Of a stretch of DNA of 46,958 nt, positions 1-46,958 are shown piece by piece (positions within the stretch are counted from its first letter, which is position 1; every line of letters starts with the position of its first letter). The notes under the pieces were generated by a model. That model was given only the letters and a program-made list of their open reading frames with translations. It did not search any database and was not told the DNA's origin. The position numbers and the translations under genes were made by a program. Source of the stretch: Solirubrobacterales bacterium (GTDB taxonomy: Bacteria > Actinomycetota > Thermoleophilia > Solirubrobacterales > 70-9); contig JAGQUV010000012.1 in assembly GCA_020438295.1 (NCBI GenBank), forward strand, positions 1 to 46,958. Reading direction: 5' to 3'.

Positions 1-27
1 AGACCGACCCGCAACCGCATTTGCTGG

Positions 28-33
28 CATAAT
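28..33 (+). promoter_or_regulatory. -10 box (CATAAT) of the patatin gene
   Basis: CATAAT ends nine bases before the ATG at 43. A transcript starting 6-8 bases downstream would have almost no leader, and no purine-rich ribosome site is visible. The -35 region is mostly outside the window. Confidence 0.4.
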
Positions 34-42
34 CGACCGCCG

Positions 43-1305
43 ATGGGCAAGGTCGTGAACATCGAGGAATCCTCAAAGCGACGGGCCGCACGCAGCCGCC
101 GCAAGACCTCGAAGACCGCATTGGTGCTCGGCGGGGGCGGATTCACCGGCGGGGTTTACGAAATCGGCGCGCTGCGGGCGCTCGACCTGCTGGCGGTCAA
201 TGCCACGGTCAACGACTTCGACATGTACGTCGGCACCAGCGCCGGCTCGTTCATCGGCAGCATGCTGGCCGCCGGGGTCACCCCGGAGGAGATGATGCGG
301 GTCCTGACCGACGAGGAGGATGCTCCGATCGAGCGCCTCAGCCAGGATGTGATGCTGCGACCGAACCTGAATGAGTACGCGCGCAAGGCGGTCACCTTCC
401 CGCTCCACGTGGCCGCCGTGGTCAAGAACCTGCTTCCCCGGATCAACGACGTATCGGCGATCGACGTCGGCTACGCGCTGGCCGAGCACCTGCCGAAGGG
501 GCTCTACGCGAACCACGGGATCGGCGAATACGTGAAGGAGGTCCTGGCGACCCGCGGCGTCACCGACTCGTTCGACGCCCTCCAGCACGACCTTTACCTG
601 ACCGCGACCGACCTCGACAGCGGCGACCGGATCGTGCTCGGGGACGACCAGGACGGGGACTGGAGCGGCGTCCCGATTTCGAAGGCGGTCGAGTGCTCGA
701 CCGCCCTGCCCCTGGTCTACGAGCCGGTCGAGGTGAACGGCAGGACGCTGGTCGACGGCGGGATCTACTCGACGACCAACGTCGACGTAGCGGTCGAGCA
801 CGGGGCCGAGTTCATCGTCGTGGTCAACCCGATGGTGCCGTACATAAACGACCGCCACAGCGGGGTCCCGACCGTCTCGGGAGGCCGCGCCCGCCGGATC
901 GCCGAGATGGGGGTCCCGGCGATCGCCAACCAGTCGTTCCGGCTGCTGCTCCACCAGCGGCTGCACAAGATGGTCGCGGGCTGGGAGAAGCGGTTCCCCG
1001 GGGTCGACATACTGCTGCTCGAGCCCGACCTCGACGACGAGCTGATGTTCGGGACCTCGATCATGGACTACTCGCGCCGGCTGGAGATCGCCACCCACGG
1101 CTTCGAGACGGTCACCCACCGGCTGGCCGGAGACTACGCCGACTACACCGCGATCGCCGAGAAGCACGGCATCCAGATCTCGGCCAAGCGGCTGCGCCGG
1201 GTGGTCCGCAAGATCCGGGAGCAGGAGTCGTCGGAGGACTCGGTCTGGCGCCGGATCTTCGAGCAGACGACCGGGGCGCTGTTGCGCCAGACCGGCACTT
1301 CCTGA
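43..1305 (+). CDS. Patatin-like phospholipase family protein
   Basis: 420 residues. Patatin-family serine hydrolases cleave acyl esters of lipids with a Ser-Asp dyad. The glycine-rich oxyanion motif GGGGFTGG lies near residues 30-37, the nucleophile elbow GTSAGS at 64-69 gives Ser66, and the dyad aspartate is Asp238 in VDGG. The N-terminus (residues 10-24) is strongly basic without a hydrophobic signal, so the protein is probably cytoplasmic or membrane-peripheral. The first ATG is used; it sits just behind a -10 box. The convergent neighbour is an acyl-CoA synthetase, which would fit release and re-activation of fatty acids, but that link is inference. The substrate is not known. Confidence 0.88.
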   Translation: MGKVVNIEESSKRRAARSRRKTSKTALVLGGGGFTGGVYEIGALRALDLLAVNATVNDFDMYVGTSAGSFIGSMLAAGVTPEEMMRVLTDEEDAPIERLSQDVMLRPNLNEYARKAVTFPLHVAAVVKNLLPRINDVSAIDVGYALAEHLPKGLYANHGIGEYVKEVLATRGVTDSFDALQHDLYLTATDLDSGDRIVLGDDQDGDWSGVPISKAVECSTALPLVYEPVEVNGRTLVDGGIYSTTNVDVAVEHGAEFIVVVNPMVPYINDRHSGVPTVSGGRARRIAEMGVPAIANQSFRLLLHQRLHKMVAGWEKRFPGVDILLLEPDLDDELMFGTSIMDYSRRLEIATHGFETVTHRLAGDYADYTAIAEKHGIQISAKRLRRVVRKIREQESSEDSVWRRIFEQTTGALLRQTGTS

Positions 1306-1366
1306 CCGGAACCTCCCGAGCGGTACCCGGGCCCGGCCACGCCCCCCAACGCGGAGCGGTTTGGCC

Positions 1367-3166
1367 TCAGGACGAGTAGAGCCCTTCGATCACGTCTTCA
1401 TACTTGGAGACGATCACCGGCCGTTTCAGCTTCATGGTCGGGGTCAGCTCGCCGCCCTCCTGGGTCAGGTCGGCCGGGAGGATCTCGAACCGCTTGATCT
1501 GCTCGACCGAGGCGAAATGGGAGTTGACGTCGTCGATGTGATTTTCGATCGTCTCGTGGACTTCCTTGTTGCGGGCCATCGCGGCCGGCTCGTCCAGCGT
1601 GCCCTGCTCGGCCGCGAACTGGGTCAGGGCCTCCTGGTCGAGGGTGATCAGGGCGACCAGATAGGGCTTGCGATCGCCGACCACGACGCACTGTGAGACC
1701 AGCGGGTGGCGCTTGATCATCGCCTCGATGTTGACCGGGGTGATGTTCTTGCCCCCGGCGGTGATGATGATCTCCTTCTTGCGGCCGGTGATCGTCACGT
1801 AGCCGTCCTCGTCGATCGAGGCGAGGTCGCCGGTGTGCAGCCAGCCGTCGACCAGCACCTCCCGGGTCGCCTCGTCGTTCTTGTAGTAGCCCTGGAAGAC
1901 GTTGTCGCCGCGGACCAGCAGCTCGCCGTCGTCGGCGATCCGCACCTCGACGCCGGGGACCGGTTTGCCGACCGTTCCGACCTTCTGGGCGCCGGGCAGG
2001 TTGGCCGTCCCCCCGGTCGAGGTCTCGGTCATGCCCCACGCCTCGAGCAGCGGGACCCCGGCGGCGTGGAAGAAGCGCAGGATCTCGGGGTCGATCGGGG
2101 CGGCGCCGGTGAGCGCCAGTTTCAGCCTGCCGCCGAACACCTCCCGGATCGTCTTCAGCACCAGCCGGTCGGCGATCTCGTACTGCTTCCTCAGGATGAA
2201 GTTCGGGGTCCTGCCCTCGTCTTCGACCTCCCGCATCCGCATGCCGACCTTGATCGCCCACTTGAACAGCCCGGCCTTGACCCCGCCGGCGTTGGCGGCG
2301 CCGGCGATGATCGTGTCGTGGACCTTCTCGAAGATCCGCGGGACCGAGGGGAAGTTCTCCGGCTTCACCTCTGACAGGCTGGGAACGATCCGCAGCGGGT
2401 CGCGCTCCCAGAATGCGATCCGGCCGCCGACGTCGAGCACGCCGTACTGGATCAGCAGGGCGAAGACATGGGCGAGCGGGAGGAACAGGAAGGTCGTTTC
2501 GCCGGGGCCGAGCAGGTTGGCCTGCTCGGCCATGTTCAGCATCGCGCGGTAGTTGCCGTGTGAGATAACGCAGCCCTTGGGCGGGCCGGTCGTGCCCGAG
2601 GTGTAGACGATCTTGCAGATGTCGTCGCCGCTCACCGCGCCGACCCGCTCGTCCCAGGTCGACCGGTCGGCCGCCTCCCCCATCTCTTTCAGCCGGGCCA
2701 TCGAAACCGCGTCCTCGGCCTCCCCGACCATCTGGATGGTCTGCTCCAGGGCCGGGAGGCTGTCCCTGATCGCCCGGATCTTGTCCAGCTGCTCCTCGTT
2801 CTCGACCACCACGAAGCGGGCCCCGGAGTGCTCGAGCACGTACTCGCACTCGCTGGCCGAATTGGTCTGGTAGATCGGGACCACGACCGCGCCGGCGGCC
2901 ATCGCGGCGAAGTCGAACAGGGTCCATTCGGGTCGCGTGTTGCCGAGGATCGAGATCCGGTCGCCGTGCGCGACCCCGAGCTCGACCAGCCCGAGCGAGA
3001 TCTCGCGCACCTCGTCCAGGACCTGGTCGAAGGTCCTGGTCTCCCAGTTGCCGGCCTCGCCCTTGAACATGAACGCATCGTTCGTGCCGTACTGCTCGGC
3101 GGCATCCGGGAGCAGGTCGGCCAGGGTCTTCGAACTGCTGCTGGGCGAGGGATCGGTTTGAGGCAA
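1367..3166 (-). CDS. Long-chain acyl-CoA synthetase (AMP-forming, FadD15-like)
   Basis: 599 residues. It activates fatty acids to acyl-CoA through an acyl-adenylate. The P-loop-like motif YTSGTTGPPKG, the adenylate-binding stretch EAWGMTETS, the hinge WLHTGD and the C-terminal GRKKEIIITAGGKNI all match the long-chain (FadD15/FACS) group. Length is typical and no signal peptide is seen. The start is a TTG codon with AAGGAG about eight bases upstream; no better ATG is available. It lies downstream of a Nif3-like gene on the same strand, separated by a hairpin, so it is probably its own transcription unit. The product would feed beta-oxidation or lipid synthesis, whose enzymes recur across this window. 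Confidence 0.93.
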   Translation of the reverse strand: MPQTDPSPSSSSKTLADLLPDAAEQYGTNDAFMFKGEAGNWETRTFDQVLDEVREISLGLVELGVAHGDRISILGNTRPEWTLFDFAAMAAGAVVVPIYQTNSASECEYVLEHSGARFVVVENEEQLDKIRAIRDSLPALEQTIQMVGEAEDAVSMARLKEMGEAADRSTWDERVGAVSGDDICKIVYTSGTTGPPKGCVISHGNYRAMLNMAEQANLLGPGETTFLFLPLAHVFALLIQYGVLDVGGRIAFWERDPLRIVPSLSEVKPENFPSVPRIFEKVHDTIIAGAANAGGVKAGLFKWAIKVGMRMREVEDEGRTPNFILRKQYEIADRLVLKTIREVFGGRLKLALTGAAPIDPEILRFFHAAGVPLLEAWGMTETSTGGTANLPGAQKVGTVGKPVPGVEVRIADDGELLVRGDNVFQGYYKNDEATREVLVDGWLHTGDLASIDEDGYVTITGRKKEIIITAGGKNITPVNIEAMIKRHPLVSQCVVVGDRKPYLVALITLDQEALTQFAAEQGTLDEPAAMARNKEVHETIENHIDDVNSHFASVEQIKRFEILPADLTQEGGELTPTMKLKRPVIVSKYEDVIEGLYSS

Positions 3167-3185
3167 GTCGGGGCTCCTTCATCCC

Positions 3186-3208
3186 GGCCGGACGGCGGGC
3201 GTCCGGCC
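3186..3208. terminator. Hairpin between Nif3-like gene and acyl-CoA synthetase
   Basis: Perfect 9-bp stem GGCCGGACG/CGTCCGGCC with a 5-base loop. It lies about 20 bases upstream of the synthetase start and 57 bases past the Nif3-like stop on the same strand. There is no T-run, so an intrinsic terminator is only one reading; a leader hairpin is another. Confidence 0.4.
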
Positions 3209-3264
3209 CCGGGGTTGGTGAATTTCCCCGTCTCCGCGGGGAAGCTGACCCTGATCCTGCCACA

Positions 3265-4026
3265 TCAGATCGAATTCGGTACGTCGATGAACTCGTGCTC
3301 GACCGCGAACCGTTCGGCGACCAGTTCGCCCAGCCGCCTGATCCCTGCCTTCTCGGTGGCGTAGTGGCCGGCTGCGATGAAGTGGATCCCGCCCTCGCGG
3401 GCGTCGGCCATGACGTGCTCGGCCGGTTCGCCGGTCAGGAAGGCGTCGAGGCCGAGCTCGATCGCGCGGTGGATCTCGCCCGCGCCGGCGCCGGTCACGA
3501 CCCCGATCGAGCCGATCGACTCCGGGCCGTGGGGGAGGACCAGCGGGACCTGGCCGAGCTGCTCCTCGACCAGGACGAACAGGTCGGCGGCCGGAACCGG
3601 CTCCGGCCGTTTTCCGGTCACCCCGATGTGCCGACCCTTGGCCATCCCGATCTCGCCCGGGCCCGGGACAAAGCCGAGGCTGCGGCAGAGCAGCGCGTTG
3701 TTGCCGTAATCGGGGTGTGCGTCGAGCGGCAGGTGGTAGCCGGCGATCGAGAGCCCGGCGTCCAGCGCCGCTTTCAACCGGGTCGCCATCGCTTCGCTCA
3801 GGGCCCGGGGGTGGAAGTCCCAGAACAGGCCGTGGTGGGTGATCAGCAGGTCGGCCCCGGCCTCGATCGCGGCCTCGATCGACTCGAGATGGGCCGAGAC
3901 CGCCGAAGCGACCCGGCCGACCTCGGCCGAGCCCGGCACCTGGAGCCCGTTTGGCCCGTAGTCGCCGAACGAATTGATCTCCAGCAACTGGTCGCAGAAC
4001 GAGATCACTTCGTCGCGGGCAGCCAT
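3265..4026 (-). CDS. Nif3-like dinuclear metal centre protein (YbgI/YqfO family)
   Basis: 253 residues. The family forms ring-shaped hexamers with a dinuclear metal site; its enzymatic role is unsettled, with links to GTP cyclohydrolase I-like activity and metal handling. Seen here are the family hallmarks LLITHHG (His64, His65) and the C-terminal HYATEK segment, both metal-binding in known structures. Length equals the short, single-domain form without the PII-like insertion. The start chosen is ATG at 4026, because TAAGGT at 4033-4038 ends six bases upstream; a TTG six bases further out (4032) would lie between promoter and start. Cytoplasmic; no obvious functional tie to the neighbours. 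Confidence 0.87.
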   Translation of the reverse strand: MAARDEVISFCDQLLEINSFGDYGPNGLQVPGSAEVGRVASAVSAHLESIEAAIEAGADLLITHHGLFWDFHPRALSEAMATRLKAALDAGLSIAGYHLPLDAHPDYGNNALLCRSLGFVPGPGEIGMAKGRHIGVTGKRPEPVPAADLFVLVEEQLGQVPLVLPHGPESIGSIGVVTGAGAGEIHRAIELGLDAFLTGEPAEHVMADAREGGIHFIAAGHYATEKAGIRRLGELVAERFAVEHEFIDVPNSI

Positions 4027-4032
4027 CGGCAA

Positions 4033-4038
4033 ACCTTA
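4033..4038 (-). promoter_or_regulatory. -10 box (TAAGGT) of the Nif3-like gene
   Basis: Reads TAAGGT on the minus strand, six bases before the ATG at 4026. Together with the lack of a ribosome-binding site this suggests a leaderless message. Confidence 0.45.
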
Positions 4039-4089
4039 TCCGGCAGCCGGTCCGTCCCGCTGCCGCCACCGCTCCCGGGCCCCGGCTGA

Positions 4090-4113
4090 TAACCTACAAT
4101 CAAATGGTTGTAG
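4090..4113 (+). promoter_or_regulatory. Promoter and autoregulatory operator of the ArsR/SRPBCC operon
   Basis: TAACCT (4090-4095) is a -10 candidate eight bases before the ATG at 4104. An imperfect 20-bp palindrome at 4094-4113 (outer arms CTACAA/TTGTAG, 8 of 10 pairs matching) spans the presumed transcription start and the ATG itself. A dimeric winged-helix repressor bound here would block its own promoter. Confidence 0.5.
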
Positions 4114-4469
4114 ATAGCGCCGACGAAAAGCAGGCCGACCGGTTGTTCCGGGCCCTGGCGAACCCCACCCGGAGGGACATCGTCAAGCGGTCGATGCGGG
4201 ACGACTACTCGGTCTCGGCGCTGGCCCGCTGTTACACGACGAGCTTCGCCGCGGTCCAGAAGCACGTCGCGCTGCTCGAGGCGGCCAGGCTGGTCAGCAA
4301 GCGGCCCCGCGGTCGTGAGCAGATCGTCCGCGGCAACACCGAAGCGATCGAGACCGCCCGACGGCTGCTCGACCAGTTCGAAGAAGTCTGGCGCGAACGG
4401 ATCGACCTGTTCGACAAAGTCCTGAACCAACCAGAAAAGGAGGGTCCCGATGCCGGTGACCAACATTGA
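4104..4469 (+). CDS. ArsR-family winged-helix repressor
   Basis: 121 residues. The N-terminal half carries the ArsR fold: FRALANPTRRDIV near residues 15-27, then a helix-turn-helix around 36-60 (SVSALARCYTTSFAAVQKHV) and a basic wing (RPRGRE). No metal-binding cysteine pair of the classical ArsR sensors is seen; the single Cys43 lies in the HTH. This subtype, paired with SRPBCC/AHSA1 proteins, is common in actinobacteria and usually represses its own operon. The next gene begins inside its last 20 bases, so the two are translationally linked. The palindrome over its start codon fits autorepression. The inducer is unknown. Confidence 0.88.
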   Translation: MVVDSADEKQADRLFRALANPTRRDIVKRSMRDDYSVSALARCYTTSFAAVQKHVALLEAARLVSKRPRGREQIVRGNTEAIETARRLLDQFEEVWRERIDLFDKVLNQPEKEGPDAGDQH

Positions 4470-4938
4470 GAAGAGCCCGGAGAACCTGACCATGGTCGTC
4501 ACCTCGGAGTTCGAGGCGGAGCCGGGTCGCGTATGGCAGATGTGGGCGGACCCGCGCCTGCTCGAGCGGTGGTGGGGACCGCCCACCTGGCCGGCCACCT
4601 TCGTCGACCACGAATTCACCGTCGGCGGCAGGGCCAGTTACTTCATGACCGGCCCGGACGGCGACAAGGCCCGCGGGTGGTGGCGGTTCGAAGCGATCGA
4701 GCCGACCCACCGGATCGAGTTCGCGGACGGCTTCGCCGACCAGGACGGCGAGCCCGACGACGGGATGCCGACCATGGCCGTTCGCGTGTCGATCGGGCAG
4801 GACGGGGCGTCCGGATCGACCACCCGGATGGCCATCGAGTCTCGTTTCGACTCGATCGAAGACATGGAGAAGCTGGCCGAGATGGGCATGGAGGAGGGGA
4901 TCACGCTGGCGATCGGCCAGATCGACGACCTGCTCTAG
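4450..4938 (+). CDS. SRPBCC (AHSA1-type START-like) domain protein
   Basis: 162 residues. SRPBCC proteins form a helix-grip fold with a deep hydrophobic pocket. Family signatures are EFEAEPGRVWQMWADP near the N-terminus, LERWWGP at about residues 37-43, and the C-terminal helix ending in GMEEGITLAIGQIDDLL. The start at 4450 has a strong AAGGAGG about seven bases upstream, inside the repressor gene. Members partnered with ArsR repressors are proposed to bind small hydrophobic molecules or act as stress co-factors; no catalytic residues can be named, and the ligand is unknown. The stop codon lies in the first copy of a 21-bp tandem repeat. Confidence 0.85.
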   Translation: MPVTNIEKSPENLTMVVTSEFEAEPGRVWQMWADPRLLERWWGPPTWPATFVDHEFTVGGRASYFMTGPDGDKARGWWRFEAIEPTHRIEFADGFADQDGEPDDGMPTMAVRVSIGQDGASGSTTRMAIESRFDSIEDMEKLAEMGMEEGITLAIGQIDDLL

Positions 4939-4976
4939 CCCCGGTCCGTTCGTTCCTAGCCCCGGTCCGTTTGTTC
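4935..4976. repeat. 21-bp tandem duplication at the end of the SRPBCC gene
   Basis: Two adjacent 21-bp copies (4935-4955 and 4956-4976) beginning CTAGCCCCGGTCCGTT differ at one base. The first copy includes the TAG stop codon, so the duplication adds no coding sequence. Confidence 0.85.
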
Positions 4977-5046
4977 GGCAGGCCGGTGAAGCCGCGCCCC
5001 GGCCCGCTCCCGGGCCGGGGCGGGGAGGCCGCCGGCCGTTCCCCCG

Positions 5047-5052
5047 TAGGAT
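5047..5052 (+). promoter_or_regulatory. -10 box (TAGGAT) of the 88-residue gene
   Basis: TAGGAT is followed after six bases by GTG at 5059. A GTG at 5053 directly abuts the hexamer and would not be transcribed at its 5' end. Confidence 0.45.
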
Positions 5053-5058
5053 GTGGCC

Positions 5059-5325
5059 GTGGCCGAAAGTGAGCCCTTCGGGCAGACCCTGAGCTCCAGC
5101 GACGAGTTCATCGAGTCGCTGATGGACACCGATCTCTACTCGATGGGTGCCTATTTCTCCGACCGCAACCCCGAGCTGGTCGATGAAGTGATCGAGCGCA
5201 GCGAGGCGATCGAGCAGCGCGGGCTGCGCCGCTTCTCGCGGGAGGAGGGAGTCGACATCGAGGAGACCTTCCGCACCCTGCTGACCGGGCTGGCGGTGCG
5301 TTACTACAAGTCCGTGGCCAGCTGA
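5059..5325 (+). CDS. Small acidic protein of unknown function
   Basis: 88 residues from GTG at 5059 (90 if GTG 5053 were used). I do not recognise a family. The sequence is acidic in its first half (SSSDEFIESLMDTD), probably all-helical, with no cysteine, signal or membrane segment. It ends in TLLTGLAVRYYKSVAS. The following membrane-anchored DsbA-fold gene begins six bases after its stop, so the two are very likely co-transcribed from the promoter at 5047. A cytoplasmic partner or regulator of that protein is possible but unsupported. Confidence 0.7.
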   Translation: MAESEPFGQTLSSSDEFIESLMDTDLYSMGAYFSDRNPELVDEVIERSEAIEQRGLRRFSREEGVDIEETFRTLLTGLAVRYYKSVAS

Positions 5326-5331
5326 CCGGCG

Positions 5332-6054
5332 ATGGACGGTCCGGCTAAGCCGCCTCCCCGCCCGGGGCGCAAGCGGGTGCTGCTGATCCTTCTCGTCGCC
5401 GCGGGGGCGCTCGGCGTCGCGATCGTCGGCATGGCGACCCGCGAGCCCAGCCAAGACTACGAGCAGGCCGCCGGAACCAGTGACAGCCAGCGCATCTTCG
5501 GAGGCGTGCGGCAGCTCGACGACCGGCTCGGCGAGGACGGGGCCCCGGTCCAGATGCAACTCTTCCTCGACGCCCAGAGCGAGACCTATCGCGACCAGTT
5601 CCTGGACACCGTGCCGCCGCTGGTCAGCCGCAAGGTGCGCAGCGGCGAGCTGAAGCTGCTCTACCGGAACCGCTCGCTTACCCGCAACGCCACCGAGCTC
5701 AGCTTCTTCGCGATCGAAGCGGCCCAGGAGCAGGGCTACGGCTGGCAGTACGCCTACCTGATGTTCCGCAACCAGGAGCAGGCCAAGGCGACCGGGCTCG
5801 ATGAGGAGTTCCTCCAGACCCTCGCCGAGGCGATCCCGAACCTCGAGGTACCGGAGTGGAAGGACGACTTCGAGGCCGGCCTGGAACCGGGCAGCGCGAT
5901 CGAGGAGAGCCTGATCGAGCAGGACAAGCTGGCGATCGACCTGAGCATCCGGGACGAGCCGGCCGCGGTGGTCACCGGGCCGAACGGGACCGAGGTCGTA
6001 CAGGACGCTCCGGACCTCGACCGCCTGCTGCAGGCAATCGATTCAGTCCGGTAG
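5332..6054 (+). CDS. Membrane-anchored DsbA-fold protein lacking the CxxC site
   Basis: 240 residues. A basic N-terminus (KPPPRPGRKR) is followed by one hydrophobic helix, about residues 15-34, so the rest is probably extracytoplasmic. Residues 73-240 resemble the DsbA / thioredoxin_4 fold: a first strand VQMQLFLD, the long helical insert around residues 110-200 and a terminal strand-helix. At the active site, where the family has C-P-x-C, this protein reads S83-E84-T85-Y86. It has no cysteine at all, so it cannot be a disulphide oxidoreductase. It may be a structural or substrate-binding relic. It is co-transcribed with the 88-residue gene upstream. Confidence 0.7.
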   Translation: MDGPAKPPPRPGRKRVLLILLVAAGALGVAIVGMATREPSQDYEQAAGTSDSQRIFGGVRQLDDRLGEDGAPVQMQLFLDAQSETYRDQFLDTVPPLVSRKVRSGELKLLYRNRSLTRNATELSFFAIEAAQEQGYGWQYAYLMFRNQEQAKATGLDEEFLQTLAEAIPNLEVPEWKDDFEAGLEPGSAIEESLIEQDKLAIDLSIRDEPAAVVTGPNGTEVVQDAPDLDRLLQAIDSVR

Positions 6055-6071
6055 GCTCGACTCTCCTCTCT

Positions 6072-6145
6072 CGGGGCGTGGCGCAGCCTGGTAGCGCGCA
6101 CCGTTCGGGTCGGTGAGGTCCCCGGTTCGAATCCGGGCGCCCCGA
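6072..6145 (+). tRNA. tRNA-Pro (anticodon CGG)
   Basis: 74 bases folding as a full cloverleaf: acceptor CGGGGCG/CGCCCCG, D-stem GCGC/GCGC with AGCCTGGTA loop, anticodon stem CACCG/CGGTG with loop TTCGGGT (anticodon CGG, reads CCG), 5-base variable region, T-stem CCCGG/CCGGG with TTCGAAT loop, discriminator A. The 3' CCA is not encoded. Confidence 0.96.
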
Positions 6146-6304
6146 TATGGACAGGACTGCCCGGGGCCCGACGGGCAGTCCGGTTCCGTCCCGTCCGCCT
6201 GCGCTCGCCGAACCGGTGGAATCGGTCGGGCCGGCCGAACTGGGTGGGATGTTTCCGGTGTGCCCGGCAACTCCGGACCCGGTTCGCCGGCAGACGGTCG
6301 ATAG

Positions 6305-6342
6305 TGAGACAGAAATGTCGCAGATGCTACACTTCTGTTTCA
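6305..6342 (+). promoter_or_regulatory. 38-bp palindromic operator and promoter of the TetR/efflux operon
   Basis: Two nested inverted repeats share the same centre (6323.5): outer arms TGAGACAGAAAT/ACTTCTGTTTCA and inner TGTCGCA/TGCTACA. Overall 15 of 19 positions pair. TACACT (6328-6333), a -10 candidate nine bases before the GTG at 6343, lies inside it. The length would suit two repressor dimers. Confidence 0.6.
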
Positions 6343-6945
6343 GTGGAAATCGATCGTGAAGAACTGCTCAGGGGGGTTGCCAACGCGCTCACCTCCAACC
6401 CCGGTGCCCCGACCGGGGAGATCGCGGCTGCCGCGAACGTCAGCCGCGCCACGCTGCACCGCGTGCTGGGCGGGCGGGAAGAGCTGGTCGAGGCGACCTA
6501 CGGCTGGATGCTCGAGCAGTGCGGCCGGGTCTTCGACCGGGCCGGGATCGACCACGAACCGGTGCTCGAGGCGTTCGACCGGCTGATCGAGGACTCCTAT
6601 CCGCTGGCCCAGTCGCTCTGGCTGTTGATCGCGACGCCCGAGCTCGAGCGGGTTCCCGAACTGCTGGCCCGGCTCGAGGCCCAGGACCAGCGGCTCGAAC
6701 GCTTCTTCGTACGCGGACAGGAGGAAGGGCTGTTCCGCCGCGACCTGCCACCCCGCTGGCTTACCTACTCACTCGGCTCGCAGGTGATGTCGGCCTGGTA
6801 CATGGTCGATGACGGTTATGCCGGGGCGCGGGACGTGCCGCGGCTGGTCCGGGCCGCGGTTCTCGAAGGCGTGCTGGCCGACGCCGCCGGCTCGGCCGCC
6901 GAGACGCCGGGAAGTGCCGGGGCACCCCGCCCGAAGGAGTCGTAA
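6343..6945 (+). CDS. TetR-family transcriptional regulator
   Basis: 200 residues from GTG at 6343. The in-frame reading is open back to 6244, but that extension runs through the palindrome and promoter. The TetR helix-turn-helix lies at about residues 25-48 (TGEIAAAANVSRATLHRVLG), followed by the helical ligand-binding domain. Its stop overlaps the start of a DHA2 efflux pump by one base, so it almost certainly controls that pump and itself through the palindrome at 6305-6342. The inducer cannot be read from the sequence; regulators of this arrangement usually sense the pump's hydrophobic substrates. Residues after 185 are a low-complexity Ala/Gly/Pro tail. Confidence 0.9.
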   Translation: MEIDREELLRGVANALTSNPGAPTGEIAAAANVSRATLHRVLGGREELVEATYGWMLEQCGRVFDRAGIDHEPVLEAFDRLIEDSYPLAQSLWLLIATPELERVPELLARLEAQDQRLERFFVRGQEEGLFRRDLPPRWLTYSLGSQVMSAWYMVDDGYAGARDVPRLVRAAVLEGVLADAAGSAAETPGSAGAPRPKES

Positions 6946-8585
6946 TGGTCGAGACAAGACCGTCACATCCCGATCGCTGGGCGATCCTGGCGGTGCTCTG
7001 CGCCTCGCTGCTGGTCGTCGTGGTCGACGTCACCGTGCTGCACGTGGCGGCTCCGGCGATCTCGGCCGACCTCGACCCGAGCGCCCTGCAGCTGCTCTGG
7101 ATCATCGACGTCTACCCGCTGGTCGCCGCGCCGCTGCTGCTGGCCTCCGGCGTGGCCAGCGACCGGCTCGGCCGCAAGTCGGTCCTGCTGGCCGGCTTCG
7201 CGCTGTTCGGGCTGGCTTCGCTGGCCGCGGCATTCGCTCCGACCGCGCCGCTCTTGATCGCGGCCCGGGCGCTGCTCGGCGTCGGTGGCGCGATGATCCT
7301 GCCTCCGACCATGTCGATCATCCGCGACGCGTTCCGCGACCGCGGGGAGCGGGTGCGGGCGGTCGGCATCTGGAGCGCGACCAGCGCCGGCGGGGCCGCG
7401 ATCGGGCCGCTGGTCGGCGGTTTCCTGGTCGAGCATTTCTGGTGGGGCGCGGTCTTCCTGATCAACGTCCCGATCCTTCTGATCGTCGCCCCGTTCGCGA
7501 TCCGGCTGCTTCCCCAGAGCCGGGCCGCGGAGCCGCCCCCCTGGGACACCGGCGCCGTGGTCCTGGCCGCGGTCGGCATCCTCGGGATCGCGTTCGGGCT
7601 CAAGGAGGGTGCCCGGTACGGGTTCCTCGAGCCGGTGACCATGGCCGCGACCGTGGTCGGCCTGTCGGCGCTGTACCTGTTCGTGCGCGGACAGCTGGGG
7701 CAGCGACACCCGCTGCTCGACGTGCGCCTCTTCGGGCGGCGCGAGTTCGCGGTCGCGGTCGGCTGCGTCTTCCTCTCGATGTTCGGGCTGGTCGGGATCG
7801 AGTTCTTCGGGGCGCAGTACCTGCAGCTCGTGCTCGGCCTGGAACCGCTGGCCGCGGCGGTCCGCCTGCTGCCGCTGATGCTGTCGACCCTGGTCGGGGG
7901 GCTGCTGGCCGCCCGGGTGCTGCGCCGGCTCGGTACCCGCTGGACGATCACCTTCGGGCTCGGGGCGACCACGCTCGGCCTGGTCCCGATGCTGGCGCTG
8001 GGGCTCGAGGACCAGTACTGGCTGCTGTGGCCGGCCTTCCTGCTGATCGGGTTCGCGCTCGAGGTCGCGCTGGTCGCCGCAAACGACGTGATCATCTCTT
8101 CGGTCCCGGCCGACGAGGCCGGCGGAGCGGCGGCGATCGAGGAGACCGCCTACGAACTCGGGGGCGGTTTCGGGGTGGCCGTGCTCGGCTCGATCCTGGC
8201 GATCGCCTACAGCGCCCGGCTGGGCCGGGTCGAGGGGGTCAGCTCGATCGGGATCGAGACCGCACGCGAATCGCTCAACCGGGCGGTCGACCTCGCCCAG
8301 ACCATGCCGACCAGCATGGCCGAACCGCTGATCGAGGGCGCCCGGATCGCGTTCATGTCGGGCTACCGCACGATGATCGTGGTCAGCCTGGTGCTGCTCG
8401 GCCTCAGCGCCGCGGTTTCCGCGATCGCGCTGCGGCCGCGCGGCCGCAGCTCCGACCCGGCCGGCGACTCGACCTCCGACCCGGCCGGCGGCCGGTACGC
8501 GGAACGGCCGGCCGGTCCCAACGGCTCCGGGCCCGGGCTGCGGCCGGCCGGGGAATCTATCCCCAAGCGCGTCGGTAGGAATTAA
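6945..8585 (+). CDS. MFS efflux transporter, DHA2 family (EmrB/QacA/SmvA-like, 14 TM)
   Basis: 546 residues. Drug:H+ antiporter with about 14 membrane helices; motif A-like GVASDRLGRKSVLL follows TM2, and motif C-like GGAAIGPLVGGFLVEHFWWG lies in TM5. The D-V-T near residue 27 (VVDVTVLHVAAP) matches the DHA2 motif D1. This sequence most resembles the SmvA/QacA side, which exports cationic biocides and dyes, but the substrate is unproven. The last 45 residues form a Pro/Gly-rich cytoplasmic tail with a short SDPAG duplication (8451-8495). ATG at 6945 overlaps the TetR stop by one base. Confidence 0.92.
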   Translation: MVETRPSHPDRWAILAVLCASLLVVVVDVTVLHVAAPAISADLDPSALQLLWIIDVYPLVAAPLLLASGVASDRLGRKSVLLAGFALFGLASLAAAFAPTAPLLIAARALLGVGGAMILPPTMSIIRDAFRDRGERVRAVGIWSATSAGGAAIGPLVGGFLVEHFWWGAVFLINVPILLIVAPFAIRLLPQSRAAEPPPWDTGAVVLAAVGILGIAFGLKEGARYGFLEPVTMAATVVGLSALYLFVRGQLGQRHPLLDVRLFGRREFAVAVGCVFLSMFGLVGIEFFGAQYLQLVLGLEPLAAAVRLLPLMLSTLVGGLLAARVLRRLGTRWTITFGLGATTLGLVPMLALGLEDQYWLLWPAFLLIGFALEVALVAANDVIISSVPADEAGGAAAIEETAYELGGGFGVAVLGSILAIAYSARLGRVEGVSSIGIETARESLNRAVDLAQTMPTSMAEPLIEGARIAFMSGYRTMIVVSLVLLGLSAAVSAIALRPRGRSSDPAGDSTSDPAGGRYAERPAGPNGSGPGLRPAGESIPKRVGRN

Positions 8586-8597
8586 CCGCCGGATCGC

Positions 8598-8603
8598 TAG
8601 GCT
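8598..8603 (+). promoter_or_regulatory. -10 box (TAGGCT) of the superoxide dismutase gene
   Basis: TAGGCT lies 57 bases before the ATG at 8661. Unlike many genes here, this message has a real leader, ending with AAGGAG near 8649-8654 as ribosome-binding site. Confidence 0.4.
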
Positions 8604-8660
8604 TGAGGTACCAGAACGGTCCAGCACCGACATCACCCGTCAATTACCAAGGAGTCCCAG

Positions 8661-9269
<609 letters not shown>

Positions 9270-9300
9270 GAGCACTCCCGGCCTGCCGGGAGCACGCGAA

Positions 9301-9333
9301 GTGAAAGGCGGCCCGGTTCGGGCCGCCTTTCAC
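9301..9333. terminator. Intrinsic terminator after sodA
   Basis: Perfect 14-bp stem GTGAAAGGCGGCCC/GGGCCGCCTTTCAC with a 5-base loop (9315-9319), 32 bases after the sod stop. The stem base carries A- and T-tracts on both strands. It insulates the lipoprotein promoter just downstream. Confidence 0.85.
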
Positions 9334-9350
9334 GCTCAGGTAACCTGAGC
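9334..9350 (+). promoter_or_regulatory. Perfect palindrome covering the lipoprotein -10 box
   Basis: GCTCAGGTAACCTGAGC is an 8-bp perfect inverted repeat around one central base. TAACCT (9341-9346) within it is a -10 candidate eight bases before the TTG start at 9355. A bound regulator would occlude the promoter. Confidence 0.5.
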
Positions 9351-9354
9351 GGCC

Positions 9355-10371
9355 TTGCCTTCCGCGAGAACCCAGACCCCGTCTACTGCACTCGCCGCAC
9401 TTGCCGCGGTCGCTATCGCGGTGTTGCTGGCCGTGGGACTGGCCGCCTGCGGTGGCGACGACGACGGCGGCCAGGCTGCCGGGTCGACCCCTTCGGCCTC
9501 CGATTTCCCGTCGGCCGAGGGCAGGACGATCGAAGACGTGCTGGCCGCGCAGAGCCCGAGCGACCTGGTCGTGGCGCCGGCCGCCAGCGTTTTCGAGCTC
9601 GGCAAGAACCGCTATCCGTTCGGGGTGTTCAACGTCGACCGCTCCCAGGTCGACGACGCCGAGGTGGCGCTGTACTTCGCCAAGACCTCCGAGTCGCCGG
9701 TCCAGGGCCCGTTGCCGGCCACGGTCGAGACCCTCGAGACCAAGCCGGCCTACCGGTCGAAGGGTTCGGAGGCCCCGGGAGAGGCGACCAGCGTCTACGT
9801 GGTCGACAACGTCAGGTTCGACCGCAGCGGGCCATGGCTGGCGATCGCGCTGATCAACGGCGACGACGGGATGGAGGGGGCCCGCCTGCCCAGCCCGACC
9901 GTGGGCCAGTTCCCCGGGGTCGCCCGGGTCGGGCAGAAGGCCCCCCGGGTCAGCACGCCCACCGCGGCCAGCGTCGGCGGTGATCTCTCGAAGATCGACA
10001 CCCGCCAGCCGCATTCGAGCATGCACGAGGCCGACCTCGAGGACGTGCTGGGCAAGAAGCCGGTGGTCCTGCTGTTTGCGACGCCGGCGCTCTGTCAGAG
10101 CCGGGTGTGCGGACCGACCGTGGACGCCGCCGAGCAGGTCAAGGCCGAGGTCGGCGACGGGGTCGAGTTCATCCACATGGAGGTCTACAACGACAACGAC
10201 CCGAACAAAGGGCTGAGGCCCCAACTGGCCGCCTACGGCCTGCAGACCGAACCCTGGGTCTTCCTGATCGGAAGCGACGGCAAGATCAAGCGGCGGATGG
10301 AAGGGGCGTTCGGGGTCGAAGAGCTCAGATCCGCGGTCGAGGACCTGAAGGCTTCGGAAGCCTCGGGCTGA
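9355..10371 (+). CDS. Secreted lipoprotein with C-terminal thioredoxin-fold domain
   Basis: 338 residues. A type II signal peptide ends in lipobox LAAC (Cys32), followed by an Asp/Gly-rich tether, so the protein is anchored outside the membrane. Residues 55-190 form an uncharacterised beta-rich domain. Residues 190-335 look like a thioredoxin fold (VVLLFATPALCQ, then FLIGSDGKIK), with Cys247 and Cys252 spaced C-x4-C instead of C-x2-C. That could be a redox pair or a metal-binding site. No ATG is available; the TTG start lacks a ribosome site but follows a -10 box by eight bases. The copper-protein cluster begins 180 bases downstream, so a role in copper delivery or thiol maintenance is an attractive inference. 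Confidence 0.82.
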   Translation: MPSARTQTPSTALAALAAVAIAVLLAVGLAACGGDDDGGQAAGSTPSASDFPSAEGRTIEDVLAAQSPSDLVVAPAASVFELGKNRYPFGVFNVDRSQVDDAEVALYFAKTSESPVQGPLPATVETLETKPAYRSKGSEAPGEATSVYVVDNVRFDRSGPWLAIALINGDDGMEGARLPSPTVGQFPGVARVGQKAPRVSTPTAASVGGDLSKIDTRQPHSSMHEADLEDVLGKKPVVLLFATPALCQSRVCGPTVDAAEQVKAEVGDGVEFIHMEVYNDNDPNKGLRPQLAAYGLQTEPWVFLIGSDGKIKRRMEGAFGVEELRSAVEDLKASEASG

Positions 10372-10445
10372 GGCCGATCTCGGCCGCATCGGAGCCGTCT
10401 CGGCCGGGATCCGGTCGGATTTCGTGTAGTGCACCGAAACCTTGT

Positions 10446-10459
10446 ACCCAAAATTGGGT
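10446..10459. promoter_or_regulatory. Palindrome upstream of the secreted copper-protein cluster
   Basis: ACCCAAAATTGGGT, a 6-bp perfect inverted repeat with two central bases, is an AT-rich island in a GC-rich gap about 90 bases before the beta-helix gene. It is a candidate operator for the cluster; I see no confident -35/-10 pair. Confidence 0.4.
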
Positions 10460-10550
10460 TACGATCCCAACACGGCCCCATCCGCGGGTGCCGCGACGCC
10501 CGTCTCGCTCCCTACTTCGGCAAGACGGAAAACAATCACCTAGGAGAGAG

Positions 10551-12350
10551 ATGAAGCAACGTCTTGCTGCAGCACTCGTAATGATCGCCGCCCTTCTGGT
10601 GGCCGCCCTCGGCCTGGCCGCACCGGCCTCCGCCGACGACGCCACGACCAGCGCCACTTCGGCCGAGAAGAAGGCCAATAAGGCCAAGAAGCAGAAGAAC
10701 AAGAAGTGCAACAAGTACAAGAAGGTCAAGAAGAACAAGGGCGCCAGCAAGAAGCAGAAGAACAAGGCCAAGAAGAGCTGCAACAAGGCCAAGAAGAACC
10801 TGAAGAAGGCCAACAAGAAGGTCAAGAAGCAGAACGCCCAGTACTTCGACGTCTGTAAGCACGGCTGCAAGTACAACACGATCCAGAAGGGCGTCAACGC
10901 GGCCGGCGAGTGGCAGAAGAAGAAGAACGGCAAGGCCAACCCCGACAAGGTGAACAAGACCGTGGCGACGGTCAGGGTCCAGCCCGGCACCTACACCGAG
11001 GGCGTCCTGATCCACGGCAGCCAGAAGGGCATGAACTTCAACGGCCTGAAGATCATCGGCGTGAAGAACAACCTCAAGCCCAACCCGAACGCCCGCAAGG
11101 TGATCCTGCAGGGCAAGAACGCCAAGACCGTGGTCAAGGGCACGCCCGGCTGGGTTCAGGGCGACCCGACCAAGATCGCGGCCAACAACGCGATCGAGGC
11201 GCGCAACGTCGACGACATCGTGTTCAAGAACATGTGGGCGAAGAACTACCTGAACAACACGTTCTTCGTCTGGGCCTCAAACCTCGAGGCCGACAACGAG
11301 CACTGCGCCGACTTCGTGATGGACAACCTGGTCTCCTCGGACACCAAGTCGTACGGGCTGTTCTCGCGGAACTGCTACGGCGGCAAGTTCCTCAATTCGG
11401 AAGGCTGGAACCACGGTGACTCGGCCCTGTACATCGGCGAGACGCCGTGCGACGAGTTCGACTGGACCAACAAGGGACCGAACCCGGGACCCTGCCAGGC
11501 CGATCCGAACTGGACCATCGTCAAGAACATGACCAGCCACCAGAACTCGCTCGGCTACTCCGGGACGAACTCCAAGTACGTGAAGATCATGGATTCGAAC
11601 TGGTACAACAACGGAGCCGGCATCGTTCCGAACACGCTCGACTCGGAGAAGTTCGAGCCGAGCGGGCAGTTGATCCTGGAGAACAACAACATCTTCTGGA
11701 ACAACTACAACTACTACTCCGACGGGTCCACGTTCACCACGGTGATCGGCAACGGGAACCCGACCGGTATCGGAATCATGCTGTACGGCACCGACGGCGT
11801 CGTGGCCAAGAACAACAACATCTTCGGCAACGAGCAGTGGGGCGCCGCCACGTTCTCCGGCCCGGAGTTGTTCGAAGTCAACGAAGGCGATGACGCCAAG
11901 AACATGAACAATCAGTTCATCGACAACAACATGGGCCGCAACGGCGTCGACCCGAACGGCAACTACGACTTCTTCTCGGATGCTTCGGGTGGAGGCAACT
12001 GCTGGTCGGGCAACAACTCGTCGACCTTCGCTCCGGGCAACGGCTCGGTCCCGGTCTCGACGATCTACCCCGCCTGCCCGCAGCCGACGGTGATCAACGA
12101 CGACGTGTCGGCGGTCGACTTCGGCGCCGGGCTGCAAATCAACACGGCCTACCTCAGTCCGCTGGAGCCGTGGAGGGACCTGACCACGATCTTCGGTCTG
12201 GCCGAAGTCCGCCCGTCGTCGCTGCAGGAATGCTCGTGGAACATCACCTCGCCGCATCCGTCGTTCAGCGACAACGGCGTCACCTACAAGGAAGAGCGGG
12301 CTCTGCCGGTCGGCGACCAGGCATGCCAGGAACTGGAGGATCGCCCGTAG
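10551..12350 (+). CDS. Secreted right-handed beta-helix protein with Lys-rich N-terminal region
   Basis: 599 residues. Signal peptide 1-28 (ends APASA). Residues 40-105 are extremely lysine-rich with two cysteines, then a CKHGCKYNTIQKGVN segment opens a pectate-lyase-like beta-helix: the phrase TIQKGVNAA and later asparagine ladders (ENNNIFWNN, KNNNIFGNE) mark repeated coils to about residue 500. Such helices bind or cleave polysaccharides, but no catalytic triad is assignable. ATG 10551 has GGAGAG upstream; in-frame upstream sequence overlaps the lipoprotein gene and is not coding. It is the first gene of a five-gene run of secreted proteins and may act as a wall-bound scaffold. Confidence 0.85.
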   Translation: MKQRLAAALVMIAALLVAALGLAAPASADDATTSATSAEKKANKAKKQKNKKCNKYKKVKKNKGASKKQKNKAKKSCNKAKKNLKKANKKVKKQNAQYFDVCKHGCKYNTIQKGVNAAGEWQKKKNGKANPDKVNKTVATVRVQPGTYTEGVLIHGSQKGMNFNGLKIIGVKNNLKPNPNARKVILQGKNAKTVVKGTPGWVQGDPTKIAANNAIEARNVDDIVFKNMWAKNYLNNTFFVWASNLEADNEHCADFVMDNLVSSDTKSYGLFSRNCYGGKFLNSEGWNHGDSALYIGETPCDEFDWTNKGPNPGPCQADPNWTIVKNMTSHQNSLGYSGTNSKYVKIMDSNWYNNGAGIVPNTLDSEKFEPSGQLILENNNIFWNNYNYYSDGSTFTTVIGNGNPTGIGIMLYGTDGVVAKNNNIFGNEQWGAATFSGPELFEVNEGDDAKNMNNQFIDNNMGRNGVDPNGNYDFFSDASGGGNCWSGNNSSTFAPGNGSVPVSTIYPACPQPTVINDDVSAVDFGAGLQINTAYLSPLEPWRDLTTIFGLAEVRPSSLQECSWNITSPHPSFSDNGVTYKEERALPVGDQACQELEDRP

Positions 12351-12385
12351 CCCGGGACATCCGTAATCAAGGAGGAAGAAGCTAA

Positions 12386-12943
12386 ATGAGCGCACTATTG
12401 AACAAGCGGTTGTCAGGCATCCTGGGTGCGGGGCTGGTGGCGCTGGCCGTGGGGGTGGCCGGCACGCCGGCCGCCGCCGCGACCGCGTCGGGCTCGGCCG
12501 ACGCCCAGGTCAGCGGCCTGACCAAGAAGCAGAAGAAGAAAAAGAAGAAAGAGCTGAAGAACTGCGACAAGAAGTCGACCAAGAAAAAGGTCAAGAAGTG
12601 CAAGAAGCAGGTCAACAAGAAGTACAAGAAGAAGTCCAAGCAGAACGCCAACCAGGGCAAGACCGTGGTGGTGAACCTGTTTGACAACTTCTTCCAGCCG
12701 AGTCAGCAGAGCATCAAGGTCAACGACTCGATCAAGTGGAGCTGGAAGAACGTGATCGGCCGCGAAGCCCATAACGTGACCCTGGACAAGGGCCCGAGCG
12801 GAGTCAAGCGGGACAGCTTCACCTCCTACACGACCGTCGACCCGGGCTACACGTTCAAACGCACGTTCACCACACCGGGCACCTATGCGTTCGTCTGCAC
12901 GCTTCACTTCGGCATGACCATGGATGTGAAGGTCTCGAAGTAG
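12386..12943 (+). CDS. Secreted cupredoxin with Lys-rich C-x11-C module
   Basis: 185 residues. Signal peptide about 1-32, a lysine-rich stretch at 46-87 containing Cys60 and Cys72, then a plastocyanin-like domain at 91-185. Type 1 copper ligands are in place: His129 (EAHNV), Cys171, His174 and Met177 (CTLHFGM). Such proteins carry single electrons. The basic region could bind anionic wall polymers. A good ribosome site, AAGGAGGAAG, precedes the ATG; the gap to the beta-helix gene is 35 bases. The next gene encodes a close relative with identical layout, so the two arose by duplication. The multicopper oxidase two genes on is the obvious electron partner. Confidence 0.9.
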   Translation: MSALLNKRLSGILGAGLVALAVGVAGTPAAAATASGSADAQVSGLTKKQKKKKKKELKNCDKKSTKKKVKKCKKQVNKKYKKKSKQNANQGKTVVVNLFDNFFQPSQQSIKVNDSIKWSWKNVIGREAHNVTLDKGPSGVKRDSFTSYTTVDPGYTFKRTFTTPGTYAFVCTLHFGMTMDVKVSK

Positions 12944-12956
12944 AGACCGGTATGGC

Positions 12957-13505
12957 ATGCGGAGATGCGGGCTGATCCTGACAGCGGCGGTCGTGCTGGT
13001 CGTGGGAACGACCGGCGCGACCGGTGCGGTCGCCGATTCCTCGGGAACCCATCCCGGTGGGCCGGCGGCCGGGGTCTCCGGCAGCTCCGGCGGGAAGTCG
13101 GCGAACAAGGCCAAACGCAGGGCGCTGAAGAGATGCCGCGGGCTCAGGAAGCGCTCCCGGCGGCGGGCCTGCGTCAGGCGCGTGAAGAGGAAGTACGCGG
13201 CCCGGAAGCGCGCGGCCACCGGCGAGACCTTCGTGATCGACGTCCGGGACAAGTACTTCAGCCCGGACGCGATCGAGATCGGCCCCGGCGACTCGCTGCT
13301 GTGGTACTGGAACCCGGTCAATCACGATGCCCACAACGTGAACCTGGTCGACGGCCCGGCCGGAGTGAAGCGAATCGATTTCGCCACCCCGAGCTCACCG
13401 TCGGTCGGTTTCAAGTTCAAGCGGACCTTCACGGTCCCGGGGACCTACCATTTCGCCTGTTCGATCCACCAGCTGATGACGATGACCGTCGAGGTCAGGA
13501 AATGA
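12957..13505 (+). CDS. Secreted cupredoxin with Arg-rich C-x11-C module
   Basis: 182 residues. Signal peptide about 1-26, a Gly/Ser spacer, a basic module at 50-86 with Cys60 and Cys72 at the same positions as in the upstream paralogue, then a cupredoxin domain. Copper ligands: His126 (DAHNV), Cys168, His171 and Met174 (CSIHQLM). The basic module here uses mainly arginine where the paralogue uses lysine. The two proteins align almost without gaps from residue 50 onward. The gene starts 13 bases after its paralogue and ends nine bases before the oxidase, so it is mid-operon. Likely an extracellular electron carrier. Confidence 0.9.
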   Translation: MRRCGLILTAAVVLVVGTTGATGAVADSSGTHPGGPAAGVSGSSGGKSANKAKRRALKRCRGLRKRSRRRACVRRVKRKYAARKRAATGETFVIDVRDKYFSPDAIEIGPGDSLLWYWNPVNHDAHNVNLVDGPAGVKRIDFATPSSPSVGFKFKRTFTVPGTYHFACSIHQLMTMTVEVRK

Positions 13506-13514
13506 GGAGCGATC

Positions 13515-14567
13515 ATGGGAATTGATCCGATGGACCGGAGGAACTTTCTCGGCGCGGCCGGTGGCGCGCTGCTCTGCACCATCGGCGGCCAGAAGGTGTT
13601 CCAGGACAAGCCGACGAACGTCCAGAAGCTGGCCGCGGGAGTCAAGGTGCCGCCGAAAGTGGCGGCCGCCAACCGCAATCCCGGCCTGACCAAGGCGGCC
13701 GCGGTGACCGGCAACCGCAAGGAGTACTGGATCGCGGCCGAGCAGCTTCGCTGGAACATCATCCCGGCCAACAAGAACGGGAAGAAGCGGGACCAGATGC
13801 TGAACCAGACGATCAGGAAGGGCAAGACCACCTTCAGTGCCTATGGCTATCGTCCTTACACCGCGAACTGGGGTCAGCCGCTGGCCCAGGCGACGATCCC
13901 GGGCCCGCTGATCGATGCCACGGTCGGCGACACCGTGGTGGTCCACTTCCGCAACCAGGTCCCGGTCCCGGTGACCATGCACCCGCACGGCCTGTTCTAC
14001 TCGAACGAGATGGACGGCGCCTACAAGGGCTACTGGACCGATCCGGGCGGGTTCGTCCAGCCCGGACGCGAATTCACCTATGTCTGGGAGTGCCACGAAG
14101 GGACCGAGGGGACGTGGTGGTACCACGACCACGGCCCGATCGACCCGATCGGCGTCTACAAGGGCCTGTTCGGACCGCTGCTGATCCGGCCCAAGGACGA
14201 GGTCAAGCCCGACCGCGAGTTTTTCATCGCGTTCCACAGCTTCCTGCCGCCGGCGACCGGCCTGACCAGCGGTTTCGACTGCGTCAACGGCAGATCGTTC
14301 ACCGGCAACACGCCCACTTTCAGCGCCAACGTCGGTGACGACGTGGCGTTCCACGTCTATGCGGTGGACGACAACTTCCACACCTTCCACCTGCACGGCC
14401 ATCGCTGGGAGGAGCCGGACGGAACGATCGTCGACAACAAGACGCTGGGCCCGGGCGATTCGTTCAAGTTCAGGTTCATCGAAGAGAACCCCGGCCGCTG
14501 GCTGTACCACTGCCACGTCTTCTCGCACCTCCACAACGGCATGTCAGGCTGGTACCTGGTCGAGTGA
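13515..14567 (+). CDS. Two-domain multicopper oxidase (small-laccase type)
   Basis: 350 residues. The N-terminal MDRRNFLGAAGG looks like a twin-arginine signal, as expected for a copper enzyme folded before export. All four copper motifs are present: HPHG (156-159), WYHDH (202-206), HTFHLH (289-294) and HCHVFSHLHNGM (332-343), giving type 1 copper in domain 2 and the trinuclear site between domains. At two cupredoxin domains it is shorter than three-domain laccases and should be a trimer. It couples one-electron oxidation of a substrate (phenols, metals or a cupredoxin) to reduction of oxygen to water. GAGGAG precedes the ATG at 13515. Confidence 0.93.
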   Translation: MGIDPMDRRNFLGAAGGALLCTIGGQKVFQDKPTNVQKLAAGVKVPPKVAAANRNPGLTKAAAVTGNRKEYWIAAEQLRWNIIPANKNGKKRDQMLNQTIRKGKTTFSAYGYRPYTANWGQPLAQATIPGPLIDATVGDTVVVHFRNQVPVPVTMHPHGLFYSNEMDGAYKGYWTDPGGFVQPGREFTYVWECHEGTEGTWWYHDHGPIDPIGVYKGLFGPLLIRPKDEVKPDREFFIAFHSFLPPATGLTSGFDCVNGRSFTGNTPTFSANVGDDVAFHVYAVDDNFHTFHLHGHRWEEPDGTIVDNKTLGPGDSFKFRFIEENPGRWLYHCHVFSHLHNGMSGWYLVE

Positions 14568-15325
14568 GACGCGTAGCCGCCATAGTGACCGCCATAGCCG
14601 GCGCCGCGCTGATCGTTGCGATCGGCGTCGCCCCGGCCCAGGCCGCGAACACCCGGGTCTCGATCCACGAGTTCCAGTGGTCGAAGGACCCCGTTATCGA
14701 CCTCGGCGAGACCGTGACCTGGGACTGGATCGGCCCCGACACCCTCCACTCGGTGACCGGCCAGCCGAAAAACGCGACGCAGTGGGACTCCGATCCCGGC
14801 CGCGTCGAGCCGCACCCGCTCGGCGATACGTTCAGCGTGACCTTCACCGAGCCGGGCGTCTACGAGTTCGAGTGCAAGCTCCACGCATCGGTCCGGGGCA
14901 CGGTCACCGTGTCGAGCACGCCGGGCGATCCCGATTCGGACCCCGGTCCCCAGGACCCGCTGGCGATCGATATCGAACCGCCCGACTTCAGCGAGGTCTA
15001 CCTGACCAACACCGTGCTCGGACCCAAGGGCAACGGAACCGCAATGAAGTTCTCGATCAACGAGAAGGGCACGGTCTCGGCCGACTTCTACAAGAAGGTC
15101 AAGAAGGGCAAGAAGAAAAAGAAGAAGACGGTCCGGGTCTACGCCGGGTTCCAGGAGTGGTCGAACCACATCGGTTACAACTCGGTGCTGTTCGCCAACC
15201 GCACCGGTGACTTCAAGGCGAAGCCCGGCAAGTACGTGGCGCTGGTGAGTGCGACCGACCAGTCGTTCAACACCACTCCGAACACCAAGCTCAAGTTCGA
15301 GATAAAGAAGAAAAAGAAGAAGTAG
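14564..15325 (+). CDS. Secreted cupredoxin fused to a Lys-rich C-terminal beta domain
   Basis: 253 residues from GTG 14564, overlapping the oxidase stop by four bases, so translation is coupled. Signal peptide 1-28, cupredoxin domain at 30-116, Asp/Pro/Gly linker, then a beta-sandwich-like domain at 133-247 broken by a lysine run near 177-188 and ending in six lysines. Copper ligands His62, Cys104 and His107 are present, but the axial position six residues after the cysteine is Val110 instead of Met. That would raise the redox potential or alter copper binding. The linkage to the oxidase suggests it is the direct electron donor or a surface tether; both are inference. Confidence 0.87.
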   Translation: MRRVAAIVTAIAGAALIVAIGVAPAQAANTRVSIHEFQWSKDPVIDLGETVTWDWIGPDTLHSVTGQPKNATQWDSDPGRVEPHPLGDTFSVTFTEPGVYEFECKLHASVRGTVTVSSTPGDPDSDPGPQDPLAIDIEPPDFSEVYLTNTVLGPKGNGTAMKFSINEKGTVSADFYKKVKKGKKKKKKTVRVYAGFQEWSNHIGYNSVLFANRTGDFKAKPGKYVALVSATDQSFNTTPNTKLKFEIKKKKKK

Positions 15326-15356
15326 CGGATCCGGCGGTGCTCTCCGGCACGGCGGG

Positions 15357-15362
15357 TAGGCT
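15357..15362 (+). promoter_or_regulatory. -10 box (TAGGCT) of the second TetR gene
   Basis: TAGGCT ends six bases before the GTG at 15369, with no ribosome-binding site between. Confidence 0.45.
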
Positions 15363-15368
15363 TGCCCG

Positions 15369-16085
15369 GTGCCCAGTTCGCTCGAACGCCGCCACAACCG
15401 CCGTCGCCGACACGAGCGGACCCGTCAGGAGCTGATCCAGGCGGCACTCGACCAGGCGGTGGCCGGTTCGTTCAAGGACCTCACGGTCGAAGGAGTGACC
15501 CGGGCGGCCGGTGTCTCGCGCAGCGCCTTCTACGTCTACTTCGGCGACAAGGAAGAGCTGCTGCTGGGGGCGCTCGAGGACCTGATCGCCAGCCACCAGA
15601 ACCGGCTCGGCAATTGCTGGCCGGACGGCGGTGACCCGCGGCGCGGGGTGGAGAAGGCGATCTACGACGTGGCCCGGGTCTTCTCCGACAACTCGGAGCT
15701 GCTCGCGCTGGCCTTCGAGACCGCTACCTACGACGAGGAGGTGCGCGAGATCTGGGCGGCGCTTACCGAGTCGGTGACCGACGGCACGGTAGCCCAGATC
15801 AAGCGGCTCCAGGCCGATGGGGCGGTCGACGATTCGCTCGATGCCGAGGCTCTGGCCGAGGGCCTGGTGTTGATGACCGAGCGCAGCTTCCAGGTCAACC
15901 TGGCCCAGGGCCAACGGCAGCCGGACTCGGTCGCGGCCGACCTGACCAAGGTCTGGTGGGCCGCCCTGTTCGGGGCCGGCGCCGGCAACGGGGGAAACGG
16001 ATCCTCGCCGCAGGACGGCCCGCCACCGCCCGACGCCGGCGGTACGGATCCGCGGGCCGCGAGTCCGGCCGGAGCGGATTCCTAG
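15369..16085 (+). CDS. TetR-family transcriptional regulator
   Basis: 238 residues from GTG. A very basic N-terminus (RRHNRRRRHERTRQ) precedes a canonical TetR DNA-binding domain: VEGVTRAAGVSRSAFYVYFGDKEELL at about residues 40-65. The helical domain runs to about 205, and the last 30 residues are a disordered Pro/Gly/Asp tail. Its own promoter separates it from the copper cluster, which ends 43 bases upstream on the same strand; whether it regulates that cluster cannot be told. It is convergent with lemA, and the two coding regions overlap by four bases (CTAG). Confidence 0.9.
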   Translation: MPSSLERRHNRRRRHERTRQELIQAALDQAVAGSFKDLTVEGVTRAAGVSRSAFYVYFGDKEELLLGALEDLIASHQNRLGNCWPDGGDPRRGVEKAIYDVARVFSDNSELLALAFETATYDEEVREIWAALTESVTDGTVAQIKRLQADGAVDDSLDAEALAEGLVLMTERSFQVNLAQGQRQPDSVAADLTKVWWAALFGAGAGNGGNGSSPQDGPPPPDAGGTDPRAASPAGADS

Positions 16086-16648
16086 AAACTGACCGAAGGG
16101 GTCTCGCGTTCGGAAGCGTCGGCGATCTCGAAGAACTCCTTGGCCTGGAAGCCACCCTGGTTGGCCACGATCGAGGCCGGGAACTGCTGGATCTTGGTGT
16201 TGTAGCCCTGGACGTTGGAGTTGTAGATCCGGCGGGAGGCCTGGATCTCGTCCTCGAGCTCGGAGAGGTTGCGGCTCAGCTGCTGGAAGTTCTCGGTCGC
16301 CTTCAGATCGGGGTAGTTCTCGGCCACCGCGCGCAGGTCGGCCATCGCCCGGGTCAGCGCCGACTCGGTCTTGGCGGTGTCCTCCACTCCGGTCGAGGCC
16401 ATCGCCTTGGCCCGGGCTTCGGTCACGTTCTCGAACACCTGCTGTTCGTGCGTGGCGTAGCCCTTGACCGTCTCGACCAGGTTGGGGACCAGGTCGTGGC
16501 GTCGCTTGAGCTGCACGTCGATCCCGCTCCAGGACTCCTCCACCCGGTTGCGGAACGAGATGATGCCGTTGCGGGTCGAGATGTACCAGAGCACCGCGAT
16601 CAGGACGATCACAACGACTACGATCAGCGCGATCAGGCCACCGCTCAT
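16082..16648 (-). CDS. lemA: LemA family membrane protein
   Basis: 188 residues. One N-terminal membrane helix (residues 5-24) is followed by a long helical-bundle domain. Family hallmarks are NRVEESWSGIDVQLKRRHDLVPNLVETVKGY, read here in segments around residues 34-65, and YNTKIQQFPASIVA near 148-163. The role of LemA is unclear; it is an envelope protein with the N-terminus probably outside. In many bacteria it sits beside a TPM-domain protein, but none is seen here. The ATG at 16648 has GAGGAGAG upstream, and a -10 box lies at 16688-16693. Confidence 0.92.
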   Translation of the reverse strand: MSGGLIALIVVVVIVLIAVLWYISTRNGIISFRNRVEESWSGIDVQLKRRHDLVPNLVETVKGYATHEQQVFENVTEARAKAMASTGVEDTAKTESALTRAMADLRAVAENYPDLKATENFQQLSRNLSELEDEIQASRRIYNSNVQGYNTKIQQFPASIVANQGGFQAKEFFEIADASERETPSVSF

Positions 16649-16687
16649 TATCAGCTCTCCTCGGGGTCGGTTTGGGTCACCGCAGCC

Positions 16688-16693
16688 ATCCTA
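16688..16693 (-). promoter_or_regulatory. -10 box (TAGGAT) of lemA
   Basis: Reads TAGGAT on the minus strand, 39 bases before the lemA ATG. It lies back-to-back with the plus-strand box at 16712-16717. Confidence 0.4.
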
Positions 16694-16711
16694 TCCCGGT
16701 GCCACGGCAGA

Positions 16712-16717
16712 TAGGGT
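16712..16717 (+). promoter_or_regulatory. -10 box (TAGGGT) of the 223-residue gene
   Basis: TAGGGT ends seven bases before TTG 16725. It overlaps a GTG at 16716 that would otherwise look like a start codon. Confidence 0.45.
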
Positions 16718-16724
16718 GGACGGG

Positions 16725-17396
16725 TTGGCAAACCAGGCTGAACAGTGGGCGGCGATCGTCGCCGGGTACGAGGGAGCCGGCCAGGTCACCTACGAGCCGG
16801 TCGGCGGGATCAATCCGGCCGACGGCCCGGTGGCGCTATGCGTCGGCGGCACCAACCGCCTGACCGGGCAGCTCACCGCCGATTTCTGGGGGGCGAGCTG
16901 CGACGCCGACGAGGAGGAGGTGGGCCGCCTCTTCGGCAAGAGCGTGGTCCCGACCTCGATCCTGGCCAAGGCCCACATGCCAGACCTGGCCGAGGTGATC
17001 GGCGCGTTCAACGTCGAATCGATCGAAGCCCGGCCGGACGAGTACATAAAACAGCGGGTGTCGCGAAAGGTCGAGTTCGAGTCGGTCGCCTTCAACCGCA
17101 ACTTCCTGGCCACGGTGCCGAAGGAGTACGACCCGGTCGCCCTGCGCGAGCTCTTCTCCCCGGGTTTCCTCGACTGGGTGACCACGATCGACCGCGAGAT
17201 CGACTTCGGCATAAACGACCGGCAGTTCTGGTTTCTGTGGAGGCTTGCGGAGCGGACCGCCGGCGAGCTGCGGCTGGCCCTGGAAAACGCCGGCGAGCTG
17301 TTCAAGCGGATCCACCGTGAGCTGGAGCTGGAGGGATACCACCATTACCCGCCCGGCCCCTGGAACGCCGGGCTCGAGCCCTTTCCGGCCGAGTAG
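16725..17396 (+). CDS. Conserved-looking cytoplasmic protein of unknown function
   Basis: 223 residues from TTG 16725; GTG 16716 lies inside the -10 box and is less likely. I do not recognise a family. The protein has no signal peptide or membrane helix. Notable stretches are a N-terminal beta region (VALCVGGTNRLTGQL), a basic-acidic patch with ARPDEYIKQRVSRKVEFES near residues 100-118, and a helical C-terminus ending in Tyr/His/Pro-rich sequence. Codon use is like the neighbours, so it is a real gene. Divergent from lemA, convergent with the NUDIX gene 15 bases on. Confidence 0.78.
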   Translation: MANQAEQWAAIVAGYEGAGQVTYEPVGGINPADGPVALCVGGTNRLTGQLTADFWGASCDADEEEVGRLFGKSVVPTSILAKAHMPDLAEVIGAFNVESIEARPDEYIKQRVSRKVEFESVAFNRNFLATVPKEYDPVALRELFSPGFLDWVTTIDREIDFGINDRQFWFLWRLAERTAGELRLALENAGELFKRIHRELELEGYHHYPPGPWNAGLEPFPAE

Positions 17397-17411
17397 CCCG
17401 GCCGGCCTGCT

Positions 17412-18056
17412 TCAGTCGGGGTAGTCGTCGTCGCCCGGCAGGATTATCCGCGGGTTGTCCTTGTCGCCGATCACCTTGGGCAGGACGACCCGGGTGGCGT
17501 TCGGGTCGGATCTGGCCGCTTCCATCGCCGCGGCCGTGTTCGCCGCGGGAACCAGCGCCTCGAGTTGCTTGAGGGTGGGGAAGACGATCGGGAAGCCTTC
17601 GTTCTCGGTCTTCTCGACCGCGTCGGCCGGGGTGATCCAGATCGCCTCCGACATCTCGAACTCGTCCGGCTGGACCTCCACACCGGCCGGAGCGGCGGCC
17701 AGGAAGAAGTAGGTGTCGAAGCGGACCCTGACTATCTCCGGGGTTACCCAGCGGGCCAGCGGGATCATCTCGGTCCCGGGATCGAGGTCGACCCCCGCCT
17801 CTTCGCTCAGTTCCCGGCGGGCGCAGGCGGTTAGCCCCTCCATGCCGTGGCCGTCCTCGGGATCGAGTGAGCCTCCGGGGAACACCCAGACGCTCGGCAT
17901 GAAATGCGATTCCGGCGATCGCTTCAGGAGCAGCACCTCGAGCGAGCCGTCGGGTTCGGTGTCGCGCAGCAGGATGACCGTGGCCGCCGTACGGGGCCGG
18001 CTGGGGACGCCGGTGTTGATCGCTTCCGACGATCCGGGTTCGGGGAACGCGCTCAT
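17412..18056 (-). CDS. NUDIX hydrolase
   Basis: 214 residues. NUDIX enzymes cleave nucleoside diphosphates linked to another group, using metal bound by the box REUxEExGU. Here the box core RELSEEAGV lies at 81-89 and its upstream glutamate at 73 is correctly spaced. The front of the box ([11 protein letters not shown], 61-71) is longer than the consensus, as in NUDT7/NUDT19-like and CoA pyrophosphatase-like members. VFPGG precedes it. Substrate is therefore uncertain. The start follows TACGGT by six bases. It is divergent from rubredoxin. Confidence 0.88.
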
Positions 18057-18062
18057 CGCCTA

Positions 18063-18068
18063 ACCGTA
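18063..18068 (-). promoter_or_regulatory. -10 box (TACGGT) of the NUDIX gene
   Basis: Reads TACGGT on the minus strand, six bases before the ATG at 18056. Confidence 0.4.
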
Positions 18069-18099
18069 CTGCGAACCGTCCCGGTCGGTCCGGTTTGGG

Positions 18100-18105
18100 T
18101 AGTCT
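18100..18105 (+). promoter_or_regulatory. -10 box (TAGTCT) of the rubredoxin gene
   Basis: TAGTCT ends seven bases before GTG 18113. An in-frame TTG at 18095 lies upstream of the box and is not a credible start. Confidence 0.4.
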
Positions 18106-18112
18106 GGGCCGG

Positions 18113-18292
18113 GTGGAAACTGCAACGACACAACTCTGGATCTGCTCGTCGTGCGGCTGGATATATGACCCGGCCGAAGGCGATCCCGACGGCGGCATCC
18201 CCAGCGGGACCGTGTTCGAGGACATCCCCGACGACTGGTTCTGCCCGGTCTGCGGGGCCCGCAAGGCCGACTTCGAGCCGTACGAAGGCTGA
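18113..18292 (+). CDS. rubA: Rubredoxin
   Basis: 59 residues from GTG 18113. Rubredoxins hold one iron in four cysteines and pass single electrons. The ligands are Cys11/Cys14 (CSSC) and Cys44/Cys47 (CPVC), with the conserved YDPAEGDP and [10 protein letters not shown] segments. Cytoplasmic. In actinobacteria, rubredoxins serve alkane hydroxylases or oxidative-stress reductases; neither partner is adjacent here, and the neighbouring genes (NUDIX, MarR/efflux) give no clear role. Confidence 0.95.
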
Positions 18293-18397
18293 GCAAGCAG
18301 GCGGACCCGCCGTTGGGCCCCGCGCTTCGAGCCGCGGCCGGGCCCTTCGAACCCCGGCCGGGGGCCGGTGGACCAGTAGCGCCGGCGGACCGGTAGC

Positions 18398-18447
18398 GGC
18401 CCGCGAACCGGTCACGGCCCGCGAACCGGTCACGGCCCGCGAACCGG
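18398..18447. repeat. 18-bp tandem repeat, 2.8 copies
   Basis: Units starting GGCCCGCGAACCGGTCAC at 18398 and 18416 are identical; a third, 14-base partial copy runs to 18447. It lies in the 310-bp gap between rubredoxin and the MarR gene, which otherwise holds GC-rich sequence, the hairpin at 18442-18488 and the MarR promoter region. Confidence 0.9.
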
Positions 18448-18488
18448 GTCCGATGTTGCTGGACCCTCCGGCTACATCGGACCCGGTT
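18442..18488. terminator. Long perfect hairpin between rubA and the MarR operon
   Basis: A 15-bp perfect stem AACCGGGTCCGATGT/ACATCGGACCCGGTT encloses 17 bases. There is no T-run, so a factor-assisted terminator for rubA or a protein-binding cruciform are both possible. Its left arm overlaps the last repeat unit. Confidence 0.55.
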
Positions 18489-18561
18489 GGGCCGGTCGTG
18501 CGCCGACGGCGTGGCCGGCGTTGCGTGCGGCGTTGCGTGATATAGGTCACTTTGGCAACTA

Positions 18562-18573
18562 TTGCACTTGCAA
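18562..18573 (+). promoter_or_regulatory. Palindrome in the AT-rich promoter region of the MarR/efflux operon
   Basis: TTGCACTTGCAA (TTGCA-ct-TGCAA) lies 29 bases before the MarR ATG, in the only AT-rich stretch nearby (18541-18600). Further TTGC copies flank it. Size and position suit an autoregulatory MarR operator. TTGGCA at 18552-18557 could serve as -35. Confidence 0.5.
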
Positions 18574-18602
18574 AATGATTGCGAAAGTGGAAGTATCTCG
18601 GC

Positions 18603-19154
18603 ATGCCTGAGACGACGTCCACCGCAGCCGGCCCCGACGAGGCCCTCGCCGCCGGGTCGGAACTGGATCCGGAGGTCCGCGAGACCGCGATCCGGGTCGG
18701 GGTCCTGATCCGTCGCCTGTTCGCCTACGGCGACGGTGGCCGCTCGCTCCAGGTGGCCGACGAACACGGCCTCTCGTTCATCCAGCTTAAGGCGATGATC
18801 AGCCTGAGCGCGGTAGCCACAGACGGCGCGCCCTGCATCCAGGACGTGGCCGAGGACCTCGACGTTTCGATGCCGTCGCTCAGCCGGGCTTTCGACAGCT
18901 TGGTCCGCAAGGGCCTGATCTCCCGCTCGGAAGACCCCGATGACCGGCGCCGCCGCCGGATCGAACTGACCGAAGCCGGGACCGGGATCGTCAACGAGTT
19001 CATCCACGCCCGGATGGAAGGGGCGCTGCGGTTCGCCGCCAGCCTGGAGCCGGCCGAGCGCGAAGCGCTCGACAGCGCCGTCGGCATGTTGCTCACGCGC
19101 GACGACATCGCGCCGATCTACAGACAGCTCGAGGAAATGGATCGCAGTGAGTAG
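18603..19154 (+). CDS. MarR-family transcriptional regulator
   Basis: 183 residues from ATG 18603; an ATG 24 bases upstream lacks support and falls in the promoter region. The winged helix-turn-helix shows as CIQDVAEDLDVSMPSLSRAF at 78-97, and the wing as EDPDDRRRRRIEL at 110-122, a clear MarR signature. MarR dimers usually repress a neighbouring pump and are released by phenolic or hydrophobic ligands. Its last eight bases overlap the DHA2 transporter start, so the pair forms an operon controlled from the palindrome at 18562-18573. Confidence 0.92.
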   Translation: MPETTSTAAGPDEALAAGSELDPEVRETAIRVGVLIRRLFAYGDGGRSLQVADEHGLSFIQLKAMISLSAVATDGAPCIQDVAEDLDVSMPSLSRAFDSLVRKGLISRSEDPDDRRRRRIELTEAGTGIVNEFIHARMEGALRFAASLEPAEREALDSAVGMLLTRDDIAPIYRQLEEMDRSE

Positions 19155-20772
19155 GTACCGGCACCTGATCACCGACGAGAACCGCAAGTGGTGGACCCTG
19201 GGCGCGATGTGCCTGGCGCTGTTCATGATCATGCTGGACAACACCGTGGTCAACGTCGCGCTGCCTTCGATCCAGCGCGATCTCGACACCTCGATCTCGG
19301 GCCTGGAGTGGATCGTCAACGGGTACACGCTTTCGTTTGCGGTCCTGCTGGTGGTCGGCGGGCGGCTGGGCGACATCTTCGGCCGGCGCAAGATGTTCCT
19401 GCTCGGCGTGGTGATCTTCACCCTTTCCTCAGTCACCGCCGGCTTTGCGGTCGACAACCTCTCCCTGATCGCCAGCCGGGTCGTCCAGGGGGCCGGTGCC
19501 GCGCTGATGATGCCGGGCACGCTTTCGATCATCACCGACGCATTCCCGCCTTCCGAGCGGGGCAAGGCGATCGGCACCTGGGCCGGGGTGTCGGCGGTTG
19601 CGCTGGCGATCGGCCCGGTACTGGGAGGGTTCCTGACCGAGCACGTGGACTGGCGGGCGATCTTCTTCATCAACGTCCCGGTCGGCATCCTGGCGGTCCT
19701 GGCGGCGATCTTCGCGGTGCGCGAATCGCGTGATACGACGGTGGGACGCAGGGTCGACGTGCTCGGGGTCGCCGTGCTCACGGTCAGCCTCACCGCCCTC
19801 GTCCTGGCGCTGATCGAAGGCAACAACTGGGGCTGGGGTTCGACCGCGATCGTCGGCCTGATCGCCGGATCGGTGGTGGCGTTCGTCCTGTTCGCCGTGG
19901 TCGAGCGGCGGGTCACCGCCCCGATCATCGAGTTCGCCCTGTTCAACAGCCGCAACTTCATCGGGGCGGTGACGGTCGCGTTCATAATCTCGTTCGCGAT
20001 GCTGGGCGTGTTCTTCTTCTTCGCGCTCTACATGCAGAACATCCTGGGCTACTCGCCGCTGGAGGCCGGGATCAGGTTCTTGCCGACCACGCTGGTGATC
20101 ATGGTGCTGGCGCCGCTGGCCGGCAGGCTCTCAGACCGGATCGGCCCGCGCTGGCCGATGGTGATCGGCATGGCCCTGGTTTCCGTTGCGCTGTACATGC
20201 TTTCGACGATCGAGGTCGGAACCACGTTTTCCCACATCCTTCCGGGGTTCGTGTTGCTGGGTGCCGGGATCGGCATGACCATGTCGCCGATGTCGACCGC
20301 CGCGATGAACTCGGTCGCCACCGCCAAGGCCGGCGTCGCATCCGGTGTGCTGTCGATGTTCCGCATGGTCGGCGGGACGTTCGGCATCGCAGCGCTGGGG
20401 GCGCTGTTCCAGGGCCAGGCCAAGTCGCGGCTGGACCAGACCTTCTCGGGTGCCGGGTTGACCGGGGCCGAGCGCAGCGACTTCGCCCACCAGCTGACCG
20501 GCGGGGCTCCGCACGTCGACGGCCTCTCGGCGGCCCAGGCGGCAAAGGTGACCGCGGCCGGGCAGGACGCGTTCGTCTACGGCCTGAGCCACGCCATGGT
20601 GCTCTCGCTGTCGGTGGCGATCCTCGGTGTGCTGGTCGCCCTGCTGATGATCCGTGGTCACGGCAAGTCGCATGAAGAAGAGGTGGGGCCGGTCGTCCGG
20701 GAAGAGCCGGGCCCGCTGGAAGACGAAGCCGGGGAGCTGGCCGCCCCGGGGTCGGCCGCACCGGTGACCTGA
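19147..20772 (+). CDS. MFS efflux transporter, DHA2 family (EmrB/QacA type, 14 TM)
   Basis: 541 residues from GTG 19147. The DHA2 motif LDNTVVNVALPSIQRDL follows TM1; motif A GGRLGDIFGRRKMFLLG lies at about 75-91; motif C ALAIGPVLGGFLTEHVDWR is in TM5. About 14 membrane helices and a Glu/Pro-rich cytoplasmic tail after residue 505. It exports hydrophobic drugs or metabolites in exchange for protons. Unlike the pump at 6945 it is paired with a MarR repressor, so the two probably respond to different compounds. Confidence 0.93.
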   Translation: MSRYRHLITDENRKWWTLGAMCLALFMIMLDNTVVNVALPSIQRDLDTSISGLEWIVNGYTLSFAVLLVVGGRLGDIFGRRKMFLLGVVIFTLSSVTAGFAVDNLSLIASRVVQGAGAALMMPGTLSIITDAFPPSERGKAIGTWAGVSAVALAIGPVLGGFLTEHVDWRAIFFINVPVGILAVLAAIFAVRESRDTTVGRRVDVLGVAVLTVSLTALVLALIEGNNWGWGSTAIVGLIAGSVVAFVLFAVVERRVTAPIIEFALFNSRNFIGAVTVAFIISFAMLGVFFFFALYMQNILGYSPLEAGIRFLPTTLVIMVLAPLAGRLSDRIGPRWPMVIGMALVSVALYMLSTIEVGTTFSHILPGFVLLGAGIGMTMSPMSTAAMNSVATAKAGVASGVLSMFRMVGGTFGIAALGALFQGQAKSRLDQTFSGAGLTGAERSDFAHQLTGGAPHVDGLSAAQAAKVTAAGQDAFVYGLSHAMVLSLSVAILGVLVALLMIRGHGKSHEEEVGPVVREEPGPLEDEAGELAAPGSAAPVT

Positions 20773-20821
20773 GTCTTCCCGACAGGCCGTGGACCGGGCC
20801 CGCTCCCGGCTGCGGCAGGTT

Positions 20822-20840
20822 TCCGACCCACCGGGTCGGA
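20822..20840. terminator. Hairpin after the MarR/efflux operon
   Basis: 8-bp perfect stem TCCGACCC/GGGTCGGA with a 3-base loop, 50 bases past the transporter stop. No T-run follows. Confidence 0.45.
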
Positions 20841-20857
20841 TCAGCCGGCCCGTCGAT

Positions 20858-20878
20858 GCCCGAAGGTACTATTCGGGC
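20858..20878 (+). promoter_or_regulatory. Palindrome enclosing the L,D-transpeptidase -10 box
   Basis: GCCCGAA/TTCGGGC arms with a 7-base spacer. The -10 candidate TACTAT (20867-20872) spans the spacer and the start of the right arm. It lies about 40 bases before the GTG at 20918. A repressor here would block the promoter. Confidence 0.45.
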
Positions 20879-20917
20879 AACTCCGCTTCCGCAACCGGGT
20901 TCTTACAGGGAGATCAA

Positions 20918-22087
20918 GTGCGTTCGACCGACAGACCACATCCGTTCAGCCAGGCGCCCGCGCAGGCCGCACTGGTCCTGATCCTGATCGCCGGCCTGCT
21001 GGGCGTGGCGGCGGTCGGCGCCCCGCATGCGGCGGGCCGGCAGACCGGCGGGCAGCCGGGCAGCGGCGGGGGGTCGCAGCCGAAGGCGGTTCCGAACAGC
21101 ACCCTGAAGATCAAGCCACACGGCCTGAGAAAGGGCCGGGCCGGCATCACCTCGATCGTCACCGTGGGCGGCAGCCTCAGCCCGTACCGCAAGGGGCAGA
21201 AAGTCCAGGTCTACTTCTTCCACAACGCGAAACGGTTCAGCCTGCGCCGGGTCAGGGTCAAGAAGGGCAAAGGCAACTTCGGCACGTTCCGGACCAGGGT
21301 CGCGACCAAGAAGGGCGGGAAGTACGCGGTCCAGGCCAAGTACTTCGGCCAGGCCGGAAGCGACCCGGTCAACCGGGACACGACCGTCCGCAAGTCGTGG
21401 AAGGTGCGATTCAGGGGAGTGAGCAAGGGACAGTGTGGACGGTTGGTCCGCGGGTTCCGCAAGGCGCTCAACCGACTCGCCTACGTGCCGTCGAACGGCA
21501 AGTGCTTCGACGGCTCGATGGAGCGGGCAGTGCTGGCCTACCGCAAGGCGAACAACCTGAGCCGCAACGCGATCGCCTCGAAGGCGATCGTCAAGAACGT
21601 CTTCAACGGAAAGGGTCGCTACCGGGTGCGCAAGCCGGGGCTCGGCGATCACGTCGAGGCGCCGCTGTCGCGCCAGGTGATCGTGTTCGCCGACGGGAAC
21701 AAGCCGTATGCGATCTTCCCCACCTCCAGCGGCGCGCCGGCCACGCCGACCATCCTCGGCACGTACAGCTTCTACTGGAAGGACCCCGGCTACAACGCCA
21801 AAGGCATGTACATGTCGTCGTACTTCATCCGCGGCTATGCGATCCACGGCTACCAGTCGGTGCCCAACTACCCGGCCAGCCACGGCTGCCTGCGCACCTT
21901 CATCGCCGACCAGCCGCGGATCTACAACATGACCTACATCGGCCAGAGCATCTACACCTACGGCCGCGGTCGCTCGCTCGACGGCCTCGGCCGGTGGGAC
22001 ACCGGGATCCGGCTCGGACCGGACGCCGAACTCGGCCCGGACCTCGGGCCCACCGGTGGCCTGGACCCCGGATCGTTCACTGGCTGA
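20918..22087 (+). CDS. L,D-transpeptidase (YkuD domain), exported
   Basis: 389 residues from GTG 20918, preceded by AGGGAG; upstream in-frame sequence contains the promoter. A hydrophobic export segment lies at about 17-35. Residues 60-165 are a basic Ig-like region, 170-232 resemble a peptidoglycan-binding helical domain (GFRKALNRLAYVPSNG), and 250-360 are the YkuD catalytic domain with His310 and SHGCLR (321-326), nucleophile Cys324. The enzyme makes 3-3 cross-links in peptidoglycan or attaches proteins to it, outside the membrane. The tail is Gly/Pro/Asp-rich. It is the only gene of its unit. Confidence 0.92.
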   Translation: MRSTDRPHPFSQAPAQAALVLILIAGLLGVAAVGAPHAAGRQTGGQPGSGGGSQPKAVPNSTLKIKPHGLRKGRAGITSIVTVGGSLSPYRKGQKVQVYFFHNAKRFSLRRVRVKKGKGNFGTFRTRVATKKGGKYAVQAKYFGQAGSDPVNRDTTVRKSWKVRFRGVSKGQCGRLVRGFRKALNRLAYVPSNGKCFDGSMERAVLAYRKANNLSRNAIASKAIVKNVFNGKGRYRVRKPGLGDHVEAPLSRQVIVFADGNKPYAIFPTSSGAPATPTILGTYSFYWKDPGYNAKGMYMSSYFIRGYAIHGYQSVPNYPASHGCLRTFIADQPRIYNMTYIGQSIYTYGRGRSLDGLGRWDTGIRLGPDAELGPDLGPTGGLDPGSFTG

Positions 22088-22291
22088 GGCGGCCGGCCTG
22101 AACCGGGAACGGTTTGCAGGCTGAGCCGTCCGCCGGCGTCCCGGGCCGCGGGCCGGCTCGCGGCCTCTACCCGGAAGGGCCCGGCTGTATCCCGCACACA
22201 GAGCCGAATTCTGTTCTACGGGGTCGGGATTGCCTGACTGCACCGCCGGCCGATTCCTAATAATGTGGCCGGTGATGAGGACGGCGCACCA

Positions 22292-23676
22292 ATGACTTCA
22301 CTGGAACTGGCCCGCTGGCAATTCGGCATCGTCACGCTGTACCACTTCATCTTCGTCCCGCTGACCATCGGGCTGGCCTTCTTCACCGCCTGGGCCCAGA
22401 CCAAGTGGTACCGGACCGACCAGGAGAAGTGGCTCCGCGCGACCCGGTTCTGGGGCAAGCTGATGCTGATCTCGTTCGCGCTCGGGGTGGCGACCGGGAT
22501 CGTCCAGGAGTTCCAGTTCGGCATGAACTGGTCGGACTACTCCCGTTTCGTCGGTGACATCTTCGGGGCGCCGCTGGCGATGGAGGGCCTGGCCGCGTTC
22601 TTCGTCGAATCGACCTTCCTCGGACTGTGGCTGTTCGGTTGGGGGCGGCTCTCCAAGAAGATCCACCTGACCACGATCTGGCTGGTCTCGTTCTCGACCG
22701 CCCTTTCGGCCTACTTCATCCTGGCCGCCAACTCCTGGATGCAGCACCCGGTCGGCTACGAGATGGTCGACGGCAAGGCCGAGCTGACTTCGATCTGGGC
22801 GGTGATGACCAACAGCACCGCGCTGTACGCGTTCGCTCACACGATCCTCGCCGCGCTGTTGACCGGAGGGATGGTGATCGTCGCGATCTCGGCCTGGCAT
22901 CTGCTCAGGAGCAACGAGACCGGGGTGTTCGGGTCGTCGATGAAAATGGTCCTGCCGGTGCTGGCGCTGTCCGGGGTGCTGACCCTGGTCGTCGGGCATT
23001 TCAACGGCGTGCTGATGACCGAGCAGCAGCCGATGAAGATGGCTGCGGCCGACGCCGTATTCGAGACCGAGGACGGGGTCGGCCTCTCCCTGTTTGCGAC
23101 CGGTGACATGAAAAGCAATCCCGAGGGGGTCAACCGCAACATCCAGGTCCCGAACCTGCTCTCGTTCATCATGACCGGCAAGCCCCAGTCCGAGGTCGAG
23201 GGCGTCAACAACCTCAACGAGGAGTACCAGCAGAAATACGGCCCCGGGGAATACGCCCCGATCGTCGCGGTCGCCTACTGGTCCTGGCGCGTGATGCTGG
23301 GCTGTGGCTTCCTGCTGGCCATATTCGGCGTGATCGGCTGGTACCTGGCCCGCAAGGACCGGCTGGAGCAGTCGACCCGTTTCCTCAAAGTGGCGGTGCC
23401 GACCGCGTTCCTGCCGTTCGTGGCCAGCGCGGCGGGGTGGATCTTCGCCGAGATGGGCCGGCAGCCATGGGTCGTGTTCGGCCTGCTGAAGACCGAATTC
23501 GGTGTGTCGCCCAACGTCAGCTCGACCGAGGTCTGGATCAGCCTGATCGGGCTCACCCTGCTCTACGGGGTCCTCGCGGTGATCGCCGGGAAGGTCTTCT
23601 TCAGGGTGGCCGGCCAGGGCCCGAAGACCGAGGATCAAGAGGACGCCGAGCAGCCACATCTCGGGATGGCCTACTG

Positions 23677-23677
<1 letters not shown>
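22292..23677 (+). CDS. cydA: Cytochrome bd quinol oxidase subunit I
   Basis: 461 residues from ATG 22292 (a GTG 27 bases upstream is open but family members begin near LELARWQFG). CydA binds haems b558, b595 and d and oxidises quinol, reducing oxygen to water. His18 in LYHFIFVPLTIGL is a conserved haem ligand, and GRQPW lies at about residue 395. The length and short loop after TM6 match the short-Q-loop form common outside enterobacteria. The first gene of cydABDC; its TGA overlaps the cydB ATG by one base. It supports respiration at low oxygen or under nitric oxide and peroxide stress. Confidence 0.97.
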
Positions 23678-24783
<1,106 letters not shown>

Positions 24784-26460
24784 CACGCAGCGCCGCCTGG
24801 CGCGCTCGAGCAGGACCGCACGCAACCACCTGATCGTCACGGTCGGGCTGGGCCTGGCGACGACACTGCTGATCATCGCGCAGGCCACCCTGCTGGCCAA
24901 GGTGATCGCCGGGGTCTTCCTCGGTGGCGACGACCTGGCCGACGTCGCCGGGCTGCTCGGCTGGCTGGTGGCGATCTCGGTCGCCCGAGGACTGGTCGGT
25001 GCCGGGTTCGAGTCCAGCGGCCGGTTCGGCGCCTCGAAGGTGATGGCCGAGCTGAGGTCCCGGCTGGCCGAGCACCTGCTGCTGAGCAGGCCGGGAGGAC
25101 TGCAGCGGGAAAGCTCCGGCGAGCTGGTCACCTCGGCGGTCGACGGGGTCGAGGCGCTCGAGAACTACTTCGCCCGCTACCAGCCACAGCTGGTGCTGGC
25201 GGTCACGGTCCCGGTCGCGATCCTGGTCTGGGTGGTGCCGTACGACTGGAAAGCGGCTGCGATCCTGGGGGTGACCGCGCCGCTGATCCCGCTGTTCATG
25301 ATCCTGATCGGCCGGCTGACCGAGAACCGCACCCGGGACCGCTGGCAGCTGATGTCACGGCTCAGCGCCCACTTCGTCGACATAGTCGGCGGCCTCGAGA
25401 CGCTCCGGGCCAACGGTCGCGCCGGTTCCCAGGCCGATTCGATCGCCCGGGTCGGCGAGCAGTACCGGCGGGAGACGATGGGGGTTCTGCGGATCGGGTT
25501 CCTCTCGGCCCTGGTCCTCGAGCTGCTGGCGATGGTGGCGGTGGCGATGGTGGCGGTGACCATCGGGGTCCAGCTGGCCGGCGGGCACATGACCCTGGTG
25601 GCCGGCCTGACCATCCTGCTGCTGGCCCCGGAGTTCTACATGCCGCTACGCCAGCTCGGGAACCAGTTCCATGCCAGCGTCGACGGCATGGCGGCGGCCG
25701 AGCGGGTGTTCGAGGTGCTCGACCAGCCGGCCTCGGTCGAGGCTCCGCCGGCCCCGTCACCGGCGCCCGATCCGGCCCGGGGCCCGATCGAGTTCAGCCG
25801 GGTCGGGTTCGGATACGAAGGCCGGGCCACGCTCTTCACCGATCTCGACCTGGTCATCGAGCCGGGCGAGACGGTCGCCATGGTGGGGCCGAGCGGGGGT
25901 GGCAAGAGCACCCTGATCTCGTTGCTGCTGCGGACGGCCGAACCGGCCGGCGGCGCGATCAGCTGCGACGGGGTCGACCTGTCCGAGGTCGACCCCCGGG
26001 CCTGGCGCCGCCGGTTGACCTGGGTTCCCCAACGACCGACCATCTTCGCCGGGACGGTGGCCGAGAACCTGCGGCTGTTCGATCCGGATGCGGAAACGGA
26101 AGCGCTGCGCGAAGCGGTCCGCATGACCGGCCTCGAGCAACTGGTCGAGCAGCTTCCGGACGGGCTCTCGACCGTGGTCGGTGAGGGCGGCCGGGGGCTG
26201 TCGGTCGGGCAGTGCCAGAGGATCGCCGTAGCCCGTGCCCTGCTCAGCCCCGCGCCGCTGGTCGTGTTCGACGAACCGACCGCCCACCTCGACGGTGAGA
26301 CCGAGCGCAGGGTGGTCGCCGCGCTCGACCGGCTCACCGCCGGGCGGACCGCGCTGGTCGTCTCGCACCGGGACCGCCCGGTGCTTTCGGCCGACCGGGT
26401 CCTGCGGCTCCGCGACGGTTCGCTGAGCGAGGTCCGGCCCGATCTGAAAGGGGCAACGGC

Positions 26461-28170
26461 GTGATCGCCGCCAGGCTGGGCCGGACCGCGATCGGCCGAG
26501 CGGCCCTGGAGACGAGGAGCCGGTGGAAGACCTTTGCGCTGTCGGTGGTGCTGGGCGCCGCCACCGTGCTGGCCGCCGTGGGGCTGCTCACCGCGTCCGG
26601 CTACCTGATCAGCCGGGCGGCCGAGAGGCCGGAGATCCTGTCGCTCACGGTGGCGATCGTGGCGGTGCGTTTCTTCGGTATCTCGAGGGCCCTGCTGCGC
26701 TACGGCGAAAGGCTCGCCTCGCACGACCTGGCCTTCCGGACTCTCACCGATCTGCGCAGCAGGTTCTTCGACCGGCTCGTCCCGCTGGTCCCCGGTGGCA
26801 TCGACCAGGCCCGCAAAGGCGACCTGCTCAGCCGATTCGTCGGCGACGTCGATCGCCTCCAGGACCTGTACCTGCGCGGGCTGGCACCGCCGCTGATCGC
26901 GATCGTCTCCAGCCTCGTTTGCGTGGCGATCGCCGCGGTGATACTCCCGGTGGCCGGCCTGGCCCTGGCCGTGATGCTGCTGCTCGGCGCGATCGCCTCA
27001 CCGGCGCTGACCCGATGGGCGAGCCGGACGGCCGGCCGCAGGCAGGCAGCGGCCAGGTCCGGACTCTCGGTCGATCTCCTGGAGATCGCCAACGGCGGGG
27101 CCGAGATCGCGGTTGCCGGCCGCGAGGACGACTGGCTCGAGCGGGTCGACGGCTCGAACCGGGAGGTGGCCCGCCTGCAGCGGCGGGACGCCGTCAACGG
27201 CGGCCTGGCAGTGGGCCTGACCACCTTCCTTTCGGTCGCCGCCGCGGTCGCGGTCACCGCGGCCGCGATCCCGGCTGTCGCCGACGGACAGGTGAACGGC
27301 GTGCTGCTGGCCGCGCTGGCCCTGCTCGCGATGGCTTCGTTCGAGGCGATATTGCCGCTCGGCCAGGCCGCGGCCGGCATCGACGCCTGCGGCGAAGCCG
27401 CCTCGCGACTGGAGGAGATCACCGGCCGTCGCCCTCCGGTGGCCGAACCGGCCGCGCCGCAGCCGCTCCCCCCGGGCGGGGTGCTCAGGTTTGAGCGGGT
27501 CGGCTTCTCCTACGGTTCCGGGGCGGCGGACCGGTCGGATGGTGCCGCGCCGGTGCTGGCCGACCTGGATTTCGAGTTCGGCCAGGGGGAAGCGGTGGCC
27601 CTGACCGGCCCCAGCGGCATCGGCAAGAGCACGCTGGCCGAGCTGATGGTCCGTTTCCGCGATCCGACCGCGGGCCGCATAACGCTCGGTGGGGTCGACC
27701 TACGCGAGTTCGACGGGGCAGCGCTACGGGAGGCCGTAAGGCTGGCGCCCCAGGACGCCTACCTGTTCGACTCGACGATCAGACAGAACGTGGCGATCGG
27801 GCGCGCCGGGGTGGACGGAGAGCGCATCGTCGCGGCACTCGGCGAGGCCGGGCTCGAGGACTGGATCAACGAGCTGCCCGACGGGATCGATACTTTCGTC
27901 GGCGAGGGTGGCGCCCGGGTGTCCGGTGGCCAGCGTCAGCGGATCGCGGCCGCCAGGGTCTTCATCTCGCGGGCGAGGTTCCTGGTCTTCGACGAGCCGA
28001 CCGCCCACATCGATCCCGATGGAGCGGCGGCGCTGGAGCGACGGCTGGCCGGCCGGGCCGGCTCCGGTTGCGGCGTACTAGTGGTTACCCACGAGATCTC
28101 CGACCCGGGCAATTTCGACCGGGTGCTTGAACTCGACCGGGGTGTGGTGCGGGAGCTTCGCCCGGGCTGA
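26461..28170 (+). CDS. cydC: ABC transporter CydC, cytochrome bd assembly
   Basis: 569 residues from GTG, overlapping cydD by four bases (GTGA). The membrane domain begins with the CydC-typical GLLTASGYLISRAAERPEIL near 45-64 and RYGERLASHD at 100-109. The ATPase domain has Walker A GPSGIGKST, signature VSGGQRQR and Walker B FLVFDEPTAHID. It forms the CydDC heterodimer. The A-B-D-C order with tight overlaps indicates one operon of about 5.9 kb starting at cydA. The following GH3-family gene has its own promoter. Confidence 0.94.
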   Translation: MIAARLGRTAIGRAALETRSRWKTFALSVVLGAATVLAAVGLLTASGYLISRAAERPEILSLTVAIVAVRFFGISRALLRYGERLASHDLAFRTLTDLRSRFFDRLVPLVPGGIDQARKGDLLSRFVGDVDRLQDLYLRGLAPPLIAIVSSLVCVAIAAVILPVAGLALAVMLLLGAIASPALTRWASRTAGRRQAAARSGLSVDLLEIANGGAEIAVAGREDDWLERVDGSNREVARLQRRDAVNGGLAVGLTTFLSVAAAVAVTAAAIPAVADGQVNGVLLAALALLAMASFEAILPLGQAAAGIDACGEAASRLEEITGRRPPVAEPAAPQPLPPGGVLRFERVGFSYGSGAADRSDGAAPVLADLDFEFGQGEAVALTGPSGIGKSTLAELMVRFRDPTAGRITLGGVDLREFDGAALREAVRLAPQDAYLFDSTIRQNVAIGRAGVDGERIVAALGEAGLEDWINELPDGIDTFVGEGGARVSGGQRQRIAAARVFISRARFLVFDEPTAHIDPDGAAALERRLAGRAGSGCGVLVVTHEISDPGNFDRVLELDRGVVRELRPG

Positions 28171-28188
28171 CCGGGACGGGCACCGCCC

Positions 28189-28194
28189 TATGAT
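28189..28194 (+). promoter_or_regulatory. -10 box (TATGAT) of the GH3-family gene
   Basis: TATGAT ends six bases before GTG 28201. It lies in the 30-base gap after cydC, so the gene need not depend on the cyd operon. Confidence 0.45.
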
Positions 28195-28200
28195 CGGGAT

Positions 28201-29466
28201 GTGCCGAAGGCCGGTGACAGGTCCGAGAACCGGAACGCGGACCCGGGCCCGGGGGACCGGTTCCCTGCCGGCCGCGCCCGGTCGAGGCGCCGGGTCCGGC
28301 GGTCCCGGATCACGGTGGCCGCGATCGGCCTGCTGGCCGGCCTCGCGCTGATCGCCGGCCTGATCGCCGGTTCGGGTTCGAACGGGTTCCCGTTCCTCCC
28401 GGCCGACGAGAGCGACGGCGGGCCGGCCGCCGGAGGTCCAGGCGGCGGAGCGGCAGCGGTCGTGGCGCCCGGGAACGAACTGCCCCGGGGCCTGCTGGCC
28501 GGACAGCGCATCGTGGCCGGTTTCGAAGGGACCTCGGTTCCGGCGCCTCTGGGCAAAGCGATCAGGCGCGGCAGGATCGGCGGAGTGATCCTGTTCGCCG
28601 ACAACCTCGGTTCGCGAGCGGCAATCCGCTCGCTCACCGCCCGACTTCAGCAGATCGGGCGCCCGCCGGCCCTCCGCGACTATCCGCTCGCGATCATGAC
28701 CGACCAGGAGGGTGGGCTGGTGAGGCGACTTTCCGGTGCTCCGGAGGCCTCGGCGGCGACCATCGGCCGGCGCGGCCCTGCGTATTCGCGCCGACAGGGA
28801 CGGCGGACCGGGCGGAACCTGGCCGATGCCGGCATCAACATCGACCTGGCCCCGGTCCTCGACGTCGCCCGGCCCGGCGGGGAAATCGCCGAGACGTACC
28901 GTGGGTTCGGTGACACCGCCGACCGGGTGGAGCGTACGGCGGTGCCGTTCGCCCAGGGGCTGCAGAGCACCGGGACGGCGGCCGCGGCACAGCACTTTCC
29001 CGGCCTCGGCTCGGCCTCGTTGAGCACCGACGAAGCCGCGTACAGGATCGAGCTACCGAAACGGGAGATCCGCCGGATCGACCAGAGGCCGTACGAGGCC
29101 TTCATCGACAGCGGCGGGAAGCTGGTGATGGTGAGCAACGCCATCTATCCGGCGTTCGGGCCGAATCCGGCCGCCTTCGAGCAAGCGATCGTCACCGGCG
29201 AGCTGCGCCGACGGCTCGGTTTTCGCGGGGTGGCGATCACCGACGCGCTGGGGACGGTCGCCGCCCGCAGCTATGGAGGTCCCGAACGGGTCGCGGTCGC
29301 CGCCGCCCGGGCCGGCTCCGACCTGCTGCTGTTCCCCGACTACGGAGAGGCACTGAGCGCCGAACGGGCCCTGGCCGAACGGTTCCGCTCCGGTCGACTC
29401 GAGCGAAAGGCGTTCCGCAGGTCGGTCAGCCGGATCCTCCGCCTGCGGTCCGGCCTGAGGCGCTAG
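28201..29466 (+). CDS. Membrane-anchored glycoside hydrolase family 3 protein (NagZ/LpqI-like)
   Basis: 421 residues from GTG. One N-terminal membrane helix at about 37-57, a Gly-rich linker, then a GH3 (beta/alpha)8 domain from about 92. NagZ-type enzymes remove N-acetylglucosamine from peptidoglycan fragments. Seen: GGVILFADN, TDQEGGLVRR (167-176), the QHFPG motif (264-268; usually KHFPG) and Asp348 in ITDALG as likely nucleophile. The Asp-Ser-His dyad that supplies the general acid in NagZ reads S-T-D-E here, so the acid-base residue is uncertain. Convergent with the crotonase gene; the ends overlap by four bases. Confidence 0.85.
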   Translation: MPKAGDRSENRNADPGPGDRFPAGRARSRRRVRRSRITVAAIGLLAGLALIAGLIAGSGSNGFPFLPADESDGGPAAGGPGGGAAAVVAPGNELPRGLLAGQRIVAGFEGTSVPAPLGKAIRRGRIGGVILFADNLGSRAAIRSLTARLQQIGRPPALRDYPLAIMTDQEGGLVRRLSGAPEASAATIGRRGPAYSRRQGRRTGRNLADAGINIDLAPVLDVARPGGEIAETYRGFGDTADRVERTAVPFAQGLQSTGTAAAAQHFPGLGSASLSTDEAAYRIELPKREIRRIDQRPYEAFIDSGGKLVMVSNAIYPAFGPNPAAFEQAIVTGELRRRLGFRGVAITDALGTVAARSYGGPERVAVAAARAGSDLLLFPDYGEALSAERALAERFRSGRLERKAFRRSVSRILRLRSGLRR

Positions 29467-30317
29467 CGTCCGGTCCAGCGGGGCTTGCGCTTCTCGCCGA
29501 ACGCGGTGATCCCCTCGAGGAAGTCGTCGGAGACGAAGCAGGACTGCCGGAGCTCGACCAGCTCCTCCTCCTGCTCTGCGCTGAGCAGCGGGTTGGCCAC
29601 GATCGTGGCGATCGCCCGCTTGTTGCCGCTGGTCGAAAGCGGCGCGTTGGCGGCGATCGTTCGGGCGAGCTCGATCGATTCCGGCCCGATCTCGGCGTCC
29701 GGGACGACCCGGTTCACCAGGTTGATCGCCTCGGCCCGGGTCGCATCGATGTTGTCCCCTGTAAAGAACAGCTCCCGGGTGCGGGGCGCCCCGACCGTCT
29801 CGATGAACCGGGCCAGCCCGGTGTGGCCATAGATCAGGCCGAGCTTGGCCGGCGGCATGCCGAGTTTGGCGCCGGCCGCGCAGATCCTGAGGTCGCAGGT
29901 GATCGCCAGCTCCAGGCCCCCGCCCATGCAGTGCCCGTTCAGCGCCGCCACGGTCGGCCACGGGTAGGCGTCGAGCGCCTCGAGCGCGGCTGTGAACGGG
30001 TGTGCCACCAGGGCTTCTGCGTCGCGCTCGAAGCTCTCGTCGGCGATCGAGCCGATGTCGTACCCGGCCGAGAAGACGGGATCGGCTCCGGTGATGACCA
30101 GGCAGCGGACCTCGATCCCGCGGTCGAGCCTCGGCAGGGTCGAGCTGATCGCATCCAGGACTTCGTGGTCGAGCGCGTTCCTCTTGCCCGGGTTGGAGAT
30201 GGTCAGCCGGGCGACCGCCTCGGCCGGGAAATCGACCAGCAGCTTGTCGGTGCCGGTCTCGATCGCCTCGGCCGCGGTCGGCCCCTCGCCGTTCGACCCC
30301 GGATCAACCCCGCTCAT
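29463..30317 (-). CDS. Enoyl-CoA hydratase/isomerase (crotonase) family protein
   Basis: 284 residues. The crotonase oxyanion-hole segments FSAGYDIGSI and GHCMGGGLELAITCD are clear, and the C-terminus ends in the typical FGEKRKPRWTGR. The first catalytic glutamate (GLELA) is present, but the second, normally in a PE-x-x-LG motif, is replaced (MPPAKLGLIYG), so simple hydration is doubtful; decarboxylase or isomerase activity is possible. An N-terminal extension of about 25 residues precedes the fold. It follows the biotin carrier gene by 20 bases on the same strand, so the two are co-transcribed. Confidence 0.9.
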   Translation of the reverse strand: MSGVDPGSNGEGPTAAEAIETGTDKLLVDFPAEAVARLTISNPGKRNALDHEVLDAISSTLPRLDRGIEVRCLVITGADPVFSAGYDIGSIADESFERDAEALVAHPFTAALEALDAYPWPTVAALNGHCMGGGLELAITCDLRICAAGAKLGMPPAKLGLIYGHTGLARFIETVGAPRTRELFFTGDNIDATRAEAINLVNRVVPDAEIGPESIELARTIAANAPLSTSGNKRAIATIVANPLLSAEQEEELVELRQSCFVSDDFLEGITAFGEKRKPRWTGR

Positions 30318-30337
30318 GGCCAGATTCCGCCCAGCTA

Positions 30338-30550
30338 CTACTCGAGGATGATGAGGACGTCGCCCTCGTTGACCGAATCACCTTCGGCGCACTTGATTTC
30401 CTTGACTACGCCGTCATCCTCCGACTCGACCGGGATCTCCATCTTCATCGACTCGAGGATTATCACCTCGTCGTCCTCGCTGACCGTGTCCCCGACCTCG
30501 ACCTCGATCTTCCAGACATTTCCCGTGATGTGAGCTTCGATGTTCGGCAT
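30338..30550 (-). CDS. Biotin carboxyl carrier protein, minimal single-domain form
   Basis: 70 residues, consisting only of the biotinyl domain: a flattened beta-barrel with the acceptor Lys36 in ESMKME. Two glycine-containing turns (EVGDTV, AEGDSV) flank the symmetrical halves. Such stand-alone carriers serve acyl-CoA carboxylases. No biotin carboxylase is in the window; a carboxyltransferase beta subunit is at 40588. Highly acidic. TAAAGT at 30560-30565 precedes the ATG by nine bases, starting the two-gene unit with the crotonase. Confidence 0.93.
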   Translation of the reverse strand: MPNIEAHITGNVWKIEVEVGDTVSEDDEVIILESMKMEIPVESEDDGVVKEIKCAEGDSVNEGDVLIILE

Positions 30551-30559
30551 AGGTCAGGG

Positions 30560-30565
30560 ACTTTA
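30560..30565 (-). promoter_or_regulatory. -10 box (TAAAGT) of the biotin carrier/crotonase unit
   Basis: Reads TAAAGT on the minus strand, nine bases before the ATG at 30550. Confidence 0.4.
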
Positions 30566-30641
30566 TTCCAACCGGAGCCCGCCGAGCGGTCCGAGTCCCG
30601 CTCCCTGGGCGCCCGCCCGGCTTCGCCGCTGGGAACGCCGG

Positions 30642-30647
30642 TAGGGT
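30642..30647 (+). promoter_or_regulatory. -10 box (TAGGGT) of the glycosyltransferase/glycerol kinase unit
   Basis: TAGGGT ends nine bases before ATG 30657; no ribosome-binding site intervenes. Confidence 0.4.
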
Positions 30648-30656
30648 CAGATCCGG

Positions 30657-31370
30657 ATGGCTTCCGGTGGAGACAGCGGAGCGGGCGCGGCCGACAGCGA
30701 GAAGCTGGCCGTCCTCGTGGCCGCCCGCAACGAGGCGGACGTGATCGGGGACACGCTCGAGTCACTCAGGCTGGCCTTTCCCGGTGCCTCGTTCTGGGTC
30801 GCCGACGACGCCTCGGGTGACGGCACGGGGGACATCGCGATGGCTGCCGGCGCCCAGCTGGTCCGGCGGGGCCGAAGCCACGGCAAGGGCGGCAACATGA
30901 CCGCCTGTGCCGAAGCGATGCTGAGCGCCGCCGAGGATCCGGACACGGTCCTGCTCTGCGACGCCGACCTGGGCAGCTCAGCCGGGCAGCTCGGCCGGCT
31001 GGTCGAGGCGGTGGAATCGGATGAGTGTGACCTGGCCGTGGCCACGTTCGCAAAGAGGGTCGGCGGGGGCTTCGGGATCGCGCTGCGGTTTTCCGGCTGG
31101 GTGATCCGCAAGCGGTGTGGCGCCACGCCGGCGGCGCCGATCTCGGGGCAACGGGCGATGGGGATCGAGGTCCTGCGGGCGGTGCTGCCGTTCGCCCCGA
31201 ACTACGGGATGGAGACCGGGATGACCATCGATGCGGTCCGGGCCGGCTACCGGCTGCGCGAGTACGAGCTCGAGCTCGCCCACCGGGCCACCGGGCGCAC
31301 GATCGGCGGCTTCATCCACCGCTTCCGCCAGCTGGTCGACTTCGCCCGGGTCTACATCACGAGACGATGA
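30657..31370 (+). CDS. Glycosyltransferase family 2 protein
   Basis: 237 residues, GT-A fold. The nucleotide-sugar site shows as VLVAARNEADVIGDTLESL (about 18-36) and VADDASGDGT; the metal-binding DxD is LLCDADLGSS near residue 102. No membrane segment is predicted, so it acts at the inner face on a soluble or lipid acceptor. Its ATGA overlap with the glycerol kinase gene means translational coupling, which suggests a glycerol-containing acceptor such as a glycolipid; that is inference. The sugar donor cannot be read from sequence. Confidence 0.87.
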   Translation: MASGGDSGAGAADSEKLAVLVAARNEADVIGDTLESLRLAFPGASFWVADDASGDGTGDIAMAAGAQLVRRGRSHGKGGNMTACAEAMLSAAEDPDTVLLCDADLGSSAGQLGRLVEAVESDECDLAVATFAKRVGGGFGIALRFSGWVIRKRCGATPAAPISGQRAMGIEVLRAVLPFAPNYGMETGMTIDAVRAGYRLREYELELAHRATGRTIGGFIHRFRQLVDFARVYITRR

Positions 31371-32818
31371 TTCTGGCGATCGATCAGGGAACCACCGGCT
31401 CGACCTCGTTCGTCTTCGACGACACGGGAAGAGTGGTGGGACGGGGTTACGCCGAGTTCGGCCAGCACTTCCCGAACCCGGGCTGGGTCGAGCACGACGC
31501 CGCTGAGATCTGGGACGTGACCCGAACCGTCGCCCGCAGGGCGCTGGCCGGAGCCGGAGTCGACGGCCGCCAGCTCGACGCGATCGGCATCACCAACCAG
31601 CGCGAGACCGTGGTCGGTTGGGATCCGGCCTCCGGCCGTCCGATCCACCACGCGCTGGTCTGGCAGGACCGCCGCGGCGCCGGACGCTGCGACCAGCTCA
31701 AAGCGGCGGGCCACGAGCCACTGGTCCGCGAGCGGACCGGCCTGGTGCTGGATCCGTACTTCTCGGCGACCAAGATCGAGTGGCTGCTGGACAACGTCGA
31801 ACGAGCCGCCGGGGCGAAATTCGGCACGGTCGATTCCTGGCTTGCCTACAAACTCTGCGGCGAGCACGTGACCGACCTCTCGAACGCGGCCCGTACGATG
31901 CTGTTCGACATCGGGAAGCGACGGTGGGACCCGGAACTGTGCGAGCTGTTCGGCGTCGACCCCGGGTCACTGCCGACCGCCCTGCCCTCGGCGGGGCTGT
32001 TCGGGACCACGACCGAGTTTGGCGGAGAGGTCCCGGTGACCGGGATCGCCGGCGACCAGCAGGCGGCGCTTTTCGGACAGGCATGCGACCGGCCCGGCGC
32101 GGCCAAGAACACTTACGGCACCGGGAGCTTCGTCCTGCTCAACGCCGGCACCGGCCTGCCCAACCCGGACCCGGGGCTGCTGGCCACGATCGCCTGGGGG
32201 ATCGGCGACCAGGTCACCTATGCCCTCGAGGCCTCGATATTCGTCACCGGGGCGGCGGTCCAGTGGCTGCGCGACGGCCTCGGGATCATCGAGAGCGCGG
32301 CCGAGACCGAGGCGCTCGCCGCCTCGCTGGACGGCAACGACGGCGTCTACTTCGTCCCGGCGCTGACCGGGCTGGGCTCACCCTGGTGGGACCCGTACGC
32401 GCGGGGGACGGTGGTCGGCCTGACCAGGGGCAGTGGCCGGGCCCACCTCGCCCGGGCCGCACTGGAGGCGATCGCCTACCAGACCGTCGACGCGGTCAGG
32501 GCCCAGGAGGAGTCGACCGGCCGGCGGCTGGAAGCGCTCAAGGCCGACGGCGGCGCGGTGGCCAACCGCTGGCTGATGCAGTTCCAGGCCGACCTGCTCG
32601 GCGTTCCGGTGGTCGTCCCCCAGATCCCCGAGACCACCGCGCTCGGGGCCGCCTATCTGGCCGGGATCGGAGCCGGGGTCTGGCAGCGCGACGAGATCCC
32701 CGGCATGTGGGAGGCGAGCCGGACCTACGAGCCGAAGATGGACCGCGACCGGGCGGCCGAGCTGCTCGACCAGTGGCACCGGGCGCTCGAGCGCTCCCGC
32801 GGCTGGGTCCGCGAATGA
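31367..32818 (+). CDS. glpK: Glycerol kinase
   Basis: 483 residues from ATG 31367. Phosphorylates glycerol to sn-glycerol 3-phosphate with ATP. Family marks: AIDQGTTGSTSFVFD at the N-terminus, ITNQRET near 65-71, HALVWQDRR near 86-94 (substrate-binding Arg/Trp), GIAGDQQAALFGQ and GTGSFVLLNAG for ATP. Length is slightly below the usual 495-505. It overlaps the glycosyltransferase by four bases and precedes plsC by 50, so glycerol activation, acylation and sugar transfer genes lie together. No glpF or glpD is present. Confidence 0.93.
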   Translation: MILAIDQGTTGSTSFVFDDTGRVVGRGYAEFGQHFPNPGWVEHDAAEIWDVTRTVARRALAGAGVDGRQLDAIGITNQRETVVGWDPASGRPIHHALVWQDRRGAGRCDQLKAAGHEPLVRERTGLVLDPYFSATKIEWLLDNVERAAGAKFGTVDSWLAYKLCGEHVTDLSNAARTMLFDIGKRRWDPELCELFGVDPGSLPTALPSAGLFGTTTEFGGEVPVTGIAGDQQAALFGQACDRPGAAKNTYGTGSFVLLNAGTGLPNPDPGLLATIAWGIGDQVTYALEASIFVTGAAVQWLRDGLGIIESAAETEALAASLDGNDGVYFVPALTGLGSPWWDPYARGTVVGLTRGSGRAHLARAALEAIAYQTVDAVRAQEESTGRRLEALKADGGAVANRWLMQFQADLLGVPVVVPQIPETTALGAAYLAGIGAGVWQRDEIPGMWEASRTYEPKMDRDRAAELLDQWHRALERSRGWVRE

Positions 32819-32868
32819 CCGGGCCGGTCGGCGAGTAACCGGGCGCCACCGGCGGGGTTGTTCGGCTG

Positions 32869-33636
32869 ATGGCCGACATCAAGCCGCAGGTCTACAAGGA
32901 CACCCGTCCCGCCGAGTATTTCGACCAGTTCCACGAGCGCGCCCGGACCAGGGATCCCGACGCGATCTACGAGGTCGTCCGAGCCGCGCTCACCCCGGTG
33001 GCGATGGGGCTCTACCGGACCCGCGCGATCGGGACCGGGAACGTACCGTCGGAAGGCCCGGTACTGCTGGCCCCGAACCACTTCAGCCAGATGGACCACT
33101 TCTTCGCCGGCGTCTACCTGCGCCGGAAGATCCGGTTCATGGCCAAGTCACAGCTGTTCGGCCCGCCCGGGCTGACCTGGATCTACCGCCACGGCGGGGT
33201 CTTTCCGATCCGGCGCGGCCACGCCGACATCGAGGCGTTCAGGACGGTCGAAGCGATTTTCGAGCGCGGTGGGGCGGTACTGGTATACGCCGAGGGCGGC
33301 CGCTCGCGGTCCGGCGGGCTCGGCCGGCCCCGGCCCGGGATCGGCAAGATCGCGCTCGAGTCCGGGGTCCCGGTGGTGCCGATCGCCATTCACGGCTCCG
33401 GTTCGGTGCGCAAGTGGAAGAAGCTGGCCTTTCCCAAGGTAACGGTCCAGTACGGCGAGCCGATCACCTTCCCGGTCGACCCCAGGCCCGACCGCAAGCA
33501 GCAGATGGCGGCTTCGAACACCATCTTCGACCAGGTCAAGTCGATGTACGCGGCGCTCGAAGAAAAGGGCCGCCGGGCGGTCAAGCGGGACCTCGGGGAG
33601 CAGCCGTCGGCCGCGGCCGAGCCGTCGCCCCGATAG
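32869..33636 (+). CDS. plsC: 1-acyl-sn-glycerol-3-phosphate acyltransferase family (PlsC-like)
   Basis: 255 residues. Acyltransferases of this family add a second acyl chain to lysophosphatidate. The catalytic NHFSQMD (His71, Asp76; H-x4-D) and the glycerol-phosphate-binding EGGRSRSG (142-149) are seen, as is the third block VPVVPIAIHGS. Peripheral inner-membrane protein; no strong membrane helix. The last 25 residues are a basic then Ala/Pro tail. Acyl specificity is not evident. Likely co-transcribed with glpK; convergent with the metallo-hydrolase gene 23 bases away. Confidence 0.9.
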   Translation: MADIKPQVYKDTRPAEYFDQFHERARTRDPDAIYEVVRAALTPVAMGLYRTRAIGTGNVPSEGPVLLAPNHFSQMDHFFAGVYLRRKIRFMAKSQLFGPPGLTWIYRHGGVFPIRRGHADIEAFRTVEAIFERGGAVLVYAEGGRSRSGGLGRPRPGIGKIALESGVPVVPIAIHGSGSVRKWKKLAFPKVTVQYGEPITFPVDPRPDRKQQMAASNTIFDQVKSMYAALEEKGRRAVKRDLGEQPSAAAEPSPR

Positions 33637-33658
33637 CGGGGCCGGGGCCGGCCCGGGT

Positions 33659-34564
33659 TCAGCTGTACCGGTCCGGGATGCTCTCGTAAAAGCCCGGGTC
33701 GTGCCCCGGGGTCATGACCGCCTCCGGGTACTGCCGGTGGAACAGCCGGATCTCCTGGAGGCTCCGGCGGAAGTTGTGCGGGTCGGCCATCAGCCCGGGC
33801 AGGTCGGATCCCTCTTCCAGCTGTTCGGAACGGTAGACCGCGTCGCCGCAGATCACCATGTCCCGGTCCTTCAGCCGTACGATCACCGACTGGTGGCCCG
33901 GTGTGTGTCCCGGCGTCGAGGCGAGTCGGATCGAGCCGTCGCCGAACAGGTCGATCGTCCGGCCGAAGCTCGCGTACGAGTGGACCTGCTCGCCTTCGAA
34001 TTCGACCGTCCTGAAGTCGAACGTGTAGTCGAACTGCTGGCGGCGATAGCCCTTGAATAAGGGAAACAGGCCGGAGGTCGCAGTGCGCCATTCGTCGGCG
34101 GTCACGAGCAGGGTCGAGTTGGGGAAGTCGGCGATCGCCGACGCGTGGTCGACGTGCAGGTGGGTGAGGATGACCAGCCTTATCGCGGCCGGATCGACCC
34201 CCTTTGCCCTCAGCTGCGCCGGGACATCCTCGCCCGGCTCGAGTGCGGGCTTCAGGAACCAGCTGCCCATCCGACCGAGGTTCTCGGTCGGATCGGACGC
34301 GATCGAGGGATGCAGCCCGGTGTCGACCAGGATCGGCCCGGCCTTGGGATGGCGGATCAGGAAGGCCGGCACCGGGAGTCGGGGCTGCTCCTGGTTGGCC
34401 TCCCTGAGCAGTCTCAGGGTGCCGACCCGGCCGATCGGGCTCGAGCCGATGATCGCGGGCGCGCCCAGCGTCCCGGTGACCATCGGCTCGACGGTCGCGG
34501 TCAGGCCGGGGCCACCGCCGGCCAGCGGTGTCTCGAGCGGGCGAGTTTCAGCGTGCACGGTCAA
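33659..34564 (-). CDS. Metallo-beta-lactamase-fold hydrolase, N-acyl homoserine lactonase-like
   Basis: 301 residues from TTG 34564. A dinuclear metal hydrolase: HLHVDH (135-140), then TPGHTPGH, CGDAVY and TPGHDPG supply the remaining ligands in the order of AiiA/AttM lactonases. These open lactone rings, sometimes of quorum signals, but the fold also includes other esterases, so the substrate is unproven. The start is set by TAAGGT at 34572-34577 with a seven-base gap; the reading stays open for 270 bases upstream, antisense to the divergent dehydrogenase, which is not credible as coding. Cytoplasmic. Confidence 0.88.
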   Translation of the reverse strand: MTVHAETRPLETPLAGGGPGLTATVEPMVTGTLGAPAIIGSSPIGRVGTLRLLREANQEQPRLPVPAFLIRHPKAGPILVDTGLHPSIASDPTENLGRMGSWFLKPALEPGEDVPAQLRAKGVDPAAIRLVILTHLHVDHASAIADFPNSTLLVTADEWRTATSGLFPLFKGYRRQQFDYTFDFRTVEFEGEQVHSYASFGRTIDLFGDGSIRLASTPGHTPGHQSVIVRLKDRDMVICGDAVYRSEQLEEGSDLPGLMADPHNFRRSLQEIRLFHRQYPEAVMTPGHDPGFYESIPDRYS

Positions 34565-34571
34565 CGGCCCG

Positions 34572-34577
34572 ACCTTA
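34572..34577 (-). promoter_or_regulatory. -10 box (TAAGGT) of the lactonase-like gene
   Basis: Minus-strand TAAGGT seven bases before TTG 34564. It lies 18 bases from the plus-strand box at 34596, so the two divergent promoters share one control region. Confidence 0.45.
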
Positions 34578-34595
34578 CATTGACCGCCGCGACGG

Positions 34596-34601
34596 TAGGG
34601 T
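34596..34601 (+). promoter_or_regulatory. -10 box (TAGGGT) of the enoyl-CoA reductase-like gene
   Basis: TAGGGT lies twelve bases before ATG 34614. A TTG at 34602 directly abuts it and is an unlikely start. Confidence 0.4.
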
Positions 34602-34613
34602 TTGCCGCGACCG

Positions 34614-35465
34614 ATGGGCGAATCCATACGATCCCGGATATTCAGAGATGACCTGCTCCGCGACCGGGTGGTGGTGATTTCCGGTGCCGGGACCGGGCTG
34701 GGGCGGGAGACTGCGCTGGAGATGATCCGGCTCGGGGCGAAGGTGGCCGGCTGCGGCCGGCGGACCGAGCCGCTGGAGGAGACGGCCGGGCTCGCGGACG
34801 GCCTCCCCGGCAGCTTCGAGTTCGAGGCGCTGGACATCCGCGACGATCAGGGCGTGGACTCGTTCATCGAACGGGTAGTCGCCAGGCACGAGCGGATCGA
34901 CACCCTGGTCAACAACGCCGGGGGGCAGTTCCTCAGCCCGGCCGAGGCGATCACCCCGAAAGGCTTTCGGACGGTGATCGACCTGAATGTGACCGGGACC
35001 TGGCTGATGACCCACGCGGCGGCGACCAGGGCATTCATCCCGCAGGGCGGCGGGACCGTGCTAAGCGTCACCCTCTCGCCGCACAACGGCATGCCGGGCA
35101 TGGTCCACTCCGGAGCCGCTCGGGCCGCGGTCGAGAACATGACCCGCACCCTGGCCACCGAGTGGTCCCGGTTCGGGATCCGCACCTGCGCGGTCGCGGC
35201 CGGCCAGTTCGCGACCGACACGTTCGTCAACAAGTACCCGAAGGAGATCGTCGAATCGATCCACCGCACGATCCCGCTGGGAAGGGTCGGGGAATCGGAG
35301 GAAATGGCCTGGTTGCTCGCCTATCTGGCCAGCGACGCCGGAGCGTTCCACTCCGGCTCGGTGATTACCCTCGACGGCGGTCGCGACAACTGGTTCGGGC
35401 CCTGGCCGCCGCCGGCGATCACGGGAGAAGGCGGCGAGCCGCCGGCCGAGGCCCGCACCAAGTAG
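34614..35465 (+). CDS. Short-chain dehydrogenase, enoyl/dienoyl-CoA reductase type
   Basis: 283 residues from ATG 34614. The Rossmann fold has GAGTGLG (24-30) and NNAG (100-103). The classical catalytic Y-x3-K is absent: the aligned segment is VHSGAARAAVENM (164-176), with Ser166 and Arg170 in the two positions. That arrangement is close to 2,4-dienoyl-CoA and peroxisomal-type trans-2-enoyl-CoA reductases (VHAGSAKAAV in that family), so an NADPH-dependent acyl-CoA reductase is more likely than a sugar or steroid dehydrogenase. The lysine-to-arginine change is unusual. Convergent with the FabG-like gene across a hairpin. Confidence 0.87.
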   Translation: MGESIRSRIFRDDLLRDRVVVISGAGTGLGRETALEMIRLGAKVAGCGRRTEPLEETAGLADGLPGSFEFEALDIRDDQGVDSFIERVVARHERIDTLVNNAGGQFLSPAEAITPKGFRTVIDLNVTGTWLMTHAAATRAFIPQGGGTVLSVTLSPHNGMPGMVHSGAARAAVENMTRTLATEWSRFGIRTCAVAAGQFATDTFVNKYPKEIVESIHRTIPLGRVGESEEMAWLLAYLASDAGAFHSGSVITLDGGRDNWFGPWPPPAITGEGGEPPAEARTK

Positions 35466-35466
35466 C

Positions 35467-35499
35467 CCGGCCCGGTCCGTCGGTGACGAGCCGGGCCGG
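35467..35499. terminator. Bidirectional hairpin between convergent dehydrogenase genes
   Basis: 9-bp perfect stem CCGGCCCGG/CCGGGCCGG with a 15-base loop, between the stop codons of genes on opposite strands. No T-run. Confidence 0.6.
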
Positions 35500-35510
35500 A
35501 ACGACCTGGA

Positions 35511-36341
35511 TCAGTTGGTCATGCCGCCGAACTGACCGCCGGTCACGTTCAGGACCTGGCCGTGGACGTAGTCGGCCAGGTTGGAGGCCAGGAACATGAC
35601 CGGGCCCGCCGCCTCGTCCGGGCTTGCCGGACGGCCGATCGGGATGATCATCGCGGCCATCGCCCTGGTCTGCTCGGGGATACCAAGCTGGATCTCCTCG
35701 CCGCCCGGTCCCTCGAGCTTCTCGGCACTCTCCTTGGCCGCGGTGAGCCGGGTCTCGACGAAGCCGAACGCGACCGCGTTGACGTTAATCTTGAACTGGC
35801 CCCACTCCTTGGCCAGCGACTTGGTCAGCCCGACCACGGCCGACTTGCCGGCCGAGTAGTTGACCTGGCCGGCGTTGCCCATGGTCCCTGAGATCGAGGA
35901 GATGTTGATCAGCTTGCGGAAGTACTCCTCTCCGTTCGCCGCTTCGGCCTTGGCGGCCTCGCGCCAGTGGGGGGCGAGCGCCCGGGCCACCCTGAACGGC
36001 ACCACCGTGTGGATGTCGAGCATCGCCTGGAACTGTTCGTCACCCATCTTGTGGGCGACTCCGTCCCAGGTGTAGCCGGCGTTGTTGACCACGATGTCGA
36101 TCGAGCCGAACGCGTCCCGGGCGGTGGCGACCAGCTTGTCGGCCGCGTCCGCCTCGGTCAGGTCGCCGGCGAATACGGCGGTCTCGCCGTCGATCTCGGA
36201 GGCTGCCTGTTCGGCGGCGTCGGCGTCGAGATCGTTGATCAGCACGCTGGCGCCGTTGGCGGCGAACAACTCGGCGGTTGCGCGGCCGATGCCCCGGGCC
36301 GAACCGGTGACGATCGCTTTCTTACCTTCCAGAAGTCCCAT
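35511..36341 (-). CDS. Short-chain dehydrogenase/reductase, FabG-like
   Basis: 276 residues from ATG 36341, preceded by AAGGAG. NAD(P)-binding TGSARGIG (12-19) and NNAG (86-89); catalytic Ser149, Tyr162 and Lys166 (YSAGK) are intact. The closest roles are 3-oxoacyl-ACP/CoA reductase or 3-hydroxyacyl-CoA dehydrogenase. It carries a small insert with AKAEAANGEEYFRK around 130-143 and a 22-residue insert GPGGEEIQLGIPEQ near 215-228, both common in actinobacterial acyl-CoA members. The preceding in-frame region up to 36599 is promoter and antisense to nothing, and is not needed. Confidence 0.9.
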   Translation of the reverse strand: MGLLEGKKAIVTGSARGIGRATAELFAANGASVLINDLDADAAEQAASEIDGETAVFAGDLTEADAADKLVATARDAFGSIDIVVNNAGYTWDGVAHKMGDEQFQAMLDIHTVVPFRVARALAPHWREAAKAEAANGEEYFRKLINISSISGTMGNAGQVNYSAGKSAVVGLTKSLAKEWGQFKINVNAVAFGFVETRLTAAKESAEKLEGPGGEEIQLGIPEQTRAMAAMIIPIGRPASPDEAAGPVMFLASNLADYVHGQVLNVTGGQFGGMTN

Positions 36342-36407
36342 CGGTGAAAAGCTCCTTGTTGTTTGTGGGCGCCGGCCGTCTGATCGCCGGTGCCTGACCT
36401 GAGCCGC

Positions 36408-36413
36408 ACTATA
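36408..36413 (-). promoter_or_regulatory. -10 box (TATAGT) of the FabG-like gene
   Basis: TATAGT on the minus strand, 66 bases before the ATG, giving a normal leader with a ribosome site. Confidence 0.4.
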
Positions 36414-36462
36414 TGGCCGGCGATTGCCGGCCGCGGTAAGCCCGGTCGCCGCTCGGACCGTC

Positions 36463-37671
36463 TCAGGAGACGGTCCGGGCCAGCCAGTCGAAGACCCGGT
36501 CATGGTAGAGACGGCGGGCCAGTCCCTCGCAGTGGCCGCCGGCTCCTTCCGCATCGCTGAAGCGGACCAGCTCCCCGGGGCCGGAAACCGCTTCCGCAAG
36601 GCGCGGCGCGGCGGCCGAGATCGGGTCGGACTCGTTGATCGTGACCAGGGTCGGGCAGCCGATGTCCCCGGCGACCGGGGAGAGCTCGAACTCGCACATC
36701 CGGGCGAAGAAATCGAACAGCGTCTCGGTGCCGGTCACCCACAGCCCGCGGTCGATCAGCCGCCAGCGCAGCATCGGGTCGGCCGATTCGCTTCGCAACC
36801 GTTGCTCCAGCTCGTCGATCTTCGAGCGCTCGACCTCGGGAAACCGCCCCTTTTCCTCGTCGGAGAGCGGCAGGCCGGCGATCACCGCGTCCCGCTGGTC
36901 CCATTGGCCGGGATCGGCCACCAGGGCGGCCAGCCGGTCACTGAAGAACGCGGCCGCCCGCGGGGCCAGAAAGCCGCCCAGGCTCCAGCCGGTCAGCACG
37001 ATCTTGCCGGGGTCGACCTCGTCTATCGCCTCTACGTGATCGAGGATCGGGCCGACCACGGTCTCCCAGTCCGGTCGCAGCGGCAGGCCGTCGCGGATCA
37101 GGTTGCGCCCCTGGCCCGGCCCGTCGACCCCGATCCAGTTGTACCCGCGGGCGGTCGCGGCCGGCCCGTTGGAGAAATACATCTCGTGCACGTTCGAGTC
37201 GAAGCCGTTAACCTGCAGGATGGTCGGCCTCGGCCCGGGATCGCCGTCCGGGGTGGCGATGTAGCCGGGCAGCGAACCGCCCTCGAACGGCACCTCGATC
37301 GGGCGCAGGTTCCCAGCCCCCAGGTCGGCCGCGCTGGCGAAAGCCTGCTCCTCGGCCTCGAACGAGATCCGCAACCGCTCGTCGACCGGCGAGCCGAAAA
37401 GCGGGCAGTAGGAGATCCGGTAGTAGGTGGAGGCGCGCAGCAGCGCGTCGCGCGCACTGACCGGGTCGCCTTCAACCGCCGAGACCCGGCCCGCGTCGTC
37501 GAGGTGCTGGGCCACGGTGTTCCAGGCGTCGTGCCACTGGTCCGGCCCGCCGCCGCCGGTCGCCGCGACCGCCGCCCGGCACTCGCCGATCTCCGCTCCG
37601 CCGTAGTCGACCAGCGCCAACGCCCTCGCCGCCATCTCTTCCCACATCGGGTTGTCGCTCAGCATCGGCAT
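36463..37671 (-). CDS. Alpha/beta hydrolase (DHPON hydrolase / FrsA-like)
   Basis: 402 residues from ATG 37671. A helical N-terminal domain (1-125) precedes the hydrolase fold. Catalytic triad: Ser230 in GWSLGG, Asp348 in NESDPIS, His379 in GGHCEG. The long N-terminal helical cap resembles 2,6-dihydroxypseudooxynicotine hydrolase and related C-C or ester hydrolases. The substrate is unknown. An ATG nine bases upstream (37680) overlaps the -10 box TAGGAT (37679-37684) and is rejected as start. Cytoplasmic. It ends 121 bases upstream, on the same strand, of the FabG-like start. Confidence 0.87.
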   Translation of the reverse strand: MPMLSDNPMWEEMAARALALVDYGGAEIGECRAAVAATGGGGPDQWHDAWNTVAQHLDDAGRVSAVEGDPVSARDALLRASTYYRISYCPLFGSPVDERLRISFEAEEQAFASAADLGAGNLRPIEVPFEGGSLPGYIATPDGDPGPRPTILQVNGFDSNVHEMYFSNGPAATARGYNWIGVDGPGQGRNLIRDGLPLRPDWETVVGPILDHVEAIDEVDPGKIVLTGWSLGGFLAPRAAAFFSDRLAALVADPGQWDQRDAVIAGLPLSDEEKGRFPEVERSKIDELEQRLRSESADPMLRWRLIDRGLWVTGTETLFDFFARMCEFELSPVAGDIGCPTLVTINESDPISAAAPRLAEAVSGPGELVRFSDAEGAGGHCEGLARRLYHDRVFDWLARTVS

Positions 37672-37678
37672 CGGCGCC

Positions 37679-37684
37679 ATCCTA
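37679..37684 (-). promoter_or_regulatory. -10 box (TAGGAT) of the alpha/beta hydrolase gene
   Basis: Minus-strand TAGGAT ending seven bases before ATG 37671. Confidence 0.45.
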
Positions 37685-37686
37685 TC

Positions 37687-37750
37687 GCCGGCCGCTTTCC
37701 ACTTGTGGCCGCTACGGGCCGGCCGCGCTTTCCACTCGTGGCCACCACGG
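37687..37750. repeat. Imperfect 31/33-bp tandem duplication
   Basis: Copies 37687-37717 and 37718-37750 both begin GCCGGCCG and share TTTCCACT.GTGGCC; a third GCCGGCA stub follows. It lies behind the hydrolase promoter in a 290-bp gap that also holds a hairpin and a second tandem repeat. Confidence 0.75.
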
Positions 37751-37783
37751 GCCGGCAGCAGCCGGAGAACGCCGTACGGACAC

Positions 37784-37831
37784 CGGTGATCCAGGCTGTC
37801 CCCCCTCCACGGGGGTCAATCTGGATCACCG
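37784..37831. other. Two-level hairpin in the hydrolase-mscL spacer
   Basis: An 11-bp perfect outer stem CGGTGATCCAG/CTGGATCACCG (37784-37794, 37821-37831) encloses an inner CCCCC/GGGGG stem (37801-37805, 37811-37815) with a 5-base loop. It lies between divergent genes, so it is not an obvious terminator; a protein-binding site or small mobile-repeat remnant are alternatives. Confidence 0.6.
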
Positions 37832-37859
37832 CGACCCGCGGACGCGGCATCGGCGCCCC

Positions 37860-37902
37860 GGTGGATGCGGGGTCGGCACCGGGTGGACGCGGGGTCGGCG
37901 CC
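37860..37902. repeat. 21/22-bp tandem duplication upstream of mscL
   Basis: Copies 37860-37880 and 37881-37902 share GGTGGA.GCGGGGTCGGC and differ at a few bases. Confidence 0.75.
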
Positions 37903-37920
37903 CGGGGAGTCGGGAGGCGG

Positions 37921-37926
37921 TATCTT
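37921..37926 (+). promoter_or_regulatory. -10 box (TATCTT) of mscL
   Basis: TATCTT lies 35 bases before TTG 37962, leaving a leader with ribosome site CGGAGGCGAG around 37947-37956. Confidence 0.4.
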
Positions 37927-37961
37927 CATCCCGTCCGTCCAGACGATCGGAGGCGAGTCGG

Positions 37962-38357
37962 TTGAAAGTGATCCTCGGTTTCAAAGAGTTCATCACCCGG
38001 GGCAACGTGGTGGACCTGGCCGTCGCGGTGGTCATCGGGGCGGCGTTCGGCGCGCTGGTCGACTCGCTGGTTTCCGACCTGCTGACCCCGATCATTGCGG
38101 CGATCATCGGCGAGCCCGATTTCTCCGACCTGGCCTTCACGATCAACGGATCCCGGTTCGCCTACGGCAACTTCATCAACGCTCTGATCGCCTTCCTCTC
38201 GATCGCCGCGGCGGTCTACTTCTTCGTGGTCGCCCCGATGAACAGGTTCAGGGACGGCAAGGAAGAGACGACCCGGGAGTGCCCGGAGTGCCTCTCGGAG
38301 ATCCCGCTGGCCGCCCGTCGCTGCGCTCACTGCACGAGCGAGGTCAGTCCAGCCTGA
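37962..38357 (+). CDS. mscL: Large-conductance mechanosensitive channel with C-terminal zinc ribbon
   Basis: 131 residues from TTG, with GGAGG upstream. MscL is a homopentamer that opens under membrane tension to release solutes in osmotic downshock. N-terminal amphipathic helix FKEFITRGNVVDLA, TM1 (about 15-45) and TM2 (about 68-92, FINALIAFLSIAAAVYFFVV) are clear. The C-terminus carries a four-cysteine zinc ribbon, CPEC at 107-110 and CAHC at 121-124, an addition seen in actinobacteria and absent from E. coli. Its role is unknown; it may stabilise the cytoplasmic bundle. Confidence 0.95.
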   Translation: MKVILGFKEFITRGNVVDLAVAVVIGAAFGALVDSLVSDLLTPIIAAIIGEPDFSDLAFTINGSRFAYGNFINALIAFLSIAAAVYFFVVAPMNRFRDGKEETTRECPECLSEIPLAARRCAHCTSEVSPA

Positions 38358-38405
38358 ACGAACCGTGCGGTCCGGGCCCCGAGGTTCGGTCAGCCGGGCT
38401 CAGCC

Positions 38406-38449
38406 GGTACGGCATTGGTACAGCGTAGGTACGGCGTTGATACAGCGCG
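38406..38449. repeat. 22-bp tandem duplication between mscL and the acyl-CoA dehydrogenase
   Basis: Copies 38406-38427 and 38428-38449 share GGTACGGC.TTG.TACAGCG; four bases differ. It sits between convergent genes. Confidence 0.8.
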
Positions 38450-38463
38450 GTCGGTCGTTGGGC

Positions 38464-39663
38464 CTAGAGACCGTATGAGCGGCCGATCACCTCGAGCATG
38501 ATCTCGTCGGTCCCGGCGCCGATCCGGTTCAGCCGCATGTCGCGGTAGTGGCGCTCGATCTCGTATTCCTTCATGTAGCCCCAGCCGCCGTGGATCTGGA
38601 TGCACTCGTCGCCGATCTCACAGGCCATCCGGGACGAGAGCAGTTTGGCCATCGAGATCTCGCGGACCGGGTACCCGCCGTTGTTGATCTGCCAGGCGAC
38701 CGAGTAGGTGAACTGCTTCGAGCTCTCGATCTTGGTCGCCATCTCGGCGAACTTGTGGCGGATCGCCTGGAACTTGCCGATCGGCCGGCCGAAGGCCTGA
38801 CGGTCCCGGGCGTACTCGAGCGTGGTCTCGAACAGGCGCTCGGCGCCGGCGTTCGAGCCGGCCGCGGCGACCAGCCGCTCGCCCTGGAGCTCCCAGCTGA
38901 TGTGGTAGAAGCCCTTGCCGAGCTGGCCGAGCAGGGAGTCGGCCGGCACCCGCATGTCTTCGAACGCGAGCTCGCCGGTGTCGGACGCGTGCATGCCCAT
39001 CTTCTCGAGGTTCTGGGCGACCGAGAAGCCGGGCAGGTCGTTTCCGTCCTCGTCGCGGATGTCGATCAGCAGGAGGCTGATGCCTTCGTGCCCGGCATCG
39101 GGGTCGGTCTTGACCACCAGCACCATGAAGTCGGCCCGGGCGGCGTTGGTGATGAAGGTCTTGGACCCGTTGATCACGTATTCGTCGCCGTCGAGCACGG
39201 CGGTCGTGCGGATCCCGGCCACGTCCGAACCCGCTCCCGGCTCGGTGATCCCGAGCGCCCCGATCCTGGTCCCCTGGATGCCGGGTACCAGGTAGCGCTG
39301 CTTCTGTTCCTCGGTGCCGAGCAGGTGGATCGGCGGGAGGACCATGTCGGTCTGGACGGCGAAGCCCATGCCGAGCCCGCCCGAGCCGGAATAGCTCAAC
39401 GCCTCTGCCCTGACCAGTGAGTAGAAGTAGTCGCCACCCTGCCCGCCGTACTCCTCGGGGAAGCAGAGGCCGAGGTATCCGAGCTCGCCGGCCCGTCGCA
39501 TCGCCTCGTCCGGCCACTTGGTGTCCTCCCACTCGTTGCGGTGGGGGTGGAGCTCCTTCTTGACCCAGGCCTCCATCGAGGCGCGCAGGTCTTCGTGTTC
39601 GTCGGTGAAGATCGGGCTCTTCTGGCCGGTCTCGTGGTCGGGCTTGATGACGGTTTCGGTCAT
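38464..39663 (-). CDS. Acyl-CoA dehydrogenase (isovaleryl/long-chain-like)
   Basis: 399 residues from ATG 39663, with AGGAGCG upstream. FAD enzyme introducing the alpha-beta double bond of acyl-CoA. Seen: ITEPGAGSD (flavin-binding), INGSKTFITNA, the arginine-rich DRQAFGRPIGKFQ, and IQIHGGWGYMKEYEIERHYRD at the C-terminus. The segment near the end reads GAGTDEI, lacking the catalytic glutamate of medium/short-chain enzymes. As in isovaleryl- and long-chain types, the base is then probably a glutamate in helix G (WELQGERL). Divergent from the acyl-CoA operon at 39791, sharing a 127-bp control region. Confidence 0.93.
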   Translation of the reverse strand: MTETVIKPDHETGQKSPIFTDEHEDLRASMEAWVKKELHPHRNEWEDTKWPDEAMRRAGELGYLGLCFPEEYGGQGGDYFYSLVRAEALSYSGSGGLGMGFAVQTDMVLPPIHLLGTEEQKQRYLVPGIQGTRIGALGITEPGAGSDVAGIRTTAVLDGDEYVINGSKTFITNAARADFMVLVVKTDPDAGHEGISLLLIDIRDEDGNDLPGFSVAQNLEKMGMHASDTGELAFEDMRVPADSLLGQLGKGFYHISWELQGERLVAAAGSNAGAERLFETTLEYARDRQAFGRPIGKFQAIRHKFAEMATKIESSKQFTYSVAWQINNGGYPVREISMAKLLSSRMACEIGDECIQIHGGWGYMKEYEIERHYRDMRLNRIGAGTDEIMLEVIGRSYGL

Positions 39664-39747
39664 GTCTATGCGCTCCTCGTTAGAAATTGGCGGTCGTGCC
39701 GGCCCATGCCCTTGCCCGGGCCATCGCCGGTTCGCGACAAAGTAGAG

Positions 39748-39774
39748 AGTAACACTTCTCACTCCCTAGTTACT
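39748..39774. promoter_or_regulatory. Inverted repeat in the divergent acyl-CoA control region
   Basis: AGTAAC/GTTACT arms separated by 15 bases, in an AT-rich patch between the acyl-CoA dehydrogenase and the crotonase genes. TATGGT (39777-39782), a -10 candidate eight bases before ATG 39791, follows directly. A regulator bound here could control both directions. Confidence 0.45.
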
Positions 39775-39790
39775 GGTATGGTTGGCGACC

Positions 39791-40588
39791 ATGACCGGAC
39801 CCAGCCATGGCTTTGAGAAGATCCAGTACGAGGTCGCCGACCACGTGGCGACGATCACCCTCGACGACCCCGATACCCGCAACGCCCTTTCTGACCAACT
39901 GCTCGGCGAGCTGGTCGCCGCGCTCCGGTCGGCGCGCGACGACGACGCGGTCCGGGTGGTCGTCCTGGCCTCCTCGCACGAGAAGGTCTTCTCGGCCGGC
40001 GGCAATCTGGCCGCGTTCGGCAGCGAGTCGAACGCGGTCGAGAAGTTCGACGGGGCCGACCTGTTCATCGAGTCGTTCCGGCTGCTCGGTCAGCTCGGCA
40101 AGCCCTCGATCGTCGCCGCCAGGGGTCACGTACTGGCCGGCTCGCTCGGTCTGGCCCTGGCCTGCGACCTGATCGTGGCTTCCGACGAGGCGACCTTCGG
40201 CACGCCCGAGATCACGGTCGGGCTGTTCCCGTTCATGATCATGGCCCTGATCTACCGCAGCGTCGGTCGCAAGAAGACCAACGAGATGCTGCTGCTGGGC
40301 GAGCGGCTCACCGCCGACGACGCAAGAGAGGCCGGGATCGTCAACCGAGTGGTCCCGGGGCGCGAGTTCGACGGCGTGGTGGCCGATTGGGCCGCCATGC
40401 TGGCCGCCAAGTCGCCGCTGATCATGCGGATGGGCAAGGACGCGATGTGGCGCCAGATGGACATGGACCTGGCCGACGCGCTCGACTACCTGCGGTCGCA
40501 GCTGGCGATCGAGCTGTCCAGTGAAGACGCGATCGAGGGCGTCAAGGCCTTCTTCGAAAAACGCGAACCGGAATGGAAGGGCCGCTGA
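39791..40588 (+). CDS. Enoyl-CoA hydratase/isomerase (crotonase) family protein
   Basis: 265 residues from ATG 39791; a TTG nine bases upstream overlaps the -10 box. The oxyanion-hole segments FSAGGNLAAFG and GHVLAGSLGLALACD and the glutamate of TPEITVG are present; the first catalytic glutamate is replaced (SLGLA). This one-glutamate pattern occurs in isomerases and other crotonases. First gene of a six-gene operon; its TGA shares one base with the next ATG. It would act on the product of the divergent acyl-CoA dehydrogenase. Confidence 0.92.
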   Translation: MTGPSHGFEKIQYEVADHVATITLDDPDTRNALSDQLLGELVAALRSARDDDAVRVVVLASSHEKVFSAGGNLAAFGSESNAVEKFDGADLFIESFRLLGQLGKPSIVAARGHVLAGSLGLALACDLIVASDEATFGTPEITVGLFPFMIMALIYRSVGRKKTNEMLLLGERLTADDAREAGIVNRVVPGREFDGVVADWAAMLAAKSPLIMRMGKDAMWRQMDMDLADALDYLRSQLAIELSSEDAIEGVKAFFEKREPEWKGR

Positions 40589-42222
40589 TGAGCGACGGAC
40601 AGGACAACGGCGGTTCGGGCGCCGCCGATCGGGACGAAGCGGACGAGCCGGTCGACAAGCTGCCCGGCACGGCCCCGCTGACCGAGCTGACCGAACAACT
40701 CCACGAGCGGCGCGCGAGGGCGAAGCTGGGAGGTGGCCTGGAGAAGGTCAAGCTCCAGCACGAGCGCGGCAAGCTGACCGCCCGTGAGCGGCTCGACCTG
40801 CTGGTCGACCCCGGCACCTTCACCGAGATCGGGATTCAGGGAAGGCCGCACTTCTCGCACCCGTCGATGAAGGGCAAGGAGGCTCCGGCCGACGGGGTGA
40901 TCACCGGCTGGGGTGACGTGGACGGCCGGACCTGCGCGATCGTCGCCTACGACTTCACGGTGATGGCCGGCTCAATGGGGCAGACCGGCGAGACCAAGGT
41001 TTCCCGGATGCGCGAGATGGCCAAGCAGAAGCGCATGCCGCTGATCTGGCTGCTGGATTCGGCCGGGGGGCGGATCCAGGAAGCGGCCGGCTCGCTGTTT
41101 GCCGGGACCGGCCACCTGTTCCGCGAAGAGGTGGAGATGTCGGGCCTGGTCCCGATGGTCGCCGCGATGATGGGCCCCTGCGCGGCCGGGACCGCCTACA
41201 TCCCGGGGCTGTCCGATTTCGTGCCGATGGTGGTCGGGCAGGGCGCGATGGCGCTGGCCGGATCCCACCTGGTCAAGGCGGTGACCGGAGAAGACATCGA
41301 CATCGAGGACCTCGGCGGGGCGAAGGTCCACTGCCGCAAATCGGGGGTCGGCGACCTCGAGGTCAAGGACGACCCGGAGTGCATCGAGGCGGTCAAGAAG
41401 TACCTCTCCTACTTCCCTTCCAACTGCGAACAGAAGCCGCCCGAGATCGAGACCGCCGACCCGGTCGACCGCGGATCGGACCGTCTGCTCGAGCTGATCC
41501 CGGAGTCACCGCGGACGCCGTACGACATGTACGAAGTGATCTCCGAAATCGTCGACGACGGCGACTACTTCGAGATCAAGCCGAAGTTCGCCCGGTCGCT
41601 GATCACCTGCTTCGCCCGCTTCGGCGGGCAGCCGGTCGGCGTCGTGGCCAACCAGCCGAAGCAGCTGGGCGGCATCCTCGACGTGGATTCGGCCGACAAG
41701 GCGGCCCGCTTCATCAACCTCTGCGACGCCTTCTCGATACCGCTGGTCTTCCTGCAGGACGTGCCCGGGTTCATGGTCGGCTCGAAGGTCGAGCAGCAGG
41801 GCATCATCCGCCACGGGGCGAAGATGCTGTACGCGGTATCGCGGGCGACCGTGCCGAAGATCACGGTCCTGGTCCGCAAGGCCTACGGCGCCGGCTACTA
41901 CGTGATGTGCGGCCGGGCCTACGAGCCTGACCTGATCGTCGCCTGGCCCGGGGCCGAGATCTCGGTCATGGGGCCGGAGGGGGCGGTCAACATCATCGGC
42001 CGCTCGGCGATCGAGGCGGCCGACGACCCGGAGGCGACCCGCGAGGCGATGCTGAACGCGGTCCGCCAGCAGATCGACCCGTACATCGCGGCCGGCAACG
42101 CGATGATCGACGACATCATCGACCCGCGGGAGACCAGGCCGACGATCATCAACGGGTTGCGGATGTCCAGGGACAAGCACGTCGACCGCCCCTGGAAGAA
42201 GCACGGGGTGATGCCGGTCTGA
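40588..42222 (+). CDS. Acyl-CoA carboxylase carboxyltransferase (beta) subunit
   Basis: 544 residues from ATG 40588. Transfers carboxyl from biotin to acyl-CoA (propionyl-, methylcrotonyl- or acetyl-CoA type). The two crotonase-like halves show GPCAAGTAYIPGLSDF with GAMALAGSHLVKAVTGE in the first, and LVFLQDVPGFMVGS with RKAYGAGYYVMCG in the second. Size matches PccB/MmdA. No biotin carboxylase is near; the only biotin carrier is at 30338. Substrate cannot be fixed; the operon suggests a branched or beta-keto acyl-CoA. Confidence 0.92.
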   Translation: MSDGQDNGGSGAADRDEADEPVDKLPGTAPLTELTEQLHERRARAKLGGGLEKVKLQHERGKLTARERLDLLVDPGTFTEIGIQGRPHFSHPSMKGKEAPADGVITGWGDVDGRTCAIVAYDFTVMAGSMGQTGETKVSRMREMAKQKRMPLIWLLDSAGGRIQEAAGSLFAGTGHLFREEVEMSGLVPMVAAMMGPCAAGTAYIPGLSDFVPMVVGQGAMALAGSHLVKAVTGEDIDIEDLGGAKVHCRKSGVGDLEVKDDPECIEAVKKYLSYFPSNCEQKPPEIETADPVDRGSDRLLELIPESPRTPYDMYEVISEIVDDGDYFEIKPKFARSLITCFARFGGQPVGVVANQPKQLGGILDVDSADKAARFINLCDAFSIPLVFLQDVPGFMVGSKVEQQGIIRHGAKMLYAVSRATVPKITVLVRKAYGAGYYVMCGRAYEPDLIVAWPGAEISVMGPEGAVNIIGRSAIEAADDPEATREAMLNAVRQQIDPYIAAGNAMIDDIIDPRETRPTIINGLRMSRDKHVDRPWKKHGVMPV

Positions 42223-42266
42223 GCCAGACGACCGATCGGAAGCCAAGCAGATGAGAGGTGGAGCAG

Positions 42267-42590
42267 ATGAGTAGCGAGACGATCGAGGTGGTACTGCAGC
42301 ACGAGCACCCGCCCAGCGCCGGGATGCTGACCTTCGACGGCGCGGTGGTCGAGATCTTCGGGTTCGGGCTGGACCGGTCGGTCCGGCTGCACATCCGGCA
42401 GATCGCCGGGGTCGAGCTGAACGAGGAGGGTGGGGTGTTCGCGGCCCCGTGCCTCCGCTTCGAGGGACGGCTGGGGTCGGAGGGCTGGACCCAGGTGATC
42501 GACCCGGCCGAGGCGGACTGGGCGCCACTCGAGCGGTTCGCCGCGGCCGTCGAGGCGGCCGTCCCGGGCGCCGCGGAGGACGACGTATGA
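42267..42590 (+). CDS. Small protein of unknown function in the BKACE operon
   Basis: 107 residues from ATG 42267, with GGTGGAG upstream. I recognise no family. It is soluble, without signal or membrane helix. The centre (residues 10-75) alternates short hydrophobic strands and glycines, such as AGMLTFDGAVVEIFGFG and CLRFEGRLGSEG, suggesting a beta-sheet domain; the end (80-100) is an Ala-rich helix. Its last four bases overlap the BKACE start (ATGA), so expression is coupled. A PH-like or accessory domain is possible. Function is unassigned. Confidence 0.8.
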   Translation: MSSETIEVVLQHEHPPSAGMLTFDGAVVEIFGFGLDRSVRLHIRQIAGVELNEEGGVFAAPCLRFEGRLGSEGWTQVIDPAEADWAPLERFAAAVEAAVPGAAEDDV

Positions 42591-43465
42591 GCCGGTTCGA
42601 AGACCCGGTGATCATCAGCAACTCGATCTCGGGCGTGATCGCCAATCGGGACCAGTGCCCGGCGATCCCGTACACCCCGGACGAGTACGCGGCCGAGGCC
42701 CGGCGGGCGGTCGACGAGGGTGCCTCGCAGATCCACATCCACGCCCGGACCCCGGATGGCACCCCGTCGTACGAGATCGAGGACTTCCGGGCGATAACCG
42801 ACGCGATCCGGGTCGAGGTCGGTGACGTGATCATCAACTACTCGACCGGTGCGCTCGGGGTCCCGATCAGCAAGCGGATCGAGTACCTGCGCGAGCTGAA
42901 GCCGGACGTCGCCGCGCTCAACATGAGCTCGATGAACTACGCCAAGTACTCCCGCCGGCGAAAGGACTTCGTGTTCAAGGCGGTGTTCGAGAACAGCTTC
43001 GACACGATCATCGAGTTCATCACGGCGATGAACGAGATCGGCATCCAGCCCGAGCACGAATGCTTCGACGCCGGGCACGTCGCCAACCTCGATCCGCTGA
43101 TCGACATGGGCCTGCTCGACGGGCCGCTCCAGATCTCGTTGGTCATGGGCGTCACCGGCGGGATCAGACCGACCCCGCGCAACGTCGAGGTGATGGCAGA
43201 CCAGATCCCCGGGGGCTCGGAAGGTCCGAACAACTGGCAGACGATCGGGATATCCCGGGACCAGTGGAAGCTGCTCGGCGCGGCGGTCGTGCTCGGTGGC
43301 AACGTCCGAGCCGGGGTCGAGGACAACCTTTACCTGCCCGACGGCTCGATGGCCCGGTCCAACGGGGACCTGGTCGGCAAGGCCCGACAAATTGTCGAGG
43401 ATGCCGGCCGCAGGGTCGCGACCGTGGCCGAGGCGCGCGAACTGTTGGGCCTGGCGAAGGGCTGA
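42587..43465 (+). CDS. Beta-keto acid cleavage enzyme (BKACE, DUF849 family)
   Basis: 292 residues. BKACE enzymes condense a beta-keto acid with acetyl-CoA, giving acetoacetate and a shorter CoA ester; the founding member cleaves 3-keto-5-aminohexanoate in lysine fermentation. Zinc ligands His50 and His52 (QIHIHAR) and the motif GGNVRAGVEDNLYLPDG near 240-256 are present, as is INYSTG near 83. The active-site set does not reveal which keto acid is used. It sits between the 107-residue gene (4-base overlap) and a CoA-transferase (1-base gap). No kamA/kdd lysine genes are seen, so the substrate probably differs. Confidence 0.93.
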   Translation: MSRFEDPVIISNSISGVIANRDQCPAIPYTPDEYAAEARRAVDEGASQIHIHARTPDGTPSYEIEDFRAITDAIRVEVGDVIINYSTGALGVPISKRIEYLRELKPDVAALNMSSMNYAKYSRRRKDFVFKAVFENSFDTIIEFITAMNEIGIQPEHECFDAGHVANLDPLIDMGLLDGPLQISLVMGVTGGIRPTPRNVEVMADQIPGGSEGPNNWQTIGISRDQWKLLGAAVVLGGNVRAGVEDNLYLPDGSMARSNGDLVGKARQIVEDAGRRVATVAEARELLGLAKG

Positions 43466-43466
43466 G

Positions 43467-44783
43467 TTGAACGCGGTCGTGACAGGCGAGGCGGACCGGA
43501 CCGGGCCGCTCGACGGGACCACCGTGCTCGACCTGACCCGGTTGCTGCCGGGCGGGTTCTGCTCACAACTCCTGGCCGACTTCGGGGCCGACGTGATCAA
43601 GGTCGAGGACACCGGTGCCGGCGACTACATCCGGCATGCGCCGCCGTTCTACGGACCCGCCGATGCCGGTGGCGGGGACGGTGGACCGGCCGGTGCCGGG
43701 GAGGCCGAGGACCGGCTCAACGCCTCCGGCACCCGCTCGGCGCTGTACCTCTCGCTCAACCGGGGCAAGCGCTCGATCCGGCTCGACCTCAAGAGCGACG
43801 GCGGCCGCGATGCCTTCCTCCGGCTGGCCGAGACGGCCGACGTCATTCTCGACGGTAACCGCCCCGGGGTCGTGGCCCGGCTGGGCATCGACTACGAGAG
43901 CGTGAGGGAGCTGAACCCCGGGATCGTCTACTGCGCGATCACCGGCTACGGCCAGGACGGTCCCAACCGGGACCGCGCCGGCCACGACATCGACTACCTG
44001 GCGGCAACCGGAATGCTGGGGCTGACCGGCCGGGCCGGCGGGCCGGCGATCCAGCCGGCCGGCCAGGTCGGCGACATCGGCGGCGGGGCGCTGCCGGCCG
44101 CGTTCGGGGTGATGGCGGCGCTGTTCGAGAAGCAGAAGAGCGGGCTCGGCCAGATGGTCGACATCTCGATGACCGACGGCGCGCTGTCCTGGCTGGCGAT
44201 GGTCGCCGGGCGCCATTTCGCCGACGGCTCGGTGCCGAAACGGGGCGAACTGGAGCTGGCCGGCGGGCTGGTCTGCTACCTGACCTACGAGGCGGCCGAC
44301 GGCTGGGTCGCCTGCGGTGCGCTCGAGGTCAAGTTCTGGCGGGCCTTCTGCGAAGGGGTGGGCAGGCCCGAGCTTTTCGAGGCCCAGTTCGAGCGACCGG
44401 GCGGCCCCGGATGGGAGCAGGTCGCCGAAATCTTCCGCAGTCGGACCAGGGCCGAGTGGAAGGAGTTCAACGACCGGCACGACTGCTGCATCGAGCCGAT
44501 CCTCGACCTCGACGAGGCGCTCGAATCCGAGCTGTTCGCGAAGCGGGGGATGGTGGTCGAGATCGACCAGCCCGGGATCGGCCCGGTCCGTCAGCTGGGT
44601 AATCCGGTCAAGCTTTCCGAGACCCCGGCGAACGACACCCGGCCCGCGCCGGCGATTGGTGCCGACACCGCCGACGTGCTGTCCGAGGCGGGGTTGTCGG
44701 AACCGGAAATCGCCGCACTTTTCGAATCGGGCGAGGTGGCCGGGCCGGGCGTTGGTTCCGGTGAAGCGGAGTTCCGGGCATGA
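43467..44783 (+). CDS. CaiB/BaiF family CoA-transferase (family III; AMACR-like)
   Basis: 438 residues from TTG 43467 (GAAGGGC upstream); GTG 43479 is an alternative. Family III enzymes move CoA between carboxylates or, as racemases, epimerise 2-methylacyl-CoA. Family segments include LDLTRLLPGGFCSQLLADFG (25-44), the Asp in GQVGDIGGGAL near 200, and MVDISMTDGALSWL. The VGDIGGG arrangement and the CAITGYGQDGPNRDRAGHDIDY stretch (read in parts) are closest to alpha-methylacyl-CoA racemase. Two short Gly/Asp inserts lie at 65-80 and 430. The stop overlaps merR by four bases. Confidence 0.9.
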   Translation: MNAVVTGEADRTGPLDGTTVLDLTRLLPGGFCSQLLADFGADVIKVEDTGAGDYIRHAPPFYGPADAGGGDGGPAGAGEAEDRLNASGTRSALYLSLNRGKRSIRLDLKSDGGRDAFLRLAETADVILDGNRPGVVARLGIDYESVRELNPGIVYCAITGYGQDGPNRDRAGHDIDYLAATGMLGLTGRAGGPAIQPAGQVGDIGGGALPAAFGVMAALFEKQKSGLGQMVDISMTDGALSWLAMVAGRHFADGSVPKRGELELAGGLVCYLTYEAADGWVACGALEVKFWRAFCEGVGRPELFEAQFERPGGPGWEQVAEIFRSRTRAEWKEFNDRHDCCIEPILDLDEALESELFAKRGMVVEIDQPGIGPVRQLGNPVKLSETPANDTRPAPAIGADTADVLSEAGLSEPEIAALFESGEVAGPGVGSGEAEFRA

Positions 44784-45502
44784 GCACGGTCGAACAGGAG
44801 ACGGCCGACCGGCCGGAGGCCGTGGAGAACCTGCTCAGGATGTCGGAGCTGGTCGAGGCCTCCGGCGTACCGGGCGCGACGATCAAGCACTACCTTCGCG
44901 AGGGCCTTCTGCCGGACCCGGTGAAGACCAGCCGGAACATGGCCTACTACCTGCCGGAGACGGTCGAGCGGATCGGATTGATCAAGCGGCTCCAGGAGGA
45001 GCGCTACATGCCGCTCAAGGCGATCCGCTCGGTGCTGGACGAAGAGGGGCAGGAGCGGGCCCGGGCGCTGCTCGAGGTCGAGGACCGGATCCTCGAGAGG
45101 GCGCTGGCCAGGGAGCGGACCAGGACCAGCGCAGCCGAGGTCAGGAAGACCTACGGCGTGCCCGACGAGGTGCTCGACCGGCTGGCCGAGATCGAGGTCT
45201 TACGGCCGAACTCGAAGGGTTACTCGCCCTCGGACGTGACCATCATCGAGGCGATCTCGCGATTCAGGGCCAGCGGCTACGACGAGAAGATCGGCTTCAC
45301 CGTCTACGACACGCTGCGCTACAAGCGGGCGCTGGAGGAACTGGTCAGGGAGGAGGTCGACGTGCTGATGGAGCGGCTCGAAGGCGAGATGCCGCCGGAC
45401 CGGGCGGTCGAGCTGATCGAAGCCGGGGTGGAGCCGCTGCGCGATCTGATTGCCGCCATCCACACCCGGCTGATGGTCGAAGAGGTGGAACGCCGCCGCT
45501 AA
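44780..45502 (+). CDS. MerR-family transcriptional regulator
   Basis: 240 residues. The N-terminal winged helix is MerR-like: LLRMSELVEASGVPGATIKHYLREGLL at 19-44, then YYLPETVERIGLIKRLQEERYMPLKAIRSVL. A long helix follows (93-120). Residues 125-172 look like a second DNA- or effector-binding helical unit (VLDRLAEIEVLRPNSKGYSPSDVTIIEAISRF, read in parts), unlike the short effector tails of CueR or SoxR. As last gene of the operon it may control it from the 39664-39790 region. No effector cysteines are present. Confidence 0.9.
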   Translation: MSTVEQETADRPEAVENLLRMSELVEASGVPGATIKHYLREGLLPDPVKTSRNMAYYLPETVERIGLIKRLQEERYMPLKAIRSVLDEEGQERARALLEVEDRILERALARERTRTSAAEVRKTYGVPDEVLDRLAEIEVLRPNSKGYSPSDVTIIEAISRFRASGYDEKIGFTVYDTLRYKRALEELVREEVDVLMERLEGEMPPDRAVELIEAGVEPLRDLIAAIHTRLMVEEVERRR

Positions 45503-45514
45503 GCGCCCCGCGGG

Positions 45515-46432
45515 TCAATGACCCAGGGCGATCCCGTGGACGACCCCGGCCCCGGCGCGGTGGCCTTCACAGATCGCAGCGGCGACCGAAGGGGCGCCCT
45601 GGGTGGCGATGTCGCCGGCGGCGAACAGCCCGGGGACGCTGGTCTGCTGCAGAAGATCGACCTTCAGCGGGTCGACGATGAACGGGGCCGGCTGCTCGAC
45701 CACTTCGGCCCCGAGCTGGTCGGCCAGGTCGGACCGGTGGCGCATGGTGACCGGGACCAGCACCGAGTCGAACTCGACCTCGCTGCCGTCGGCGAAGCCC
45801 ACCGCCCGCAGTGACCCGTTCTCGGTCAGCAGCCGTTCCACGGGGGCCGAGACGACCGGGAGACCCGCGGCCTCGATGGTCGACTCCTGTTCACCGTCAA
45901 GACCGCCACCGTTGGTCAGCACGGTGACCCGGTCGCTCCACAGCCGGATCAGCCTCGCCCGCATCGCGTCGGCGGGGTTCTCGACGATCACCGCGATGCG
46001 GCCCTCGCGCGCCTCCCAACCGTGGCAGAAAGGACAGTGGAATACGTCAGTTCCCCAGAGTTCGGCCACCCCGGGCAGGTCCGGGTACTCGTAGTCCATG
46101 CCGGTGGCGAGAATCACGTTCGCGGCCGAGATCCCGGCACGGTCGGCGGTGGTCAGGCTGAAGCCGTGGTCGGCGCGCTCCGCGGTCACCACCGAACCGT
46201 CGATCCGTTCCACTGTCGCGTGCCGGTCCACCTCGTCGGCCGCCTCGCTGTAGAAGCGGGACGGAACGGTGCCGTTGTTCCCGAGCAGGCCGCCGATCCC
46301 GTGATCAGGGCGGTTGCTCTGCCGGCCGGCGTCGACCACCAGGGTGGCCCGGCGGGCCCGGCCCATCACCAGTGCGGCGCTCAGGCCGGCGGCTCCGCCG
46401 CCGATCACCACGCATTCGAAGTCCGGGTCCAT
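45515..46432 (-). CDS. Thioredoxin reductase-like FAD/NAD(P) oxidoreductase
   Basis: 305 residues. FAD-binding GGGAAGLSAA (11-20) and the terminal GLFAAGDIATQGAPSVAAAI are typical. The redox pair is Cys133-x2-Cys136 (HCPFC), in the same domain as the CxxC of bacterial thioredoxin reductases (TrxB). NADP-binding between 145 and 185 is less canonical: the usual GxGxxA is IVENPAD. So thioredoxin reductase is not certain; a related flavoprotein of bacillithiol/mycothiol or ferredoxin type is possible. No thioredoxin gene lies nearby. It shares the minus strand with the MscS gene 21 bases upstream, probably one operon. Confidence 0.88.
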   Translation of the reverse strand: MDPDFECVVIGGGAAGLSAALVMGRARRATLVVDAGRQSNRPDHGIGGLLGNNGTVPSRFYSEAADEVDRHATVERIDGSVVTAERADHGFSLTTADRAGISAANVILATGMDYEYPDLPGVAELWGTDVFHCPFCHGWEAREGRIAVIVENPADAMRARLIRLWSDRVTVLTNGGGLDGEQESTIEAAGLPVVSAPVERLLTENGSLRAVGFADGSEVEFDSVLVPVTMRHRSDLADQLGAEVVEQPAPFIVDPLKVDLLQQTSVPGLFAAGDIATQGAPSVAAAICEGHRAGAGVVHGIALGH

Positions 46433-46453
46433 GAGCGCTTACGCGACCGGCGG

Positions 46454-46958
46454 TCAGGCGTGACCGTGCGGGACGCTTTCCTCCCGCTTGTCGCCGGCGG
46501 TCTCGAACTCGAACGTCCCCCTGGTCACCGAGACGATCTGCTCGGCCAGCCTGGCGCCGTCGGCCCGGTCGACCGGGGTCGCGGTTATCCGCAGCACGAC
46601 CTCATCCCGGTCGACCTCGTCCAGCCAGATCGACGGCTGCCGCCGGATCGGGACCGTGATCGCCTGGCTGAGCATCTCCTGCACGTGGCGCGGGGTGACG
46701 TGGCTGTCGAAGCGGGCCTTGATGTCGATCCCGGGAGGTTCGCGCAGTGGCACCACGGTCAGGCTGAGCAGCATGTTGTTGGGGATCAGCGTGCGCTCGT
46801 TGTCATCGAGCACGGTCGTGTAGAACAGCCCGATCGAGCTGACCGTGCCTTCGAGGGCGTCGGCGACCCCGATCCCGGACAGCCGGACCCGCTGGCCGAC
46901 CTGGAACGGCCGGGTCGCCTGGATCACGACGCCGGCGAAGATGTTCCCCAGGGTCTGC
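46454..46958 (-). CDS. MscS-family mechanosensitive channel, 3' part
   Basis: Partial: reading enters from the right edge, giving 167 residues of the C-terminal half. It opens QTLGNIFAGVVIQATRPFQ, the conserved pore-lining TM3/beta-domain junction of MscS, then the beta domain (VRLSGIGVADALEGTVSSIG; NERTLIPNNMLL) and alpha/beta domain. MscS channels release ions under membrane tension. A GTG at 46927 looks like a start but lies inside this conserved motif, so the gene continues beyond the window. Together with mscL this gives two tension-gated channels within 9 kb. Confidence 0.9.
   Translation of the reverse strand, partial: QTLGNIFAGVVIQATRPFQVGQRVRLSGIGVADALEGTVSSIGLFYTTVLDDNERTLIPNNMLLSLTVVPLREPPGIDIKARFDSHVTPRHVQEMLSQAITVPIRRQPSIWLDEVDRDEVVLRITATPVDRADGARLAEQIVSVTRGTFEFETAGDKREESVPHGHA

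Follow-up and report, generated by a model that had tools for sequence, protein, structure and literature searches.

We found that a window of 46,958 nucleotides (the whole stretch of DNA analysed here, contig JAGQUV010000012.1 of the Solirubrobacterales assembly GCA_020438295.1) carries a two-domain multicopper oxidase, a beta-helix protein and cupredoxins as adjacent genes, and that in related loci these three families are linked well beyond the background level seen for other neighbours. The core set is composed of these three constituents, and the duplicated cupredoxin and gene E are features of one (order i) of two gene orders. As best explanation of the set we tentatively favour a relay that carries electrons from organic donors to oxygen, with a confidence that stops a little short of even.

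The preliminary description of this DNA had listed an operon-like set of five genes encoding a beta-helix protein, three cupredoxins and a two-domain oxidase. Gene calls, Pfam profiles and modelling bore this layout out, and the gaps between A, B, C, D and E (35, 13, 9 and -4 bases) are exact. The five genes (A to E), their parts and the flanking genes are as follows:

9355..10371, + strand: U1, lipoprotein with a thioredoxin-like C-terminal domain (CX4C), likely an optional first gene of the unit
10551..12350, + strand: A, beta-helix protein of 599 aa, right-handed and exported by prediction
10638..10832, + strand: residues 30-94 of A, lysine-rich hairpin of two modelled helices (30-61 and 67-94), containing C52 and C75
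12386..12943, + strand: B, cupredoxin, 185 aa, lysine-rich leader, Met-type T1 site (H129, C171, H174, M177); PF00127, E 4.7e-11
12957..13505, + strand: C, cupredoxin and sister of B, 182 aa, Arg/Lys-rich leader, Met-type T1 site (C168, H171, M174); PF00127, E 5e-9
13515..14567, + strand: D, type B two-domain multicopper oxidase (PF07732, PF07731, copper ligands), 350 aa, Tat-like leader
13704..13868, + strand: residues 64-118 of D, N-terminal segment with sequence likeness to factor V and ceruloplasmin repeats
14508..14543, + strand: residues 332-343 of D, HCHxxxHxxxxM, T1 and T3 ligands
14564..15325, + strand: E, cupredoxin without axial Met and with a C-terminal lysine-rich domain, 253 aa, GTG start
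15369..16085, + strand: TetR-family regulator (PF00440, PF21313), 43 bases downstream of E

All five products are predicted to be exported, as judged by eye from their leaders, which are Tat-like in D (RRNFLG) and Sec-like in A, B, C and E.

A was located near D in 73 of 79 related loci, on the same strand in all 73, and a same-strand cupredoxin stood beside the oxidase in 71 of the 79. When neighbour families were counted by cluster, A's cluster, which has apparently merged with cupredoxins, was present at 75/79 loci and that of D at 70/79. All other clusters were present at 18 loci or fewer, E being among the two families that reached 18/79. Among 199 genomes of the class, a strong match to A was detected in 21 of the 22 genomes with a D-type oxidase and in none of the 177 without. 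The co-occurrence that had been put forward for checking is thus borne out in loci and genomes alike, and the homologues are neither scattered nor unlinked. Exceptions were genome G053 (D and E present, A absent), locus L034 (a TetR fragment in place of A) and locus L040 (no cupredoxin). Solirubrobacter soli and Conexibacter arvalis are cultured relatives with the set. Any match to D was found in 109/151 relatives, but this figure mixes D's group with distant oxidases and was left out of our conclusions.

The two gene orders fall on two sister clades of the oxidase. The exact five-gene form (A, two upstream cupredoxins, D, one downstream cupredoxin), to which the preliminary description had drawn attention, is present in the window but is not general: it was found in 4/79 loci (L006, L007, L009, L013), with L004 and L005 ending before A would be reached. 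In 4 of the 35 order-ii loci, from three organisms, A and a cupredoxin are encoded in a single reading frame. Among the 120 protein database matches listed of 1473 homologues, at least 13 covered at least 91% of such a fused query, and 12 of these 13 retained an intact cupredoxin tail. Such naturally fused proteins link A with the cupredoxin. At paralogous oxidase loci a cupredoxin was present in 9/10 cases and a beta-helix protein in 0/10, and all six loci of distant beta-helix homologues lacked both oxidase and cupredoxin; the cupredoxin looks like an older partner of the oxidase than the beta-helix protein. Evolutionary distances of D mirrored those of A (r 0.91, n=25; r 0.79, n=41) and of the cupredoxin (r 0.90, n=29; r 0.55, n=35), but these correlations carry no species control and for this reason we do not take them as proof.

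The unit may be larger than five genes and include U1, which lies 179 bases upstream of A. Homologues of U1 were found upstream of A in 14/30 order-i loci, in 9 of them at 139-175 bases from A's profile match. U1 was missing in 7 loci with more than 7 kb of upstream sequence. It matched PF13098 weakly, below the cut-off, and a PDB sequence search gave no match. On the downstream side, close relatives also carry a TetR-family homologue. A palindrome at 10446-10459 (ACCCAAAATTGGGT) was considered as operator and rejected, its core not being found upstream of A in 10 relatives. A promoter scan yielded 0 promoter-like sites (0.5 expected), a terminator scan 4 terminator-like sites (7.1 expected) and an RNA element search a tRNA only.

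All four copper motifs that had been ascribed to D are in place. Both domains scored above cut-off (PF07732, 90.9 bits; PF07731, 59.7 bits), and the structure model and its fold match likewise gave two domains. D carries all 12 copper ligands expected of a four-copper laccase (H156, H158, H204, H206, H289, H292, H294, H332, C333, H334, H338, M343). In an alignment of 29 sequences, the window's own among them, 11 of these ligands were invariant, including the eight histidines of the trinuclear cluster (H156, H158, H204, H206, H292, H294, H332, H334), and M343 was conserved in 28/29, with Val in P0024. The T1 ligands (H289, C333, H338, M343) are confined to the second domain, and the motifs of domain 1 are HPH and HDH, not HCH. 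We considered D as a copper nitrite reductase and rejected this assignment because its T1 site sits in domain 2.

B and C form a sister pair with 40% identity; when the genome assembly (87% complete) was searched with B the sole matches were C and E. All three cupredoxins matched PF00127 above cut-off (E with 25.3 bits against 21.2). B (CTLHFGM) and C (CSIHQLM), each with an upstream His, have a complete plastocyanin-like T1 set (His, Cys, His, Met), so that the description of three cupredoxins holds for B and C as Met-type proteins and needs amendment for E. The latter retains His, Cys and His but has no axial Met (residues 104-110 read CKLHASV), and it carries an added C-terminal domain, which we read by eye as Ig-like. 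The axial Met was missing in 39/39 downstream cupredoxins (order-i loci and loci without A), in 7/35 order-ii cupredoxins and in 1/7 upstream cupredoxins of loci without A. Median net charges of the Met-type cupredoxins were +8 (order i) and +11 (order ii), and just +1 for the upstream cupredoxins of loci without A. The corresponding values were -7 for E and, for D, -4 in order i and -5 in order ii. An exchange of electrons between D and the cupredoxins would be consistent with this arrangement of mostly basic Met-type cupredoxins next to an acidic oxidase.

For A, neither Pfam nor other curated profiles gave a family above cut-off. Its structure model (pLDDT 88.7) predicts a beta-helix preceded by a lysine-rich helical hairpin, and the nearest folds to this model are polysaccharide epimerases and lyases, which may perhaps reflect just the general beta-helix. 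A PDB sequence search with the A profile gave 4 weak matches (pectinesterases, a lyase, a xylosidase), and no catalytic residue set could be assigned in A. Lysine-rich regions had been proposed as anchor, but as a general feature this does not hold: a lysine-rich two-cysteine hairpin passed our filter only in the window's clade (L004-L006, L008, L011-L013, L035). L021 was left out of this count, since it passes the filter because the start of its beta-helix contains two Cys.

In the relay that we favour, A would hold the substrate, the cupredoxins would relay electrons from it to D, and D would pass them on to oxygen. A may bind polymeric material, be it polysaccharide, lignin-carbohydrate or humic matter, and the donors would be phenolic or humic. 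A basic Met-type cupredoxin would dock on the acidic D, presumably a trimer, and the relay would let D use donors too large for its T1 copper; in type-B enzymes that have been characterised, this copper faces a central tunnel (PMC13151041). E, lacking the axial Met, could be a carrier of higher potential. A hint at the substrate comes from PMC9296663, in which 'K2' two-domain laccases are reported from 13C-lignin-enriched Solirubrobacteraceae and Thermoleophilaceae. Our data show the linkage, the conserved ligands, the predicted folds and, in some relatives, the A-cupredoxin fusion; the other steps are inferred. However, should D form a trimer as other type-B enzymes do, a cupredoxin may be unable to reach a T1 copper that faces the tunnel. 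A more elaborate proposal would be a lineage-specific extracellular copper electron-transfer chain, in which D is a single-repeat bacterial cousin of ceruloplasmin, a basic Met-type cupredoxin, on or fused to the substrate-gripping beta-helix, wires D to polymeric donors, and the acidic, Met-less, high-potential cupredoxin acts as second relay; a laccase with buried T1 copper could thereby oxidise solid or polymeric matter. We regard this proposal as rather doubtful. Taken together, the interpretation given in the preliminary description is partly supported.

The main rival to an electron relay is maturation of the oxidase, which is unlikely in our estimate. Here, D alone would be the working enzyme, and A and the cupredoxins would fold, metallate or stabilise it, as NosD does in the case of N2O reductase and CutF in that of CutO. 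Linkage and fusion are equally compatible with copper delivery or assembly. However, A lacks a NosD family match and other beta-helix folds fit it better; an alignment of 50 A sequences contained no invariant His or Met, and C484 and C509 were the only invariant Cys; and most cupredoxins have complete T1 sites, so that a redox role fits them better than copper ferrying. Moreover, an active SLAC-type enzyme was produced in E. coli without such partners, as reported in PMC12470901.

Improbable, in our view, is that D acts at the cell surface as an oxidase of Fe(II), Mn(II) or Cu(I), in the manner of ceruloplasmin or bacterial Mn oxidases, with the cupredoxins as electron or copper carriers. The best fold match of D is indeed ceruloplasmin, but this likeness is an overall one, and the top profile score adds up several repeats. 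The ferroxidase acid beside the T1 histidine would correspond to S337 in D. Least probable of all is that D, like CotA and PhsA types, which cross-link or pigment a polymer layer, builds an outer layer whose polymer A binds: the epimerase and lyase folds nearest to A and the hairpins of the window's clade, which could bind acidic polymers, would suit this role, but it leaves the cupredoxins unexplained, and no further neighbour family (counted as unannotated clusters) exceeds 18/79 loci.

Our literature search, which covered sources other than subscription journals and preprints, retrieved no recognisable description of an oxidase/cupredoxin/beta-helix set. Like A, NosD is an exported beta-helix protein beside a cuproenzyme, but A itself gave no match to the NosD profile (PF05048) at E up to 0.1, and other beta-helix enzymes are closer in fold; 2/6 relatives of A (P0122, P0128) passed this profile. 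TIGR03805 beta-helix proteins are paired with diheme cytochrome c, a pairing for which the literature search found no printed description. A resembles them in being paired with a small electron carrier, its partner being a cupredoxin instead. The sequence likeness is distant and far below cut-off (30.3 bits for A against 141.5), and 0/199 genomes exceeded this cut-off.

D shares with the type-B two-domain oxidases SLAC, Ssl1 and CjMCO the two cupredoxin domains, the T1 site in the second of them and the four ligand motifs, and is 38-43% identical to SLAC types across about 230 aligned residues. It differs in lacking two loops of the SLAC structure 8aip (11 and about 10 residues), in having fixed partner genes and in its N-terminal segment, which is closer in sequence to factor V and ceruloplasmin repeats. 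We rejected the idea that this segment is absent from SLAC: sequence alignments with SLAC start at 103-119, but structural comparison matches SLAC chains to the model from residue 65 on, so that only the sequence likeness is missing. Judged by its description, the 'K2' laccase clade probably includes D. In the accessible text of PMC9296663, K2-type laccases come from the same order as D's host, are SLAC-like two-domain proteins with a Tat leader and lack the 15-residue SLAC flap; the clade was named from lignin-fed Solirubrobacterales, and its two tested members were insoluble when made alone. This text describes the K2 oxidase alone and does not mention cupredoxin, beta-helix or neighbouring genes. 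The fixed partner genes and natural fusions provide a concrete list of what soluble K2 expression may have missed, and the set offers a direct test of laccases acting on polymers through protein electron carriers.

The two-domain repeats of ceruloplasmin, factor V and factor VIII align along D, and of the three ceruloplasmin repeats two align from profile position 65-66 and the first from 100. These proteins are multi-repeat chains, whereas D, with 350 aa and two domains, is a single two-domain unit and not a six-domain chain of the ceruloplasmin type. The likeness of such a single bacterial unit to the repeats of ceruloplasmin would bear on the origin of the six-domain oxidases.

Gene calls placed five genes on the plus strand of the window, in the layout and with the spacing that the preliminary description had given. 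The features referred to here are the following:

8661-9269: putative Fe/Mn superoxide dismutase gene (by-eye reading), 85 bases upstream of U1
9355-10371: U1, a lipoprotein with a thioredoxin-like domain
10551-15325, plus strand: beta-helix protein (A), two upstream sister cupredoxins (B, C), two-domain multicopper oxidase (D) and downstream cupredoxin (E), in this order, with gaps of 35, 13, 9 and -4 bases
13515-13580: Tat-like leader of D (residues 1-22)

The four copper motifs ascribed to the oxidase were also borne out, since all 12 copper ligands are present in D. Eleven of them are invariant in 29/29 aligned sequences (window's D included); the twelfth, the axial Met, is retained in 28/29, P0024 carrying Val. 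Read by eye, D starts with a Tat-like leader motif (DRRNFLG) and A, B, C and E with Sec-like leaders. Cys21 in the leader of D is invariant in all 29 aligned sequences and does not sit in a canonical lipobox. The T1 site of E keeps its His and CxxH and lacks the Met; the second domain of E reads by eye as Ig-like, and Pfam Y_Y_Y matched there at 21 bits, under the cut-off. In its own genome assembly (87% complete) B matched only itself, C and E.

To quantify linkage, we scanned named GTDB genomes with an alignment of D, using two conserved peptide patterns. The scan yielded 117 stretches, of which 95 were confirmed; the best 80 were kept and gave 79 distinct loci (L004 to L082; oxidases are identical in L046/L048 and in L017/L018), and family profiles were searched against the reading frames of all of them. 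A was found less than 5 kb from D on the same strand in 73/79 loci. In L004, L005, L035, L038 and L042 the contig stops before A's place; in L034 it stops less than 500 bases away, yet a TetR fragment occupies A's place. A cupredoxin lay within 5 kb on the strand of D in 71/79 loci. Among the remainder, the contig stops at A or shortly beyond (L049, L050, L060, L067), the upstream side is cut off (L082), or the cupredoxin is upstream and divergent (L070, L075; in L075 the match reached only E 2e-3); in L040 the profile search of reading frames found no cupredoxin within 5 kb. As background, we clustered rough gene calls at the 79 loci. The cluster of A, apparently merged with cupredoxins, occurred at 75 loci and every other neighbour family at 18 or fewer, E being one of two at 18; the D cluster covered 70 loci although D is present in all 79, so that clustering undercounts. 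Co-occurrence in relatives held for A and the cupredoxin near D, but the exact five-gene form of the window recurred in only 4/79 loci (L006, L007, L009, L013). The module is real and conserved.

Several loci have peculiarities. L006 carries an extra cupredoxin-oxidase-cupredoxin set (240-2013; first cupredoxin without Met) upstream of the full module, BroJett022 (L020, L026) has two full modules, and in L057 (11220-14238) a single cupredoxin flanked by two beta-helix genes lies downstream of the oxidase. The oxidases of L053, L054, L074 and L079, from metagenome bins titled Bifidobacterium breve, group among Solirubrobacterales, and these titles look wrong.

Two gene orders prevail: A, cupredoxin(s), D, E (order i; 30 loci and the window) and D, A, cupredoxin (order ii; 43 loci). 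In a D tree of 97 rows, from which 4/79 D were excluded as fragments below 300 residues, they form sister clades (supports 100/99 and 99/96) within an enclosing clade (96/96). Sister clades with different gene orders indicate that the set was kept together as the order changed. Around the set, a U1-type lipoprotein lies upstream of A in 14/30 order-i loci, in nine of them within 139-175 bases of A's match, and no U1 homologue was found in 7 loci with more than 7 kb of upstream sequence. A TetR gene follows the set in the window and close relatives. L009 encodes a protein similar to the window's putative superoxide dismutase upstream of U1. In L007 a GMC-type oxidoreductase (5137-6849, minus strand; by-eye reading) lies between U1 and A, and its family occurs in 5/79 loci.

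Within the class, D of this group (at least 387 bits; next match 290; threshold chosen once the gap was seen) was present in 22/199 genomes (23 genes). Strong A (at least 417 bits) was found in 21/22 genomes with D and in 0/177 others (best there 185 bits). 21/22 strong A genes adjoin D; the other one (G024:C105) stops 114 bases short of the end of its contig. With D and E present and A absent, G053 is a genuine exception, and G270 holds an unassigned oxidase fragment at a contig edge (117 bits). Since these genomes are related, the co-presence is an association inside one clade, not a series of independent gains. In the phylum (396 genomes), matches above 250 bits were restricted to the class and the best outside reached 152 bits. 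Outside-class matches of at least 130 bits start at position 113 or later; two weak ones start earlier (G320, 97 bits, at 7; G304, 73 bits, at 61).

Paralogous oxidase genes of the order (group II, 40-44% identical; 10 of 18 listed examined) had a nearby cupredoxin in 9/10 loci and a beta-helix gene in 0/10. Neither partner was found near more distant oxidases at 4 loci, and neither oxidase nor cupredoxin near distant beta-helix homologues at 6 loci. From these data the cupredoxin appears to be the older of the two partners, with the beta-helix protein as an addition. The Solirubrobacter pauli beta-helix homologue P0246 is labelled 'pectinesterase' by its source, a doubtful label.

The cupredoxins are of two kinds. 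In order i, those upstream of D carry a Met 6 to 9 residues past the Cys (34/34) and E lacks it (32/32); at loci without A, downstream cupredoxins lack it (7/7) and upstream ones have it (6/7), and in order ii 28/35 have it. Median net charges are -4 (order i) and -5 (order ii) for D, +8 (range -2 to 24) and +11 for Met-type cupredoxins, and -7 for E; upstream cupredoxins of loci without A reach only +1. In a fungal laccase, a Leu-to-Met exchange lowered the T1 potential by 140 mV (PMC4220974). Since an axial Met lowers this potential, E, which has none, is predicted to be the carrier of higher potential.

Fusions give the strongest indication that the beta-helix protein and the cupredoxin share a site of action. 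Both occupy a single open frame in L041, L046/L048 (two assemblies of one strain, CPCC 204708) and L080, which is 4/35 order-ii loci having both. Here, the profile matches of A and cupredoxin are 5 to 13 residues apart, and a second leader was not seen inside the frames. With the L046 fusion as query, 1473 proteins matched; among the 120 listed, 13 covered at least 91% of it, and 12 of these 13 (exception P0254) carry the C-terminal cupredoxin His and CxxH...Met.

Linkage, ligands, fusion and predicted folds are what the analysis shows; the mechanism inferred as most likely is an electron relay. A would hold a polymeric or wall-bound donor, a Met-type cupredoxin on or near A would pass electrons from it to D, and D would use them to reduce oxygen to water. 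Characterised type-B enzymes have their T1 copper facing a tunnel at the trimer centre, and one of them, CjMCO, was judged unlikely to be an efficient degrader of lignin polymers (PMC13151041), which makes a relay attractive. The tunnel-facing T1 would also be its main difficulty, since the cupredoxin must still get near enough. The main rival is that the partners serve assembly instead of electron transfer, and two oxidases of the K2 clade were insoluble when expressed alone (PMC9296663).

D is probably a member of K2, the laccase clade named in that paper. The two-domain laccase LacMeta was set aside as a group member, being 41% identical to a Conexibacter woesei protein vs 80% to a Streptomyces one (PMC8943092). 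The portions consulted of PMC9296663, PMC8943092, PMC3192119 and PMC7785015 do not describe the partner set. Two-domain laccases themselves are already known; new here are two-domain laccases with fixed partner genes.
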